DNA of 64,000 bases from contig NC_068349.1 of assembly GCF_014633365.1 (NCBI RefSeq), forward strand, positions 18,986,753 to 19,050,752, read 5' to 3'. The first letter of the stretch is position 1; each line of letters opens with the position of its first letter. The notes under the pieces were generated by a model. That model did not search any database. It was not told the DNA's origin and worked only from the letters and a program-made list of their open reading frames with translations. The stretch is from Diospyros lotus. Its lineage: Eukaryota > Streptophyta > Magnoliopsida > Ericales > Ebenaceae. Made by a program: the position numbers and the translations under genes. Positions 1 to 64,000 of the stretch are shown piece by piece.

Positions 1-881
1 ATTTGCAAATTCTTTTAGAAGACTTATTACATCTTTTCAAATCCCTTCTAGTCTAGAGGGTCTAAGCTTCATAATTTTTTTTTTCATCATCACGCAACAT
101 AACTAATTGAACTTCTTCAATAAGGGCAGGTGAAATCTATGAATATTCTTTTTCTACTTCCATAATTAACATTACATCCTTTTGTTTTGTGTAATCTACA
201 TAACACTTCCAAGTAGGTTGTTGGTCTCCAATTATCTCAGCCATGATTATACATTTGACCTTCAAATGCAAACTCGAACTATAACTCCCAACAAATTAAA
301 GATAGGTCTCCAAATTATGATATTATACGAGTTGCGAGAAGCTACTAGCATTAAATTTTCCATAAAAGTTTGCTACCTTGACGATACCCAAAAGGTTACA
401 AGTAATTATTACTTCCTCAGAGACAATCGTTTGATTGTTAAAGTTAACTAAATGATTCATTAGTGACAACTTGTCTCTATCCACTTTAAGTTGGTCAAAA
501 GCATGTATGAATATGATATTTGTTGAACTCCTAATATCAATTAAAGTTTGATTAATATTGAAATTAACAACGATCATGGTTCAAAAAATTGCATTTGTGT
601 GTACCAATCATACACCCTCTAAGTCATGATCAGAGAAAGATTTTGAACGAGGTTTCTTCACCAAAATTTGATAAACCTCCCCACCTATTATATAGTTACA
701 TCTACTTGCCCAGGAATTAGGTATAGGGTTGCCTAGGATCGAGTTAATCGTCCCACCCAAACCTATTTGCTTTGGTTAATCCCTTTTGGAGGAAGAGGAA
801 ACTTCTTTCTTTTCTAATTTCCTTGAATCTGAATCATTTAGTTCATCAAGTTCTTGAAAATCATTGCATCTTTGAGCAATA

Positions 882-2121
882 TGTTAGAACGGGAGATGCT
901 ATGGCACACACCAAGAGGGGGGGTGAATTGGATATTTAAAAACTTAAATGATAAAACTTGAAAAACTTTTTAACCCAATTGAGGTTTTAGTGATTTAAAA
1001 TATAGAACATATGAAATGACAAATGTAAAGCAAGAAGAATAAAAGACACAAAGGATTTATAGTGGTTCGGCTTAAACTAAGCCTAATCCACTACCTTAGC
1101 TCCCACTAAGGATTTTAAACCAATTCACTAAAACCTCCTACTTACACAAGTAGGCCCTCTAGCTACACAAGCTAGGAAAATAGAAACAATACAAATGAAA
1201 GAGATAAGCTAAGAGTTAACACTCTTAGTTACAAGTTATCTCACAATGAAAAACAAGGCTTAACAATAAATTTACAATGATAGAATAGCAAAGCCTTGGA
1301 GAGAAAAATAAAACAATGAAAGCCCAAACACTGTAAGCTCGAATAAAATTATTTGCAATTGCTAGATCATCTCATTTCAGTCCATTAGCCTCTCCTTGAT
1401 CATCTATGAGTTGTATATATAAGCATCCATAAAGATTGAAGAAGAAACTAGCCGTTTTTGTGACCGTTGGAGTTCAAAAACTAGCCGTTATAAAATCTGT
1501 GAAACATAATAGTCGACAGAAGAAAAGATTAGTCAACTATTTTTACAAGTAAAACTAAGAATAGTCAATAGACATATACTGATAGTCGACTATTTTTAAT
1601 ACAAAAATCCAATAGTCGACAGACATACTTGAATAGTCGACAGTTGCTGAAATGTGAAGAAATTTTTGAATTTCATGAACAAAAATAGTCGACAGATCAA
1701 AAGGCATAGTCGACTATTTTTACTCAATAGTCGACAGATGCTAAAATAGTCGACAGATGCTTAAATAGTCGACAGAACATTAAAAACAGTCGACTATTTT
1801 GAAGCATAGTCAACAGAATAATCCTGATAGTCGACTATTCTTTAGAAAAACTTGAATTTTCAAAACAACCTTATTCGATTCTTTAAAAACTCATTTTGAT
1901 TATCTTTAAAACAAGTTGAGATTATCAAAAGTATATTTTTGAAACAAATCACACTCAACCTTACTCAATATTTCTTCTATAGGTTTTCATACCTTGCTTC
2001 AAAACTCATATATTAAAAATTCATTTTCTCATTCACAAAATCCATATAGATTGATTTTCATATATTGATTTTCATATAGACATTCATCAAAACCATTTCA
2101 TTACTCAAGAGTAAAATATCA
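882..2121 (-). mobile_element. Solo LTR of a Copia/SIRE-like family (family X, copy 1), 1,240 bp
   Basis: Starts TGTTAGAACGGG and ends GTAAAATATCA. It is flanked by the 5-bp target duplication CAATA (877-881 and 2,122-2,126), and its removal rejoins the Gypsy zinc-knuckle frame. It is nearly identical over most of its length to 51,924-53,513. Read on minus, its 3' end carries CACCCCCCCTCTTGG, a signature I associate with SIRE/Maximus Copia LTR ends. That orientation also gives a TATA box (minus, near 1,414-1,424) with a GTCGAC box array just upstream at 1,511-1,835. No internal coding region is attached, so this is a recombined solo LTR. Compared with copy 2 it lacks about 350 bp near its right end. 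Confidence 0.88.
1511..1835. repeat. Helically spaced array of GTCGAC boxes in LTR U3
   Basis: Exact GTCGAC cores follow an A at 1,511, 1,583, 1,613, 1,634, 1,687, 1,708, 1,729, 1,748, 1,767, 1,788 and 1,829, with decayed versions (GTCAAC, GTCAAT) at 1,531, 1,563 and 1,808. Most neighbours are 19-21 bp apart. Two forms alternate: AATAGTCGACAGA and a palindromic type close to AAATAGTCGACTATTT. On the minus strand the array lies immediately upstream of the LTR TATA box, which fits a promoter or enhancer role; function is inferred. Confidence 0.85.
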
Positions 2122-3420
2122 CAATATTCTCTTTCTCATATTCTAACGACAAAATTTGTATTCTTTCATTCCTTTTTTACTTGACCTTATATTTCTTCTC
2201 CATTAGTTGATCTTTCAAATCTACATATTCTTGTATTCTAGAATACAACTCTCGAAGGCTCTTAAGAGCTTTCTATAGAAGGTTAGTGGAAAGCCTTCAG
2301 TCTAAGATTCTACCTGTCAAAGCAGCTATAGCTACCTTTTTCATCTATATGATCAACCTCCTGTGTAACTTGCTGGAATTGCTCAATATAATAACGCAAT
2401 GATTTACCTTTTTCTTATTTAACTCGAAGTAAATTAACCCAAGATTTCTTTATCTTTTGATGACTCTCAAACCTTATTATGAACTTCTCAACTTTTTAAA
2501 CCTCTAAATACTCCTAGGTTCTAAATTATTAAATTAATCTTTAGCACTTTGTGGAAATCCACAACAAAGAAGTGCTTATGTTGGACTTCTATGGTTCATT
2601 TCCAACTTGTATTATGTAATATGAGCTATTGGATCATCTATACCATCATAACTTTCCAAAGAAGGAAAACTAAACCTATATGGAAGTTAATCCATTGAGA
2701 TGTTTTCAGCAAAAAGGTTCAATTAGAGAATAAGAAGAATCAAAGTCTGTTCGCTATTCCTGAAGCCTTTTTTCCATGATTTTCAACAACTTGTGCAATC
2801 GTTTTGGATCAATAAAAATCTCTAAATTTCTTATTCTTTCGTCATTGAACTTTTCATCTTCTTGATAAAATGCATACTTTCGATAATATTGAAGTTCTTT
2901 ATCAGTATGGTCTTTTTGGTGGTGATGATATCTTCGACTTATAATCATCTGTAATTCACTTCTATATTGTTGCTCTTCTTTCACCCAATTTTGTTCACAT
3001 GGCTTATCTTCCGTAGATTCTTCCAATAAGACTTCTTCATCCACACGATTTTCATCTCACTCGATGTGTTGATGATTCTTTTCGTGCTCAAAATTTTCTA
3101 CATTTTTTTCATTGTAATTTTCAAATCTAAAAATAGTTCATTATGCATTTTCATTGTAGATCTTAAAGCTTCATGCATTTCTAAAAATCACTCTTGTAAT
3201 ATGCATGATTCCATTGAAGCATTCAATCATTTTTCCACTTTTTCCCTCAAATTCATGTTTCCTTCTAGTTCATTGGTCATCTTCACAATTTTACTTGACA
3301 ACATTCACCAAACTCAATTTCTATACCTACTAACTTCCTTGAGCTCACCTTCTCCCTCACACAATTTTGCAAAAATTGTACATGCAAGGAATCTGGGAGC
3401 CCATGATGGGTTCTAATTGA

Positions 3421-4176
3421 TGAAGTATCGAATTTTGACTCCAATCCTAGCTATATGATTTTCTGCCTTATTTATAGGTGGCTAAGTGAATCAGCATTTC
3501 TCGTTTCTTGCTAGAGAGTCCCTACTTTTTCTCCATTTTTGTTGATGCCCACCACCTTTCACTTGTTGGTAAACAACAATCTTTCCCTTCCCCCTCATCA
3601 AAATGTTGAATACTAAATTCGAATCACACGAGGTCATCATAGAATTAAACCTAAATCACAAGAAATCGAGGTGGAATATATCCTACTTTTTTCTTCAGTT
3701 AGATAAAATATATCCTATTCTTTTTTAATGTCATTAATAGACTATTTATAAAAAAAAAGAACTAAAAGTGTTAAATTAAATCACATGGGGTCTTTATAAA
3801 GGACAATAATAAAGGTGCTGAAATTATTAATTGAAAGAAAGGGTTGACTAGTCAAAATAACCAATTCACCCTTGCTTTTGGGCAATAATTTTGATATTAG
3901 TATCGTTATTCTTTGATAAAATGACCAACCCATAAGAGGTTTGGGTTAAATTTACTTTATATTTTTTTACATAGTAATAATGATAGTGTAAAAATTATTT
4001 TTATGATAGAATCAAATGTTGAATAACACTATGTATCATTTTGCTAGTGATATGATAAGCCAAAAAAAAACAAAAAACTCTAGTAACAGTACCCTTATAC
4101 CAACACTTGATATCTTAGATTCAAGTTTGGTACACAATAGCTCCTTAGGTGGAGTTGTTTGTTGTATGATCTACTA

Positions 4177-4223
<47 letters not shown>

Positions 4224-4989
4224 GTAATTGATGACACTAATGACTAGTCACTAACATCTTTGGGGAACTGTCTAACTTAACAGTTAACATGGGCTTCTAG
4301 AAAGTTGATGACATAAGCTTTTATCAATAGAAGTCTCCTATAAGGAGTGATAAGGACTGCATTGGAGTTCACTAGAAAAGCCAATTGGATAATTAAGTAA
4401 GGTAAATGAAGAATTAAGGTGGGACAAAGATGCATACAAGGAATAAGAGTCCATAATTCAAGTATCACACTGTAAAAAAAAATTTCACAGTTCATTTATA
4501 AGCTTGTTAAATAAGTTGTTAGCAAGAAAGTAAGTGTCAAAATTAGCTTTCAAGCATTGAAGTTTGGTTGTGGCTAATTTTTATGAGGGATTTTCCTTTC
4601 TATCTATAGCTATCCATTAAGCCACTTAAGCTACCACTCAAAGATTTCAAACAATAATCTCGAGAAATAGGTATTAGAGGGACTAGTGTGCTACACCCGC
4701 TTTAAGAGTGTTGAACCATCCTAGGCTGGCATAATCCTCAATTTAAGATCAAAAGAATTTGACAATTTGTTAGGTTAAAAATGTCTTGTAGGATTGCTAT
4801 GCTGATGGTGAACGGTGGATTGCAAAGACTAAGGTGGAAAATGTGCCCAGTAAGCTTCGTAGGTTTAGAGTAGTTGTTGATTGGCTCTAGTATGATGTGG
4901 CCAACACATGATAATAGCGTTCCCCCCACATCCATCACCATGATGCCACCTTGGATAGCTCATAATGCAATTTTCTCGAATGAGTTGTC
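3421..4989. other. Non-coding AT-rich spacer with (GA)n microsatellite
   Basis: No coding frame, LTR pair or RNA gene that I can support. A (GA)n tract occupies 4,190-4,221. The 3' LTR expected for the minus-strand Copia that ends near 5,000 is not recognisable here. Short open frames at 4,277-4,495 and 4,738-4,941 have no family resemblance. Confidence 0.5.
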
Positions 4990-4999
4990 TCCACCATTT

Positions 5000-7898
5000 G
5001 CATAAGTACTGCCTGAACTTCTTGATAAAGACCTACTCTCATCTTGGCTCTCCTAACACACCTGATCATTCACATAGAATTACCTATAAGAGCCTTAAAT
5101 AGTGTTGCAACTTGGTTATTAAAACAACCTTGGTGAACATATCAACAACATCGTTTTCCCCTACAACTTTTATTAGATTTATCTCTTTCTTTTCCAAAAT
5201 CTCTCTAATAAAATGATGCCTCACTTCTATGTGTTTAGTTCTTTCATGGTGAGCTTGATTCTTAGTTAAGTGTATTTCACTTTAGCTATCACACATTAAG
5301 GTTGCCTCTATAATTTTCCCAAGTAATTCATTGTTAAGCCTTTCAACCATAAGGCTTCTTTTATAGCTTCTAAAACAACTATATATTCTGCTTCTGTGGT
5401 TGAGAGTGCCACCACAAATTGTAAACTTGTTTTCCAACTCACGGTTGAATTCCATAGCTTAAATACATATCCTGTGGTTGATCTTCTTCTATATAAATCT
5501 CCTGCATAATCAACATTTGTATATCCAAGTATGCTTGCTTCTTCTTCTATCTAAATCTCTTGCATAATCAACATCTCTATATCCAAGTATGCTTGATTCT
5601 TCTTCTATATTAACTCCACCATAAGACAAAACCATATTAATAGAACCTTTCAAATATCTAAAAATCCATTTTATAGCATTCCTTCGCAAGATTTTCCATA
5701 AACCTGCTGGTGACACTCATAGCATATGCTAGGTTAGGTCTTGTACACACCATGCTATACATTAGGCTAGCAACAACACTTGAGTAAGGTATCCTCTTTA
5801 TTTCCTCAATGCTCACTTTCTTAGTTGGTGATTGCTCAGACGATAGCTTAAATGTTGAGCAAATAGAACATTCACACCTTTAGCTCCTAACATATGAAAC
5901 TTCTTGATAAGTTTCACAAGGTAGGATCTCTATGATAGTAGGAGTTTCCTTTGTTGTCTGCCTCTTGAAATTTCTATACCTAAGATCTTCCTTGCCTCCC
6001 CCAACTCCATCATTTCAAAGGAAAATTTCAATTTCAACTTTAGTTCCTAAATTTCCTCATTTAATTGACTTGATATCAACATATCATCCACATATAGGAG
6101 TAGGAATATGGAGATCCTATTAGAAACATGCCTAAAATACACACAACATTCATTTGAACTCCTTTTATACCCTTGATTTAACATGAATGTATAAAATTTC
6201 TTATACCACCGCCTAGGGGATTCTTTCAATCCATAGAGGGACTTTCTCAGCAAGCATACTTGCGCCACTTTTCCTCCTAATTCAAATCCTTTTTGGTTGT
6301 TCCATTAGAATGTTTTCTTCTAATTCACCATGTAAGAAGGTAGTAGTTACATTCATTTGTTCTAGACTTATATTTAAGTGAGTTGTCATAGCAAGCAAAA
6401 CTCTAATGGAAGTAGGCCTTACTACTAGTGAGAATACTTCATTAAAATTTATCTCAGGCACTTGAGTGAATTCTCTTACTATCAACCTAGCCTTATACCT
6501 AGGTTTTTCATTTTTTTTCCAGCTCCCTCTTTAATCTTAAACAACCATTTACAACCAACTACCCTCTATTTAGGCGATTTATCTACCAAAGTCTAAGTTT
6601 GGTTCTTTCTTAGGGACTTCATTTTAGATTTCATGGTTGTTATCCATTTGTGAGAATTCTGGAGTGAACAGCCTCTTTATAAGTAAGAGGCTCATCTCTT
6701 GTTACTTTTATTACACTTGTGAGTGCATATGATACAAGATCAGAGAATCCATATCTCACTAATGGCTTGCTGCACCTCCTTGCCCTATCCCTATTGAGGT
6801 TATATTGATGTAGATTTATCTATTGGTCTGTATCTATGACATCCTCATATTCCTCACTATCCTCTCGATGATTAATTTCCTGATTATGACTATCCAAGTC
6901 ATTATCATGGACTTTATCTTGCAGTTCAACACCCATTGTCTTAGATTTTCCCTCTAAATCCTTTTGATCATCTATCTTAATGTCCTTAATAGTGGAATCC
7001 TCATCAAAGGTGACATCCTTGCTCACAATTGTCCTAGGAAAACCTAGTTCAGAATTCCATAACTTACATCCTTTTACTCCAGTTGGATAACCAACAAATA
7101 AGCACATTTTTTGCTCTAGGTTCTAACTTTCCTTGTTTTACATGTGCATATGCTAAGAACCCAAACACCCTCAAATGGTCTAGACTCAGCTTATGTCCAG
7201 ACCACATCTCATAGGGAGTCTTAATATCTATAGCAGCTAATGGAGACCTATTTATAACATAGGTTGCAGTGGCTACTACCTCCCCTTAAAATGCCTCAGG
7301 TAATTTTGCATGAAGCATCATGCATCTTTACCCTCTCAAGCAGGGTCTTATTCATTCTTTTTGCTAGTCCATTTTGTTTAGGATTACTTGGAGCAGTTAG
7401 GTGTCTTAATATACCATTTTCATTGCATAACTGGGTAAATTCCTTATTGCAAAACTCAAGGCCATTATATGTCATAATAATCTTTATTTTCCTTCATTTC
7501 TAATTTTCTATCATGGTTTTCCAAGTTTTAAATTCCTCAAACATATGGTACTTTAACTTTAAGACATAAACCCAAACCATCCTATAGTAGTCATCAATTA
7601 TAGATAGGAAATATCTAGAACCACCATGGGATAAATTCTGTGTAGGGCCCCATAAGTCTAAATGGATATAATCTAGAGGAGCCTTAGAGGAATGTATTGC
7701 TTTCTTAGGAAATTTAACCTTTACAACCTTTCCAAATATGCATGACTCACACTTGTCTAAATATATAATCTTTTTAGTACCCAATATTCCTTGCTTAGAT
7801 AATTTTTTCAGTCCTTGTTCACTGATATGTGTCATACTAGAATGCGATAGTTTAGTTTGTGCATAGACTTTATTTTCCTCTACTGTAGCTAAAGAGGA
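5000..7898 (-). pseudogene. Copia pol remnant: integrase, RT and RNase H
   Basis: From high to low coordinates: integrase zinc-finger and core region (7,860-7,500, with SKQGILG, CESCIFGK, HLDLWGP and FLSIIDDYYR); integrase C-terminal region (7,107-6,820, CLFVGYPTGVKGCKLW); RT (6,485-6,282, TTTFLHGELEENI; 6,268-6,047, LLRKSLYGLKESPRRWY and the catalytic YVDDM); and RNase H (5,716-5,510, AIKWIFRYLKGS). The 3' end retains a decayed V-DMFTK tail near 5,120. The pieces are in different frames with many stops, so it cannot encode a working polyprotein. Confidence 0.85.
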
Positions 7899-7905
7899 AT
7901 GCCAT

Positions 7906-10077
7906 TACAAGGTGTACCAATGTAAGGTTTTAATCCATTTTCAAAACTTTTTCGAAAAAGATGGATGAAGGCAGAGGAAACATAAACAAAATTGATCTTG
8001 TAAGACTCATTTCTCATCTCCATATGCTATACGAAACTAAACCATGCCATAAAGGGTTTAGTTAATATACCTTTGAACGCTTGAAGGTTGATGTAGAGGC
8101 TAGAATCCTCCCGGTGACAGCAACTCCTTGCTCCAAGAAACAACTCTCGAACCTTCCTTCGGTTAGATGAAACCGTCCCCCGAAAATCAAGGGGCCTAGT
8201 TAGTTCACACCCCAGTGAGATGATGAATCCCACCACTCTCTTTGTGTTAGACAAAGAGAATATGGGAGATTATGGGTTGAAATAAAATGGGTTCAAAGAA
8301 GAGAAACTCTCAAGATTGATAGTCTCACTATCAATAGCTATGAACTTCAATAGCTATAAGAGAAGCAAGAGGAATAATGGGGAAGGGAGCTAGGATGATT
8401 AGTTTTGTGCACTGAAATAGAGTGAAAAATGAGCCTAGGGTTTAGAGAAAATCTCACACAAAAGGCTAGGCAAAAAGCTCTCTCATTTTTCTATTCCATT
8501 CCTTTTATATTCAAAAACACACAAATCCTAGCTACCCAAATCCTCCAAATCGAACAAAAGACATGGTGGACAAGCTGGGGAACAAGGGGAGACTACAATG
8601 ACGCACGTCGTCCTTCCTTTCCATGTGCCCTAACTTTTCTGTTGCAAAAAACGATAAATGAACGTGCAAATTTGCAGAGGGATCGATAGAAACTGTCGAT
8701 CGTTTTCAAAAAACTATTGACAGTTTCTTTGTTATGTCAAAGGAAACTGTTGACAGTTTCCTCAAGCTGTCGATAGTTTTGGCCGCCAATTTCCAAACTT
8801 TCATATATTGCATCTAGGTTGGCTATTAATTCTTAATAGCACTTTCATTATCTCATAATGACATTTAGGCCCCAATTAACTCTTAACAGCATGCCCATCA
8901 ACACTTGACGATTACTCCTTATAAATTTGATCATTAAACTCGATCCGTTAACTCTTAACGGTAACATCATTAACTCTTAATAACGGTTTCAGCCTTAATC
9001 ATTTACTCAACCATCACACTCGGATATGTGTGTGACCTTCTAGGTTCAGTACTAAGTAGCAATCAAGAAACATCAACTCTTTGACATTGACCAAACATTT
9101 TAGTCTACAACGAGGATCTCTCAATCTCCTCGTTGTACCCTGAAAGACCATGAGTGACAACTAGCATTATGTCAGGGCGATCCTACCAGTAATAAAGTCT
9201 TACTTCAGAATAGAACCTATTTGGACTTTTGATTCTCGTGTACTATAATCCCTCCATCAATTATCATCCCGATCAAGTGAGAGTCATGGACTGATCAAAC
9301 TCACTAACTGGATGACTATGCCAAAATCAGTATGCTGAGATCGAGACGACACATCAGAACTTTTTCCTACATTGAAAAACTTTCCAATCAAGTGTACCAT
9401 GGCCTAAGGTTTCTACAATTAAGAGCACAACTGATCGCATAGGATGTTCATCTCACATCGAAGGTCGATGGATCCCATTAGCAATCACTTGCTTTCATAT
9501 GCCATTACATAGGGAGCACACAATGCATCTTCCACCTGGTAATCGGATGATTCTTTGCAACGGCAAATCCCTAGCATTGACACACAAGATAACCATGTTA
9601 CCTCCAGTTAAAGGACCAATAACATAATTGAAGACTATGACAGACCATAAATCCTTTAAGCCATGTGATCTATCACATGCGTCATATTCAATAAGTGTTC
9701 CACTAACACCTACCCACATGTATACTATATCTATCCTATGGATTACGACATGCAACTCACCATTCCTTATCATTAGCATCTCATACTAATTAAAGGTAGT
9801 ATCCCATGTGCCAGTATATACTTGACTAATTATAGTCACCTTCTAAGAAGTCTAAGGACTAGAAATTTATCATTAAGATATCTTTGTTACAAAGGTCAAT
9901 TGCCATATATTTTAACACTTAAGAATAAGACCTTTAATAGAAAATCTAAGGACTCATTCATATATAATGATTGAAGAGTTATAAATGAAGATATGACCTC
10001 AAAATATGAAAACACATTTTGTTATATATATATATATTGCAAGAATTACATCATTAGTCCCATAATTATAAATCTAG
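7906..10077 (-). mobile_element. 2.17-kb noncoding insertion in Copia pol, probably an LTR-like element
   Basis: This segment interrupts Copia pol between the protease and pre-integrase regions. The flanks share ATGCCAT (7,899-7,905 and 10,078-10,084), and deleting one copy plus the insert brings the two halves of pol together, apart from a small frameshift. It has no coding capacity. It carries CTGTCGA/GTTGAC boxes at 8,685-8,780 and, on the minus strand, a TATA-like ATATAAAAG near 8,500, the same layout as the solo LTRs elsewhere. However, I cannot find TG...CA ends beside the duplication, and 7 bp is not the usual 5 bp for LTR elements, so its class is open. Confidence 0.5.
8685..8780. repeat. 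Cluster of CTGTCGA/GTTGACAG boxes
   Basis: At least four boxes occur in about 95 bp: AAACTGTCGATCGTTT, ACTATTGACAGTTTC, GAAACTGTTGACAGTTTC (imperfect palindrome) and AGCTGTCGATAGTTTT. They resemble the GTCGAC arrays of the family X solo LTRs and lie upstream, on minus, of a TATA-like sequence. Confidence 0.6.
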
Positions 10078-10573
10078 ATGCCATCTAAATCTAGCATTAG
10101 GGCACCAACACTGACAGTAGCTTCACCACATAAAGTGGAAGCTTGCAAAACATAGATTCCATTTTGCATATTAGCTTTCATGCATATAAGAGACCCTCTA
10201 GACACTTTAAGAACTCCACCATCTCGTCTATAAGAGTAACCATTTTTATCCAATTCACCTAGAGATATTAGGTTCCATTTTAAATCTGGAACATATGCCA
10301 CATATGTTAAAGTCCTAATGGTTCCATCATGTAATTTAATTTTTATATCTCGTATTCCCATTACTCTACATTCATAGTTATTTCCTAACAATACCTTCCC
10401 TTCAATTATAACCTGAAAGTTTAGAAACCAATGACTATGAGGTGTCATATGATATGAACAACCAAAAGTCAAAATCCATACCTCATTTTCTTCCTTTTTA
10501 GAAACTACCAAGGCATCTGAACTGTCATATCCAAATTCACAAATAGATGTGATATTTTCAGAGCTACCTCTAT
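10074..10573 (-). pseudogene. Copia protease domain, catalytic motif lost
   Basis: An open stretch of 145 codons at 10,511-10,074 matches the Copia protease and pre-integrase junction (GCSYHMTPH, VMGIRDIKIKLHDGT, AYVPDLKWNLISLGELDKNGY). The canonical WILDSGCS catalytic site reads WILTFGCS, so the active-site Asp-Ser-Gly is destroyed. Its upstream partner (gag) resumes beyond the solo LTR at 13,121. Confidence 0.8.
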
Positions 10574-10578
10574 CTTAG

Positions 10579-13115
10579 TGTAACGACCCGTTAGTGGGTC
10601 CAGGTGATTTATATATTGGAATAAGATATATATTTTATTAAAGTAATGTTTTGGTGAATTATATGTGATATTTTTACTTGATGTGCAATCGAAGCGAAAA
10701 AGTCAAAGGTTTGACTTAAATGGTAGTAGGACATGCAATGGCTTAAGGTATGTGTGGAAATGTTGTATAGTGTTGATTTAATGTTTAAGCTATTATTTAA
10801 AATATGAAATTCTCATTTAAGTGTTTTGGCACCAAGGGAATTTAAGTAGTTGTGGGTGGGAATGTGTATATATATATAAGAGAGAAAGGGGTCATCTTTG
10901 CATGTAAGGGAAGAATTAAAAGGCGAAGGAAGAGGAGGAGGACCAAGGTAGGGTTTCTTCTCCTTGCTTCCTTGTGTGTGTTTGATTTTCAAAGGGATTA
11001 AGAGGTTAATGATCACTTCATCATCTTCTTCTTTCTTCCTTTATTGCTAGTTTTCTTGTTGGAAGTGTGAACTAAAAGGTTGTGGAAGAGCATATTCTCA
11101 AGTAGGATCATCAAGAAAGGCTTCTAAGGCAAGTTCTAGTTCCTTTTATCTCTCTTGTAAGCTCTAGCCTTGATGTTTGGGGATTTAAGTACAAAAATCC
11201 TATGTTTTTCTAAAAGATACTTGTGTTGAAAGGTTATGTAGAAACCTTTGTAAATCTCCCATGTTTCTTGTTTAATCTTGTTAGTCTTTCTTGGGTTTCA
11301 AAGTAGAGCTAGTATCACCTTACAATCCTAAAGGAATGGTGCTTTGGGGCTAGGGGTGGATGGTATGAGCTTGTCTCCATTTGTCATGCATTTGGTAGGT
11401 CTCGGGAGGGTTTTAAGCTACTATCAGTCGATATTTGGGGGGAAACTGTCGATTGTTTGCAGCATCTGTCGATTGTTTTTGTCAAAAGGTCGACCATTTT
11501 TGCGATGTGGTAACCTGCGCATGCTCTACTGTTTTGGGTATAACTTTCAGTAAAAAATTCCGATTCGAGATCCATTTATTGAGTTGTAAACTAGACTTGA
11601 TAAGCTTCAATTTCACATAGTATTCATACTATTTGGCTAAGTTTTTGAGTGGTTTATTCTTGATTCCAAAAAATGTCTAGATGTTTTTGAGAATAATTAT
11701 GCACTCATTGGTGAGGTGTTATGTGAATTGGGGCTTCATGATAGACATGTTTGAGTATGATAATGAGCTAGTATTGGGTCATATGGAAATTTGGGATTGG
11801 AGAGCATTTCACTTGTGTAGGTGTTAATTGGGGAGTTTCTTGGGGTTTTTGATGAGTATGTATGGAGTGGTAGATGAATGAGAGATTGGGTCATATAGTG
11901 CTATGAGTTGGGGCGTAACACTTGTAGGTATGCCCTAGTAATGTTGAAATATTTAACCTGAGAGTTGCTTATGAATTTGAGAATGGATGTGAAGGTGAAG
12001 TATACGCCATGAGTGGAGTTGTAGTTTCGGGAAGAGATATGGGGTGCGGTATGAGTTCATGTGCATGCGACGACTATGGGGGTGTATATATGGTTGACCT
12101 CCCTTCTTGGCTAGAGCATCGCAAGAATGAGGCTACTACATACTTGGCGTGTGGTATCGTTGGCCGGTGCTAGCTTGTTGGGAGTGGGTTGGGAGCGAAC
12201 CGAAAATGCTGCTATGATGAGGCCACTGCATATTTGACGTGTGGTATTATAGGTAGGTACTGGATAGCAGTGGACTGGGGAGTGGACTGAGGGCACTACT
12301 ATGATAAGGCTACTACATACTTGGTGTGTGGTATCATGGCATGTACTAGTGCCATCAAGTTGAGAGTGAGCTAAGAGCACTATTATGGTGAGGCCACTGC
12401 ATACTTGGCGTATGGTACCGTAGATGTGTGCTAACATCGCAGAATGGATGGAAATTTATGGGCCCAAAGTGGGGTGCCTTGTGGCATGAATATTATGTTA
12501 CGGTGAGATAGTGAATGTGGTGCTTATAACATTATGTGGGTTCTGGAGACTATGTGGTAGCAGGGTTACCGGATTGTACCTTGATTATGGTGGGAGCTAG
12601 ATAGTTGAGTGGACTACAATGATTTTCGTTATATCTTTCATGTGGTGCTCCCTGTTTCTATTTTGTCAGCAGTACTCTATGTTATGATCCTACCATATAT
12701 TGCCTGTTATTGCTTATTGAGTCTCCATTGTGATATATCCCATGCAACATTTTGTTGTGTTATACTTGTTGAGCCTTGCGACTCTCTCTTTACATCATTC
12801 TAGGTACATGTAAAGCGAAGGATGAGAAGAATTCTAGCGGGTTTGATCTATTAGGTTAGATGTATACAGAGCTCACCCGAACAAAAGGTCTTGCGGACGT
12901 TGTTAGTTTGTGGCTTGCTAGTGGATGTATATTTAGAATTTGGGTTTGTTGTTTCCCATTTTGGACAGGCTAACAGAATGTAAAGGACAATGCTTATTTT
13001 GTTTTGTATGGAAAAAAAGAAAAGAAAAAAGCATTGTTATTTGTTGTATGGTATGAATGATCTTGATTGAGTTGCGCTTTGTTCCCATCTTGTGTTGGAC
13101 CTCCGACTCGTTACA
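10579..13115 (+). mobile_element. Solo LTR (probably Gypsy), 2,537 bp
   Basis: Begins TGTAACGACCCG and ends GACTCGTTACA, giving an 8-bp perfect terminal inverted repeat (TGTAACGA/TCGTTACA). It is flanked by the 5-bp target duplication CTTAG (10,574-10,578 and 13,116-13,120). It sits in the Copia element between zinc knuckle and protease. The TGTAACG start and its length suggest Ty3/Gypsy, which is an inference. A TATA-like TATATATATATAAG lies near 10,868-10,880 on plus. CTGTCGATTGTTT boxes occur at about 11,425-11,500 and a four-copy minisatellite at 12,129-12,430. No internal domain is attached. Confidence 0.85.
12129..12430. repeat. Four-copy minisatellite, 84-90-bp period, inside solo LTR
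   Basis: The recognisable core GAGGC(T/C)ACT(A/G)CATA-(C/T)TTGRCGTGTGGTAT recurs with starts near 12,129, 12,219, 12,306 and 12,390. The open frame on the minus strand here (12,437-12,111) only reflects this repeat. Confidence 0.75.
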
Positions 13116-13120
13116 CTTAG

Positions 13121-13854
13121 AACTCCTTTCTCTTTGGACAATTCTTCTTAATGTGTCATTTCTCATGGAAATGGTAGCATTTTATTACTTTCCTGCCACT
13201 CCTTGACCTAGACCTTGACTTGTTCCTGCCTCTAGTGTCTCTCTTGTCTGGTCTTATCTTGACAACAAGTACATCTCCAGTGGTGATCTTTCTCTCTACC
13301 TTATTATGCAATTCTTTAGAGTTTAAAGCACTTATAACATCATCAAGAGTTAAGGGATATCTTTGTCATGCTTTAATATATCCACAAAAAGTTTCATAAG
13401 ATTTAGGTGTTTTGTCCTCATTATCATACTTTACCTCTATATTTTTAAGATCTAGGCATAACTTATTGAATTTATCAATATGCTCTTATAGTTTTTGCCC
13501 TTCATTCATCTTGAATGTAAAAAACCTAACATTCAAGTACAACCTACTTGAGAGAGATTTGGTCATAGATAGGCTTTCCAACTTAAGCCAAATCCTTGTT
13601 GTTGTCTTCATCTTAGACGCCTCTCGCAGCATCTTATCTCCTAAATTCAATATTAGGGTATTGAATGCCTTCTTACTGATTTCTTTCTTCCTTTTTGTGG
13701 TATACACGACATACATCTTTGTTTCCCCTTCAAGTGCTTCCTTTAGTCCAAGGTTTCCAAGCAAAACCCTCATTTTCATCTTCCATAATCCAAAATCATT
13801 CTATTCTTCAAACTTCTCAATGTCATACCTTGTTGTAGATGAAGTTGATGCCAT
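13121..13854 (-). pseudogene. Copia gag remnant with degenerate zinc knuckle
   Basis: The frame begins at ATG 13,854 (MASTSSTTRYDIEKFEE, then a stop). It continues with KMKMRVLLGNLGLKEAL, LILNLGDKMLREASKMKTTT, WLKLESLSMTKSLSSRLYL and FFTFKMNEGQKL, which are typical of Copia gag. A zinc knuckle near 13,135-13,175 has lost a Cys (CYHFHEK, stop, HIKKNC). It belongs to the Copia element that ends at 14,459. Confidence 0.8.
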
Positions 13855-13939
13855 TTCCACGAGTTAGAATTCTCAATTATGACTTTTTAACGTTGAATCT
13901 TGCTTTTCTTGACTAAATGACTGGGCTATGATGCCAAGT

Positions 13940-14459
13940 TGTTGTTTTGAACGTCAAAAACCTTAAATAAAACTTCTTGAACGCACACTTTCACGCACAA
14001 ATGTTACAGAATATAAGAAAAAATAGAAGAATACAAATTATAAGAACAATAAAGAAATACGAACAAACAAGAACACTCACAAGACAAGAGGATTTATCCT
14101 GGTTTATATCATCATAGATTTGATGATCCTACATCTAGCCTTAAATCGAGAGCCAATCTTTTTACTAATCTTAATCAAACAATACACACGAACACGAGCA
14201 CACTTACAAAGATTACAAAGTCTATCGCTCACTAAGCTTTCCTCTCTTGAGACACTGATTTGATTTAATTCATCTAATCTAACAATCCAACCTTCTATTT
14301 ATAAAACATAGAGACATATTTTACAATGTAATTGATAGATAATTATCGTTGCAAATCCAATAATTACTTTTATAATTCTATTAGCTGCCACCTAACTACA
14401 TGAAACTTAACTTGGATTAAAAATGTGCCTTTGACCTTACTTAATGCAAACAAATAACA
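13940..14459 (-). mobile_element. 5' LTR of the decayed minus-strand Copia
   Basis: 520 bp with TG...CA ends on plus (TGTTGTTTTGAACG ... CAAATAACA). It abuts a decayed initiator-Met-type PBS (minus TGGCATCATAGCC, 13,936-13,924) and then gag. No second copy is found, so the boundaries rest on the termini and PBS position. Confidence 0.65.
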
Positions 14460-14530
14460 GGTTGATTATTGGCACTACCTAAGAAAACAAAAAGAAAAAG
14501 GAGGAGAAACACCACCACACTATGTTTCTA

Positions 14531-14565
14531 ATTGTATTGAAATTTTTATGAAATTTCAATACAAT
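14531..14565. repeat. 15-bp inverted repeat (hairpin)
   Basis: Arms ATTGTATTGAAATTT (14,531-14,545) and AAATTTCAATACAAT (14,551-14,565) are perfect, with a 5-nt loop. It lies about 450 bp upstream of the TATA box of the 682-aa gene. It may be the core of a small MITE; I could not set outer ends. Confidence 0.6.
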
Positions 14566-14906
14566 TTCATTAAAAATTTTGGTATTGAGAAAACTGTACT
14601 GAATAAGGAAACTTTGATAAAGTTTTATAAAATATAAAAGGTAAAGTAAAAAATTTCCAAGTTGCTTATACAAACTATTTTTGTATAGAAACTTCAATCG
14701 AGGGGTGTGTTGCGGTAAGAGTACTCCCAGTCCATGCTACTGGAGGAAGAGATACAGCCGCTCTTCGCATGTAGAAGCAAGGACTTAACTGTAAATCCGC
14801 TTGGCCCCTTCAACAGTCTTCTTAAACGTGTCAAGTTTTAACTGGCCAGACTTTCAAAGTACCAAAAAGCTGGCTGTACCTGAACATCACCTGAACATGG
14901 ATAACG

Positions 14907-14914
14907 CCACGTGG
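14907..14914. promoter_or_regulatory. G-box CCACGTGG in promoter
   Basis: A perfect palindromic G-box, the classical bZIP/bHLH site in plants, lies about 100 bp upstream of the TATA box. Position and sequence favour a functional promoter element; binding is not shown. Confidence 0.5.
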
Positions 14915-15016
14915 AACAAAAAGAAAGGATAGGGCTAGATCACACTGATGGCAACCGCACCGGAATATACCCCACCGACGGAGCAATGCAATCGACTTTC
15001 GCGTTTTCCCGAAAAC

Positions 15017-15024
15017 TATAAATA
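15017..15024 (+). promoter_or_regulatory. TATA box of the 682-aa protein gene
   Basis: TATAAATA in a GC-richer promoter stretch predicts transcription start near 15,050, giving a 5' UTR of about 220 nt before the ATG at 15,273. Confidence 0.65.
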
Positions 15025-15095
15025 CCTCCAATTCTCAACGTAACGCCTCCCCCATTTCGTGCCCTAGCCCCTTGAACGCCTCCGCCAGCCGCAAC

Positions 15096-15173
15096 ATGAA
15101 CTCCAAAGCCCCAATTTATCCCTTTCCTTACTTCAATCCGCCGCTGAATCCTTGTTCTATGGCTCCTTTTTGA
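15096..15173 (+). promoter_or_regulatory. Upstream ORF (25 codons) in the 5' leader
   Basis: The first ATG after the TATA box opens a 25-codon frame (MNSKAPIYPFPYFNPP...) that stops at 15,171-15,173, 99 nt before the main ATG. It is Pro- and aromatic-rich. If translated it would lower initiation at the main start; whether it is conserved is unknown. Confidence 0.45.
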
Positions 15174-15272
15174 CTAGAAATTTGCTCGGAAGAGCGGTGG
15201 AATGGTCTGGCCTCCTGTGAATCGGAGGTTTTTGTGCGGCTTGGGTTGTTGTTTGATTGTTGTGTTGTGGCG

Positions 15273-17869
15273 ATGGATGCGGTGAAGTTGGCTCTTCCGG
15301 CGGCGGTTGCGGTGTCAAAGATCATGGGATCGGAGGGTTGTGGCGGCGGTGGGGCTGATGGCGGTGGTGCTGGTGGTGTTGGGGTTACGGTCGTGGAAGT
15401 CGAGGCTCGTGAATCGGACCGGATTTCTATTGTCGTTCCCCCCGCAGTCGAGAGGTTCGGCTCTTTTTTTGGCAAGAAAGGTGGGTTTTTTTTCCCTGTT
15501 TATTGTTTATCTCGTTTGATTTTGGGTATTGGTTTATCTGGTGGGTTGATGTTAGTTCGGGTAACCAAAAATTAATGAAGCTGAAATTCTATTGCTTACT
15601 GGACTTGGATGATATTCACTTTAATTATGCATGTATTATAAAAACTGAATCTAGGAGATTTAGAAATTGAGTGGACCTTTAGGGTTTGCAGCGAGATTGG
15701 TCCCATTAGGTCATTGCCAGGTCAAATATCTCCAGAATTGATAATAATCCTTGTTTGTAGTTTGTCAGTGAGGAGGATATCAAGTGAGGTTTAAAACTTA
15801 TAGATTGGCATGGAGCTTTACATGAGAGGTTATGTTATGTTTAGCAGAAAGTCATTTGCGATCTTATTGATTTTGTTGAGCTTTGATGAAGCTCTTGGTC
15901 ATTGTCGACATTGAGGATTCTCTGTATGCATGTAGTGGTTGTTTTTACGTGTTTCATGATTTCATTTTTTCTTTTTGTTAATTATTCAGCAGGCTAACTA
16001 TTGAAAATTACTTTTGAGGAAAACACTGGGATAATTTTGTGAACATTAAATGTATCTGTACTTGCCATTGGTTTGGGGAATTTGTATAATCATCTTAGAC
16101 ATTGCTTGCCATTTATTTCTTGTAAATCCTATCTGTTTAATATTCTGATTTCTCAGTTATTAAGTAGACGACCTTTAGGATCATTGGGTCAGTCATTATA
16201 TTTTGGTGCTTTTGAGGTAAAAAACTTGGAGATAGAGAAGATGGGATGTCAGGAGAATGTTTCCATTTTTTTTTTCTGCTTTCATTTTTGTATTTTACAT
16301 TTTATTCCATTATCAAATTACTTTATGGAATGTGATTTGCAGATGAGAGAGATGCTGTTAGTGCCAAAGAACCAACTTTCCAGAACAGGATGGCATGTAC
16401 TGAACTGTGTAGTGATATTAATAAGCCTGCTAGCTCTCAGTGTGAAAATGCAGCTCGAGAGCTTAAACTCCAAAATGGTTCACCTTTCCCAATTCCAATT
16501 CTTGAGAGTAAACAAATACAACGAAAATCTGGGAAAGTGGCAAGAAGTGCTACTGGTTGTTCCAAGAGACCGAGGACGGCACAAACGGAAGAAGTGTTCA
16601 TAAATGAAGTTGATGCTAATGATGTAAAGGGTAGGTCTAATGAGCTTGTTTTATCTTGCAAATACCACATTTTGATTGGGAAATAAAGTTATTGACACGA
16701 CATAGGTACATGCTTAAGGTTTTCAAACTGAAATATTGGTAAAAATGTAAATGTACCCAGGAAGAGATTTTTGATACTTTGACCAAGCCATGTTGTTTTG
16801 TTTGATATTGTGTGTACTTTTAGAATAACTTGATTTGATGCCTTTTTATGCTCTTCTCTCTCAGCTTTCTGTATAAGTGCATATTTGCAATAATTGATGT
16901 CTTGTAGATGGCTGCCCCCCTACATATTTATATCTGCGGTTTTGGATGTTCTGAGAATGAGTATTTTTGTTCTTGCCAATCATCTATCTGAGTGCATTTT
17001 AATTGAGCAATAAAGTGAATTATCTAGAAACATTTTGTAGACTTGGTTTCTTATTAATATCAATTATCTTTTCCTCTTGAAAGTTCTGATGGTGAATTAC
17101 TTAGTATGCATTTTAAGAGGAGTAGCATCAAGAACGCTACATAGATGAGAGATGCAAGGGCACTGAAAGTGGGCATTAACAAGTGAGAGATGACGTGGGG
17201 CTGAAAAGTGTGCAAAGAAAAGGACATTTTTAGTTGTTTATCTAACTGTATATTTATTAGACCTGAATATATGGGAAATATATACATTTTTGGCAACTTA
17301 GAATTTGTGTCACAGCTTCAGCAGACTGTCACCTTTGTTCTAGTGTTCCCTGCTGTAGCATAGGATTATTCACTCATGAACCTTTAATTGATGGAAAAAA
17401 TTATTCTGTGGTTGATTAACCATTTTTAGGCCTTTGTTGAAATTCAAAATTGTAACACAGTCTCAAAAGACACTATTGCCACACCCTGATGTTTCCTGAA
17501 CATAGCATGGAATTATTGTAATATATGTGCGTTAACATTAATTGATGGGGAAAAGTATTCAGTATTTGATTAATCAATTTCTGAGACAATTCTTCACATT
17601 TATGCATCTAATGGATTGGAATATAGTGGCCTTATGGAAGATATGGTTATGGATAGAGATGATTGGCAAGCTTGAATCTATGCAATTAACCCTTAGTGGG
17701 ATTAAGGCTTTTGTTGTTGTAATGCATCTGAATGGTTCAATTATTATAGGGGTTAGCCCTATGATGCAGCCTAGTTAATTAAAGATTTACTTTCAGTTGT
17801 CAATGAAGTACAGATTTTTATGGGAGAAGAAATTTGGATTATTGGAAGATTCCTCTGATTTTTTGAATC

Positions 17870-17913
<44 letters not shown>

Positions 17914-20900
17914 GCAGGCTCTGGTTCTATCTCCTATGCTGGTTCTTTCCCCTTCTTTGTCGATTCTCTTTTTCTGATATGTCATGTGTGTGTGTTTCTC
18001 AAATGGTTCTATTAGCATCTTTGTTATTACTGTTCTCCAGAACTTCTCTATTTTTTCCTTTACATCTTCTTCTTTCTCTATTTTTTTATGCTGGATTTCT
18101 TTTTCACTTTACGGGAACTTGTTTTCTTCTTCTACAGAAGATTCCTTTCTTGTCTCTACTGATCAATCTTCATTTGTCTTTGCATTTTATCCTCGATTTC
18201 TGCTGCATCCTTTCCTCTGTTTCTGCTGTATCTGTGTCTTTTGAGTTTATGCTGCATGTATTTCTTTGTGTCCATTACATGTTAGAAGACATCCATGGGT
18301 TTCATCACTTTGTACTGATGTAACCTTCACAATATTGAGTTGTATTTTATTGTTGAAAAACACACTAAAGCTTGCAGCCCCAGGAAAAACATGAATTTCA
18401 ATCTTTTGGGCATTGGGATTGTATTTTATTTCATTTTCTTTTTACATGGTCAAGGTTGAGCCACCTTGTGGATTCACATATCTTGTTTTATGGTTCCATG
18501 TTAAATGTTGTGTGTCAAGTCGAAGTGGTTTCTTCTGTGTATGTTAGCAGGATGAAAATTTCCTACTCAAAACATGAAATCTGTTCCAATTTCACTCTTA
18601 GTTTCAATCTCAAAATCATGTTTAAACACTCAAAAGTTAGGTAAGAATAAACATTTCCAATTGGTTGAATCTTATGCATAATTGACATCTAATTTTAACT
18701 TTATATGCAAAACTTAAACATTTCCATAAGGATATCTTATTCAATGGGAGTTAAATATTGGTTGTGTAAGAAGAATGGTAGCTCTGTGTTAAAGCTAGAA
18801 AGGAGGAAATAATGATTGAATATAATTAACTCAATAAAATTTCCTACTCAAAACTTGGAAATCTGTTTCAATTTCCTTCTCACTTTCATCCTCAAAATCA
18901 TGTATAACCCTGCCCAACTCAGGTAAGAATAAAAGTTTCTAATTAGTGGAATCCTTATACATAAGCGACACCAATTTTAACTTGATAAGCACAACTTAGA
19001 TATTGTAATATGGATATCTAATCTAATGACAAGTTCAAAGCTTAAAGCTATATGAGATCTAGGGTTCTTAGTGATTTAGAGACCAATATCCATGCAGGTG
19101 ACTTTTATTTTCGTGTTTAGCACCAGTTTGATTTTACTACAATTTTTAGTTTTCTGTTTTCATTTTCATTTTGCAGAAAAACAGAAAATGGAGTTTGACG
19201 TGTTGTTTTCATTTAAAAAAAACACAATTTCCATTTTTGGGAAAAAAATCAATTTCCATAATCATATTTTTGCTTATATTCAATTGATTACCTACCCCGT
19301 AATTAACTTAAGCTTTGGTTACCAACCAGCCACACCCCTTAATTAATCCAACATTTATTTATGCCCCAACCATTTTTGTAGGGGATAGTATTTTTATTTA
19401 TATAAAATAAATTTTTTACATATATTTAATCATCTACTAAAATATGCAACATTTTTTTTTATCAAACATTATCTTCAATTTTTATTTTCAAAATTTTGAA
19501 AAAAGACAACATTATCAAATGTAATGGTTAGTTCCTATTTTTTAATAGAAAATAAAAACAACCACAACAAATAAAATGAACATTAAAAGTGAATGCATAA
19601 AAATTAATGGCAAAGTCAAAAATGCCCTGGAAGATTCATGTCATGGCATCGCAGGTATCACTTGTTGGAACCATGTTTTGTTACCAGTATCATTTGGTAA
19701 TACAACCTGCATACGTCACAAGATATCTATCCATCCTACATGTACTTGGCTTTTCATCACTGGCTCATGACATGTATGGCATCCTCCTTTTAGAGTTCAT
19801 GTAAGTAAATAATGCTGCTAGGCATCATCCCGTAACCCTAGATGATTTGTTCTTTTTTTGTCCTTTCCTTTTTCCTTTTTTCCTGAACATGGTTCTTTAA
19901 CTTGATGAGCAAACTTAAAGGAGAACGCAGCTTTTATGATTTTGTATTCTTCATCCATTGTTCATAACTGGATATCTGTACTATACAAAATACTCTAAAG
20001 TTATATTTTGCCTCCATCAAGTCGGTGATGTATGAAGTTACCAATTTGCAGTCCTGTCACTAGAATAAGTTTCACTGTTTCCAAAAGCCTGAGTAAATAA
20101 TTTATCTTATATCTATCTGAGAAACACAGAGCATAATTGTCTCATTTTTCCATATTTCTAGAGAAAAGCCACTTGTCTAAGCAGAAGAATGGGTTACATG
20201 GAAAGCGGGGGGACAAAAGAAATGGTAAAGTTCCCATGAAAAGTAAATATGATCATTTCTCTCTGAAAGCTGGCATGGGGAGCTTCAATTCAGCTGGTGG
20301 CAGCAACAACTTTCTTGGTAAGTTGTTATTGCACATGTAGATATCCTCTAGTTGTATTTATTGTTTTTCTGGGGTGTGTTTTCCTTTATGGCTGTTACTG
20401 CAATTGAATTTCCCGAATTAAGCATTTCCTTGGGCTTTCACTCTCTCTCCCTTTGCCGGCTGGGGGGGCATTGGTTTTTTTTTTTTTGGGGGGGTGTTGG
20501 GACCAATTTGTATAATTATTTAATTATTTGAGAGGAAGGTATGAGGGCATTCCTTGGTAACAATAGTAAGATTATTCCTTTATAACTAGAAGGTCATTGG
20601 TTCAAGTTGAGGAAACAATCTCTTATAAAGGGTGAGTTTTGTACAAAATCAACCCTTTCCCTACCTTCATAAAGTGGGGAGCCTTGTGCCCTAAGTGCGT
20701 GCACTAAGCGCTCCCTTTATTTGAGAGTAAGGCATCCTATTGGTAACAATAATAGTTGCGTCTTTTTGCTATATTCCTTGTTGCATTGTCCATATTCCTA
20801 ACCATTTGGGAACTAGTATATCATTTCAACCTAAGAATGAAAAAGTGATGGAATAGAAATTATAGAATTCTATCTTATGGCCTTATTTGGTATCCAGATT

Positions 20901-23900
20901 AAATAGTGATGGGATGGTTTAAGGATGGGATAGAATAGTGATGGGATTAAATAATATTGTCCCTTGTCGGGAAGAGAGGTATTACCACAAGTTATAACTA
21001 ATACTATGTTTGGTTTCTGTAATTGTGAATGAGGTATTACTTGAAGTTAATAGCCAATTTACCCATTTCCCCTATTTGCCAAACTGTTAGCGGATTGCCC
21101 ATTTACAATTAGGTGCCTGTCTACCAAGAAGAACGCCCATTTTCCATTGCCTTCAAGCTTCAATCCCAATGCCTACTTGCTTTCACACTCTCCTTGCTTC
21201 ACTACCAGTTTGAAATCCTTTAAAATGTAGTTTGGTTTTGCCAAAAAATGGATTAATTATATTTTAATCATGAGAATATATATATAAATAATTTTATATA
21301 TGGATGGAAGAGTGGATCGAAGATGGAAGCTGTCTTCTGCACTTCAACTAGCAACAGTTACAGAACTAGAAAGTGGCAACCCAGCATCAACCTGAGCAGA
21401 ATAGGAAAATCGGAGAGGGGTTCTCAGTTTCAGGGCAAAGGCAAGAGTGTTGATCACAGGGGTGCCAGTAGTTGGCAATTTGCGGAGGGAGGGAGATCGG
21501 CCAAACAAAATAGATAGACAGAGATAGAGATAGATTGATCAGTGGAGATAGGCAGCAGTCACGGGGAGCTGAGAATGACTGCAAGGCAAGGGCTTGATTC
21601 GTCAAAGAAGATGAAGAACAGCAACATAGTTGAGGGAAGGAATCTGAAATGGAAGTTGAGGGTAGAAGATGCATTTATTGGGAGAGAGAGAGGAGGTGAA
21701 CGTGGGGGGCAAAACTGTCTGAAGTGTGCAACATTTTTATTCCACTGCAGCTGGATAAATTAATACCAGGGGGTTGGGTGGGTTTATTCTATCCCACCGC
21801 AGTGGGATAATTTAATCCAAAGCTTAGATAATCCCACACCAATTTCTATACCAAATGAGGTATTGCTGCATAGGTTGTAATGCCCACCATTTAATCCGCC
21901 TACCAAACATGCCGTTTGTGGTTTAATCATAGTAGCTATAATAATATAAAGTCTCAAGTTCTGATACAAGTATGAGGATGGAGTGACTCTAAAAAGTTAT
22001 GCCAGTGATGTGGTTGTATCGATGCATATTTGTTATGTATTTGGTTTTCTGTTATAGCTGATGTGAGAGTTTTATTGGGCAACTATAAGACTATCTTTGT
22101 TTTATGGCTTAAAATGTTAGGCAGTTAAGTGCCAACATGTGCAGCATGAGTGTAGCTGAAATGAGAATGTTGTGGTGGATGTGGAACTATACAAGAAAAG
22201 GAAAAAGAAGAAACGAGATCATACATAGTGTTTGTTGAGGATATAATCACAAATTAAAAAAGATAAAGGACCAAAAAAGAAGAAAGAAGAGCTGATAAAG
22301 ATGCAGCTATCAGTTCCTAAAAATTAGAAGAAGATGAAGCCTCTTCTTATCCAAAAGAATAGGATAAAGTTTAGGAAATTTATCTCTACTTATCTGTTAT
22401 TGTATTTGTATTTTAAATTTCTAGATTTTAGGAGTTTTTCTTTATTTAAGTTTGTAATTTGTATCTTTGAGGGTGTGAAATTTAATTGTTCCAGATTCAC
22501 CCTGATTTCTTTAGTGTGTTAATCTCTAAAACTCTTAAGGTTTTTACTTTGTTCATGGTATCAGAGCCCCTGATTTCTTTAGAATGTTAATCTCTAAAAC
22601 TTCAAGGTTTTTACTTTGTTCATGGTATCCAAGCCACCGATCTGGTGACTGATTCCTTCTTTTTTTTTACTTCTCCTTCCACAACGTACCTGCAACTCGA
22701 TGACTGGTTCTTCAACCTCTAGCGAAAGTTCATCCCGTTGTCCTACAACCTCTCAGATTATGCCGTCATTCATTACACTGATGGCTTCTGATCAGCATAC
22801 CCTTCAAATCACCTAACATCTCTTCATTGGAACGAATTACCGGGAATGGTCGCAATCAATTTTATTAGTTATGAAGGGCAGAGGAAAGGTGGGATACCTT
22901 ATCGGAGAAGGCTTACAACCAGATCCAAAGGATGCTACTTATAATGCATGGGATGTGGAAATTTTCATTGCCATGTCTCGACTCATTAATTCAATGGAGC
23001 CAAAAATAGGAAGAACTTATCTATTTTATAAGACACCCAATGAGTTATGGGAAGCAGTAAAAAACCTCTATTCAGACATGGAAACCACTGCCTAGTGCTT
23101 TAAAGTTAGATCAACCATACGCACAACTCGCCAAGGTAGTCTTTCAGTTACCGAATACTATAATTTGTCATTTGGTTTGTGGCAAGAGATGGATTTATTC
23201 TATGAGGTTCGTTGGGAATGCACTAAGGATGGTGTAACTTACTCCAAGATCATAGAGAAAGAACGGGTCTTTGATTTCCTCCATGGACTAAATCCTGATT
23301 TAGATGAAGTCAAGGGGAGACTCTTAGGCTCAAAACCTTTTCCCTCTACTGGGGATGCATTTGTAGAAGTTAGGAGAGTGGAAAGTAGGAAGAAGGTGAT
23401 GCTCTTAGCATCATCCGATGCTCCTATCCAGGGGGGTTCAACCCTTTTTGTCACCAAACCAAAACAAGGAGCAAATCGTGGAGATCCTTCTAAGGAGAAG
23501 CAATGGTGCGATTGTTGCCGAGGGCCCTACCATACTCGAGAAACATGTTGGAAACTTCATGGCAAGTCTGTTAATTGGAGAGGAAAGACTCAAAAGAAGC
23601 AGCAAACTGCTTATACTACAGATATAGAAGAAGGAGAAGGTAAGTCCTTTGTTTTGATCTCGGACCAAGTGGAGATATTGCAACCGTTATTCCACCAAAC
23701 AAAGGTTTCAAAAACCTCAAATTTGGAAGAAAGGACCAATTTGACAACCACTATCTCTAAACCAGGTAATCTTCACAAATGCTTTGTATCTAAATTGATA
23801 GATGATGATTGGATTGTGGATACTGGGGCCTCAAATCACATGACCGAAGTATTACAAAAACTGATTGACTATAAACAGTGTAATAAAGGTGTCAAGGTGA

Positions 23901-26900
23901 TAATGGAAGATGGTACAATTTCACATGCTAAAGGAGAAGGCTCAGTTCACCTAAATGGTTTATGGTTAAAATCAGTACTTTTTGTGCTCAACTTGAGATG
24001 TAATCTTATATCAATCAGTAAACTTACAAGGGATTAGAATTGTAAGGTGATATTTACTCTGACTTCTTGTATATTTCAGGATCTCACCTCAGGGAAGATG
24101 ATTGGCAATGCTGAAGAACAAAAGGGTCTATACTACATGAAAGAGGCTACTGGCAATTCTACCTTGATTAGGTTACATAATTCCTTGTTTTCATCTAATG
24201 TCTCAGATTCTAGTATTAGGTTATGGCACAACCAATTAGGCCATCCAAGCTTTCGACAATTGAAACTCTTGTATCCCCATTTATTTGTCAATAAGAGGGA
24301 TGATTTTTTTCAGTGTGAGCAATGCATTTTATCAAAACAAACAAGAACCCCTCATCCTATACATCCCTGTAAACCAACAAAACCATTATATCTTGTGCAT
24401 AGTGATGTGTGGGGACGAACCAAAATCCCAAATCTTACTAACACTCGATGGTTTGTCACTTTTATAGATAATCATACTCAAGTGTGTTGGGTTTTCTTAT
24501 TAAAAGAAAATTCGGATATTTATACAGTCTTCAAGCGGTTCCATCGTACGATTCTCAATATTTTTCAAACTTCTATCCATATCCTTCGTTCGGATAATGG
24601 TAGGGAATATTTTTCAGCCGAGTTTGATAATTATCTAAGTGAGAATGGCATCATACATCAAAGTACATGCTCCTATACCCCTCAACAAAATGGGGTGGCC
24701 AAGAGGAAGAATTGTCACTTGCTTGAGATTGCTAGAACCCTTATGCTCACTAGCCAAGTTCCCTCTTCCTATTGGGGATAGGCTATCCTCACTGCCTCCT
24801 ACCTAATTAACCGACTTCCCACTCTGAGTACTTGGCTTCAAAACCCCATTGAGTACTCTAATTTCTTTCTATCCACTCCTTACTTGAATGCTCAATCCCT
24901 TACCCCCTCAAGTATTTGGCTGCACTGTCTTTGTACATCATTACCACTCCAAATTACACCCAAAATCATTAAAATGCGTCTTTGTTGGTTATTCCCCCAC
25001 ACAAAAGGAATACAAGTGCTATTGTCCTAGCACTAAGGAATTTTTTGTGTCATGTGATGTCTCATTTTTCAAGAATCAATTCTACTACTCTCACCCTTCA
25101 CTGTAGGGGGAGCCACCAAGTGCAAAGCAAGATGAGAGTAGTAGTGCCGGTGCTAGTTTTTTCTTGCCTGAGACAGTCCAAAATAGTACTCTTAATCATG
25201 TATCTAATCAAGGGAGAGAACAGCCATCCTCAAACCTGCAAATGCACCTGCCTAAGCCTCCTCTTTAGGTTTATTCACGCAGGAAGACCCTGCAACAGTG
25301 AAACCAGTCATCAACCTCGGTGGAGGATTCTGAAATTGAACCAAGACAGGATGTCAGGTCACTACCAGATGCTATTACAATAGAGGGTGGACATGAAATA
25401 GATAATTTGGACATTCCTATTGCTTGGAGGAAGGGGGTAAGATCATGTACTAAGCACCCAATCTCTAATCACTTGGTCTATTCATGATTATCTCCAAGTT
25501 ATAGGATGTTTACATAAAAAATTGATGAAGTCCAGATTCCTAGGAACATTAATGAAGCTCTTCAAAGCCCTCCTTGGAAATAGGCTATGATGGAAGATAT
25601 GGAAGCTCTTACAAAGAATGGTACATGGGAATTGGTGAGTTTACCTCAAAATAAAAATGTGGTAGGTAGCAAGTGGGTTTTTACAATTAAATATAATTCT
25701 GATGGAAGTATTGCTAGACATAAGGTCAGGTTAGTGGCCCAAGGATTTACCCAAACTCACGGTATTGATTATGATGAAACTTCTGCACCAGTTGCAAAGC
25801 TTAATTCTATCTGTGTGTTACTATCAATTGCAACTGTTAAAACTCATTCACAATAACAAAAAGTAAAAAAATGATAGAGTTAAAAAGAGAACAAAAATGC
25901 AAACCATAATGCAACACACCCGATTTATCTTGGTTCATGCCATAAAAATGGCACTACATCCTGCACTCCAACGAAGAGAACAATCCACTAAGAACTTTCA
26001 TAAATTAGTACAAGAATCCCTTACTGTCCTTCTCTTATCTCTCAAATACAATACTCTCATGAAAAGATTCCAAGAACTATACTTAATCACAGCTTTCTCT
26101 TTTTCTCACTGCACTCGAAATAAGAGAATGGAATAACAAATGATTGATGATAATCGCAGGTGCCTCTGCCCTTATATTTATAAACTAAATGGGTGGAGCT
26201 TCCTAGGGGAAATAACCGACTAATACAAAGTCTAAAATACCCCTACTAATTACAATTAATTACAGACAAATCTTGCATCCTAACTATCATCCGATCATCC
26301 TCATTCTCTTCACTGATTTCTTCTAAACTTCTAGCACAATAACTCGGGCAAAACATTAACAACAACAAATTTAGATTGAGAATTGCATCAATTAGACATA
26401 AAGAATGCATTCCTCAATGGAGACCTTGAGGAGGAGATATACATGAAGGCACCTCCTGGTTTTGAAGAAAATGGAAAGGTGTGCAAGTTGAAGAAATCAT
26501 TGTATGGGCTAAAATAGTCCCCTAGAGCATGGTTTTGAAGGTTTAGCTCAACCTTGAACCTGCTGGGATATAAGTAAGGGCATTCGGATCACACGTTCAC
26601 TAAACATGCTACAAATGGCTCAAAAACTATCCTAATCGTGTATGTTGATGATATCATTATCACAGGTGACAACCAGCAGTCATTTGAAGTCAAAGATCTT
26701 GGAAAGCTGAAGTACTTCCTAGGGTTGGAGATATCAAGGAGTAAGGAAGGTATCTATATCTCACAAAGGAAGTATATATTTGATTTACTAAAGGAAACAT
26801 GTAAGTTAGGTTGCAAACCAGCTAGCATTCCCTTGGAACCTAACTAGAAATCTAAGGAAAATAACGTAGACTCTACTGTGGATAAGGGAAGATATTAGAG

Positions 26901-29900
26901 ACTAGTGGAAAAATTAATCTACTTAACTCTCACACGACTGGATATTACCTATGTGGTAAGTATAGTAAGTCAGTTTATGCATGCACCCACTAATAAACAC
27001 CTTAATGTTGTCCATCATATCCTAAGATATTTGAAAGGAAGCCCTAGTAAGGGAATCTTGTTCAAGAAGAATGAAGATTGGGGAATTCAATGCTTTGTAG
27101 ATGCTGATTGGGCAGGATCATTGGAAGATAGTAAATCTACTTCAGGTTTTTGTACCAAGGTATGGGGAAACCTGGTGATATGGAGAAGTAAGAAGCAAAG
27201 CGTAGTGGCTAGAAGTAGTGCTGAGGCTGAATATAGAACCATTGCACAAGGTATATGTGAAATCATGTGGCTGGAAAAATTGATGGAAGATCTGAAAATT
27301 GAAAATTCTACTCCTACAAAGCTATACTGTGATAACAAGTCTGCTATAAGTATAGTAAATAATCCGGTTCAACATGACCGGATGAAACATGTGAGGATAG
27401 ATAAACATTTCATTAAGCAAATGATCGAAGAAGGTGATATAAATCTGGTATATATACCTACAGGTATCCAAGAAGCTGATATTCTAACTAAAGCCATGAA
27501 TAAACAAGGTTTCAAGCTAATTAGAGGCAAGTTGGGAATGATAGATATCTATTCGCCAACTTGAGGGGGAGTGTTGAGGATATAATCACAAATTAAAGAA
27601 GATAAAAGGGCTGAAAAAGAAGAAAGAAGAGCTGATAAAGATGCAGCTATCAGTTCCTAAAAATTAGAAGAAGATGAAACCTCTTCTTATCCAAAAGAAT
27701 AGGAGAAAGTTTAGGAAATTTATCTCTACTTATCTATTGTTATATTTGTATTTTAAATTCCTAAATTTTAGGAGTTTTTCTTCTATTTAAGTTTGTAATT
27801 TGTATCTTTGAGGGTGTAAAATTTAATTGTTCCAGATTCACCCTAATTTCTTTAGAGTGTTAATCTCTAAAACTCTTTAAGGTTTTTACTTTGTTCATAG
27901 TATCAGAGCCCCTGATTTCTTTAGTGTTAATCTCTAAAACTTTTTTACTTTATTCATAGTTGAGTGACACTTATTTGATAATGTAAGGGAGTCACTATTA
28001 AGATGGTTTGGATATGTGAGAAAAAGATTGGTAGAAGCACTTGTAAGGTGACGGAACAAAATGGGAGGAAATTTGTAATAAAAGAGGAAGGAGAAGACCA
28101 GAGAAAACTTGGCAGCAAACCTTTAAAAATGGCATAGAATATAATGGCCTTACAAGGGATATGGCCGTGGATAGAGGTGAATGAAGCTTTAGAATTCATG
28201 TAGAGGATCCCACTTCGTGGGATTAAGACTTGTATTTTTGTTGTTGCAGGTTCTCTTTTATATTTCATTTGATCCATTAGATAATTTCTCTTTTGACATT
28301 GTACTTTCTGAAGTTTTTTTCTTGTACTTCTTGTAATTTTGCATGTTATTTTTACGGAAGGGGCATTAGCAATGTGATTCCTAACTCAAAATTGGCTTTT
28401 TAAATCATAATAAATGAGTCTCTAATTTTAGATATCCCCAGATTTTTGGGGTACCTAAAGAATTTTGCTGTAGAAGCATTTGTCTTTTTGTATGCAGGGC
28501 ATCTTTAGAGGAGTGGGTGTGATGCACAACAACACACCAAAAGTACTAGAATTTTCATCCAATTAGGCAGAAGTAAATAGGTGGTATGAATTCAAAGTTT
28601 TGTCAACTGGTACCCATATGCGTGTATGTATGAATGCATACATTGCAGCATGCATATAAGGTTGCCAAATAAAGAACAGAAAACTGACCAGTTAAATACT
28701 GGAGATCCCCTAGCTTGGGTGGGTGAGAAGGAGGGCATGCGAGCTCAAGAAAATTTGCAAAGTTAGTTTGAGCTCGGCTTGCAGCAATTTTGTTTGTTTG
28801 CAGGCATTTCAGGTTTGGTTTATAATGTAGTGTGATTGTATGAACCAGCTTTCAGATATTTATTTGTTGTTGAAATTTAGAGCAGTCACAACACTTATAA
28901 TAAATTTGTAGGTTACTTCAGCAGGTAAGGGTCATCATATAATAATTCTATTGAAAATTTTCACATCTATTTGCTTAGCTGTAAACAAGACAACCTTGTT
29001 AGTAGATAGATGTGCCAATTAATAGGGATACATAATTCTATAACTGCAAGTTTCACGAGCTAAGATTAAGTCATGGCTGTTGGCTCATTCTTGTGTCACA
29101 AATGGGTTTATAGTAGAGCTGTCAGTTCATTAATAAATGGTTCTATGTAAGCTCAGATATAGTTCTGTTTTATTTTCCAAAGATGATGAATTTCCTTTCT
29201 AGCTCCACATATCCACAGTTTAAAAGCAAGGTTTCTTGCCCTTGGTGTTGTTTGGATGAGTGCCTGAGAAAAGGAAAAACCTTGAAAGGGCACGTCTAAT
29301 TCTACAAAACAATTTTATTTTTAGAAAATAACCAAATGCAAATATTTATTTGATAATGCTTATGAAAAAGGGGGGGAAAGTTAGTTATTAGATAACATTT
29401 TATCCTCACCATTCCTCTCTCAAAATGCCTGCCATTATAGTGTGTGTGTGTAAACTCATTCTCTGCAGTATCCTTGAGGATCATAGGAAACTTCATCCTC
29501 CTCCTCCTCTTCCTTCTCTGACTTGCCGCATTTATCTCTTCTTATCCCACTTTCTGATTTGCTTTCTTGTGCTTGATGCTTCAATTGATTCATTCACCAG
29601 GTATTTATAAGTGTCCCGATAACCCATGTTCACCACTTCGACCATTTTCACTCCATTCTCCGACCTCCTCAGTTCTCTTCACATTTAGGCAAACATCCTC
29701 ATCTGAGATCTTTTTATTTGTAGGTTCCCCGTGTCTGGATTTTTCCTGGAAGTTATCCTCTTCAATTGGTTGCTCTCCCACATCGTACCGGCTTATGGGT
29801 GTTACAACATGTGTTTCTTCAACTTTATTCCTCGTCTTGGTCCAATCAGATATATGATGGAGATAGAAATATTGAATGTTTTGGGATCACTTTTTGTGGC

Positions 29901-32900
29901 AGTAGCTGATCTAAATCTTTGATTTGTTCCCCCACTTGGGGCCAAGGGAGGGAGGGAGAAAATATAGTCAGTATATTTTGTGCTTTCAGGATAAACCATA
30001 ATATCTGCCTGTGCAAGCACTATCCATAATAGGTATCTTACATGTTATGATTTCCCATTTCGTATTTATGATGCACTTTTTTCCCCATCTGTTGTGTTGT
30101 TTTACAACCAACCTATGGTGGGGTTACTGGTTTCATATCTGAAAGGTCCAGATCACGGTGCTTACATTCTCATGCTATGACCTGAAAAGTAAATACAAAC
30201 ATATATCTACACTATGTATTCTGTTTATGATTATCCCCCTTAGCTTTCCTTTGTAGATGATTTTCATGTGAGGCATCATATGTATCAGACACATAAATTT
30301 ATATTGTCTCGTGAGTATGTTATTTCAGGAATATATGGGTTGAAATGTGATACTTCTGATATTACAAAGCATCTGGATGAGTTATCACTTAATGAGCTCC
30401 TTGTTGGCATTTACCATGGTCCTAGTTCTGAAGATAAGGGGAAGAAAGTTGGAAGTTTGAATGAAAATATTCTACAATCAGTTAGAAAGGCTTGCTCTAT
30501 TCTTCGTATACAAAAGCCCCTACAGAGCCAAAATTCTACTGAGATTGATAACAGTTGCAACCTGAAAGTTTCCATGTGCCCAGAGAGCTCTGATCCTTCC
30601 ATGGCAAGCAGAAATGATGGTGATAAAGGAGATAACTGTCCTGCCGATCCTTCTTCTTTTGACAAGGTTAGTTTTAAACATTTAAGAGAATTATCTTAAA
30701 TAGTGATCAGTTACACCTGAAGGAGCCTCTACAAATGTTATAATGGTGCATGAGTTGTTACATTTCTACAATCTAAGACTGGTCTTGATTACTGCAGTCA
30801 GCAACTTGATGCATCATGTGAAGAATCAATGAAACTCTGTTATGTAGCCTTTCATTTTTACAGCTTCTGTTTAGACATTGTACAATCGCTATCTTCAAGT
30901 GTGTATTATTGGGGCCTTTTACCTTATTATCCAGTGGCTGGCACTGTCAGCTAGTGGTGCTTAATGGCCTAAGACTGCTTAAAACCTGGCCTCTGTCTTT
31001 ATTTGCATTTAGTTATTTCATTGACTTAAATCCTATGTTATATAGACTAGGGTGGACAGTTGGATTGTGGAATGTGTCTTTAACTATTTGCATTCCATAT
31101 GCCTAATTCTCAAGTCCAAGAACTCTTAAAATCATTGCTTTGTTGCATAATTAGCTTGACTACTGTTCATGTATATCACTGCATACAACATGTTGGATGC
31201 ATCCCATGCCCTTACCCAAGCACCGAGTGCTTTCTACAAGTACTTCACAGATTCAGAGAAGTGCACATGGGATTGAAAACCTTAGATGGCATAGTAAGTT
31301 TGGACTTTGGTACAGTACAGTCTGAAAAGTTCTATTTTCTTTCTAATCCAACTAATCTGTCAAAATCACTTAACCTTATTGAAAAATTGCATAAGTTTTT
31401 TGTTAGCTTTATTAGGTTACAACTTCAGTTATTTTCTTAAAGATGTGAAACACGGGAAGTTATGCTGTTGTTTAGGCATTCCTCAAGTGCTGCTAAGAAT
31501 TATTTTAATTTAGTGATAACATCTGCCTTATTTTGTGGTATTGAATACTGATATTATCCCTCTCTATTTGATATTAAAGGTTCAAGATTGTCTTAGCCCA
31601 ACCAAAACAACTTCCAACATTCTAGATTTCCCATTTTGTCAACCTAAAGATTTACTGGACCGCCTTGGGCTTCCTCCGCCGAAGGATTTGGATTCTTTGC
31701 TTCTTGATGTCACCAAGCCTGTTGTGCCTTTGAAGAACAATTCAGATTCACGTGCCAAGCAGATATCTCATCGGGCTAGCTTACCATCTTTTCCTTGGTC
31801 ACATAACTCCGGAGGGCATTGCAAATCTAATGCCGATGCAATTAAAATATCTGCAAGCAGGGGCATATGTCATGGTAGATGGGTAAAAATGGGGCACACT
31901 ACTATGTCTGTGGAAGGCAGGACTGGTTTCCTCACAGACTTAGACTCACTCACTTATGATGACAGTCTGGTTCCTTTGGGAAGTCTGAAATGTGTGCCCT
32001 TGGGAAATGAAATTACCCCATCTGCATCTGTTGGCTTTCCTTGGTTTAAATCAGGTTCATCATCATCTGCAACATGCTCCAGAGCTTCCCAGCTTCCTCC
32101 AGGTTCTTGATATAGCTTTGTCTGAATTTATTTCTTCTACTTCTCATCTGAAGCAGGCAATAACTTGAACATTCTTTTTTCATTTGCATGTGCAGAATTT
32201 TGTAGCAGTCTGAACAATGAAGGAGATGGTAAGATGTGCAGTTCCTTTGGTGCTATTGCTTTACTTTTGAAGTTATAACCTGACACATCTTAGAAGAATA
32301 AAATAAAGGAATAAACTTGTATCTGTCAAGTATGTCTATTAGTATCATAACATGATTTTACCGTGTGTATGCCTTCGGATTGCATTTATGAATATGGAAA
32401 CACAAATAGCAGCAAAAAGGAAAAGGTGAAAGAATGGTTTTGCAAATGCTATCACCTACTCAAAAGATTTAAGTGATGTCTTCTTTGGGGGATATGGCTC
32501 ATCTCCATAGGTTGGCGGGCTGTGTACACTGAAGCCTGGTTCCAATTTCTCCAGTAGTCTCACTAGCATGTGTGCTTATGATGCATCATTGTCAATTGCT
32601 GGAATAGTCAACTATAGTAGTAGATGAGAATGCATCATGATAGCAGTTCTACTTTGTTGGTCCACTACTTGTGGTATGGTCAATGTTTTCTGAGATTGGA
32701 AAATGCATCCTCATGTTAGAGCTAGCTGAGTGTCTTGTGTCACCCGGACCCTTTCAAAATTGTGTTTGTATCTCCATGATGGATGCTTAATAGTAGGTAT
32801 AATATGCGTGTTGGGGTAATGTGTTTGATATGGCTAGTTGGATTCTTTGAATGTTTTCCGTGGTTGATTTGGGGTAACGTTAAGAGCTTGTCATAAAACC

Positions 32901-33642
32901 CTCCTTGGATGAATTAAAAAGTCTTCTTGTTTGTAGAAATCATTTTGCCATAAATAAATAACAATAGTTTTTCAAAAATATAGATCTGAGCTATAACCTC
33001 GTATTCTTGGACACGAGATTGGACGAGCTTTAAATGACACATATGAAGCTGCATGCTATATCTGAGGCCATATAAGATAACAATGTGTATTTATGATATC
33101 CTGCTCATTATTTCATATTTTTATATTGTTTGGTAACAGGTGGGCATTCTCCAAGATTATTGGCTGCTGCTCAGACGCTATGTGACATTGCGGCTCATTC
33201 TCGTTCCTTGAAGCGGGAGCTACATACAATGATAAGTTGGGCAAAGAAACCTTCAGAAAAGGCCATGAAAGCTTGCAGGTCAAAATTAAAAGACAAATCT
33301 GACGATGTATTTACAACACCAAAGTCAGAAGTTGTAACTGACAACCAGTCGAAGAAGCCTAGGCTGATCATCAATGACAAGTATGACAATCTTGGCCATA
33401 ATACTGCAAGAAAAGGATCATCAGTAAATTGGTCTATGCCCAGATCAGGAAGACCATCTACGGGCAAATCATTTAGAGATTCCGTTCCAGAAACAAAACG
33501 TTATAATGCAAGTGATATGAACCTAACTTGCATGATGCCACCTCCATCATCACGGGTCTCAGACAAGGCTTCCAACAGAAGCCAGAAGCTGAGAAAGTTA
33601 GTGCCGATGGAGTGGAACAGGGAAGCAGGGAAGCTCGACTGA
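15273..33642 (+). CDS. Seven-exon gene for an unknown basic Ser-rich plant protein (682 aa)
   Basis: Exons: 15,273-15,480; 16,343-16,630; 20,162-20,317; 30,329-30,666; 31,580-32,102; 32,196-32,228; 33,140-33,642 (TGA). All junctions are GT-AG, phases agree (1,1,1,0,1,1) and every exon is open, giving 682 aa. The start is the first in-frame ATG; further upstream in frame there is only a GTG. I do not recognise the family. Visible features: a Gly-rich run (about 22-36), a basic KRPR (144-147), [10 protein letters not shown] (exon 4), [20 protein letters not shown] (early exon 5), a Ser run late in exon 5, and a C-terminal block with [23 protein letters not shown] (549-559) and KKPR (587-590). 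There is no signal peptide or membrane segment. The basic clusters suggest a nuclear protein (inference). Exon 6 is a 33-nt micro-exon. The third intron (10 kb) is swollen by transposons. A missed exon in it cannot be excluded, but phase is kept without one. Confidence 0.75.
17607..17720 (+). pseudogene. LINE (L1-type) C-terminal fragment in intron 2
   Basis: A short frame [19 protein letters not shown] followed by a stop parallels the fragment at 27,970-28,240 ([18 protein letters not shown]). Both match the end of plant L1-type ORF2. No upstream RT is left. Confidence 0.5.
17870..17913. repeat. (CT)n(AT)n compound microsatellite
   Basis: A CT run is followed directly by a TA run inside intron 2 of the 682-aa gene. 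Confidence 0.9.
18555..19035. repeat. Imperfect tandem duplication, about 282-bp offset
   Basis: AAAATTTCCTACTCAAAAC starts at 18,555 and again at 18,837. Similarity continues for about 200 bp (both copies hold TCATGT...AGGTAAGAATAAA and end in a GGATATCT-like segment). It lies in intron 2 and has no coding content. Confidence 0.65.
20879..21913. mobile_element. Non-autonomous TIR element, Tourist/PIF-like, about 1.03 kb
   Basis: The left end GGCCTTATTTGGTATCCAG and the right end read on minus GGCATGTTTGGTAGGCGG form imperfect inverted repeats that continue into ATTAAATRGTG on both sides. Repeated GATGGGATGG- and TATCCCAC-type motifs near the ends support a PIF/Harbinger-type element. A clean 3-bp target duplication is not visible. 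The inner open frames (21,323-21,763) show no family resemblance. It lies in intron 3. Confidence 0.5.
22233..22622 (+). mobile_element. 5' LTR of intronic Copia, contains an internal PBS-like copy
   Basis: Starts TGTTGAGGATATAATC; extra TGTT precedes it at 22,229. The last part repeats itself: a unit with CTGATTTCTTTAG, GTTAATCTCTAAAAC and TTTTTACTTTGTTCA is present twice. Between the two units sits TGGTATCAGAGCC (about 22,557), a perfect plant initiator-Met PBS. The present PBS follows the second unit. Confidence 0.85.
22760..24037 (+). pseudogene. Copia gag and protease (intronic element)
   Basis: Gag runs from about 22,760 ([15 protein letters not shown]) through [13 protein letters not shown] and [16 protein letters not shown], with an in-frame stop at about 23,093. 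It resumes at [17 protein letters not shown] zinc knuckle [20 protein letters not shown] lies near 23,510-23,570. The protease shows the intact catalytic DTGASNHM (about 23,820). The frame stops at 24,037. A few stops interrupt an otherwise clear frame. Confidence 0.85.
24047..25380 (+). pseudogene. Copia integrase (intronic element)
   Basis: The HHCC zinc-binding region is visible ([10 protein letters not shown] ... CEQCILSK), followed by the core ([51 protein letters not shown]). The catalytic D-D-E pattern is represented by HSD, RSDNG and the downstream GVAKRKN, where family members normally have GVAERKN, so the catalytic Glu appears replaced by Lys. A stop follows at 24,779. The C-terminal part ([27 protein letters not shown]) runs to about 25,106. 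Confidence 0.8.
25587..27564 (+). pseudogene. Copia RT and RNase H (intronic element)
   Basis: RT begins [16 protein letters not shown] and [15 protein letters not shown], then is broken by the insertion at about 25,840-26,370. It resumes at [20 protein letters not shown], with stops in the LKKSLYGLK region, then the intact catalytic [10 protein letters not shown] (26,641). RNase H covers 26,905-27,564 ([49 protein letters not shown]-like, and the ILTKAM tail). A stop ends the frame just before the polypurine tract. Confidence 0.88.
25840..26370 (-). mobile_element. About 0.53-kb noncoding insertion in Copia RT, LTR/TRIM-like
   Basis: RT reads into CAACTGTTA at about 25,840 and resumes after AACAACAAATTTAG at about 26,365. 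The segment has TGTTAAAACTC near its left and CATTAACAACA near its right end, so TG...CA ends are possible. Read on minus there is a TATA-like TATAAATATAAG near 26,175-26,190. I cannot fix a clean 5-bp duplication. Confidence 0.45.
27572..27956 (+). mobile_element. 3' LTR of intronic Copia
   Basis: Starts TGTTGAGGATATAATC right after the purine tract and ends ...ACTTTATTCA. It carries the same inner PBS-like copy as the 5' LTR, here mutated to TAGTATCAGAGCC, showing that the duplication was already in the parent element. Confidence 0.88.
27970..28240 (+). pseudogene. LINE (L1-type) ORF2 C-terminal fragment
   Basis: Frame [19 protein letters not shown], after a stop and shift [12 protein letters not shown], then [18 protein letters not shown]. 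This is the conserved end of plant L1-type ORF2. It directly follows the Copia 3' LTR. No endonuclease or RT core is present, which is typical of 5'-truncated LINE copies. Confidence 0.75.
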
Positions 33643-33890
33643 AACAATTGGTTATCAAGTAATATTACTTTTCCTGGATCGCTGGTTTAATTCTCTGAAA
33701 CGCCGTTGGTTGGTTGTTGTCAAGACTGCTAGGTTTGTACATATTGTGCACAACATGTAGGCCTTGTTTGTTAGATTTTATCTTGAGGTAGAAATAGGGT
33801 CTCAGTGTTGTAATTTTAATTGTAGTACAGGTCAGAAACTGGATCATCATCCTTGCCTTGTGTAGAGCATTGGATGAGGCAATGGAAAAT

Positions 33891-33980
<90 letters not shown>

Positions 33981-36480
33981 CCATCTTTGTGGTGAGGGTC
34001 TGATTATACAGGTATAGAAAGATGAATTTGGGTGCGGAGTTTGAGCTGTTGCTTGAGATTGGTACAGTATATATATGTATATATATATGCATGTATTCTT
34101 TCTTTCTGAGTGAACCGGCAGCCAATTGTAATCACGTTTTGGGATTGATTATTCTTTGAAGTTTGAGCTGTTTATCACATTGCAAAAGCAGAGGTTTGAC
34201 TGCTCTTTGAGAGGGAGAAGGGCAGTTGAAAAGCTCAAATCAAATTTGTAGGTGAAACCAGAAAGAGTTTTTCAAATTGGGTTTTGCCCACTTGCTCAGA
34301 TTTGATAATTGAATTGATGCCGCTTGGCTGGCATTGGCAAATGGCAATCACCAAAAATCATATTTATTAGGATAAAAGTATTTTAGGTTCTCTTGTTTGG
34401 CAAAAAAGTCATATTGGAAAATTACTTTTGCCTTTTTTTTTTTGGTTGTTCCCTTTCTTATTGATATAGAACTGTCCTATATTTAATATTGAAACTTTTC
34501 ATTAATATAAGATCTTAATTTAATACCCCATTAAAGGGTTAAGTGCAGATTACTGGGATTCTTATTTGATACAACTTTAGCATCTTCCTTCTTGACCCAG
34601 CAAATCTTTTTAATTAATTAGTTTTAGTTTTGATCCACCAGGGCAGGAGGACCTGAGATTGTAGGGTTGGGTTGGATTGGGTTGGGTTTTCTTCTCTTAA
34701 AATTTATACTGGGTCTTCTCTTTATATTGAAACCACCACCATTAGAGAGGACCATGTTATGATTGATTCATAGTGATGATGAAAATTAAGACATTTTTAC
34801 TCCACAAAAGATATTATTAACTTGGTTTATTTTTAAAATTTATCAACATGAGTTTTTTTTTTTTTTTTTTTCAAGATGTAAACACTAAAGAATAAATGTA
34901 GATAAATATAACCAAAAAATTAAAAAAAATAAAAACTCTTCTATATATTTTTATTAGTAAAATACTAAACTAAGATGTTATGTTCAAATTCAAGTTTGGT
35001 TAAAATAGTAAATAACTAAACTTCAAAATTCTTAGGCATATGTATTGGTAAAATAGTAACATAAAGCTTAAGCCCCCACCCCCATTCACATCCATGTATA
35101 AGTTAAAAATCATTTTACATATAATTTGTTATGAAATATTGATCACCACCAATCTTTAAATTAAGATACAAAATTTTAAATTTATAATCATTATCTAATA
35201 ATTACTTATTTATAATGCTATTATCTTGTTGGATATTATTAATTGATACATAAATTATATAAATGGTGAAAGTCGTCTTGATCATCTAAGTTGGTAAGGT
35301 GGGTGTTTCACCCACTTAGACTATGGAGTCTAAGTAATGCTTTATTATTCAACTTAGATTACAATTTAGGAATGGACATTATTAAGTTATTTTTTTTAGA
35401 TCAATTACATTGGCACCCTTAGAATTAAGTAAAATTTATGGGATTTTTTTTATTTTAAAAAATTACAACAACCTTCTAATTATATGTTCAAAACTCTATA
35501 TATTCAACCTTGTAATACTTTATTATTGTCTTAAATTTGATAGAATACCCAAAATGATCCTATCTCTTGTTATTTTTCCTTTTCCCCATTCTTCTATGAC
35601 CTATTCTCATCGGTGTTAACTCTCTCTCTCTCATTTCTTAATTTTTTGTTAGATTTCTTCAATAGAGAAACCACCATAGAGATTCTTTTGAGTTCCTTTT
35701 ATTGAACTTCTACATCTTTTTTTATTTTCCTTTTTTATATTTCTCTATCTCTTTATGTATATTTTTTATTTATCAATGAAAAATACCTCAATGATTTACA
35801 GTGATTCATTTTTCTTCAAAGACAAGCCCAAGGATATCTTTTGAACTAATTACAATGACTGTTGAAATTCACTCAGATTTTATAAGTTTAAACTCTAAAC
35901 TCTACAACTTTAAAAAATACCATGTAATATTGAGAAATTACATGGTATTTTTTTAATTTTATTTTCTTGTAACAAGAAAAAAAAAAGAAGAGAAATAAAT
36001 GGGGCAATAGAAGATACAAGATAGAAAGGAAGGTGAGAGAAAATTTCAAGGGTGAAAATAGTCACTTTTTATCTTGATTTTTACTAGTAACAAAAAATCG
36101 TGTAATTTTTCAAAATAAAGGAGAGGTCCTTGAATTTGCTTAATCATAAAGGTATATTTACCCATTTTTTGGTAAGTAAAAGTATATTAAATGAAAAAGA
36201 AATAAATACAAAAATAAGGTCTAAAGAGCTAATTAAGGTATGGCATAACCCGAGCTAAACAACCTAATTAAGTTCTCCCTATTTAGACCAAAATGATTAA
36301 TAGATTACTCAAAAATGAACAACCAATAATTTCATTAGTTAGGTTAAAAGAGAGGGAAAAAAATACTAATTAATTTAGAGACTTATATACTTGTGAGACA
36401 AATTTCACATATGAATTAAATTCTTACTCTAAATAAAAAGAATCTTTAAATATCATATATACTATATAGAAATGTAGTAC
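33643..36480. other. 3' UTR and AT-rich intergenic spacer
   Basis: The 3' UTR of the 682-aa gene begins at 33,643; I cannot set its poly(A) site. A (CT)n(AT)n(GT)n microsatellite covers 33,891-33,979. Poly-T runs and short open frames follow, with no recognisable gene or element up to the MITE at 36,482. Confidence 0.5.
33891..33979. repeat. (CT)n(AT)n(GT)n compound microsatellite
   Basis: Three dinucleotide tracts abut over about 89 bp shortly downstream of the stop codon, probably inside or near the 3' UTR. Confidence 0.9.
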
Positions 36481-36481
36481 T

Positions 36482-36850
36482 TGTTAGTTAAGATATGAGG
36501 TAGAAAATGTCATATATGAAAATTAAGTATTTTAGATATTTGTTATTTTCAACATGTTTATTATACTTGATCTGGTGACCATTGGAAAAGAAGTCATGTG
36601 ACTTCTTTATCTTGATTTTTTCAAATATGTTTATCTCTTCCCCTCTCAAGATAAGTATATTTTGATCTTTATGAATAAAAAAAAAAAAATGCTTGTATCC
36701 TTTAGTACATTCTAAAAAATTTAACAAATAATTTGACAAAAATTTTGAAATATTTTCTAGTCTTATCTTGACTATTTTATATCTTAGTTCGAAAAGCATT
36801 CTAACTATATCTTGATATTCCCTTATTTTGCTCATTTTAACAAACACTTC
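36482..36850 (-). mobile_element. MITE, copy 1 of a family also at 39,729-40,092
   Basis: About 370 bp with ends near TGTTAGTTAAGATATG and TTTTAACAAACA, giving short inverted termini (TTGTTAA-like). It shares ATCTGGTGA, TTTATCTC and AAATAATTTGA blocks with the reverse complement of 39,729-40,092. A central imperfect hairpin (TATGTTTATCTC / AAGATAAGTATA) is present. The 124-codon open frame here is non-functional AT-rich MITE sequence. Confidence 0.6.
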
Positions 36851-37178
36851 CAAACAAAACAATTCCTAATCAACTTAAGGATTCCGAGTTCACAAAATAA
36901 CCTTCTTACAAACTTGGTTACTAAAAATTTGGCCATTTCTTTGCATCCAAATAGACAGAAGAAGAATGTCCCAAAATGATTTTGAGGGTCATCTAAGAAG
37001 CTGCCCAAGTGTCTATTTGGGCAAATTTCAATATTGAAAGGAATAAAATTTCAGACTTGGGTTGGATTTCAAAACTAGTTAATTTAATTCAATTATCAAA
37101 TCAATCCATATAATAGACCGAAATTACTAAAATACCAACTCCTACAATATTACATTAATTAGTGAACGGTAACTTAAT

Positions 37179-38054
37179 TCAAGAAAACATCTGATCCAGC
37201 AAGAGAACCATAGCCATGGCGAAGGCGGGACTGAATCCTGGCCGTACGATGAGCAGGAAGACCTCCAATCCGAAAGAAGCTCCGTGGTTGATGGGCTCCT
37301 TCCTCTTGATCTCCGCCACCACCTGCCTCCTCTCATCATCCAGCACCCTGCATGATCTCTCCGCGTATCTACCGTAAATCACGTACGCTCGTTTCTTATC
37401 GGACGGCCCAGAATACACGTCCGCAAGCACGTCCGGATTGGGCTGGAGGATATTAACGTGTTTCCTCACGCAGTAGATGGGCTTGATCTCTTTCTTGGAA
37501 GACGAACGCTCTCCAACTTCGCCTTCGTACACAAGCCACAGCTTATCCACGAGTCTAAGCTTCTGTCAACGAATTAAATCAAGTTGAATTAATTCACACA
37601 ATCCGAGCAAAAAAAAGAGAGAGATTGTGATGATGAGATGAAATATATATATACATATGAAAGCTGGCAGTTAGAGAGGAAGAATTATATATTGAAGAAA
37701 AGATCAAAGATGATGATGATGAGGAAGTACCTTAGGACGACACATGGTGAGGAGAGGGTTGCCGGAGGCATCCATGAGAGTGAGTTGGTGGGGACGACGT
37801 TCATTGTAATTATCAACCCTAAACGCTAAGCCCCCATTGGAATCTATCACTGTGAACCCTTCACAGCTCAACACCAGTGATTTCCTCCACACCGTCAGCG
37901 ATGTCCACGCTGGCCCATCCTCCTCCTCCTCCCTAATAATAACATCTCTTCTGCAATCCTCCACCTCTTCTTCTTCTTCTTCTTCTTCTTGCCCTTCATC
38001 ACGGAGCTCATCTACTTTCCTTACTGACATGGATTTCATCGAGAACAACATCAT
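37179..38054 (-). CDS. LURP-one-related (LOR, DUF567) protein, 235 aa, two exons
   Basis: Exon 1 is 38,054-37,731 (108 aa) and exon 2 is 37,562-37,179 with TGA; the intron of 168 bp is GT-AG, phase 0. The protein shows the LOR/tubby-like fold pattern: LTVWRKSLVLSCEGFTVIDSNGGLAFRVDNY (residues about 53-83), LTLMDASGNPLLTM, RLVDKLWLVYEGE and the C-terminal SFGLEVFLLIVRPGFSPAFAMAMVLLLDQM, which in this family forms a buried hydrophobic helix. Length agrees with the family (about 190-230 aa). Family members relate to Arabidopsis LURP1, which is tied to basal defence against oomycetes; most have no known function. An acidic run of Glu before residue 33 is added by a (TTC)n tract on plus. The first of two adjacent ATGs is taken as start. 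Confidence 0.9.
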
Positions 38055-38075
38055 CTCTCTCTCTCTCTCTCTCTC
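38055..38075. repeat. (GA)n in the LOR 5' UTR, abutting the start codon
   Basis: On the minus strand the mRNA would read a GA run directly into ATGATG. Such GA/CT tracts are common in plant 5' UTRs and promoters. Confidence 0.8.
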
Positions 38076-38141
38076 TTTTTAATCTCGTGGGCACTGTATT
38101 GAGATGTAGTGGTGGCTGGGAAGGATCAGAGAAGATTAGTG

Positions 38142-38149
38142 TATCTATA
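38142..38149 (-). promoter_or_regulatory. Possible TATA box of the LOR gene
   Basis: Minus-strand TATAGATA lies about 90 bp upstream of the ATG, giving a 5' UTR of about 60 nt. It is the only TATA-like site at suitable distance. Confidence 0.45.
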
Positions 38150-39728
38150 GGGAATGAATTAGAGCTGAGGCACTGTGCAAATTCTGTGAGAGAGACAGAC
38201 AGCCTTACCTAACTGGGCATGCCCCATCTTCTCCGGACACACACACACACACACATATGTTGATAGTTATCATCATCATCAGATTCAAGACAAATGAATG
38301 ATAAAACTAATGTTTAATGTCGAAATACAAACATGCCATTCATTTTTTCTCTAAGCCTAATGGTGAAATTCATTCTAGCTAGCTCTTGGGCTGGTGATTA
38401 ATGTGAATACGTATATATATTTTTCTATATATATTAGTTGTTAAGGTTCATTTTTTTTTTTTTTTTTTTTGGTATGTGTTGTGGACATTTGATTAAATGA
38501 CTTGTTAGGTATGATTTACGAACTATTTCACATATACACTGATGTGGATTTCTAATTATAAAAAAAAAAAAAAAAAATCGAGTGAGTGATAAAGAAAGAG
38601 GACAACATATATATCTTGGTCATATATATATAAAATTTCAAACTCTTACATAATCATTCTTGAAAACATTATAAACTCATATATGGCATAATTAGCGACC
38701 ACCTTTAGTATTTCTTAATTAGGTACTAAACTCAAACTTGAAACCTCAAATTCAAATTAAAATTAACCTATTATTTGTTGGATGGTACGTATGTAATAGA
38801 GAGATGAAAAAATTACACCTGATATATATACTTGAGATTTAGAATAATTGTAATAACTACTTATAATATTTTAAAAAAAAAATACAAAGAGTACTTTGAA
38901 GTTTAGTGCTATGTTACAAATTGCCTTTGTTGTTAGTTAACCCTAATTAAACATTAAAAAAATGACAAAAATACTATTATATCTAAAGATTTTATCCTTC
39001 TTTCTTTCTTTTCTTTATCTTTTCTCCAAATCTCTCATAGATTTCTTTTTTGGGTCACACGTACACAAGGACAAGAACAAGTAGTAGTCCCCAGAGTATA
39101 GGTTAAGTGGTTGGGCCATGATAAGTTGAGATTCGTACCAGTAAGTTGTGGGTTCAATTTCTTGTCCTATATAGTAAGATAAAACTTTTATCTGTGATTT
39201 ATCTCATCTGTCAAAATCGATGACACAAGTAATAAAAGACTATGCAAGGGCACTAATCCTAAGATAAAGAGAATAGTTTGGTAGATTAGACGAGACGTGT
39301 GGGCATGAATTACATAATATGCATGTGTTTAAGAAATTGCTGGAATGAATCTGTAGGTTAATTAATTTCCGTAGGAATGGAAGATTAATTAGGTACTCTT
39401 TACTTAAGAAGGTTGGCATTGACACGACATTAATTATTGTTGTATGTTGTTGATGGGAAGAAGAAATTAAGGAATCCACATACTCCCCCTATATATATAT
39501 CCTATTCTTATTCCTATGAACATTCCATATATGTATACCAATGGCGTTTAGCCAGACGTGATTCTTTTGTCTTCCTATTCAATCATCTTATCATTCATAT
39601 TCATTCTTTCATTCATTCCTTCCTAACTTCTGGCTTGGTTAATTTGTTTTAACTCTCTACCACTAGACGGACGGTTTGGTTTGGCATGACAGCTGCCCAT
39701 TTTAAGATATTTTTACTAATGTATTGCT
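38150..39728. other. AT-rich intergenic spacer upstream of the LOR gene
   Basis: Contains an (AC)n tract (about 38,235-38,254), a T20-type run at about 38,450-38,470 and a poly-A run near 38,561. No gene or element could be supported. Confidence 0.5.
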
Positions 39729-40092
39729 TGTTAAAATTAGGAAAATAAGTTCGTATTAAAATAAAATTAAAGTATTTTCTGAATCAAGATATGAAATTGT
39801 CAAAATAAAATTAAAAAGTATTTTAATTTTTTTTATCAAATTATTTATTAAATATTTTGAAATGTATTAGAGAATACAAGCGTCATTTTTTTTTTTTTAT
39901 CTATAAAAATCAAAATATGCTTATCTCAAGGAGGGAGAGATAAGCATATATGAAAAAATCAAAATAAGAAATCCCGTGGCTTCTTTTTTAAGGATCACCA
40001 GATAAATTTAACAAATACAATGAAAATAATAAAATATTAGAAATATTCTTCATATTTAATATTTTATATCACATATCTTGATTAACAAACAC
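39729..40092 (+). mobile_element. MITE, copy 2, inverted relative to copy 1
   Basis: Termini CTTGTTAAAATTAGG and TTGATTAACAAAC form short inverted repeats. The centre carries a perfect 13-bp inverted repeat (ATATGCTTATCTC 39,915-39,927 and GAGATAAGCATAT 39,937-39,949). Reverse-complemented, it aligns along its length with 36,482-36,850. Superfamily not settled; no clear target duplication. Confidence 0.65.
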
Positions 40093-40502
40093 TACTTAAA
40101 TTAATTAATCCCTTTTTACACTCTTTATTATTATAAAAATGAATGCATTCTTTCAATAAAAAGCTATTTTATTTTAAAAGCAAATAAATAAATTCTATCA
40201 TACTAGATTACTTAGGATCAAATAACGAGTAATTAAAACTTAATTACAAATTTCAAGACCACTATCATCATCTATTAATTATTACCAGGCTATAATTTTG
40301 ATAGGTTTTATTTATAATTATTATTTTTTTATATCCTTTGCATATATGCTTATTAATTAGCATGGCTAATTAATTAATTAATTAAGAAAGGATAATGGCA
40401 ATGGCACCACCTAAAAGATTCTTCAAAACTGTTTTGTTTGTCGGTTAACAAGAGGCAGGCAGCGTGAGATTAAGCCACAACACAAGCCGCCAAACTTCCA
40501 AC

Positions 40503-41654
40503 TAGGGATGGTAATTGCAATCGAAATCGTGGAAAATTGAACCGAAATCAAATTAGTCAACGTGGTTAAAAATTATTTAATTGGGTAACGGTTTGGTTCA
40601 GAAAAAAACCAAACACTGTTTCAATGGGTATGGTTTGGTTATGGTTTTCACTAAAACCAAACCAAAACCTGAACCGAAATCGAACCGAATAATGGGTAAC
40701 CGAACCGAACTGAATATATATAAAATATATTATATATATAATATAATATATATTATATACAACCCTGCCCACCCCAGCCCAATTGCCTTGCTTGCAAACC
40801 CTTCTCCCATTCTCTTCTTATTCCTCTCTTGACCTCGTTTTCACTCTCTCTCACCCTCACTGCCTCTCGCTCGTCCGCGCGCCCTCGCCCTTGCTTTCTA
40901 CATCTCTTTTGCTCTCGCTCGCCCTCGCTGGATCTCTCTTGCTCTCGCTAGGGCTCGGCCCCTGCTCTCGCTTGCCCTTGATCTCTCTCACCCTTTCTGT
41001 TTCCTTTCTCTTGCTCCTCTGCGCGAGCTCGCCAGTCGCCCTTGCTCTCGCTAGATCTCTCTTGCTCTCGCTAGGGCTCGGCCCCTCTTGCTCTCGCTCG
41101 CCCTCGATCTCTCTCACCCTCACTGCCTCTCGCTCTCTGCCTCATCTCTCTTCATATTAATTTATTTTTTATATTTATAATTTTGTTAGATGGAGTTGGC
41201 TCATTCATTTCAGATGGATATGCATCAATTTACCAAGAATATATTAATGTTGTTGATGAATGTATTAACTTTCGTAACTAATTTTTTTTAACTTAAATTA
41301 TAATTTAATTATGCACATATTAATTTATTGATCTTAACAATTGTAGGTTTGGAAATGTGATTTTATATCCAATAAATTTTGTAACTTTATGCAAGAATAA
41401 GGTAACTTTATTAAAATTTATCTTTATTTGTTGTGAAATTATCAAAAAAATTTATGAATGTTATTTGTCTTTGTTTGTTGATATGGATTAAACTAAAAAA
41501 ATCATGGTTAAACCAAAACTGAATGGTTTGGTTATAGTTTTAAATTTTTAAAATCAAATGGGTAATGGTTTGGTTTTGGTTTTAGTAATTTAAGTTTGAT
41601 TTGATTATAATTTTGACAAAAAATTAAAATCAAACCGAACCATTGCCAATCCTA
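40503..41654. mobile_element. Non-autonomous hAT element 1, 1,152 bp
   Basis: Ends TAGGGATGGTAATTG and (on minus) TAGGATTGGCAATGG form imperfect inverted repeats. The 8-bp flanks CTTCCAAC (40,495-40,502) and CTCCCAAC (41,655-41,662) match at 7 of 8, as expected for hAT. Subterminal regions are full of AACCGAACC/GGTTTGGTT motifs. The inside has a CT-rich stretch with repeated CTCGCTAGGGCTCGGCCCC units (40,860-41,150), which produces overlapping spurious open frames. Confidence 0.75.
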
Positions 41655-42142
41655 CTCCCAACCAAATGCGGGCACGTTTTCAAATGTAATTGGGTGTTGT
41701 GTTGGACTAAGTGAGTGAGTGTCACCAAACCGAAACGTACGCACCATCATCACCGGCAGGTCATCCGAATTCTTTCTAGTGAGGACGGACTGACTGAGGG
41801 CCTCCTAACTCAATTCAATTAATACCACCTTACTTAATCCTGCTTGCTTCGACACGTGGGCTGGCTCACCCATCAATTGGTCATTATTAAATTATTATTA
41901 TATTATTTCTCTTTATTTCCAACTTAGAAAAAGCACCCACACCACACACGTGGGCAATTTTGAGGACGGATCCATTCCCCGCTGACACTGTTTCACTTGC
42001 CCTTGTCGCCCAATTTTGGGACACTTATAAAATTTATTTATTTAAGGGCGTGTCGTATCGTCCACGTCCACGTCCACGTTTACGTTTTGTTATTAGACTT
42101 TATGATTATAAAAATATATCTTAATTGTTTTTATCTAAAGAG
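41655..42142. other. Spacer between hAT elements
   Basis: No gene. Two CACGTG-containing sites occur (about 41,853 and 41,947) and a short tandem CCACGT run near 42,062-42,080. Confidence 0.45.
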
Positions 42143-43246
42143 TAAGGTGTGCATTCGGTTATAACTGAATCGAATCGATCAAAAAATCTTAACCGAACTA
42201 AACCGAATTGCATGTAATAATCGAACCAAATTGATCGATTAATTCTAACTAATCGAAACCGAACTAATTGAAATCTAAACTAAGTTAACCGAATCGATAA
42301 CCGATTGGAAAAAATTAGTAAAAGAACAAACCGATTTGCTGAAATGAAATACAAGAACATCCATTGAATTGATACAGAAAAATGCAAAACCATTTAGAGA
42401 TTGAGAGAAATACAAACCAATTTGTGCAAAACAATGAAATACAAACGAAAAACGCAGTAAAGGAAGAAATATAAGAAACTAACCTCACTGAGTCAAAAAA
42501 AAATTGAAAAATTAAAACCTTAACCTAACGTCAATACTAACCTCTGTCTGACGATCGGTCATTGTTGGTACTTGGTATGGGTCGATCATCCAAGCACAAG
42601 GAAGGGAAGAAAAAAGGAGACGAAGCCTTGTGCGATCAGTGAAGGGAAAGGCGTCAGTCTAGGTCTAATAAAGGGGACGATAATTGGCAAAGGGAAAGGC
42701 AAGGGGCGGCCGACTGCTGACAGAAAAGGGAAAGGCGTCGAAGGTGGAGGGGACACCGATGGCGACGAACTCGAAGGATCTCTCTTGGCATCTCGCGTCC
42801 ATCTCGATCCAGCCTTTCAGTTCCAGGTGAGTGAGAGTCTCTAACTCTCTGCCTCGGGTGCCGCGGCGTCGACGTCGGCATCGGAAGGGGCTATGATGCT
42901 GCCATGCCAGAGCGTCGGAGACGATGGAAGAGAGAGAGAGCAGAGCAAGGAAGGATCGATTTGATCATTCCGCCTTTAGGGTCTTCTTTCCTCTGCCCTT
43001 ACATGACTTCGGTTTGACGGTGGGGATATTTTCACTTTGCTTTATAAACCCAAAACTGTGTCATTTTTGTAAGTTTAAGTTTGGTTCGGTTATTTCAAGC
43101 AAAAAATCGAACCAAACACCGAAAATTGAATTTTCTAAAAAAATTAACCGAATCGAAATTTTGAAAAAAAATAACCAAACCGAACCGACCGAACTCGCCG
43201 GTTCGATTCGGTTACTTCAGTTTAACCAAAGTTGTGCTCACCTCTA
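42143..43246. mobile_element. Non-autonomous hAT element 2, 1,104 bp
   Basis: Ends TAAGGTGTGCATTCGG and (on minus) TAGAGGTGAGCACAAC are imperfect inverted repeats. The 8-bp flanks CTAAAGAG (42,135-42,142) and CTAAACAG (43,247-43,254) match at 7 of 8. Subterminal AACCGAA motifs are dense on both sides (42,170-42,310 and 43,080-43,230). The open frame 42,572-42,844 is low-complexity and shows no transposase. Confidence 0.75.
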
Positions 43247-43749
43247 CTAAACAGAAGATTTAAATTCAAGTATTTTAGATATTTGTTTTTTATTTTTTAT
43301 TTTTTATTTTTTTAAAAAGTATGTTTTCATGAGAATTAATTTGATTTGAACATAATGTTCAAAGTTAGGACACGTACGATTAGACAAACATAAGACGGTT
43401 GTGAGGAGTTGAATAGGTTAGTTTGAATTGAAGGGCAACCCACGTGCATGCCAAATTGATTTTGACCTCAACTTGGTACGTGGCCAATTGAAGAGCTGAT
43501 CAATTAGTTAGCCAAATAAGGGATGGGAAGAGGAGGAGAAGGAGGAGGAGGAGGCTATCTTGTCATTCTAATCATCTCATGCTTTCCACACTAATAGTTA
43601 TACATCAATTCAATCAATTTTTCATAGAGGCAACGAAATGTTCCAAGTCAATGTTAATTGACAAATTAATATGAATCTTGTTAGAGAAAATACAATTGAT
43701 ACCAAGGAATAAAAGAATGAAAGAAGAGAAGCGATCAACCAAACTATTA

Positions 43750-43992
43750 GGGTGTATTTGATAAAGGTGAAAAATGATGGTAGAATTTATTTTTCATCTA
43801 AATTTTAAGAAATTCTATCAAACAGTTTTTTTTTTTTTTTTTTCTTTATAAAATTTTAATTCTATTTTAGTTCAAAAAATGAAGATTTTTTTTTAAATCA
43901 AATAATTAAAATTTTTAGGGAGTGGAGTGAGAATTGAAATTTCATGAAATTAGAATTCCGCCCCACTTTTTATCCCCCAATTAAACACACCC
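43750..43992. mobile_element. Tourist-like MITE, 243 bp
   Basis: Inverted termini GGGTGTATTTGA and (on minus) GGGTGTGTTTAA are flanked by TTA on both sides (43,747-43,749 and 43,993-43,995), the target preference of PIF/Harbinger elements. No coding content; a poly-T run lies inside. Confidence 0.8.
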
Positions 43993-44269
43993 TTAGATTA
44001 AAGGGTTCATCCTAAGGGAAGACTATTTACAAGTAGATAAACACTATTGCTCTAAATGCATGCTAATGAAATGTAGCTTCTAAAAAATATAAGAGAGAAT
44101 GATTAGCACATAGGCTAGTCGTAGCGCCAAAACTATTGTATTAAAATTGATGAAAATTCAGTTTTACCTCTTCTCTCTACCCATCCTTTCTCCCAAAATA
44201 TTGCACAAACTATAATGTATACAATTATGATGAAAAAGTATACAGTCGGCGACAGGTGCAAAAACAGGT

Positions 44270-45530
44270 ACTACTCCTAATGGGGGGAAAAGTTAGGAGA
44301 TGAAGAAGAGGATGAGCAAAATGCAAAGTTGAACCTTGAGCAGGAGCAAGAGTCCCCTAAAATCAATTATCATGCCCTAGAAGGACGACAAACCAATCCT
44401 AAAAACATCTGATTAATTGGATCTATTAATAATTACTCCACCCAAATCTTAATAGGTTGTGGTAGTGGACATAATTTTATGCATGGTCAAATATTTGAGA
44501 AATTGGGACTTCATATAGAGAAGTGCAGGGCTTTCAAAGTCTTAATTGGGAGTGAGATCACTTACAATATCTAAGTAATTAAATGTGTGAAAGTTCCTCT
44601 CAAAATACAATTAGTCACTTTCAATACTTGGGATTTTTATGTATTACTAGTGAAGACAGACTTGGTCCCAGGCATCCAATGGTTGGAGAATTTGGGGGAG
44701 ATTAGAATGAACTTCAAAGCCTTTACCATGAATTTCCAATGGGCTAATAGAACCATGACACCACAAGGGAACAAGAGTGCAAACCACAAATATAGACATA
44801 TTTGAGTTGTACCACTTGAAGATGGAAATACTCCAACAGTAGGGCTCACTATCCCTCCCCTCTGTTGAGCAACTACAAGGTCTATTGGAGCAATTTAATA
44901 GTCTTTCAGGAATCGCTAGACAAGGGATTGATACAACCCTTGTCTTATCACCCTTGAATAGATGGATAGACAGAGAGGTTACCAATAGAGCACTAGAAGC
45001 ATACCTTAAAGCATGTATCTGAGAAACTTCCTTTGACTGGCTTTAACTACTTCCTTGGATTGAATTATGATACAACACCTCCTATCATTCCTTTATTCAA
45101 ATGTCACCCTATCAAGCTTCGTATGAAAAAGAATTATTTAGATTAGCAGACTATGTGAAAAATGACACCCTAATTGAAGCAAATAAGAAAGGATACTCAG
45201 AAGGATTGACTTACTAAAACCCCTCAAAACTAACTTGTTGAAGGCCCAACAAACTATGAAGCTTCAACATGACAAGCATAGGATGAAAGTTGAATTTAAT
45301 AAAGAGGAGTAGGTTTGGATGAAACTTCAACCTTGGTGATGGTAGACAAAAGGCAATACAAGCTCAACCCAAAATATTAATTATGACGCTTACTGAGTGC
45401 AATCCAAGAGAGGTGCAGTTGCTTATAAGCCAGCCCTTCTTACTAACTCTAAAATACACCTAGTGTTCCATGTCTCTCTACTCAAGCCTTGCCATGGAAG
45501 GCCTAATCTGGAGCAAATCACCCATTACTT
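44270..45530 (+). pseudogene. Deleted Ty3/Gypsy remnant: protease joined to integrase end
   Basis: Protease-like sequence at about 44,350-44,800 (YHALEGRQTNPK, LIGCGSGHNFMHGQIFEKLGL, TDLVPGIQWLENLGEI) has the catalytic DSG changed to GCG. At about 44,950 it jumps to the integrase end (RWIDREVTNRALEAYLK, LPWIELWYNTSYH, MSPYQASYEKE) and the C-terminal tail (HVSLLKPC-like) near 45,480. The whole RT, RNase H and integrase core, about 2 kb in intact elements, is absent. Many stops. Confidence 0.8.
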
Positions 45531-46239
45531 GAAAAAATAAAACTTGTGAAAGCTATTAGCCCAAGTAATAAGGCAACCCAAGAGGGGACTGAATTAAGTT
45601 TTTGAAATTTTTTGATTTTCTTTCAAATAGTATTGTAAATTATATATGTAGCAAGTAAAATATGAAAACAGAAATCTCAAGTACAAACGATAAAGAATTC
45701 AATCTTGAGAAAGTAGTGAAATGAGTACACAAAATATTGCAAGAGTAAAGTATGTAATAAAGATGAATAAAAATGAAGAAAGCAAACAAATAAAACAATA
45801 GTATTTATCATGGTTTGACAACATGTCTACATCCATTATCTTGACTCATCCCCAAGGATTTTTCAATCCATTATCGTAGTGCTCTTTGAAAAGACAAGTA
45901 CTATCTTCTATATAGTCATTTTTCAATGATCTTGTGCTTTTTACACAGACTCAAACACTAACCTTCTTTGTTCTTTTTCACAAGCTCAAGCACTAACCTA
46001 TTTACAATACTTTTTTAAAGGGCTGAAGCAATAACCTAGATTCAATGCCTTTTCAAACCTGAAGCAGTAACCTTATAAGATAAAAAATGAAATATAAATG
46101 TGGAGAAAACTCTCAACACTAATGGCCCTCATAAAACAAGCTCAATACAAATAGTGAACACTCTAGGTTTTCTCACAAAGAAAAAAAAATGAATAAGATT
46201 GAAGAACTTTCTCTGTGGATGAGAAGGAGGAAAATCACT

Positions 46240-46763
46240 AAAGCTACGTTTTTTTTTTGTTATTTTCAAGTCATTTTTAATTTTTAATTTTCTAAAATAA
46301 TGAAAACGCATTTTCTTTATTGTTTTTAAAAATACATTTTTGAAAACAAAAACAAATTTGTAAAGAAAACTCAAAACAATAAAAAGTTATTTTGAGTTTT
46401 TTCATCAAAAACAAACTCTATACTCAAAACATATTTATTTATTCATATTTTATTATTGTAATGAGAAAAATATTACAAAATTCATTAACTTTAAAATGTG
46501 TATATTTTTTTAATAATATATTAACATTAAATATTTCTAATTTACTGAATAATCAAATTTATTAAATAAAATATTATTAAAAAATTATTTTCAAAATTTC
46601 AAAAAGAACGTATTTTCTAATTTTCTGTTTTGAGAAAATAGTTTTTTAAAATAACAAAGAGAATGCGTTTTCAATTTTCTAAAAATAGACTATCAAAATA
46701 AAAAACTGAAAATGAATTCAAAACTCAAAATTAAAAATTAAAAGGCAAAGAGAACGCAACCTT
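46240..46763. mobile_element. AT-rich TIR element (MITE-like) inside the LTR-like block
   Basis: Left AAAGCTACGTTTTTTTTT and right end on minus CTAAGGTTGCGTTCTCTTTG are imperfect inverted repeats. The interior is almost only A/T with many TTTTCAAA/AAAACTGAAAA motifs. No target duplication resolved. Confidence 0.45.
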
Positions 46764-47099
46764 AGGGTCTTGTTCTTTTTCAGCCTTTTTCTTGTTCTCT
46801 TATGCTTCTTCTCATCATGTATTTCATGTAGCTAATATCGATATATATATATATATATAGATCTTCTCAGCATTTTTAGGATGCATTTCAACAATAACAA
46901 CTTTTTTTCATGTAGATGATTAGATAAACATTCCATTTGCAAGTAAAACATATTAGTATTTGTAATCTTTAAGAAATCAAAGGTATATTATTTGATTTGA
47001 GAGCATTAAATATTGTTTTAAACTCCACTAAATGGGACCCAAAGGTTATAAATTTAAATTTAAAGTTTCCCGAACCGTATTACACAAGTATTGTTTAAT

Positions 47100-48110
47100 A
47101 ATAGTTGAGAAAAATCTACTCTTAGTCAAGTACAAATTAAGTATAGTAATCGAGTAAAGACATAACAATGACTTAAGAGCTCTTTTGAATCAAAGCATAT
47201 TAGTCTAGTCTCTCTCCTTATTATTAGTCGATTACACTTTGAGTTGCTCTCTATTGTTATATAGAAAGTCAACTAATATATTGAATTAGCTAAATATTTT
47301 TCTAATGGTTCAATAAGAGTCCAAACTTAGGAATCGAATAATTCATATTAATCAAGTACAAAATAAAGAGTTTTTTGTATCTTGATAGGAAGTCGACTGC
47401 TTACGGTAGTGGTCGAGTAACACCTTGAGATCACAAAATAAAAGTCAAGTACATTTTAACTAACTCTCTATTCTTTAGTAGGAGGTCGACTCCTTTCAAA
47501 TTGTAGTCGAGTAATGTAAGACAAAAGCTTGATTCTTCCTATCAAATACTCAATTAATTTAATTAAGGAGTCGAGTAGAAAATATCTAAGTAAAACATTC
47601 AATATCAACACAAACTAACTCGAGTATTGCTAAGCATTACTCAAATAACTTTTTCTTGATACTTTGTATCCTTGATTTGTTAATGTAATACTCAAGTAAT
47701 GAACTATAATACTTCAGTAATGTCCTCAAATGAAGGCCAAGCTTGATTTTTGTAACATCCCGCATCGAGCGATAGTAAGTACCGGAACAACTTACCTTGA
47801 TGGGCATACGTGAACTTTCCAGGGGTCACCCATCCTTGAGCTTCCCCAGCTCAAACACGCTTAATCCAGGAGTTATTTACTTACATTCAGCCCAAAAGGT
47901 ATCCAGCTGGTGTTGTTTCATTTTTTACATTATTCTCGATATATACTACTCTTTTCTGGGCTCTTGGGGTATTACAATTTTCATGGATAATAATTGATTA
48001 ACATATGATTCATTATTTGATACTCAATTAACACTTTTTTCAAATTTTTAATCCTTAAGATTCAAAGAGATTACTCGAGTAATGATATCTGATACTCAAG
48101 TAATGAGTTA
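47100..48110. repeat. Dispersed AGTCGAGTA / ACTCGAGTAATG boxes
   Basis: More than ten boxes of the type GTCGAGTAA, GTCGACT, ACTCGAGTA and decayed ACTCAAGTAAT occur over 1 kb, interrupted by the Cassandra LTR at 47,751-47,976. They occupy the same relative place as the GTCGAC arrays in family X LTRs, with looser spacing. Confidence 0.6.
47751..47976 (-). mobile_element. Cassandra TRIM solo LTR with 5S-rRNA-like promoter, 226 bp
   Basis: Minus-strand ends TGTAATACCCCAAG ... CGGGATGTTACA, flanked by the exact target duplication ATTTT (47,746-47,750 and 47,977-47,981). On minus it contains TTAAGCGTGTTTGAGC and GGATGGGTGACCCCTGG, which match the A-box and C-box parts of the plant 5S rRNA internal promoter. 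This is the hallmark of Cassandra terminal-repeat elements. No second LTR or internal domain is present. The 5S-like body is shortened and altered (GGGGAAGCTCAAG between the boxes). Confidence 0.9.
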
Positions 48111-48499
48111 AAACCAAGTTTAACCTATGTATTACTTTATTGAGATATGTTCAAATACTTAGGATTTTATTTTAAAACTAAGAAATTAAAAGGCTTTTAA
48201 AAATATATCGCTGCAATTTATATTATCACGAATCCAATAATAATAAACCTAAGAGGTACAACGTACCACTACAGATTACAAGAAACAACATGAGCCCTGG
48301 AGATGATGAATAAATAATCAACAGGCCCAAAGAATACAGGAGAAAAATATGCATGAAATTCCCTTTTTGGCGGGAATAAAAACCCAGCCTCTCTCCAAAT
48401 TGGCAGCTTGTGAGATTTGACTCTAGCTATAGACGCTAGCTAGCCCTAGCCCTGAGTTGTCATTGGAGCAATTAGGGTTGGGACAAAGCAGGGTCATTG

Positions 48500-48760
48500 T
48501 CAAAAGTGCTGAAGGAAATTCTTCATCGCTTCGTATGTATGTCGACCAGCATATTGTGGCTGTTGGTGTACGGAACAACACTTTTGTCTTCAGGCCTTGT
48601 AACACAGCTTTGGGACCGTCTTTCGCCACTATCTGTCAAAGAGCCATGCGGATTGAACCACTACTAAAGGTGTCATCTCCAAATACACCCTACAACATGC
48701 AGGGTTAATTTATGGATTAACTCCAACATCATACACCTTAGCAATGAATCTATAGGAGCT
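48500..48760 (-). pseudogene. Mitoferrin-like mitochondrial carrier (SLC25) C-terminal pseudogene
   Basis: On minus the frame shows GVFGDDTFSSGSIRMAL, a stop, QIVAKDGPKAVLQGLKTKV and LFRTPTATICWSTY. A 4-bp duplication (GTATGTAT on plus, about 48,534-48,541) then shifts the frame into EAMKNFLQHF and a stop at 48,502-48,500. Plant mitochondrial iron transporters of the mitoferrin type end in this way (DG-RGL-RG, PR-LFHAPAAAICWSTYE). Another stop replaces a Gln codon just before GVFG. Upstream exons are not visible, so this is a dead C-terminal fragment, possibly a captured or retro-copied piece. Confidence 0.65.
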
Positions 48761-49369
48761 TACTTCAAAGATCCAAGAGCACAAAATATCAGTGCAATAT
48801 CAGAGATTCAAGAGCTGAAATTTCCTTGAGTCTAGATGCACTGATAGTTATATTGAAATCCGACATCACTCAATCCTAAAACAAGACAGCAAACATTATG
48901 TTGACATTATTTGTGAAGCTCCAATCCAGTTTTTGTTTGGGCCAAGGGGTGGACGGCCTTTTGGAAACCGCCCATGGGCCTTCGGGAACCCATGGACTAA
49001 AGGCTCAAAACGGTAACTCTCCTTGCCGTTTGAAGCTGCTGGCACCCTATTATCCTTTTGTCTTCATCCAATCTCATCACAACCATTGAATTGCCTATTT
49101 ATCTCTGCTGGCTCCTCGAGATTTGAACACGGGCAGCCTCCGCCTTATCAGATTGTGTTTCGTTTCACTCTCGATATTTTGCTTTAATTAGCTTTATATA
49201 GTGATTGTTCGTTTTCTCTCTTGCGTCTAGGTTTCTTTACCTCTAATCTGTGTCTGTGATTATGGGGTTTTGCTGTTAGAGGGTATTTTGTTCTTATACA
49301 GAGTATCGAGACTATGATGTATTTGTGGAGGCTATAACCATTTCCGATTAGTGCAGTGAGTTCTCCTCT

Positions 49370-49440
49370 TTGGAGCTCAACGTGGACGTAGCCCTCATTA
49401 ACGGGTGAACCACGATAAAATCGTTTGTGTTCTTTGCTTT
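49370..49440 (+). other. LTR U5-like motif of a possible Copia-type solo LTR
   Basis: GTGGACGTAGCCC followed by GGGTGAACCACGATAAAATC resembles the conserved U5 motif of many plant Copia LTRs. A TATA-like TTTATATAG lies near 49,193 and CCCAACACA near 49,556-49,563 could be the end. The left end and duplication are not found. Confidence 0.35.
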
Positions 49441-49993
49441 GATCTTCTTTACTTTCTGTATATGTTTTTTGAGTTGTTTTCTACCGAATAATTTGTGTTT
49501 GAAATCGGTCTATTTATTTTAAAATGGGTTAAGAAGGGTTGAGCTTAGTCTCTTCCCAACACATTAACTTTAAAGAGCATGGTCATTGGAAGAACATCCA
49601 GAAGAACATAAACTTGGATCATCTTGCAGACTTCCATCATTATTCTGTACACAACAACACAGAATTTACATTATAGTATGAGATATAGATAAGTAACATG
49701 TAAAGGAGATTTTCTGCTAGGCCTGCATAAAACCTTGATCCCAGATGTGCACCAGAATTTTGTTAAATGGAGGATGCTCTGTATTTTTTCCTTTTTCTTT
49801 TTTTTTTTGTTTTGGACAAGTATAATTGAAATAATGCCTTTAACAGTGAAAAATTAATGTACATGTAACCTGAATCAGAGTATTTAAAAAGCTAACCATT
49901 GTCTATATTAGTACCCATTTTCCTTAAATGGATGTTGAGCAATCACTAAACTTTGAGCTTTAATCCATAAGATTTCTTTTTTCTTTTTTCCAG

Positions 49994-50185
49994 CTACACA
50001 AAAAAACATGCAAGAAATTCCAATTTTTTAATATACTGGAGAAATCAAATGAACCAGCTCGAGTAGATGTCAAGGCCAGATTGACCAAATTGGAACTTCA
50101 GCCAGATACGTTTCAGAAGAAAAAGGAAAAGATTCAAATTGTTGTCCATGTAGAGAGAAAATATAAATTATTTATTCAGAAATGA
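49994..50185 (+). other. Isolated exon-like open frame, 63 codons
   Basis: A strong pyrimidine tract and CAG acceptor (49,975-49,993) precedes an open frame that contains LHKKTCKKFQFFNILEKS, ARVDVKARLTKLELQPDTF and KKKEKIQIVVHVERKYK, and ends at TGA 50,183-50,185. The amino-acid make-up looks protein-like, but I do not recognise a family and see no partner exons. It may be the last exon of a lost gene or a captured fragment. Confidence 0.35.
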
Positions 50186-50567
50186 GGATTTTCCTATCTG
50201 GTGAATTTGTTTATTATTATACCAAATTGTTGGGATTAAATCTCATCTGTATTATTATACCAAATTGTTGGGATTATACCAATTTGATTTATTATCTAAT
50301 GGTCATTTTTCCCATAGTCCATTCTTAATGCTGCAGGTTTTGTTTCTGTATTAGCATATGCGAGTGGATCTTTTCTCATTCTTAATTTTCAAAACATAGG
50401 TTGTGGAGTTTACCTTTATGATTGATGGAGGATCTATAGTAATTAATAAGACAATGCTGCATAGCTTCTAATACTCTAATAAAGATCTATAGTTGTCGGA
50501 CAGAATATATTGAAAGATCGAAGGTACTTTAGGATTTCTTAAAGAATCGTATATTTAAGGAAAACTT

Positions 50568-51204
50568 TAGGGGTGTCAACGGTTTGGATTGTTCCGATTC
50601 TATAAGAATCCAGTAATCGAACTATTTTTAATGGTTTTGAAAAAATAAAAAACGTAAACGAACCATTACATATATAAAATCAAACCATGACCATTCCGTT
50701 ACACCGGACCAGTTTCGGTTCTATTCAATTAACATTTAGCTTCTAAACATTTTCGCAAAATATGAAATTACAAACAAATTTGTTAATTAAAATAAATCCA
50801 TAACTTCATTAATGCTTCAAGTCTTAAAGTAAAAATAGAACAAAATAATTTATAGACTATCTCATCAAATGAGATTATATCGACTATTTAGTATAGCAAT
50901 AGCGCATAAAAGTCTAGAAATAAAAGAGTTCATGAATCTCGCTAGTTTCCTAGAAAGTGATACTATTTATGCGTATGTATATATATATACCAAAAAAAAT
51001 TATAATATATGTATAAGTATAATATGGGTTCCGATTCAGTTCGGTTCGAACCACAATTTGAAAAAAAAAAAAAACAATAACCAAACCAAATATATCCATT
51101 CTTAATTTTCTAGAACCAAAACCTAACTATTGAACCGTAGAACCAATCCAAAAAGCACGGTTCGGTCCGGTTCATCGGTTTTCGGATATTTTTTGACACC
51201 CCTA
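50568..51204. mobile_element. Non-autonomous hAT element 3, 637 bp
   Basis: Perfect 12-bp terminal inverted repeats TAGGGGTGTCAA / TTGACACCCCTA and an exact 8-bp target duplication GAAAACTT (50,560-50,567 and 51,205-51,212). Subterminal GGTTCGGTCCGG, GGTTTGG and AACCGTAGAACC motifs occur near both ends. No transposase. Confidence 0.92.
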
Positions 51205-51251
51205 GAAAACTTGGTTAAGTGGTTGATATTTATTATGTGCCTTGAATAGAG

Positions 51252-51675
51252 TGTTAGAAAAATTAAATAAAACACACTTACCTCTAGCAATTATTTGTAT
51301 GAAAAACCTGAATTGCATTTGAGTTGGATGCTTCTAATCAATCAGTCAAATGCACAACGATAGTGTATGCCATCAGATTTGGACTTGATTGGGGACCCAA
51401 ACTGGTTTCACTGTTTGTATGATTGTGTTTTTTTTTCAATAGAGGAACCCTCTATTTATAGACTAATTAATGTCTATCTTCATTCAAACTAATTCCATCA
51501 AATTAGTTTGATTTAATTTGAAAGACAATTATCACTCTTTATCTAGTAGATAAATACTATAGGAGATAATTATCTAATGGTTTAAAAGATATTTCTTAGA
51601 TAAATAGGACCACCTAATGATAATTATACTAATAGATAATTATAATAACTGCAATTAATCTAATAGATAATTACA
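51252..51675 (-). mobile_element. 3' LTR of the second minus-strand Copia, 424 bp
   Basis: On minus it starts TGTAATTATCTATTAG right after the purine-rich tract CAAGTGGGAG and ends in TTTTTCTAACA. It contains a TATA-type TCTATAAATAGAGGG on minus near 51,450-51,470. A matching 5' LTR is not found within the window. Confidence 0.75.
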
Positions 51676-51923
51676 GTCTCCCACTTGGTCCGTATATTTT
51701 ATCTTACCAAAGAAACACCTTATAGCCATATCTTCTTATTCTTAAGAAAGAAATTAAATACATGAATCATGGCGATAAGTCCTCTACAATTGAGTATTAC
51801 CTTCCATGTATCACAATGCATCAAATTTCCTTTCCCACTAGTCCCAATGTGATAATATAACTTCATGAATAAACCCTATGTTTATTCGGGTCCAAAATAG
51901 TTTATTATTCTCAAACATAAATG

Positions 51924-53513
51924 TGTTAGAACGGGAGATGCTATGGCACACACCAAGAGGGGGGGTGAATTGGTTATTTTAAAAAAAAAACTTTTTAATA
52001 CAGGTTGAAGTTTTAATGATTTAAAACGTGAAGCATATAAAATGACAAATGTGAATCAAGTGAGGAATTAAGGAATGCTTGGAAAGATAAAGATGATTTA
52101 AAGAACACAAGCACACAAGAACACCAAGATTTATAGTGGTTCGGCTTAACCCAAGCCTAATCCACTACTTTAGCTCCTTACTAAGGATTTTTCAAACCAT
52201 CCACTAAAACCCCCTACTTAAACCAAGTAGGTCCTCTAGTCCGAGACTAGGAATTACAAAATCTCCCACTCAAATTGGCCCTCTAGCTATACAAGCTAGG
52301 AAAACAAGAAATATATAGTTGGAGAGAATCTAAGAGATGAATCTCTTAGTTACAATGTCTCTCAAAAATGATACAAGACTTAAATGAATGTAAACAAATT
52401 AAGATCACAGCCTTGAAGAGAGAAAATTGAAGCACAGTGAATGTAAATAGAAACGAGTGTAAAATGTAAGCTCAATTCAATTCATTCTCGTCCATTAGCC
52501 TTCTCTTGATCATCTATGACATGTATATATAAGTGTCCCACGAAGTTGAAGAGAAATATAGGCGTTTGGAGCCGTTGGGATTTGAAAAAATAGCCGTTGG
52601 AGCTTTCTGCAAAAAGAAATAGTCGACAGAAGAAATATATAGTTGACTATTTTTACAACTAAAGCAAGAAATAGTCGACAGACAAAACGAATAGTCGACT
52701 ATTTTATAACACAAAATTTCAATAGTCGACAGACACATTCCAATAGTCGACAGATGCTGAGATATGAAGAAATTTTTGAATTTCATGAACAAAAATAGTC
52801 GACAGATCAGAAGGCATAGTCGACTATTTTTACTCGATAGTCGACAGATGCTTAAATAGTCGACAGAACATCAAAAATAGTCGACTATTTTGAAGCATAG
52901 TCAACAGAATGATCCTGATAGTCGACTATTCTATAGAAAAACTTGAATTTCAATACATCCTTATTCGATTCTTTAAAAACTCATTTTGATTATCTTTAAA
53001 GCAAGTTGAGATTATCAAAAGTATGATTTGAAACAAATTATTCTTAACAAATCAATCTTTCATCCATACTCAATATTTCTTCTATAAGTTTTCATATCTT
53101 GCTTCAAAACTTATATACTAAAAATTCATTTTCTCATTCATATAATCCACATAGTAGAAATTGATTTTCATATAGTCATTTATCAAAACCATTCATTACC
53201 AAGAGATATTAGATATCAAAATACTAGGAGATAGTTTTCTAAAATGAACACTTTCTAAAATGAACACATTTTCAAAAACATGTTTTAGTTGGTCTTTTGC
53301 CTTAGAATTATTTTGACCAACAATTTCAAGGAGATTCTTTTTAGATCTTAAAACTTGTTTATGCAAATCTCCAAATAATATAAAAGATCATAGATCATTT
53401 TAACAAAGCACTTTGAAATTGATTTTTGTTTTCAAACCATATGCTTTGATTGAGAAAAAAAAATACATTTGAAATTTTTCATCATCAAAACTAAACACAA
53501 GAGTAAAATATCA
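51924..53513 (-). mobile_element. Solo LTR, family X copy 2, 1,590 bp
   Basis: Ends TGTTAGAACGGG ... GTAAAATATCA with exact target duplication AAATG (51,919-51,923 and 53,514-53,518). Nearly identical to 882-2,121 over the shared parts, plus about 350 bp (about 53,190-53,490) missing from that copy. On minus, a TATA box lies near 52,520-52,533, with the GTCGAC array directly upstream. Confidence 0.92.
52621..52926. repeat. Helically spaced GTCGAC array, copy 2
   Basis: Exact GTCGAC cores follow an A at 52,621, 52,673, 52,693, 52,723, 52,744, 52,797, 52,818, 52,839, 52,858, 52,879 and 52,920, with variants GTTGAC (52,641) and GTCAAC (52,899). From 52,797 onward successive steps are 21, 21, 19, 21, 20 and 21 bp. 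Confidence 0.88.
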
Positions 53514-53605
53514 AAATGTGTACACCAAAAATGAGAAATCAACAAACAACTAAATAAGAGTTTCATTACATCAATAGTTGTTTATACAACTAAATCATAT
53601 CATGA

Positions 53606-54872
53606 GAGCAATTCCTATTCGATCTACATGATCCTTAAAACTCTTAATTTGCATGTCTTTAGTTAAAGGATCAGCTATCATCAATTCAGTGCTAATGTGC
53701 TTTATGACCAATTTATTTTCCTTAACACGTTCCCTTATGGTTAAATACTTAATGTCGATATGTTTACTTTAACTACCACTCTTGTGATTTTTAGCCAAGA
53801 AAACAACAGTTGAATTATCACAATATAACTTAAGTGGCCTAGATATAGAATCAACAATTCTAAGCCCTGAAACTAAACTCTTCAACCATACACTGTGCGA
53901 TGTAGCCTCAAAACAAGCAATGAACTCAGCCTCCATAGTGAATGTAGCAACTAAGCTCTGTTTGGCACTCTTCCAAGACACGGCTCCGCTGGCTAACATA
54001 AAAATGTATCCAGATGTTGATTTTCGAGAATCAACGCAACCAGCAAAGTCTGAATCCGAGTAACCTTCCACCTCCAAATGATCAGTCCGTTTATACATGA
54101 GCATGTAATCATTAGTCCCTTGAAGGTACCTCATAACCTTTTTAGCAATCCTCCAGTGGTTCAAACTTAGATTACTCTGATATCTTCCCAACATTCCCAC
54201 TGCAAATGCAATGTCAAGTCTTTTGCAAACCTGAGCATACATTAGGCTTCCAACAACTGAAGCATATGGAATGTTGTGCATTTGTTCCTTTTCAAGTTCA
54301 TTTTTCGAGCATTGATCCAAATTGAACTTGTCACCCTTCACAATGGGTGCTACACTCGATCTACAATCTTTCATCCGAAATCTCTCCAACACTTTGTTGA
54401 TATAGGTCTTTTGAGATAATCCCAAAATGTCTCGAGATCTTTCCCTATGGATCTTTATGCCAATGACATAAGATGCCTCACCCATATCTTTCATATCACA
54501 GTGTTTAGAGAAAAATTGTTTCACCTCATGTAACCAACCCTTATTATTGGTTGCAAGTAGGATGTCATCCACATATAAGACAAGGAAACATACTTTGCTC
54601 CCACTAATTTTCTGGTATATACATTCATCCATGACGTTCTCTACAAAATCAAATGAAGAGATAATATCATGAAATTTTAAGTACCATTGTCAGGAGGCTT
54701 GTTTCAATCCATATATGGATTTCTTAAGGTTGCATACCAAATGTTCACCATCACTAGAGGAGAATCCTTCTGGTTGTTTCATATAAATCTCTTCCTTTAG
54801 TTCTCCATTAAGGAATGCAATTTTCACATCCATTTGATGCAATTCCAAATCAAAATGTGTTACTAATGCCAT
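53606..54872 (-). pseudogene. Copia RT and RNase H (second element)
   Basis: RT at 54,872-54,690 (LHQMDVKIAFLNGELKEEIY, LKKSIYGLKQAS), then the catalytic YVDDILLATN (about 54,572). RNase H follows (YSDSDFAGCVDSRKSTSGYI, TMEAEFIACFEAT, LYCDNSTVVFLAKN) with a stop at 53,769; the tail resumes to about 53,606. The domains are fairly well kept, with only a few stops. Confidence 0.88.
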
Positions 54873-54947
54873 TATTATAAGGAAAGAATCTTTCTTGGAT
54901 ACATGAGAGAAAGTCTCTATGTAATCAATTCCTTTCCTTTGAGTGAA

Positions 54948-56429
54948 TCATTTAACAACGAGTCTTGCCTTATATCTTTTAATGTTGCCTAATGAGTCTT
55001 TCTTACTCTTAAAGACCCATTTACAACCAATGGTCCTAGCCCCATTAGGCAACATGACAAGATCCCAAACTCCATTAGTTGCCATGGAATTCATCTCATC
55101 TTTCATAGCATCATACCACAATTTGGATTCATTGCAACTCATGCCTTGTGAAAATGTTTCAGGATCATTTTCAGCTCCAATGTTATAGTCAGATTCTTAA
55201 AGATACACAACATAGTCATTAGGTATGGCTGATTTCTTTATTCTAGTTGATTTTCTTAATGTTGTGTCGATATCCTCCAGAGGAGTATCTTGCACAATTG
55301 GATCTTCTAGATTGCTATCAGCAGCTTTTGGAATATCAAAGACTGGATGTATAACACCCATTTGATCTTGAGGGGTACTATAAACTTCAGTTAGTCTTTC
55401 ACTTGAAATGGGAGTTAGAATATCTGAATAATCTTTTTCAGAAGAATCCAAATTATGAGATTGATTACTCCCACTAATTAAGTCATTCTCAAGAAATTTT
55501 AGATTTCTTGATACCACAATCCTAGTGATGTGAGATGGACAATAGAATCTATATCCCTTGGATTTTTCTGCATATCCAATGAAATATCCACTTACAGTCC
55601 TTGGGTCTAATTTCCTTTCCTGTGGATTGTAAACTCTTATTTCAGATGGACATCCCCAAGTGCGTATATGTCGTAAACTCTGTTTCCAACCCTTAAATAA
55701 CTCAAATGGCGTCTTAGGGACAGCCTTAGTTGGAACCCGGTTTAATATATACCCTCTCGTTTTAAGAGCTTCAGTCCAGAAGGATTTAGGAAGCTTAGAG
55801 CTGCTAAGCATACTCCTCACCATGTCCAATAATGTTTGGTTTCTCCTTTCAGTTACACCATTCTAGTCCGAAGACCCTGGCATAGTGTATTGGGCCACAA
55901 TCCTATATTCCTTGAGAAACTTAGCAAACAAACCAGGTGCCTGTCCTTCCTCAGTGTATCTTCCATAATACTCTCCATCTCTATATGACCTTATGAAATG
56001 TGCTTATCATACTGCTTCTCTACTTTTGCCTTGAAAACCTTAAAGGCATCTAATGCTTCGTTCTTCTTATGAAGCAAGTAGAGATACATATATAACCTTA
56101 AAAGCATCTAATGCTTCGTTCTTGTTATGAAGCAAATAGAGATACATATATCGTGAATAGTCATCAATAAATGAGATGAAGTATTTCTGACCATACGCGT
56201 CCATATCTAGACTACATATATCCGTATGTATGATCTCCAATATTTATGTACTTCTCTTGGCACCTTTCTTTGACTTATTAGTCTGCTTTCCCTTTATGCA
56301 GTCTACACAAATATGAAAATCAGTAAAATCAAAAGCATTGAGCACTCCATCATTTACTAATCTTTTAAGTCTCTCAATGGAAATATGTCCCAATCTCCTG
56401 TGCCACAACATAGAAGAATCTTCTTTCAT
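54948..56429 (-). pseudogene. Copia integrase and RT N-terminus (second element)
   Basis: Pre-integrase LWHRRLGHISIERLKRL and CVDCIKGKQ (56,429-56,244). The integrase core is degraded between 56,240 and 55,860. The later part is open at 55,829-55,197 ([49 protein letters not shown]). RT start at 55,142-54,948 (NGVWDLVMLPNGAR, GCKWVFKSKKDSLGN). A 57-bp tandem duplication disrupts the core at about 56,037-56,150. Confidence 0.82.
56037..56150. repeat. Tandem duplication of about 57 bp in the integrase core
   Basis: AACCTTAAAGGCATCTAATG and its near-copy AACCTTAAAAGCATCTAATG each start a segment with GCTTCGTTCTT(C/G)TTATGAAGC and AGATACATAT. Confidence 0.75.
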
Positions 56430-56438
56430 TACATATCT

Positions 56439-57640
56439 TTAAATACCTGCATTGATTTGGGCATGCACTACATTATAAGAGGCATTGTTTTGTAAATTAA
56501 TTTTGAAAAGACCATCAGACAATGTACCGTTCCTAACAAGCTCAGATTTATAAAAGAAATCAAATGAGTTTTTCATAAAATTAAAGGAATATCCAAAAGG
56601 TACGAGTCTGGAAACTAAAATTAAATTCCTAGAGAAATTAGGAATATAAAAAGTCTTTTCTAAATCTAAAACAAAGCCAAAATGTAAAATCAGCCTGCAT
56701 GTCCCAATTGCATCCACATGTGAATGCATCTTGTTACCTGAATAGATGCTTTGTTCACTTTCCACTGGTTTCCTCTAGTTTAGAAAACCCTACAAGGTAT
56801 TTGCAATATGGATTGTAAAACCAGAATCAATCTACCATGTGTTATGAAAAATATCAATCATATTAGATTCATAACATACAACACAGTTAGATTACCTTTC
56901 TTCTCAAGCCATGACTTAAATTTGAGGCAATCCTTCTTCAGGTGTCCTTTCTTTTTGCAAAAGAAGCACTTGAATTCCTTCTTTATTTTAGGCTGGATGG
57001 GTATTTTACCTTTTCCTTTACGCCTTGCTTGAGTAGACTTATTCTTTCCTCGAGTGGCCATATATGCACTCTCTCCCATTTCTATAATCAGCCTCCCTTC
57101 TTCTTGAACACACATGGTCAATAATCCATTAATAGACCATTTATTTTTATGTGTGTTATAAGAAATTTTAAAGGGACCATACTGTTGTAGGAGAGAATTT
57201 AAAATGAAATGCACAAGGAAAGAATCAGACATCGTAACCTCCAGGGATTTCAATTGAGCTGCAATGTCCCTCATCTTCATGATGTGCTCACGCACACCTT
57301 TAATACCGGTGAGCCTCATTGATGATAACTTCATCATTAAGGTGCTGGCAAGTGCCTTATCTGAAGACTCAAACTGTTCATCAATAGCCTTCAGCAATTC
57401 GTTGACTATCTTGCATTCTGGAATTGAACCACGAATACTAGCAGAAATCTTAGTTCGAATGAACATCATACTGAGGCGATTAGATCGCTCCCATCGCTCA
57501 TGCTCAGCAATCAGAGCCTTAGTGCTAGTAGGATTGACTGCAGGTGGTTCAGATTTTTGGATTGCATAGTCGAAGTCCATGCACCCTAATTATAGAAGAA
57601 TCCTGTCCTTCCACTCCTTATAGTTATCACCATTCAAATT
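56439..57640 (-). pseudogene. Copia gag and protease (second element)
   Basis: Gag is open from 57,580 to 56,858 (MDFDYAIQKSEPP, WERSNRLSMMFIRTKIS, ALASTLMMKLSSMRL, VREHIMKMRDIAAQLKSLE, YNTHKNKWSINGLLTMC) and ends in a zinc knuckle CFFCKKKGHLKKDC. Further N-terminal residues (VPNLNGDNYKEWKDRI) lie upstream in frame, then a stop. Protease follows with IDSG (about 56,830) and open frame 56,765-56,439. A Trp codon just before IDSG is a stop. Confidence 0.88.
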
Positions 57641-57646
57641 AGGAAC

Positions 57647-59395
57647 TGTTAGATTTGAATAGCAATGGCACCAACACCAAGAAGTGGGTGAATTGGGTTG
57701 TTTTAAAAAGTTGATTGAACTTGAAAATCCTTTTGATGAAAAATGAGATTTTAGTGTAGGTGAGGATTAATGAAATGTTTGGGACAATAAATGAAACAAA
57801 AAGCACAAGCAAATAAGAGACACAACAATATATAGTAGTTCGACTTAAACCAAGCCTAATCCACTACCTTAACTCCTCACTAAGGATTTTTTAATCAATC
57901 CACTAAAAACCTCTTATCTCTCTGGATAAGCCCTCTGACAACAAGCTAGGAAATTACAATCTCTTGCTTAGAAAAACAAGCCCTCTAGCAACAAACTAGG
58001 TATTTCAATCCCTTACTTCAATAAACAAATCATCAAGCACAACAAGCTAGGAATCAAAGTCCTCCTACAAGCAATGTAGGCCCTCTAGCAAAACAAAATA
58101 GTAAAATTACAAAGAGATACAAGATAGGAGAAGATTTGAGAAACAATATTCTCAGTTACAAATTCTTTAAAAAATAAAGACAAGGCTTGATAATGAATTT
58201 AACAAAATGAATACAAAGCCTTGAAAAGAGAACAAATTTACCAATGAAGCACAACAATGATCTTAGCACTTGGGAGCTTGTAATGTAATCTCTTAGTTGG
58301 TTTGAATCACCCATTTGACTTGTATTTATAGTGCCTTGAGAGCCCATTCACGAATCTTGTCGTTGGTAGTGGAAAAGCCATTTTGGGAGAGTGGAAAAAC
58401 TAGTTGTTACATGTTGTCTGCGACAAACTGGTCAACAGGTGGATCAAGGCGGTTGGCAGCTTCTTAAGATCGATCGACAGGTCGCAATGCAGAGACGGTC
58501 GACAGCAAACAACAAAGAGCATATCTAACAACCGGTCGCAACAAGATTAGAACCGGTCGATAGGTCCATGTAACTAGTTGACAGGTTGGAACAAACAGTC
58601 GACATAAATATATTAGAATTACTTGACGATACCTTCCATTTACTTTAATACATAAATGTAAATAAGAAAGTACCCCCCATTTGGATTCAATAAAAATATC
58701 TAGAAAATCAAAATCCAGAACAATAAAAAAGTAGAATTTGGGTTTTAGTACAAATTCAGGATTTAGCAATTTTACCATCTCCAAAATACATACTTTATAT
58801 TTCTTGAAAAATTCATTAAAAATAATTTTAACACCAATGAATGTTAGCTATTAAAAAATCGGGATATAGTTTTCTAAAAAGAAAACATTTTCTTATATGT
58901 CTCCTTATAAAGTGCTAACCTTCCAGACTTAGAAAAATATTAAAACTCTATCAAAAGGAGTTTCGAAACATGATGCATGAACTAAAGGATTTTTTAGACA
59001 TTTGAATTTCGGGCCAAAACCTTTCATGCATGTTTCAAAATATGAAAAACTTATTTCGAAATATAAGATTAACATAAATAATTTTTCATACTTTTCAACA
59101 AACACATTTATGTTCTAGTTGGTCTTTTGTCTTAGAACAATTTTAGCTCTATGTTAACCAACGACTTCAAAGCTATTTTGAAAATCATTTTAGGAGATTC
59201 TTTTAAAACTAAATACTTGACTTTGCAAATCTCCATATGAATATGAATGAATTTAATTTGGTTTTCTTTTGAACAAAATAGACCTTGATATTGAAATTGA
59301 TATATGTTGAAAACCATAACCTTGACTCATGACTTAGGGATTAAGCTAATATATGTTTTTCATCATCAAAACTAATATATAAAAGTCAAACAACA
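57647..59395 (-). mobile_element. Solo LTR related to family X, 1,749 bp
   Basis: Ends TGTTAGATTTGAATAG ... AAAGTCAAACAACA with exact target duplication GGAAC (57,642-57,646 and 59,396-59,400). Its removal rejoins the Copia gag reading frame (…SDMKCDV then PNLNGDNYKEW). It shares the layout of family X (ACACCAAGAAGTGGGTGAATTGG near the left end, TAGTTCGACTTAAACCAAGCC, a minus-strand TATA near 58,320-58,332) but is clearly diverged. GGTCGACAG-type boxes at 58,430-58,615 replace the GTCGAC array. Confidence 0.88.
58430..58615. repeat. Cluster of GGTCRACAG-type boxes
   Basis: Includes GGTCAACAGG, GATCGACAGGTCG, CGGTCGACAGC, CCGGTCGCAAC, CCGGTCGATAGG, AGTTGACAGG and CAGTCGACAT. It lies just upstream (minus) of the LTR TATA-like site, as in the related LTRs. 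Confidence 0.65.
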
Positions 59396-59639
59396 GGAAC
59401 GTCACACTTCATATCAGATAAATTTATAGGTAAAGCAACTGCAAAAATAAGCATATAATCATACTCATGTAACTGAATGTGAGATTACTATAACTTAATG
59501 TCATGTTTTACCAATGTAAAGCATGCAACAATTATGAATCACTAATATATAACAACTGCCTATGGACTAAGTTACTACATTTAAATTGATTCATAATATG
59601 AACTTTATGATGTGACTAACAAATTATATTCCTTTTCTT

Positions 59640-60816
59640 AATTCCTGTGGGTAAATTAAAAAAATAATAATTTATTATCACATCCTAATTATTCACTCAA
59701 ATACAACAAAAAATCCTATGAGATAAAATTTATTATATTCAATATGATTAATCACAATTAATGTCATTTAACCTCATGTGATCTTGCAACTCAACATATA
59801 ATTTTAATTAATTAAAGATGGTGTGGCTAGTCTCTAATTAATCAAAATCATATTAATCACAAGAAATTTAAATAATTTAATCACAATAAATCATGCATAA
59901 GCAAGAAATTAATTTATGCATATATAACACCAATAATTATGCATAAACAATATCAATTCACTTAATCATGCATTAAAATTAACATGAGAATATAATTAAT
60001 TGCATATGCATGAACAATATCATGATCAAAATTATAAATAATTTACTTAAGCATGCAATTTAATAATTAAACAAGAGATTAATATAATCAATTGCATAAA
60101 AATAAATTATTATAAGCTGAAAATTAAATCTAACTCTTGCCTTCATGTGGGGTTAATTCAAACATTGCTTTTTGAGACATGTTTAGGAGAAACGGACCAC
60201 ACCAATGGAATCGGGGACTCCAAAAACCTTAAGTGGGACCCTTTTCCAAAGCTGGGTGGCTACCTAGGGCGGTGCGTGAGACTCACGAGCCTTGACACGA
60301 TGCGTGAGCCACACGCGCCCCATATGTACGGCCTAGATCCGACTCGGTGGTCTACCCGGCAACCCAACGGGCCGACCCACCTTCTTTTTTCCCAACAAAC
60401 AACAAGGGTTTTCAAACCCTTGCCATTGCCGCCGCCTCTGAAATGCCATAGCCAACACGCCATCGTCGCCGCCACCAACCACCTTCGTCGCCACGCCATC
60501 GTCGCCGCCACCAACCACCTTCGTCGCCACGCCATCGCTGCCACCACCAATCGCCTTCGCAGCCATTGTCGATTGCCATCACAACGACGAACATCGCGCA
60601 GGTCTATTAGGTGCCATAACCACCTCCTTCTTGTTCATCTGGTCATCGCCTTCATCAACCCATACCCATGGCAGTTGCCGGCGATTACCCAGCCAAAATG
60701 ATGACCCACATCATCCGCACATACGGCAATGGCAGAACGCATCCACCCAAACATAGACCCATCGACCATGGCTGCACCCAAGGCGAGTCATCGTCGCGAA
60801 ATCGATAGTGACCCAT
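59640..60816. other. Unresolved stretch: AT-rich leader then GC-rich segment with 36-bp minisatellite
   Basis: 59,640-60,120 is AT-rich without features. 60,150-60,816 is GC-rich; at about 60,459-60,560 a 36-bp unit (CGCCATCGTCGCCGCC, then ACCAACCACCTTCGTCGCCA) repeats nearly three times. This gives open frames on both strands that look like an artefact. It may belong to a missing LTR; I cannot show it. Confidence 0.45.
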
Positions 60817-61761
60817 CACTACAAGAAATGTGATGATTAGCTACGAATTTATAAGTGACGAGTAAAATTTTGTCACTAATACTCTATCATTAGTGATGAA
60901 ATATTACTTTCGTCACCAAGCACATAATCATTTAGATGTTTAGTGACGAAAGGTAAACTTTTGTCACTAATGCTCTAAAATATTAGGATGACATCAAATT
61001 ATTTATTTTGGCTACAACATCCATGATGCATTAGTGACGAATGTTTTTGTTATTAATGGTATTAAAAAATTATGACAAATAATTTGGTCACTAATTCTAA
61101 AACATAAATATGGACATGTTACGCCAAAATTATTAACTTATCGATGACAAAACAATTCTATCACTAATGGTGTTAACTATTAACAACTAACTTTTTCATC
61201 ACCATTTTAAGGATTTAAACCAATGCTGAAAATACTAGTTTATTAGTGACGAAATAATTTATAGTCAATAGATAATACATTTACTGACGAAATCTTTTGT
61301 CACTTTTTTAAGAATAAAAAATGTGAACAAATTAGTTGCAAAATTAATGATTTTATAGTGACAAAACTTTTACTAATAATGGTATTTAACTATTAACAAA
61401 TAATTTCATCACTAACTTAGAGATAAAATATGCATAACTGGACAACAAGTAATAAACTAATTATTAATAATGAATAAACATCCATTTGAAAATTAAAATT
61501 TTTATGGGTGCTCATTATTTACAATAATTAAATAAAAAGACTAATCAATTTATAATTATCAAATAATAAAAATTAAATTACAATGAAACCCATGATACGT
61601 ACCTACTTGATGTATGGGCATATGTAATTGTTACTAAAAATAAATAAGCATCAATGTTATTTAGAAAATATCAAGTTAATAAAAATGATATAATTTAATT
61701 GTCTAATAATGTTATTTAAACACGATATATGTATGAAAAGTTTATTTACTGGAAAAATTAT
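60817..61761 (+). mobile_element. CACTA (En/Spm) element 1, 5' end only
   Basis: Begins CACTACAAGAAATGTG. It is followed by many subterminal repeats of the type TTAGTGACGAAA and TTTTGTCACTAAT in both orientations up to about 61,400. Both the terminal motif and the dense subterminal repeats are typical of plant CACTA elements. No matching 3' end (...TTGTAGTG) and no transposase are seen. Confidence 0.75.
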
Positions 61762-62200
61762 CACTACAAAAAAACTGGCATTTAGCGGCGATTTTTTTGG
61801 CATTTAGCGGTGGTTTTTAACTGCCGCTAAATCAGTCGTCGCAGAGCATTTAGTAGAGATTTTGACCAACCGCTGGAATAACTGCCTCAAATCATATTTT
61901 TTGCGGCGGTTTTAAAACCGCCGCAAAATTAGTGATTTAGCAGCGGTTTTTAAAATATATAACGGCGGTTGAAAAACTGCCATTAAAATTAAAGTTTTTC
62001 AACCGCCGCAAAAATTAAGAAAAAAATTAAAATTTTTAATTTTAGTGGCAGTTTCTAAAACCGCTGCTAAAATTAAAACAAAATTAAAAATTTTAATTTC
62101 TCCCACCTACCCGCGCCCACCCACCAGCCCGTGCCACCCAGCCACGTGGCCGCATGTCCGCGTGCCATGCATGCTTGTAACCGCCTGATTTTGTCAACCT
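61762..62200 (+). mobile_element. CACTA element 2, 5' end with GCGGCGGTTTT palindromes
   Basis: Begins CACTACAAAAAAACTGG, then repeated TTTAGCGGCGGTTTT / AAAACCGCCGCTAAA units, including the perfect 30-bp palindrome at 61,899-61,928. A GC-rich piece follows at about 62,100-62,200. The 3' end is not found, so its extent to the right is open. Confidence 0.75.
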
Positions 62201-63164
62201 CGCTTGTTATATAACCGCATATATAAATTATATACCACTACTTTTCAGAATTATATTTTATATTTTTTAATATAGAAAGAAAAATATTAATTAATTTATT
62301 ATTTTTTAAAAGAGTAAAGGAATAAATTAAAAATAAATTCATTGAATTAAATTAACTAAATTAATTTATTAAAAATAAAAAAATTATATATTTTTTAAAA
62401 TTATTAAAATTTTGTTAAATTTATTTTTATTTTTATTTTTTTAAATTAAATTTTTAGTTAACTAGTGGTGATATATGAGAGAGTTTAATTTAAAAAAAAT
62501 AAATTTATTATTTTAAATAATTTTAACAAAATTGATAATTATAATTTTTTTAATCTTTAATCATGTTGAAAAAATTTAAGTTTACTTAATTATTCACTAT
62601 TCAATATGCTAATGGAGAACACTTTTAATTCAATATACTTATAATTTTTTTATTATATTATATTTATTTATAAATAAATATTATAAAATCTATAATATTA
62701 CAACTTAAAGACGTTCGTTATTTTTTATTTATTATATTATAATTATAAATATGAGTAAGAATAAGTTTTTTCAATAATAACAAAATTTTAAAAAAATAAA
62801 TTTTGATTTCTTCAATAGTCTTAAAAATATGATACCTTAAATATGAATTAGCATTGAAAAACCCTAGTATTTGACAACCTTAAATAATTTTTTATGAATT
62901 TGTTAACACATCACATTTTCAAGACTATAATATAATTATTAAAGTAATTAATAATTAATTAATCACTACCTTTGATTTAATACAAATTTTTGAGGGGAAA
63001 AATTCACCATTGATTGACACTTGGCAAAATACTTTATTTGACTATCATATTTTAATATTATATAAATATACATAGAATAAAGATATAAAAATAATATTTT
63101 AAATAAATAGATAATTTTCTATGACTTAATTAATAGTTTAAGTTATCTATTAATATTTCTCATA
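62201..63164. other. Very AT-rich stretch without recognisable genes
   Basis: Mostly A/T with no open frame of note. It may be the inside of a CACTA element or ordinary spacer. Confidence 0.4.
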
Positions 63165-64000
63165 TATTTAAAATTTATTATTAATTTTACAATAATTAGT
63201 ACATATTATTTCAAAACAATTGAAAGATTTAAATTATTAATGCAAATTACAAAATGTAAATTATTAATGCAATAAGTATTAAACGCAAATCATTAATGCA
63301 AGTTTTGGGGGAAAATTTTATTACTACTTATTATTTCAAAATAATTGAAAGATTTAAATTATTAATGCAAATTACAAAATACAAATTATTAATGCAATCA
63401 GTATTAATTGTAAATCATTAATGCAAGTTTTGGAGGGAAATTTCTTTTTTCAAGACTATCTTACTTTTATATATATAAAGATGCAAATTACAAAATATAA
63501 ATTATTAATACAATAAGTACTAAACGCAAATCATTAATTTTGGGAAAAATTTTATTACTACTTATTATTTCAAAACAATTGAAAATTTTAAATTATTAGT
63601 GCAAATTACAAAATACAAATTATTAATGCAATAAATATTAATTGTAAATCATTAATATAAGTTTCAGAGAGAAATTTCTTTTTTGAAGACTATCCTACTT
63701 TTATATATATAAATATGCAAATTACAAAATGTAAATTATTAATACAATAAGTACTAAATGAAAATCATTAATTTGGAGGAAAATTTTATTATTGCTTATT
63801 ATTTCAAAGCAATTGAAAATTTTAAATTATTAATGCAATCAGTATTAATTGTAAATCATTAATGCAAGTTTTGGGGGGAAATTTCTTTTTTCAAGACTAT
63901 CCTACTTTTATATATATAAAGATGCAAATTACAAAATGTAAATTATTAATACAATAAGGATTAAATGCAAATCATTAATGTAAGTTTTGGGGGAAAATTT
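63165..64000. repeat. AT-rich tandem array, about 207-241-bp unit, runs off right edge
   Basis: TGCAAATTACAAAAT recurs as unit starts at about 63,241, 63,482, 63,716 and 63,923 (steps 241, 234, 207). Each unit holds a GGGGAAAATTT or GAGGGAAATTT-type segment and, in most, TATCCTACTTTTATATATA. Within units, TTAAATTATTAATGCAA appears again, so each unit is itself a degenerate dimer. Confidence 0.8.

Follow-up and report, generated by a model that had tools for sequence, protein, structure and literature searches.

Results

Solo LTRs and box arrays

The window, i.e., the whole 64-kb stretch of DNA that was analyzed, contains three related solo LTRs, denoted A, B and C. The three LTRs, their TATA boxes and the C-rich runs of A and B are located as follows.

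882..2121, sense strand minus: solo LTR A, probably of Sirevirus type, 1240 bp long; TG...CA ends, TSD CAATA on both sides
51924..53513, minus strand: solo LTR B, 1590 bp, of the same family as A by alignment to A; TSD AAATG
57647..59395, minus strand: solo LTR C, 1749 bp, a diverged relative by R/U5 similarity to A and B; TSD GGAAC
1414..1421, minus strand: TATA box of LTR A, TATATATA, 91 bp beyond the last box in the sense direction
52524..52531, minus strand: TATA box of LTR B, 91 bp beyond the last box
58323..58330, minus strand: TATA box of LTR C, CTATAAATA, 101 bp past the last box
917..923, minus strand: C7 run of LTR A, 35 bp from the 3' end
51959..51965, minus strand: C7 run of LTR B, 35 bp from the 3' end

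All three have TG...CA ends, an identical 5-bp TSD on both sides and no internal region; for A, this agrees with the preliminary description, which had called it a solo LTR. By our reading, B lies within the 3' part of another copia element, and C is inserted in the gag region of that same element, beside a Retrotran_gag_2 match (56861-57589); four pieces of the host element match Retrotran_gag_2, SH3_retrovirus and RVT_2 (two pieces). That B and C might be the 3' and 5' LTRs, respectively, of the intervening copia element was rejected, because each has its own TSD and the two are too different. Elsewhere in the window, direct repeats at 22233-22626 and 27572-27960 (93% identical) flank copia-like reading frames, an arrangement that suggests a full-length copia element of fairly recent origin. 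The reading frame 31520-32107 has a single named match among 12, to Camellia sinensis (66% identity), which identifies the DNA as that of a plant, and an AT-rich complex tandem array with periods of about 116-234 bp occupies the window end (63195-64000).

The TATA box recurs at nearly the same distance past the array in all three related LTRs, and array C shares little sequence with arrays A and B. Further TATA-like places are present, one in A (451 bp past the last box) and several in B and C; the place chosen is shared by the three LTRs, beside the array and in similar surroundings. A minus-strand TATA box at a like distance in each of the three LTRs most likely places the arrays in U3, upstream of the promoter. 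The earlier claim that the minus-strand end of array A lies just upstream of the TATA box is correct, and the earlier assignment of the array to U3 is supported. At a place similar to that of the C7 runs, LTR C has CACCCAC.

The arrays of the three LTRs are the following.

1512..1835 (324 bp), minus strand: array A, 14 boxes, 11 exact GTCGAC and three in which the CpG has decayed
52622..52926, minus strand: array B, 13 boxes, 11 exact and two decayed, with box types in the order 1212111211212
58431..58603, minus strand: array C, six boxes with at most one mismatch from GTCGAC, two of them exact

GTCGAC occurs 30 times in the window, compared to 1.98 occurrences expected from shuffles, and none of 100 shuffles reached 30. 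Under a first-order Markov model of LTR A, the mean is 0.06 GTCGAC per LTR and the maximum 1 in 2000 simulations, in line with the previous estimate that a 6-bp word should be found here well under once by chance. In array A, the exact boxes start at 1512, 1585, 1615, 1636, 1688, 1709, 1730, 1749, 1768, 1789 and 1830, and the decayed boxes are GTCAAC at 1532 and 1809 and GTCAAT at 1564. The number of boxes given in the preliminary description (11 exact and three decayed in about 325 bp) is therefore confirmed; the boxes it listed exist, but its coordinates were one base low. Successive steps are 20, 32, 21, 30, 21, 52, 21, 21, 19, 19, 21, 20 and 21 bp, so that 10 of the 13 fall within the 19-21 bp range that had been described as predominant.

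Two types of boxes can be distinguished on the plus strand: type 1, TAGTCGACAG, and type 2, TAGTCGACTAT, which is a longer palindrome. Their order in array A is 12121112111212 (nine of type 1 and five of type 2). The type-1 boxes (9/14 in A and 8/13 in B), in which palindromy is limited to the 6-bp core, are placed the same way round throughout both arrays. Array B is a second copy of array A that was absent from the preliminary description; its steps (20, 32, 20, 31, 21, 52, 21, 21, 19, 21, 20 and 21 bp) are nearly those of A. A minus-strand reading frame extends over most of B; a search returned 15 candidates but, at E ≤ 10, no protein, so a coding role is not supported.

Spacing and helical phase

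Boxes of this kind are also found in a fourth LTR, E, in an element of a different family, D, and in an LTR-like region, F. LTR E is degraded, with approximate boundaries at about 45.55-48.2 kb and apparent other insertions inside, and bears boxes of CTCGAG and GTCGAG types. It is linked to C by one 41-bp match (45831-45871, 80%), and a degenerate LTR-end motif lies near 45.58 kb; judging by these similarities, E is probably related to A-C. Its array is as follows.

47124..48101, minus strand: array E, 12 boxes of types AGTCGACT, AGTCGAGT and ACTCGAGT, together with CpG-decayed forms

The density of E-type boxes is 9.6 per kb in E versus 0.15 per kb outside the four arrays. Element D (10579-13115, 2537 bp) has TGTAAC...GTTACA ends and TSD CTTAG, and we take it to be gypsy-like, judging by its start; it has four GTCGA boxes at 11429-11491, with steps of 21, 20 and 21 bp. 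Region F (8670-8800) has CTATCGACAG-type boxes with steps of about 20, 33, 21 and 13 bp, located about 180 bp upstream of a minus-strand TATAAAAGG; no TSD was found in the ranges tried, and its kinship to A-C is not clear.

Helical phase was compared to a null model of uniform box placement with a minimum gap. At a period of 10.4 bp, adjacent steps had a mean cosine of 0.91 in array B and of 0.87 in array A, with p ≤ 5e-5 for both. The absolute box positions of B fit a period of 10.3 bp (R 0.94) and those of A one of 10.25 bp (R 0.83); periods of 10.25-10.35 bp fit better than 10.5 bp, at which R fell to 0.55 in B and 0.23 in A. It should be noted that A and B represent one ancestral array, two of the long steps of which resemble one duplicated unit; thus, together they amount to about one independent case. 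For array E, the mean cosine was 0.70 (p 0.004-0.009) with 8 of the 12 boxes, and p was 0.0005-0.03, depending on the period, with 10 of the 12; a separate pair of boxes 21 bp apart was omitted from both calculations, and the box definition for E was set after some of its steps had been viewed. The four boxes of D gave p 0.015-0.04. Array C was not significantly phased, with p 0.14-0.28 for seven boxes, the seventh of which (GTCGCA at about 58535) was added by eye, and 0.44 for five boxes. Outside arrays A and B, the window contains 42 GTCGA/TCGAC sites that form 13 pairs no more than 64 bp apart, at distances of 20 (two pairs), 21 (three), 25, 41 (two), 42, 48, 58, 62 and 64 bp. These distances are not independent of the phase tests, because six of the 13 come from D and all but one of the remainder from C or E.

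Taken together, helical phasing is supported in A/B, which share one array, and in E but not in C, and duplication explains much of it. The preliminary description had placed the palindromes on one face of the helix. The near-helical steps of A/B and E stand; the claim itself was overstated, because A and B share an ancestral array, much of the regularity can be traced to tandem duplication, the period that fits is 10.25-10.35 bp rather than 10.5 bp, and C is not significantly phased.

Conservation of the boxes and tandem duplication

Regular steps can also result from copying. Under this explanation (slippage or unequal exchange), the array is the by-product of duplication of a box unit of about 20.5 bp and of a two-box unit of 41 to 52 bp, with no helix-phased binding, and the steps reflect copying rather than function. 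Several observations are in accord with this: the two box types recur in order; array A contains a 19-bp tandem repeat (1726-1776); alignment shows that one 19-bp unit of A is missing from B; and the 52-bp pair unit (1512-1564-1615) seems to be duplicated itself, so that two long steps are not independent. The absence of phasing in C also fits. Conversely, the long junctions of 30-32 and 52 bp correspond to about three and five helical turns and are not multiples of the unit, and E, which has other boxes, is phased at p of about 0.005.

The comparison between A and B bears on the same question. The 11-bp boxes differ at 5/142 positions and the array spacers at 23/172 (Fisher p 0.0024), with one decayed box of A placed at 1565 instead of 1564 in these mismatch counts and in the CpG counts below; the bare 6-bp cores differ at 4/78 positions and R/U5 at 68/559. 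Within B, the pairwise identity between units at nine box positions is 0.85-1.00, whereas the flanks show 0.19-0.49, near the chance level of 0.29; the boxes were kept while the spacers diverged, and this, like the smaller difference of boxes than of spacers between A and B, speaks against the duplication account. Within A, the same nine positions have an identity of 0.64-0.86, lower in part due to the box set at 1565 for 1564. However, the stretch to the right of the array (1841-2121) has 17/277 mismatches and is conserved nearly to the level of the boxes, in agreement with the duplication account; given this, and the 4/78 differences in the cores, constraint on the boxes has modest evidence and is not unique to them. 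We consider duplication as a full explanation unlikely, though far from negligible.

The boxes vary little despite containing CpG, which is expected to decay faster. Between A and B, 10 box CpGs were kept in both and one was lost in one, compared to six kept and three lost outside the boxes in gap-free columns. The observed/expected CpG ratio inside arrays A, B and C is 1.32, 1.50 and 1.09, respectively, versus 0.34, 0.38 and 0.28 in the rest of the LTR, and the GC content of the three clusters is 0.32, 0.34 and 0.49.

Predicted RNA folding

Palindromes could also act as RNA, such that U3 transcripts form hairpins that serve as Dicer substrates or in packaging/dimerisation, the DNA spacing being incidental. 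The predicted sense RNA does fold far better than shuffles in A (z -10.0) and B (z -9.4), and palindrome clusters of maize Sireviruses are reported to be small-RNA hotspots (Bousios 2016, as cited in PMC5311732 and PMC10760457). When the boxes were kept and the spacers shuffled (100 draws), the mean energy was -93.2 kcal/mol (sd 4.6, lowest -109.5), compared to -101.0 kcal/mol for the actual sequence; this near-equality indicates that the palindromes alone produce the fold. Among 110 base pairs predicted for A, 77 are the same in B, six have a one-sided change, none is compensatory, eight are broken and 19 fall in gaps; 54 of the 95 pairs predicted for B itself are shared. Folding is not unusual in C (z -0.15 and -1.56), D (-0.90) or E (-0.43) and is moderate in F (-2.96). 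In addition, the RNA reading offers no reason for steps of helical turns. The strong predicted fold of A/B RNA most plausibly follows from the palindromes, and a primary role as RNA appears quite improbable.

Discussion

Proposed function

We consider it somewhat more probable than not that arrays A-C are a cis-regulatory box cluster in U3 of a probable Sirevirus-type Ty1/copia LTR, with putative sites for host proteins that activate LTR transcription. The palindromic, CpG-containing boxes, the cluster of which ends some 90 bp before the TATA box, would be repeated sites for one or several host DNA-binding proteins, and the bound proteins would activate transcription of the LTR, making the array a U3 enhancer. 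Spacing near two helical turns would bring many of the sites to the same side of the helix, so that several bound molecules might act together. One candidate, as a lead only, is the DREB/CBF type of AP2/ERF proteins: a motif table (CRTDREHVCBF2, PMC4222965) gives GTCGAC as the site preferred by HvCBF2, an AP2 protein. That boxes of GTCGA type spaced by two or three turns recur in LTRs of different families of this genome (A/B, E and the dissimilar D and F) could mean that a single factor of host or element origin recognizes helix-phased arrays and has led separate retroelement families to build them, which we regard as rather improbable. The decayed form GTTGAC resembles the WRKY W-box, which is likewise a lead only.

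In a further alternative, the boxes are docking sites of a protein that the retroelement lineage itself encodes, a transactivator or anti-silencing factor similar to VANC; box and protein would then change in concert, which is offered as the reason why the boxes of A/B, C and E differ. According to PMC5735166, VANC21 is located at dense arrays of a 9-base motif, all in the same orientation, and VANC target repeats vary between related elements; similarly, type-1 boxes in A/B all point one way and related LTRs bear different boxes. However, the VANCs of PMC5735166 belong to VANDAL transposons, and the window, in which A-C are solo LTRs, shows no internal region of the family and hence no candidate protein. 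Moreover, D and F look different from A-C and also bear GTCGA-type boxes, so a host factor fits better than an element-encoded one. We consider the lineage-encoded binder very improbable.

A search for GTCGAC in LTR retrotransposons found nothing relevant in the literature, no LTR box array was apparent from the titles and abstract beginnings of the matches listed for AGTCGACT with repeat or genome, and the C-rich LTR-end string had no literature match. Among viral sequences, four contigs have three TAGTCGAC boxes with gaps of 6-20 bp; they were judged unrelated by their composition and box contexts (one contig, L001, on its first 1300 bases), and the LTR-end motif had no match among viral contigs. 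In L001 (IMG/VR, positions 59-847, locus GC 0.56), 21 dispersed GTCGAC, often as TAGTCGACTA, occur within about 790 bp in an unrelated context.

If spacing in helical turns is the rule, DNA-bound proteins, rather than RNA hairpins, would shape such arrays. The Sirevirus boxes were published in 2010, with no common factor in the sections considered and no spacing rule in a term search of the main text (PMC2829016), and a family with a regular array would be a good bait for finding the binding factor.

Comparison with known systems

The dense, same-orientation, family-specific arrays of a short motif resemble the VANC target repeats of VANDAL elements; that system differs in its element-encoded binder, in its motif, YAGTATTAY, and in having no adjoining LTR TATA box (as far as described in PMC5735166). 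Short cis-elements in LTRs are also known to drive transcription: a 13-bp element does so in Tto1, according to a title cited in PMC10794571, and Tnt1 elements have undergone U3 diversification (PMC1838419). The likeness of the present arrays to Tnt1/Tto1-type copia elements consists of short LTR cis-elements of this kind. The tandem U3 motifs of the Tnt1/Tto1 type have other sequences, were tested experimentally, and are present in fewer copies in shorter LTRs. The maize Sireviruses Ji and Opie (Bousios 2016, as cited in PMC5311732 and PMC10760457) are similar in having palindromes in the LTR regulatory region and strong predicted RNA structure; their box, quoted in PMC10760457 as CACCGGACNNNGTCCGGTG, is different.

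The closest likeness is to the "repeated motif" (RM) boxes of Sirevirus copia LTRs, which, according to the main text of PMC2829016, are palindromic, lie in U3 and are followed by the TATA box. The statement in the preliminary description that no such array was known to have been described is therefore not upheld. RM boxes are present in 13 elements, with at least eight per element and 3-14 in the 3' LTR; 12 of the 13 published RMs have a CGG-CCG core, the exception being Tnd-1, the box of which, ACAATCGATTGT, has a TCGA core, and the Vitis box CGGTCGACCG contains GTCGAC (PMC2829016). The boxes begin 200-400 bp after the LTR start and span 300-500 bp; the cluster forms a CpG island that ends about 45 bp past a box, the TATA box follows on average 37 bp after the island, near mid-LTR, and a polyC-rich integrase signal of about 19 bp is located at an average distance of 21 bp from the 3' end of the LTR. 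Other Sirevirus hallmarks are the CA/ATTGG junction with PBS TATCAGAGC, multiple PPTs and Sirevirus gag-pol. The RM boxes have mainly stress-related matches with no common binding factor, and a term search of the main text brought up nothing on how the boxes are spaced (PMC2829016).

The present arrays share with RM boxes the palindromic CpG-containing box in high copy number (14 in A, 13 in B and 6-7, diverged, in C), its probable location in U3 with the TATA box after it, and CpG richness relative to the rest of the LTR. The TATA boxes lie at 57, 62 and 61% of LTR length in A, B and C, i.e., near mid-LTR, and the C7 run of A and B resembles the polyC-rich signal as it is described. In contrast, the A/B boxes, which read TAGTCGAC, have no CGG-CCG core (two boxes of C read CGGTCGA), two box types alternate, the clusters are GC-poor for a CpG island, and the arrays of B and C start later. 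In LTR coordinates, the arrays span 287-610 bp in A, 588-892 in B and 793-965 in C; thus, A fits the published start and length, B the length only and C neither. With PBS, PPT and pol of this family outside the window, Sirevirus membership rests on the LTR. Given that the number of boxes, the place of the TATA box and the relative richness in CpG fit, that the core is absent from A/B and that the start varies, we regard these as probable, not proven, Sirevirus LTRs with an array of the RM kind. Palindromic boxes in LTRs are already known from Sireviruses; the interest of the present array lies in its regular spacing, which resembles helical turns.
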